Source of the DNA: an uncultured Gilliamella sp.
GTDB taxonomy: Bacteria; Pseudomonadota; Gammaproteobacteria; Enterobacterales; Enterobacteriaceae
Assembly (NCBI GenBank): GCA_945291235.1
Contig: CALYQY010000103.1
Location: 1-7,204 of the forward strand
Length of the DNA: 7,204 nucleotides
Direction of reading: 5' to 3'
The notes beneath the pieces were generated by a model. It saw only the letters and a program-made list of their open reading frames with translations, ran no database searches and was not told the DNA's origin. Of this stretch, positions 1 to 7,204 are shown one piece after another; position 1 is the stretch's first letter, and each line of letters begins with the position of its first letter. The position numbers and the translations under genes are program-made.

Positions 1-23
1 AAAAAAGCCCGCTTAGCGGGCTT
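1..23 (-). terminator. Intrinsic terminator behind the Q-like gene (tR'-like)
   Basis: Read on the minus strand, a 6-bp GC stem (GCCCGC/GCGGGC, 7-12 with 16-21) with a three-base loop is followed by six T residues ending at position 1. It lies 76 bp past the stop of the Q-like gene and only about 20 bp past the start site expected from the consensus promoter at 50-78. It would therefore stop that promoter's transcript after some 40 nt, as expected for the terminator of a Q-dependent late promoter. Confidence 0.85.
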
Positions 24-49
24 AAGTAACAATTCTTGATTTTGAGATA

Positions 50-78
50 ATTATATACTTATTGGCGTACGTTGTCAA
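50..78 (-). promoter_or_regulatory. Perfect sigma70 consensus promoter, pR'-like late promoter
   Basis: On the minus strand TTGACA (78-73) and TATAAT (55-50) are separated by exactly 17 bp, so both hexamers match the consensus in all positions. Initiation is expected near position 43, just before the terminator at 1-23. In lambdoid phages the late promoter pR' lies directly downstream of Q and its short transcript is terminated unless Q modifies RNA polymerase. The position here is the same. The link to Q is inferred from layout; the promoter itself is read directly. Confidence 0.8.
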
Positions 79-98
79 GATTAACTGTCCCACTTTTT

Positions 99-635
99 TT
101 AAAACACTAAATGTTGCAATAACTCCAGTTCAGTGCCGGTTAACATCGTTTGCATCGATAATGCACCAATAATGTAACTTTCACCACTACTTTTTATTTT
201 TCGGATATTGCCTTCACTACAGGCTAAATCCTTCGCTATTTCACGTAAATTTTTAGGTTTGATAATTAATGTCGACGATATTTGTGTTTTGCTTGGTTCA
301 ATATAAAGATGATCATCCACGATCATTTCGTCTCCATAATAAAATTTAATTAAGACTTTTGCTTCTTCTTTTATTTTCGTAATTTTACTGTTTTTCATCG
401 TCGAAATAATGCCATCTATTATTAACCCGTCTTTATCTAAACAGACCTGTTTATATTCCTTTTTTTGGGATTGATATAAACTAAATACTTTGCGTTGTTG
501 ATAGGCTTCTTTTCGAGCCCAATTACCCCAACGGGTTAATACTTGAGTGATATCATAATCAGCATTCAAACTCACTTTATTAAGCCATTGTGTCGGGTTT
601 TGATATTGTTCAACATTGATTTGTTTTGCTAGCAT
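99..635 (-). CDS. Phage antitermination protein Q-like (Q21-type family)
   Basis: This 178-aa protein resembles the Q antiterminators of phage-21 type (Phage_antitermQ family). Those proteins load onto RNA polymerase at the late promoter and let it pass the downstream terminator. Matching parts are the N-terminal VLTRWGNWAR (residues 32-41), a DGLIID segment (69-74), and a C-terminal helix-turn-helix-like stretch (129-159) with NLREIAKDLACSEGNIRK. Family members I recall are about 160 aa. The extra length here is mainly a loop at roughly 101-128. The ATG at 635 has a strong Shine-Dalgarno (GAGGTGA). The gene is divergent from the CI-like repressor and would be transcribed from 823-851 with a leader of about 180 nt. 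Behind it come a consensus promoter and a terminator, the expected Q target. The family call comes from memory of sequence patterns and is fairly firm. Confidence 0.75.
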   Translation of the reverse strand: MLAKQINVEQYQNPTQWLNKVSLNADYDITQVLTRWGNWARKEAYQQRKVFSLYQSQKKEYKQVCLDKDGLIIDGIISTMKNSKITKIKEEAKVLIKFYYGDEMIVDDHLYIEPSKTQISSTLIIKPKNLREIAKDLACSEGNIRKIKSSGESYIIGALSMQTMLTGTELELLQHLVF

Positions 636-700
636 TATTCACCTCAAGTAGTTTCATTTTATTAACGTTAAATTAATAACTAGTAAAAGAATTAATTATC

Positions 701-720
701 AACATGTTTTCATTCATGTT
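701..720. repeat. Small inverted repeat in the Q leader
   Basis: AACATG (701-706) and CATGTT (715-720) form perfect 6-bp arms around 8 bp. It sits in the roughly 180-nt untranslated leader between the leftward promoter and the Q-like gene. The leader (636-806) otherwise holds only tiny open frames (21 and 14 codons, the latter with a GAGAGA sequence upstream) that I would not call as genes. The repeat could be a small RNA hairpin or a binding site. Confidence 0.35.
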
Positions 721-806
721 TTATCTCTCTTTCAGTATTAAAGTTATTTTTTATATCTCTATTAGCACTGATCATGACAAAGATATTCTTGAAAAATTCC
801 TTTCAA

Positions 807-888
807 ATAACTATTATTATTAATAATAACAATAGTTATCATAAAAATCAATAACCAATGTTATTTGAATGATGATAACTTGAGTTAT
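807..888. promoter_or_regulatory. Operator array between CI-like repressor and Q
   Basis: Three 14-bp palindromes share the form ATAAC-N4-GTTAT: 826-839, 851-864 and 875-888. Their starts are 25 and 24 bp apart. A fourth, imperfect copy (ATAACTATTATTAT) lies at 807-820. Together with 826-839 it makes a 33-bp near-perfect palindrome (807-839, 15 of 16 arm positions). The sites cover the leftward promoter (823-851) and the repressor's own promoter (865-893). This is the arrangement expected of phage operator clusters such as lambda OR. Assignment to the adjacent repressor is inferred. Confidence 0.65.
823..851 (-). promoter_or_regulatory. Leftward (PR-like) promoter for the Q gene
   Basis: On the minus strand TTGATT (851-846), a 17-bp spacer, then TATTAT (828-823). 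Initiation is expected near 816. The palindrome at 826-839 overlaps the spacer and -10 box, and the one at 851-864 abuts the -35 box, so repressor bound there should block initiation. It is the only good promoter I see upstream of the Q-like gene on that strand. Confidence 0.55.
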
Positions 889-893
889 ACAAT
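865..893 (+). promoter_or_regulatory. Promoter of the CI-like repressor (PRM-like)
   Basis: TTGAAT (865-870), a 17-bp spacer and TACAAT (888-893). Initiation is expected near 900, about 23 nt before the ATG at 923. The operator palindrome 875-888 fills the spacer, which predicts autorepression. The back-to-back position with the leftward promoter allows one operator array to control both. Confidence 0.6.
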
Positions 894-922
894 AAAGTAC
901 TTCATTACAATGGGATAAAAAA

Positions 923-1618
923 ATGACGACATTTACAGAAAGATTAAATTCAGCATTGAAACAATCTGGTATGTCTCAACATCAATTAGCTGAAAAGGTT
1001 AAAATTAGTCAGCCCGCCATTCAAAAATTACTGTCAGGAAAATCCAATACATCAAGAAAAATTGTTGAAATAGCCAACGCGTTAAATGTTGATTTATTGT
1101 GGCTGACAAAAGGCATTGGCAAAGCGAAATTAACTAAAAATAGTGCCAATGCGACAATGTTAGGTGCTATCGATGAATGGGATAGTAAAACACCACTTGA
1201 TGAGGATGAAGTTGAAGTGCCATTTTACAAAGATGTTAGGCTTTCTGCAGGTAACGGATTTGCTGATGATATTGAAGATTATAACGGATACAAACTGCGA
1301 TTATCACGGTCAACAATGCGAAAATACGGAATTGATAAAGACTGTGCCGTATGTTTAACTGTTTATGGAGATAGTATGGAACCTGTTTTTAGAGACGGGT
1401 CAACTGTCGGTATCAATCAAGCAGACACCAATATTCGAGATGGAAAAATATACGCAATTAATCATGACGGGTTATTAAGAATAAAAATATTGGAAAGATT
1501 GCCTGGTAATCAAGTCAAAATCCGAAGTTACAATTCAGATTATGATGATGAAACTGTTTCTTTGGATGATATCACCATTCTAGGAAGAGTCTGGTGGCAA
1601 TCATCGATATTGGATTGA
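923..1618 (+). CDS. CI/LexA-like phage repressor (XRE HTH plus S24 peptidase)
   Basis: A 231-aa repressor with an N-terminal XRE helix-turn-helix (residues 6-62; core MSQHQLAEKVKISQPAIQK) and a C-terminal S24 autopeptidase domain (about 98-228). The probable cleavage bond is A109-G110 in RLSAGNGF. The nucleophile is S151 in GDSMEP and the general base K188 in LLRIKIL. The S-K distance of 37 equals that of LexA. Family knowledge: RecA filaments formed after DNA damage stimulate self-cleavage and relieve repression, switching on the element. The start ATG has a modest TGGGA ribosome binding site 7 nt upstream. The gene is divergent from the Q-like gene and flanked on both sides by ATAAC-N4-RTTAT palindromes that are probably its operators. 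All catalytic residues are present, so it looks functional. Confidence 0.9.
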   Translation: MTTFTERLNSALKQSGMSQHQLAEKVKISQPAIQKLLSGKSNTSRKIVEIANALNVDLLWLTKGIGKAKLTKNSANATMLGAIDEWDSKTPLDEDEVEVPFYKDVRLSAGNGFADDIEDYNGYKLRLSRSTMRKYGIDKDCAVCLTVYGDSMEPVFRDGSTVGINQADTNIRDGKIYAINHDGLLRIKILERLPGNQVKIRSYNSDYDDETVSLDDITILGRVWWQSSILD

Positions 1619-1634
1619 TCGACACATAACATTT

Positions 1635-1656
1635 ACCGCTTCGGCGGTTTATATTC
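1635..1656 (+). terminator. Weak hairpin terminator after the repressor
   Basis: ACCGC and GCGGT (1635-1639 with 1644-1648) close a UUCG tetraloop, a very stable RNA hairpin. It is followed by the mixed T-rich run TTTATATT. It lies 17 bp past the repressor stop codon. The stem is short and the T tract interrupted, so termination may be partial. Confidence 0.5.
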
Positions 1657-1705
1657 CTACCATTATGTCCCTAACATTTTAATTTTTATCGTAACTTAAT
1701 TTTTT

Positions 1706-1760
1706 ATAACTTTTATTATTGACTTGTTTGATAACTTATATTATCATTATGGTTATCAAA
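1706..1760 (+). promoter_or_regulatory. Rightward promoter with operator-like palindromes
   Basis: TTGACT (1719-1724), a 17-bp spacer and TATCAT (1742-1747) form a good sigma70 promoter with initiation near 1754. Two ATAAC-N4-ATTAT sites at 1706-1719 and 1731-1744 are 25 bp apart, the same period as the operators left of the repressor. In addition TTTGATAAC (1727-1735) and GTTATCAAA (1752-1760) are perfect 9-bp inverted arms flanking the -10 box. The sites could be repressor operators or, for the flanking arms, an antiterminator-binding element. Which one applies cannot be told from sequence alone. Confidence 0.55.
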
Positions 1761-1862
1761 ACTAATCAACTTACCATAAAGTTAGCAATACCACGAGTTA
1801 CTAATGGGGTAACGAGATTCAAGTAGCTAGCAGAGGCTTACGAACATACTGCGGTTTTGATG

Positions 1863-1906
1863 AGATATTCAATAAAAGTTTGTGTAAACCAATTTATTGA
1901 ATATCT
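1863..1906 (+). repeat. 14-bp perfect inverted repeat (long RNA hairpin)
   Basis: AGATATTCAATAAA (1863-1876) and TTTATTGAATATCT (1893-1906) are perfect 14-bp arms. Inside lies a second 4-bp stem, GTTT/AAAC (1878-1881 with 1886-1889), with a GTGT loop. In RNA this would be one long rod of about 44 nt, just before the terminator at 1943. Confidence 0.8.
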
Positions 1907-1942
1907 GACAACTGGAAAGACAGTAATATTCTACACCCTTTT

Positions 1943-1964
1943 GCCCCGAAATCGGGGCTTTTTT
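1943..1964 (+). terminator. Strong intrinsic terminator placed as an attenuator
   Basis: GCCCCGA (1943-1949) pairs with TCGGGGC (1952-1958), followed by six T. The T tract ends at 1964 and the ribosome binding site of the next gene (AGAGG) begins at 1965. The terminator therefore separates the leader RNA from the 44-aa gene with no room for another promoter, and the downstream genes depend on readthrough or antitermination. Confidence 0.9.
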
Positions 1965-1974
1965 AGAGGTTAAT

Positions 1975-2109
1975 ATGACGAATAGAGATTTTGTTAAGAT
2001 GAAAATAAAAGATCGTTTTCATCCTGATTATCAATTAACGAATAGCGAAATCAATTTTTCTTTTATTGGTATTTTTATTTTAATCTTGTTTGGATTATTG
2101 CTTTTTTAG
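1975..2109 (+). CDS. Small membrane peptide, 44 aa, function unknown
   Basis: This short reading frame encodes 44 residues. The first half is charged and polar (MTNRDFVKMKIKDRFHPDY). The end is a continuous hydrophobic segment (about residues 28-44, FSFIGIFILILFGLLLF) that fits a single membrane helix reaching the C-terminus. The ATG has an AGAGG ribosome binding site 5 nt upstream that directly abuts the T tract of the terminator at 1943-1964. The next gene starts 31 bp downstream, so the two are probably co-transcribed. I do not recognise a family. A holin-like, toxin-like or exclusion function would be possible for a phage-encoded peptide of this shape, but nothing in the sequence decides it. 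Confidence 0.55.
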   Translation: MTNRDFVKMKIKDRFHPDYQLTNSEINFSFIGIFILILFGLLLF

Positions 2110-2140
2110 TTGAAATAGATAAACAGCAACGAGGTACGTG

Positions 2141-2422
2141 ATGCATCAATTACACCGATTAGTTGAAAACGCATATGAAGCTGATTTTTGCAAAATGCTC
2201 GATAGAATTGAAAAACAAGATGCAAGAGATGAGTGGATCGATAAACGGGCTAGCGAACTTATAAAAAACTTTAGCAATGAGAATGACTGGCAACTTCTAG
2301 AATTAATTAAACTGAAACTTGATAATCACGCAGTTGATGCTGAGATTTATGATCAGTTCGTTTCGGATATTTGCTATTCTCAAGCAAGAGAAGAATCAAA
2401 AGCACAATTTAGTAACGTATAG
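2141..2422 (+). CDS. Hypothetical phage-region protein, 93 aa
   Basis: A 93-residue soluble protein, rich in charged residues and probably all-helical. No signal peptide, membrane segment or recognised motif is visible. Net charge is acidic (many D/E, for example KMLDRIEKQDARDEW near residues 19-33). I chose the ATG at 2141 because GAGG at 2131-2134 is then 6 nt upstream; a GTG at 2138 in frame would be too close. It follows the 44-aa membrane peptide by 31 bp and probably shares its transcript, behind the attenuator-like terminator. The stop lies 96 bp from the 3' end of tRNA-Ser, so this is the last gene of the phage-type region. Function unknown. Confidence 0.65.
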   Translation: MHQLHRLVENAYEADFCKMLDRIEKQDARDEWIDKRASELIKNFSNENDWQLLELIKLKLDNHAVDAEIYDQFVSDICYSQAREESKAQFSNV

Positions 2423-2518
2423 ATAATAAAAATTGATACTTTATAATCAATATCCTAAAAACTAAAATGTTGGATAACGCTGTTTTAAACGTAAAGTCCA
2501 GCAAAAATCGAGAAGAGA

Positions 2519-2606
2519 TGGCGGTGAGGAAGGGATTCGAACCCTTGATACGTTGCCGTATACACACTTTCCAGGCGTGCTCCTTCAACCACTCGGACAC
2601 CTCACC
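2519..2606 (-). tRNA. tRNA-Ser(GGA)
   Basis: On the minus strand the acceptor stem GGTGAGG (2606-2600) pairs with CCTCACC (2529-2523), followed by discriminator G and encoded CCA (2521-2519). The anticodon loop CTGGAAA gives anticodon GGA, reading serine UCC/UCU. A long variable arm (TATACGGCAACGTATC region) and the T arm GGGTTCGAATCCC complete a class II tRNA of 88 nt. Its 3' end points to the phage-type region at 1-2422, which makes it a plausible integration site for that element. No second copy of the 3' segment is seen within the window. Confidence 0.97.
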
Positions 2607-2607
2607 T

Positions 2608-2638
2608 AAATTATAAAGCCTGCTTTTTAAAAGCAGGC
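2608..2638 (-). terminator. Hairpin with T-rich tail between prc operon and tRNA-Ser
   Basis: A perfect 21-bp palindrome (2618-2638, 10-bp arms GCCTGCTTTT/AAAAGCAGGC around one base) is followed on the minus strand by TTTATAATTT (2617-2608). As a terminator it would end the proQ-prc transcript just before the tRNA. However, the only good tRNA promoter (2643-2671) lies upstream of it, so it may instead form the 5' leader of the tRNA precursor. The T tract is interrupted, which argues for partial termination. Confidence 0.5.
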
Positions 2639-2642
2639 GCAT

Positions 2643-2671
2643 ACTATAATCGTCACAAAACAATTTTTCAA
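2643..2671 (-). promoter_or_regulatory. Candidate promoter of tRNA-Ser
   Basis: On the minus strand TTGAAA (2671-2666), a 17-bp spacer and TATAGT (2648-2643) are followed by the GC-containing discriminator ATGCGCC. GC-rich discriminators are typical of stringently controlled stable-RNA promoters. Initiation near 2636 would put the palindrome 2618-2638 at the very 5' end of the precursor. Confidence 0.5.
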
Positions 2672-2677
2672 GTATTT

Positions 2678-2767
2678 TTAATTCATACAAACAATCACAC
2701 CAAATGCAGCAATTAAACTGAGTATGGCAACTGTACTAAATAATGCATATTTTAAATTTGAACACAT
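2678..2767 (-). CDS. 29-aa single-pass membrane peptide downstream of prc
   Basis: A 29-residue frame on the minus strand begins 25 bp after the prc stop codon. The ribosome binding site is strong: TGGAGAT at 2780-2774, six nt before the ATG at 2767. The product starts MCSNLKYALFST, and residues 8-27 are almost entirely hydrophobic (LFSTVAILSLIAAFGVIVCM), a clear single membrane helix with an N-terminal lysine. It is probably the last cistron of the proQ-prc transcript. The frame ends just before the tRNA promoter. I do not recognise the family. The good ribosome binding site, spacing and clean helix make it more than a chance frame, but conservation has not been tested. Confidence 0.55.
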   Translation of the reverse strand: MCSNLKYALFSTVAILSLIAAFGVIVCMN

Positions 2768-2792
2768 ATTTTTATCTCCAATTTTAATTATT

Positions 2793-4883
2793 CTATTGAT
2801 CAACCGAAATGTTTAATGGAATGACATCACTGTTTACTTGTTCTTTCGCAATTTTGGAATATTTAGGCGCAAAATCAAGCAGTATTTCAACAGCTTCATC
2901 TAAATAAGCATCGGGTCGTTTATAATCTTTTGGTAAGTCTTCTAATTTCGCAATTGGAGCCAAACCAGCACGACTCAAACGCTCATTCATGCGTTTCAAA
3001 TCTCGGTCATCATCGCTCTTTTGTTCATCTTCACGATATTGTTTATTTAAAGAAACAATATAACGACTATCCTTTTTATCATTGAACCGTTTAATATCAT
3101 CTTGAATGTAGATAAACTCAGGATTTTTGGCAATTCGAGCTAAATGGTTGGCTTTAAGTTCTGAAAATAAAGGTGCGATATTTGCAACTTTTGAATATTG
3201 CGCTGAAGGTATTTTATCCCATGGCAAAGCATTATCTAAATATCTTTCACCGGTTTCGTCAACATATTTTTCATTGATCATATCAATGTCAGGATCAACC
3301 CCTTTAAGTTGCGTACTCCCACCATTGATTCGATAAAATTTTTGAACAGTATATTGCACACCGCCTAATTCAGGCCAATCCGGATGTAATCTTGCATCTA
3401 CCGGATAAGCTATATTTCGTGAGGTTTGCACCGTTCCTTTACCATATGTCGTTTCTCCAACAATCAACGCTCGACCATAATCTTGCATTGCGGCAGAAAA
3501 AATTTCAGAGGCAGAAGCACTGTACCGATTTATCATCACCACGATTGGCCCTGAATATTTGATACTTTCATTTTTATCATCATAAACATTGATTTTTTGT
3601 AGATTGTCACGCACTTGAACCACAGGCCCTGTATCAATAAATAGCCCAGTTAATGCAATAACTTCTGCTAAAGAACCACCGCCATTATCGCGTAAGTCGA
3701 TAACAAGCCCTTGCAGATTATCTTGATTAGCTTGCGTTAATAGTGAATTGACTTTTTGAGTTAATCCTATATAAAAACTCGGAATTTCGATAACACCAAC
3801 CTTCCCTCGTTGATTGTCGATAATTTTTAGTTTAGCTTCCCTGTCTTCAAAATGAATTTTATCACGTGTTAGTTCAACAATTTTAGGTTTGCTACTATTG
3901 CCTGCCGGTAAAATTTCGAGTCGGACAACAGTTCCTTTTCGCCCACGAATTTTTTCAACAACATCATCGAGACGCCAGCCAATAACATCTTCAATGGCTG
4001 AATTACCTTGTCCGACACCAATAATTTTATCACCAATGGTTAGTTGTTTACTTTTTTCAGCCGGTCCACCCGTTACAAAAGACATAATCTCGGTGTAATC
4101 ATCTTTTTGACTTAAAGTGGCTCCAATACCTTCCATTGATAAATTCATCTCAGCATCGAAGTCTCGTTTCTTTCGTGGCGCCAAATAGCTGGTATGAGGA
4201 TCAATTTCGCGTGCAAATGCATTCATAAACACTTGGAACGCATCTTCAGTTTTGGATTGTAACAATGTTTTTAACACACGATTGTAACGTTTAGTTAAAA
4301 CTTCACGTATCTCTTTCTCATTTTTACCGGATAATGAAAGACTTAACTCATCATATTTGACTCGTTTATCCCAATAATTATCAAGCTCTTCTTCGGTGCT
4401 TGCCCATGAAATATCTTCTCTTTTAAAATCAATATTTTCATTAGTTGAAAAATCCATAGGGCGTTGTAAAACTTTTAAAGCATATTGAAATCGGTTATAT
4501 CTTTTTTGAATAGAAAGATTATAAATGTCATAGGCCATTTTCAAATCGCCATCTAACAGCTCTTGACCTAACGACGCTTGTTTATCTCTAAAACTATCAA
4601 TATCACGCTGAATAAAAAAAGATTTATTGCCATCTAATAGTTTAAAATAGCGGTCAAAGATTTTGGCTGAAAATGCCCCATCTAAATCAAAATTACGGTA
4701 ATGGGCTTGAGTAAAATAGTTAGTTACCCTATTTGCCACAATTTGATGAATTTGATCTTGTTTAAGCGTAGGTAATTGTTCTGTAACTGACGAATTAGTC
4801 TGAACTGCTTGGCAAACGATACTTGGACTAATAACACAAAGAACAAGTAACGATTTTCTTATACCTTTAAATAAATTACTCAT
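2793..4883 (-). CDS. prc: Tail-specific periplasmic protease Prc (Tsp)
   Basis: A carboxy-terminal processing protease (S41 family) that degrades periplasmic proteins with nonpolar C-termini and, in E. coli with NlpI, the peptidoglycan hydrolase MepS. Counting from the first in-frame ATG (4889): a signal peptide (basic residues near 8-12, hydrophobic core, cleavage probably after CQA at 28), an N-terminal helical region (about 40-240), a PDZ domain (about 245-330), the protease core (335-535), and a C-terminal domain with DLPKDYKRPD. The catalytic Ser459 (SASASEIF), Asp470 (AMQDYG) and Lys484 (TYGKGTVQ) match E. coli S452/D463/K477 in spacing. Length is near the E. coli protein (682 aa). AGAGA is 6 nt before the ATG at 4883 but touches the ATG at 4889, so I prefer 4883 (696 aa). 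It follows proQ within 3-9 bp, as one operon. Confidence 0.97.
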   Translation of the reverse strand: MSNLFKGIRKSLLVLCVISPSIVCQAVQTNSSVTEQLPTLKQDQIHQIVANRVTNYFTQAHYRNFDLDGAFSAKIFDRYFKLLDGNKSFFIQRDIDSFRDKQASLGQELLDGDLKMAYDIYNLSIQKRYNRFQYALKVLQRPMDFSTNENIDFKREDISWASTEEELDNYWDKRVKYDELSLSLSGKNEKEIREVLTKRYNRVLKTLLQSKTEDAFQVFMNAFAREIDPHTSYLAPRKKRDFDAEMNLSMEGIGATLSQKDDYTEIMSFVTGGPAEKSKQLTIGDKIIGVGQGNSAIEDVIGWRLDDVVEKIRGRKGTVVRLEILPAGNSSKPKIVELTRDKIHFEDREAKLKIIDNQRGKVGVIEIPSFYIGLTQKVNSLLTQANQDNLQGLVIDLRDNGGGSLAEVIALTGLFIDTGPVVQVRDNLQKINVYDDKNESIKYSGPIVVMINRYSASASEIFSAAMQDYGRALIVGETTYGKGTVQTSRNIAYPVDARLHPDWPELGGVQYTVQKFYRINGGSTQLKGVDPDIDMINEKYVDETGERYLDNALPWDKIPSAQYSKVANIAPLFSELKANHLARIAKNPEFIYIQDDIKRFNDKKDSRYIVSLNKQYREDEQKSDDDRDLKRMNERLSRAGLAPIAKLEDLPKDYKRPDAYLDEAVEILLDFAPKYSKIAKEQVNSDVIPLNISVDQ

Positions 4884-4892
4884 TGCCATTCT

Positions 4893-5855
4893 CTATTGAT
4901 TAATTATGTGCTCTGGTTTAACTGTTAGTTGCATACCTGAACCAACCTTCACTTTGATATGTTCTTTTTCAATATCAATGATCTGCACTTTTAATGGTTT
5001 ATTGCCCATCGTAACCTTAACAAAATCACCAATTTTTAAAACTCTATTTTTTTTAGGTGGAGTATAAGCTCTTTTAGGTTTCGATTTGTTTTGTTTTTTA
5101 AAGTGCTCTTTAGCTTTACTTTTGCTCTCTTTAAGCTGTTGTTGTGCATAATCCATCTGTTCTTGGGTAATGACTTCATTGAGATTACCATCTAAATCAA
5201 CACGATGCGAGCCAACTTTTATACTATATAAGTAACGCCAATTATTGGTATAAACACGTAAGGCAACACGTAGTTTCGTTTTGCTTAATTCTTGGTTTCC
5301 ATCAAGACGTGAAAGTATGTCCTGAAATATGCCGATTTTCAAGGGTTTTGCTTCGCCCTCAATAGTAAAACAATTAGGAAATTGTTGGGCTAAATATACA
5401 ATAATTTCTTTACTATTTGTCAATTGAAACTGTTTTTCCATCTGTTCTGCCGTAATAATTAAACTGTTGGGTTGTGAATGAATTGCGTTATTGTTTACTT
5501 TGGGTTGTTCTTTAAAGGATTCTATCGTTTTTTCTTTACTTTCTATTAGTTGTTGCTTAGCAAGATTCATCTGTTCCTGAGTTATGATTTCATGGGGATT
5601 ACCGTCTAAATCGATCCGATAAACCCCAATTTTTATACTTTCTAAATAATGCTGACTATTCATGTAGAAATCTAACGCATCATTGAGTTTAGCTAAGCTT
5701 AATTTAGGGTTTTCATTTAATCGGGAAATAATGTCGTAAACAATGCCCTTTTTAAAAGGTTTGACATTATTCCCAAACGCAAAAGAATCTGGAAATTGCT
5801 TAACTAAATAAGCAATAATTTCGTCATTTGTTGTTAATTGAAATTGTTTTCCCAT
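4893..5855 (-). CDS. proQ: ProQ RNA chaperone with duplicated FinO domain
   Basis: ProQ binds structured sRNAs and mRNA 3' ends through a FinO/ProQ domain. This 320-aa version (E. coli 232) carries two such domains, residues 1-117 and 139-255. They align without gaps at offset 138 with about 66 of 117 identities. A short Lys-rich linker (about 250-270) and the C-terminal Tudor-like domain (272-320) follow once. Domain 2 keeps the E. coli RNA-binding positions K35, K54, R58, R62, R69, Y70 and R80. Domain 1 keeps K35, Y70 and R80 but has L, N, D and H at 54, 58, 62 and 69. Residue M139 begins the second copy and is preceded by a copy of the gene's own leader. The TAG stop is 3-9 bp from prc, the usual proQ-prc order. 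The gene lies 63 bp behind a Mu-type regulator on the same strand, with no clear promoter between. Confidence 0.93.
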   Translation of the reverse strand: MGKQFQLTTNDEIIAYLVKQFPDSFAFGNNVKPFKKGIVYDIISRLNENPKLSLAKLNDALDFYMNSQHYLESIKIGVYRIDLDGNPHEIITQEQMNLAKQQLIESKEKTIESFKEQPKVNNNAIHSQPNSLIITAEQMEKQFQLTNSKEIIVYLAQQFPNCFTIEGEAKPLKIGIFQDILSRLDGNQELSKTKLRVALRVYTNNWRYLYSIKVGSHRVDLDGNLNEVITQEQMDYAQQQLKESKSKAKEHFKKQNKSKPKRAYTPPKKNRVLKIGDFVKVTMGNKPLKVQIIDIEKEHIKVKVGSGMQLTVKPEHIINQ

Positions 5856-5880
5856 TTACTTTTCCGTAATAACTAAATTT
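5091..5880 (-). repeat. Tandem duplication within proQ including 5' leader
   Basis: Two units of about 376 bp, 5505-5880 and 5091-5466, are offset by exactly 414 bp with no indels in the aligned coding part. The unit includes 25 bp of non-coding leader before the proQ ATG. That leader is repeated before the internal ATG at 5441, with 17 of 25 bases identical by hand count and the core TTTARTTATTACGG kept (13 of 14). The second leader copy is read in frame as the inter-domain linker SLIITAEQ. Confidence 0.85.
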
Positions 5881-5918
5881 TATAAGCGCTAAAGTATATA
5901 TCAGCTAAATTAATAACA

Positions 5919-6275
5919 CTAATCTTCTTTATTTTGTTTATTGATGAAACTGATGAAATCTTTTATACCATTTCGCATTAGCCATGAAGAGACAATCGAT
6001 TGCTCATCGGGTGTCAATTGTTCAAAAGCAGTCATCCAAAGTTGAAGAGGTTCAATGGGTGAAATTACATAGCTTGCACTCTCTTCCTCAATATATAATG
6101 CTTTTTTGACATCTGACGGTAAACTTCCAATATGATATTCGACAGCTTTACCTCGAACACCTGAACGTTTACGTGCAGTCCATTTTTCAGCTCTTGCTTT
6201 TCGATTAATACCTTGTATTGTTGTAGGCATCCCTGCAATGCTTGACAGCTCTTTAGATGAGAACCATTCTTTCAT
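5919..6275 (-). CDS. Mu-type DNA-binding protein (MuA N-terminal / c repressor-like)
   Basis: A 118-aa protein whose first 60 residues match the Mu transposase/repressor DNA-binding domain: MKEWFSSKEL, GMPTTIQGINRKARAEKW, then ARKRSGVRGKAVEYHIGSLP. This winged-helix domain recognises operator or transposon-end DNA in phage Mu. The rest (about 80-118, LQLWMTAFEQLTPDEQSIV and onward) is a helical tail with no catalytic transposase motif. Its length and position opposite a Ner-like gene fit a c-type repressor better than a MuA fragment. ATG 6275 is preferred over ATG 6284 because AGGA lies 8 nt before it, while it touches the earlier ATG. The gene runs toward proQ with a gap of 63 bp, so it may drive or modulate proQ-prc by readthrough. 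No terminator is seen in the gap. Confidence 0.75.
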   Translation of the reverse strand: MKEWFSSKELSSIAGMPTTIQGINRKARAEKWTARKRSGVRGKAVEYHIGSLPSDVKKALYIEEESASYVISPIEPLQLWMTAFEQLTPDEQSIVSSWLMRNGIKDFISFINKQNKED

Positions 6276-6345
6276 TTTAACCATCCTAATTTTAAATAAC
6301 CAGAAAAAAATACAGAAATTAAAGAAATCTTGTTATACTAAATAA

Positions 6346-6395
6346 GAAACGAGTTATTATCACAAATTAACTTGAATAATGAAATTACTCGTTTC
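6346..6395. promoter_or_regulatory. 9-bp inverted repeat in the c/ner control region
   Basis: GAAACGAGT (6346-6354) and ACTCGTTTC (6387-6395) are perfect 9-bp inverted arms with centres 41 bp apart, near four helical turns. They lie in the 177-bp region between the divergent Mu-type regulator and the Ner-like gene. Nearby is a TATAAC/TATACT-like -10 box around 6333-6339, readable on either strand, but no convincing -35 partner. The arms are probably operator half-sites for one of the two flanking proteins. Confidence 0.55.
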
Positions 6396-6452
6396 AGTAA
6401 TTTTAGAGCATAGCATAGATAAAATAAGTTATAAACTAAGAGGGAACAAAAA

Positions 6453-6794
6453 ATGGAAATAAAATTCAGCGATTGGCATCACGCTGATATTATAGCTGCA
6501 CTAAAAAAGAAAGGGACAACACTATCTGAATTATCCCGCCGATCGGGTTTTAGTTCGTCAACTCTTGGTAATGCGCTTGTTCGACCATGGACAAAAGGGG
6601 AATTTATTATTGCTAAAGCCCTTGATTTAGATCCGTCCGAAATTTGGCCTAGTCGTTATATTGATGCAAAAACAAATCAGCCAATTAAGCGTGTTGTTTA
6701 TGAAAAGAAATTAAATTTTGAATCATCCGGTTTAAATCAAGAAATGATTGAAGAAATGATAGAAAAAATAAATAAAAATAATCAGGAAACTTAA
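6453..6794 (+). CDS. Ner-like transcriptional regulator (Mu Ner / Nlp family)
   Basis: A 113-aa protein whose residues 7-70 match phage Mu Ner: DWHHADIIAALKKKG, LSELSRRSGFSSSTLGNAL, then KGEFIIAKALDLDPSEIWPSRY. In Mu, Ner binds the early control region and dampens both the repressor and the early transposition promoters; chromosomal relatives (Nlp/SfsB) also exist. Ner is about 75 aa, so this version has an extra C-terminal tail of about 40 residues, ending in a charged helix (NQEMIEEMIEKINKNN). The ATG has a good AGAGGG ribosome binding site 8 nt upstream. It is divergent from the Mu-type repressor gene, the Mu c/ner arrangement, but no transposase A or B gene follows. It is either a prophage relic or a recruited host regulator. 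Confidence 0.85.
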   Translation: MEIKFSDWHHADIIAALKKKGTTLSELSRRSGFSSSTLGNALVRPWTKGEFIIAKALDLDPSEIWPSRYIDAKTNQPIKRVVYEKKLNFESSGLNQEMIEEMIEKINKNNQET

Positions 6795-7115
6795 GAAATA
6801 TTTCAATGAAATATATAAAGATTAAGTTCATTTGTTTCTAAATTTTATGTATTGACTGATATTTTCAACAAAATTAAAGTATTAAACTATATTAATTTTA
6901 AGTGACTTCTTATTTTGTTTAAAAATAGTTTTTTAGTTTAATTAGTGAATGAATTAGGGAGTATATGATTACTCATTTTTTTATTGTGACTTCGCAAGTT
7001 GCATCATTATTTTTAATTTAGTAAAACTAGAGATAAAAAATAGTTTAATTGAGTTTAAAAACCATTCTTTTAAACAGATATTCTTATTAGTGATGCTAAA
7101 ATCATGATGCTGTGC
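6795..7115. other. AT-rich region without recognisable genes
   Basis: About 320 bp between the Ner-like gene and the rnpB promoter. All frames are broken by frequent stops, and I see no remnant of a transposase. The only structure is a perfect 17-bp AT palindrome (6798-6814, arms ATATTTCA/TGAAATAT) four bases after the ner stop, which is too AT-rich for a standard terminator. Confidence 0.6.
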
Positions 7116-7143
7116 TAGACAAAATGATACTTTACGCTATACT
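7116..7143 (+). promoter_or_regulatory. Promoter of rnpB
   Basis: TAGACA (7116-7121), a 16-bp spacer and TATACT (7138-7143) place initiation at about 7151, exactly where homology to the 5' end of RNase P RNA begins. Confidence 0.75.
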
Positions 7144-7150
7144 AATCTGC

Positions 7151-7204
7151 GAAATTAACCAGACAATCGCTGCTTTGTTGTAGTCCTTGTAAAAGAGGAG
7201 ACAA
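7151..7204 (+). ncRNA. rnpB: RNase P RNA (5' end, truncated by window)
   Basis: The last 54 nt match the start of gammaproteobacterial RNase P RNA, the catalytic RNA that trims tRNA 5' leaders. The E. coli 5' segment ACCAGACAGTCGCCGCTT corresponds to ACCAGACAATCGCTGCTT here (7159-7176). It is followed by the expected GTAGTCCT-loop-AGAGGAGAC region of the first helices. The E. coli RNA is 377 nt, so about six sevenths lies beyond the window. It marks the host chromosome on the right side of the Mu-like remnant. Confidence 0.85.

What the first reader, a model, noticed from the sequence alone, without database searches (positions are those of the whole stretch)
4893..5880. ProQ with two tandem FinO domains and a fossil leader inside the coding sequence
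The two domains align without gaps at an offset of 138 residues (414 bp). The leader just upstream of the gene's ATG (TTTAGTTATTACGG) recurs as TTTAATTATTACGG just upstream of the internal ATG 139, where it is now translated as linker. This shows an in-frame tandem duplication of leader plus domain, with the first copy losing the linker and Tudor domain. Canonical ProQ has a single FinO domain, so this is an unusual architecture for a global RNA chaperone.
Basis: partly seen in the sequence, partly recalled or inferred. Interest (0 to 1): 0.75.

Follow-up and report, generated by a model that had tools for sequence, protein, structure and literature searches.

The report
ProQ with a duplicated FinO domain
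In one small branch of the bee-gut bacterium Gilliamella, the RNA-binding protein ProQ has copied its RNA-binding domain together with the stretch that once started its translation, so the old start region is now translated inside a longer protein; one relative shows a third, decaying copy.

Summary
Window 4893-5855(-) encodes a 320-aa ProQ with two FinO domains and one Tudor domain. The source is a Gilliamella close to isolate wkB308. All 44 Orbaceae genomes searched have a FinO domain; 3 have two in one frame (G001, G002=wkB308, G027). By partial prc they form one clade with the window (98/94), with single-domain G006 as sister.

In the window alone the 'fossil leader' is not decisive: the linker also resembles the domain's own IITxEQM end. 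G027 settles it. It carries three units; between units 0 and 1 the proQ leader is still an untranslated spacer with GGA, and between units 1 and 2 it is translated as linker.

Leaders before a start keep GGA (43 of 43); the 4 translated fossils (two lineages) read GGC. One fusion event is likely, but the domain tree alone cannot reject two.

Domain 2 keeps G37, K54, R58, R62, R69, Y70 and R80. Window domain 1 keeps only G37, Y70 and R80 of these and evolves fast (pooled pN/pS 0.47 against 0.05).

Best reading: one-step duplication of leader, domain and part of the linker; domain 1 is a weakly constrained passenger kept in frame because domain 2 lies downstream.

The parts
4893..5855 (-). proQ coding sequence, 320 aa: FinO domain 1, linker, FinO domain 2, linker, Tudor (ProQ_C)
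5893..5898 (-). conserved TATACT element upstream of the first unit (taken as a -10 box by eye); not part of the duplicated unit
   Evidence: TATACT before the first unit in 42 of 42 loci, before the later units in 0 of 5
5864..5877 (-).
5526..5855 (-). FinO domain 1 (residues 1-110); 3'-end pocket residues kept, hairpin-contact residues lost
5442..5525 (-). inter-domain linker (residues 111-138), low model confidence; contains the fossil leader
5450..5463 (-). fossil leader TTTAATTATTACGG, translated as linker; GGC at 5449-5451 where start leaders have GGA
5112..5441 (-). FinO domain 2 (residues 139-248), aligns with the start of single-domain ProQ; keeps G37, K54, R58, R62, R69, Y70, R80 (E. 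coli numbering)
4902..5042 (-). Tudor-like ProQ_C domain (residues 272-318)
2793..4889 (-). prc, tail-specific protease, downstream neighbour; its N-terminal part was used for the genome tree

Best explanation
This is the chromosomal proQ of a Gilliamella lineage. In the ancestor shared with G027 a segment of about 0.42 kb was duplicated in tandem. It ran from just downstream of the proQ promoter, through the leader and the FinO domain, into the linker. In 16 of 42 loci, the sister G006 among them, this leader has no in-frame stop for 6-24 codons, so such a copy could be read straight through: unit 1 fused to leader, unit 2 and Tudor. The fossil leader then lost the GGA element before the second ATG (GGC in the 4 fused loci), so the long protein is probably the main product. 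Domain 2 plus Tudor does the ordinary ProQ work, binding terminator hairpins and 3' ends. Domain 1 is a weakly constrained passenger: its frame must stay open because domain 2 is translated through it, but its hairpin-binding residues have gone in the window clade and its G37 pocket residue in G027. G027 also carries a third unit upstream that is decaying; whether it came later or was ancestral is open. Shown: architecture, phylogenetic restriction, three-unit locus, residue losses, GGA/GGC contrast. Inferred: single event, one-step copying, loss of internal initiation, passenger status.
For: 3 of 44 Orbaceae genomes carry two FinO domains in one frame. They and the window are one clade on partial prc (98/94), and together with single-domain G006 a clade at 100/98. 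G027 has three units; spacings 421 and 423 bp, 414 in the window (start positions); its unit 0/1 leader scores 17.6 bits against a matrix from 30 single-domain leaders, a score reached by 3 of 1261 ATG sites, true leaders included. GGA is kept before 43 of 43 starts and lost in 4 of 4 fused leaders; -23 G and -8 C occur in 4 of 4 fossils and 0 of 35 Gilliamella start leaders compared (L027 and L035 left out). TATACT lies before 42 of 42 first units and 0 of 5 later ones. Pooled pN/pS: domain 1 0.47, domain 2 0.05. Residue table. Unit 0 differs from G006 evenly over codon positions, 17/15/17 in codons 1-60.
Against: The domain tree does not reject two separate duplications (p-AU 0.40 and 0.195) and places all ten domain copies together with only 76/40 support. 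Unit 0 of G027 fell outside that group, on a branch of 4.57, and was then left out. The predicted anti-SD pairing at the G027 internal site is not weak (-4.9 kcal/mol, against -3.3 to -3.5 for most leaders), and real leaders are themselves weak, so internal initiation is not excluded. Domain 1 shows some constraint: L001-L002 6 synonymous to 8 nonsynonymous, p 0.034; there is a third-position excess against G006, 30 of 56, p 0.0014, which partly reflects G006's own branch. Only three close sequences were available for the rate test; the Fisher test of domain 1 against domain 2 for one pair gives p 0.056. Most Gilliamella leaders do have a stop just before the ATG.
Confidence: 0.62

Rival explanations
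1. Domain 1 has been repurposed: it keeps the pocket for the RNA 3' end (G37, Y70, R80) but not the hairpin grip, and so binds 3' ends without a hairpin, or a protein partner, and changes ProQ's target range.
For: K35, G37, Y70, L71 and R80 are kept in all three window-clade sequences while K54, T55, R58, R62, T65, W68 and R69 are changed. FinO fold predicted (mean pLDDT 79.6, blocks from residue 11 to 110 at 81-95). Some constraint in one pair (p 0.034).
Against: Change is not significantly concentrated in helix 3 (8 of 14 conserved sites changed against 26 of 78 elsewhere, p 0.13). I36 beside the pocket is changed to K. Domain 1 in G027 shows the opposite pattern (grip kept, G37D), so no shared new function is seen.
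Confidence: 0.22
2. The fossil leader still works, so the gene makes two proteins: the 320-aa form and a canonical 182-aa ProQ from ATG139.
For: ATG139 aligns with the start of most single-domain relatives; the G027 internal site has predicted anti-SD pairing of -4.9 kcal/mol.
Against: The GGA kept before 43 of 43 starts is GGC in all 4 fused leaders; the window site, with its L001 and L002 copies, has the weakest pairing of the 47 listed (-2.8); TATACT is not copied.
Confidence: 0.14
3. The duplication and fusion happened separately in the window clade and in G027.
For: The AU test does not reject it (p 0.40 and 0.195); G027 has an extra unit, so the locus can duplicate more than once.
Against: Carriers are one prc clade (98/94); the D2 copies group together (94/89, 92/81); similar junction (HS-P-NSL) and two shared derived bases.
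Confidence: 0.12
4. The linker segment is not a leader at all but chance, or a copy of the domain's own IITxEQM end.
For: In the window the linker matches the D1 and D2 domain ends at 14 and 15 of 22 bases, nearly as well as the leader (16 of 22); synonymous recoding reaches 16 in 11%.
Against: The G027 linker reads NSLVETAKRM, close to the open leader of G012/G013 (NLVATEKRM) and unlike its own domain end; the G027 unit 0/1 boundary is a strong, untranslated leader match (17.6 bits).
Confidence: 0.04

Closest known systems
Canonical gamma-proteobacterial ProQ (E. coli type, PF04352 + PF17516; NCBIfam NF003434)
   Same: FinO domain, linker and Tudor domain in the same order; above both Pfam cut-offs and the NCBIfam cut-off (312.6 against 127 bits); domain 2 keeps G37, K54, R58, R62, R69, Y70, R80; prc lies next to it (the same neighbour in E. 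coli is recalled, not tested).
   Different: An extra FinO domain and a translated fossil leader are fused to the N-terminus; 320 aa against 178-186 aa for the named Gilliamella ProQ proteins in the list.
Single-domain ProQ of the sister genome G006 (L030)
   Same: Nearest relative by prc; its leader is open in frame for 11 codons (RYKILATTEKRM) and resembles the G027 linker.
   Different: One FinO domain only.
RocC and Lpp1663, paralogous FinO-domain proteins of Legionella (PMC9977716, two passages seen)
   Same: Arose by duplication and then diverged, according to that review.
   Different: Two separate proteins, not a tandem fusion in one.

Membership tests
ProQ (PF04352 + PF17516) | FinO domain over the curated cut-off | tested here: met
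   206.1 bits, 2 stretches, cut-off 27
ProQ (PF04352 + PF17516) | C-terminal ProQ_C / Tudor domain | tested here: met
   51.4 bits, cut-off 23.3; strand-rich C-terminal domain in the model, Tudor/PWWP chains among the weaker structure matches (E about 0.01-0.03)
ProQ (PF04352 + PF17516) | Equivalog-level match to NF003434 | tested here: met
   312.6 bits, cut-off 127; domain 1 alone scores 105.7, domain 2 with tail 213.2
ProQ (PF04352 + PF17516) | A single FinO domain (usual, not a formal criterion) | tested here: not met
   two PF04352 stretches; 41 of 44 Orbaceae genomes do not have two in one frame
ProQ (PF04352 + PF17516) | RNA-contact residues G37, K54, R58, R62, Y70, R80: domain 2 | tested here: met
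   all six kept
ProQ (PF04352 + PF17516) | RNA-contact residues G37, K54, R58, R62, Y70, R80: domain 1 | tested here: not met
   three of six lost in the window clade (K54L, R58N, R62D); in G027 one lost (G37D)
ProQ (PF04352 + PF17516) | Global binding of sRNAs and mRNA 3' ends in the cell | not testable with these tools
   needs RIP-seq or gel shifts
Plasmid FinO (NF010317) | Curated cut-off, 136 bits | tested here: not met
   72.1 bits

The most novel reading that the evidence does not exclude
The gene is a snapshot of a one-way ratchet: a leader was copied into the coding frame, its start function was lost, and a superfluous RNA-binding domain became locked in because the working ProQ can now only be made through it; the locked-in domain is drifting to a half-site that keeps the 3'-end pocket without the hairpin grip.
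Probability: 0.25. Interest if true: 0.7.

Novelty: new variant of a known kind. Interest (0 to 1): 0.52.

Why it matters
In the passages and listings I saw, no ProQ or FinO protein with two FinO domains is described. Here is a natural two-domain version, present in a cultured bee symbiont (wkB308), with a single-domain sister and a three-unit relative, so its birth can be followed step by step. The two lineages lost different parts of the RNA site in domain 1 (hairpin grip in the window clade, a 3'-end pocket residue in G027), which is a natural mutagenesis of how FinO domains divide these jobs. It also gives a clear case of a ribosome-entry leader turned into protein linker, with GGA changed to GGC in all 4 fused loci (two lineages).

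Tried and rejected
Chance and micro-repeat origins of the linker: tested, not excluded from the window alone, rejected on G027. Assembly artefact: rejected, as the form appears in the window, a MAG (L001), an isolate (L002) and G027, and in two protein clusters with 37 and 20 member sequences. Foreign origin of domain 1: the tree places it with G006 and domain 2 (91/85). Unit 0 of G027 as ortholog of window domain 1: shared AYLV and F-F residues speak for it, the G37D shared by G027 units 0 and 1 against it; left open. Unit 0 fell among other single-domain rows on an extreme branch (4.57) and was dropped from the tree. Remains of a Tudor domain behind copy 1: none seen by eye in the alignment. 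Two-domain proteins elsewhere: six order-level genomes have a second FinO match in a frame of 543-752 aa; two of these frames were read and by eye hold one FinO domain inside low-complexity repeats. Papers: no paper on ProQ in Gilliamella or Orbaceae was found (1 paper holds both words, on housefly larvae, not opened; none) and none on tandem FinO domains (1 paper, for the phrase 'FinO-like domains'; 20 of 38 listed, judged by title and start of abstract; 15 of 16 listed; 15 of 123 listed; 5 of 253 listed). Most papers of subscription journals are not in that library.

Full report
What is there. Window 4893-5855 on the minus strand encodes a 320-residue ProQ. Pfam finds the ProQ/FinO domain in two stretches and one ProQ_C (Tudor) domain; NCBIfam calls the whole protein RNA chaperone ProQ at 312.6 bits against a cut-off of 127. 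The two domains align without gaps at offset 138, with 62 of 110 identities. The closest solved chain by sequence is the E. coli ProQ FinO domain, matched by residues 137-251. AlphaFold gives two FinO-like domains joined by a low-confidence linker (pTM 0.35, so relative placement is not modelled). Domain 1 modelled alone matches RocC, a Legionella ProQ homologue, FinO and NMB1681; these make up all 24 matches at E <= 0.001.

Where it comes from. Four loci were found in the genome collection: L001 (uncultured Gilliamella MAG, 98%), L002 (Gilliamella sp. wkB308, 96%) and two single-domain Gilliamella. wkB308 is an isolate from Apis cerana (PMC9897726, four passages seen). Of 935 protein hits, 120 were listed; only two clusters (P0001, 37 members; P0002, 20 members) cover 99% or more of the query, the other 118 listed cover 33-57%.

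How rare it is. All 44 Orbaceae genomes searched have a PF04352 match; 3 have two in one open frame, all among the 35 of the genus search. In the order-level sample 337 of 394 genomes had a match. Apart from G002 and G027, 12 genomes there had two matches: 11 were checked and have them on different contigs or far apart, and G032's second match is a weak fragment elsewhere. In the class-level sample 38 of 369 had a match, and only G002 had two in one frame. The samples overlap, and a strongly diverged second domain could be missed by the profile.

History. On a tree of the N-terminal part of prc (42 loci) the window, L001, L002 and G027 form one clade (98/94), and with single-domain G006 a clade at 100/98. 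The FinO-domain tree groups the second domains (94/89) and places both domain copies with G006 (91/85); unit 0 of G027 falls elsewhere on a branch of 4.57. Without unit 0, all ten copies form one group with support 76/40 only, and separate duplications in the two lineages are not rejected (p-AU 0.40 and 0.195). Single origin therefore rests on the prc clade, the similar junction and the shared leader changes below.

The three-unit relative. In G027 (L039) the promoter-proximal unit 0 is an open frame of 134 aa that matches the FinO profile only at its start (model positions 2-38, 27.6 bits) and ends inside the next leader. A full leader then precedes a 323-aa two-domain ProQ whose own second leader is translated as NSLVETAKRM. 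Unit spacings are 421 and 423 bp, against 414 bp in the window. Unit 0 differs from G006 evenly over the codon positions (17/15/17 in codons 1-60), whereas the four other units compared have their largest count at third positions; this suggests loss of constraint.

The leader. All 42 first units have TATACT upstream; none of 5 later units does, so the copied unit began downstream of the promoter. In 16 of 42 loci the leader lacks an in-frame stop for 6-24 codons, G006 among them (11 codons); in the other 26 a stop lies at or one codon before the ATG, the window's own first leader included. Translated leaders of relatives read like the linkers: NLVATEKRM in G012 and G013, RYKILATTEKRM in G006. 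In the window the leader and fossil match at 16 of 22 bases; 6 of 74,790 background 22-mers do as well, three of them the leader itself. However, synonymous recoding of the linker peptide reaches 16 in 11% of trials, and the linker matches the domain ends at 14 and 15 of 22, so the window alone does not settle it. The window fossil scores only 2.2 bits against the leader matrix (9 of 1261 ATG sites do as well). The G027 unit 0/1 leader scores 17.6 bits, reached by 3 of 1261 ATG sites, true leaders included, and that does settle it.

GGA to GGC. All 43 leaders that precede a translation start in the set keep GGA; the 4 fused leaders do not (47 sites examined; L045 was not picked up by the script's start rule, and G037 and G042 were not fetched as loci). 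At -23 and -8 all 4 fossils carry G and C, found in 0 of 35 Gilliamella start leaders compared; the genus members L027 and L035 and the six outgroup loci were left out of that count. The window, L001 and L002 are near-copies, so this is two lineages, not four. Predicted anti-SD pairing is weak at the window fossil (-2.8) but not at the G027 fossil (-4.9); true leaders are mostly -3.3 to -3.5, and the median of 134 ATGs in the window strand is -2.35.

What domain 1 can still do. R58, Y70 and R80 are essential for RNA binding in E. coli ProQ, with K54 and R62 contributing (PMC10578477, abstract and passages seen). RocC binds the RNA 3' end in a pocket with Tyr87, Arg97 and Gly52, and the hairpin through a helix N-cap (PMC9674577, abstract and passages seen). 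Domain 2 keeps G37, K54, R58, R62, R69, Y70 and R80. Window domain 1 has K54L, R58N, R62D, W68Q and R69H, but keeps G37, Y70 and R80. G027 domain 1 keeps the grip but has G37D. Concentration of change in helix 3 is not significant (8 of 14 against 26 of 78, p 0.13).

Selection. Over three pairs of close sequences the pooled pN/pS is 0.47 for domain 1, 0.05 for domain 2 and 0.08 for the tail (the pairs are not independent). For window against L002 domain 1 has 5 synonymous and 11 nonsynonymous changes, domain 2 has 5 and 1; Fisher p 0.056, or 0.011 with the tail added to domain 2. Domain 1 is not distinguishable from neutral in that pair (p 0.17) but is in L001 against L002 (6 and 8, p 0.034). 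Its open frame is no evidence of function, because domain 2 is translated through it.

Mechanism and verdict. The most likely story is one tandem copying of leader, domain and part of the linker, read through in frame because the leader was open, followed by decay of the internal start and of domain 1's RNA site. It is a new variant of ProQ, confined to one small clade in present data. Its function is otherwise inferred to be that of ProQ, through domain 2 and the Tudor domain.

Noticed in passing
L039 4873-5277 (-): Third, degenerate FinO unit upstream of the two-domain proQ in G027; its frame ends inside the next leader, 16 bases before the next ATG, so the two may be translationally coupled.
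   Followed up: partly
L054 874-3132 (-) and L053 575-2461 (-): Second, very long FinO-domain proteins (752 and 628 aa) in order-level genomes G653 and G669: by eye one FinO domain between an N-terminal Lys/Ala-rich part (with RRTKAQIEADKAAEEA repeats in the 752-aa protein) and a C-terminal tail of GGYQNRYQ-type repeats. G696, G704, G720 and G728 also have second matches in frames of 543-692 aa. They look like RNA chaperones with large low-complexity arms.
   Followed up: partly
window 5919-6284 (-) and 6453-6794 (+): HTH_Tnp_Mu_1/YfeC-like regulator and HTH_35 gene upstream of proQ; similar frames lie in the same order in G027 (L039).
   Followed up: no
window 99-1618: Phage antitermination Q-like gene (99-635, -) and S24-type repressor (923-1618, +), a likely prophage remnant.
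   Followed up: no
window 2519-2606 (-): tRNA-Ser (anticodon GGA) between the prophage-like genes and prc.
   Followed up: no
L040 around 3850-4006: Weak ProQ-like fragment (23 bits, below cut-off, one stop inside) in G032, among frames that look like conjugative-transfer genes (naming by eye).
   Followed up: no
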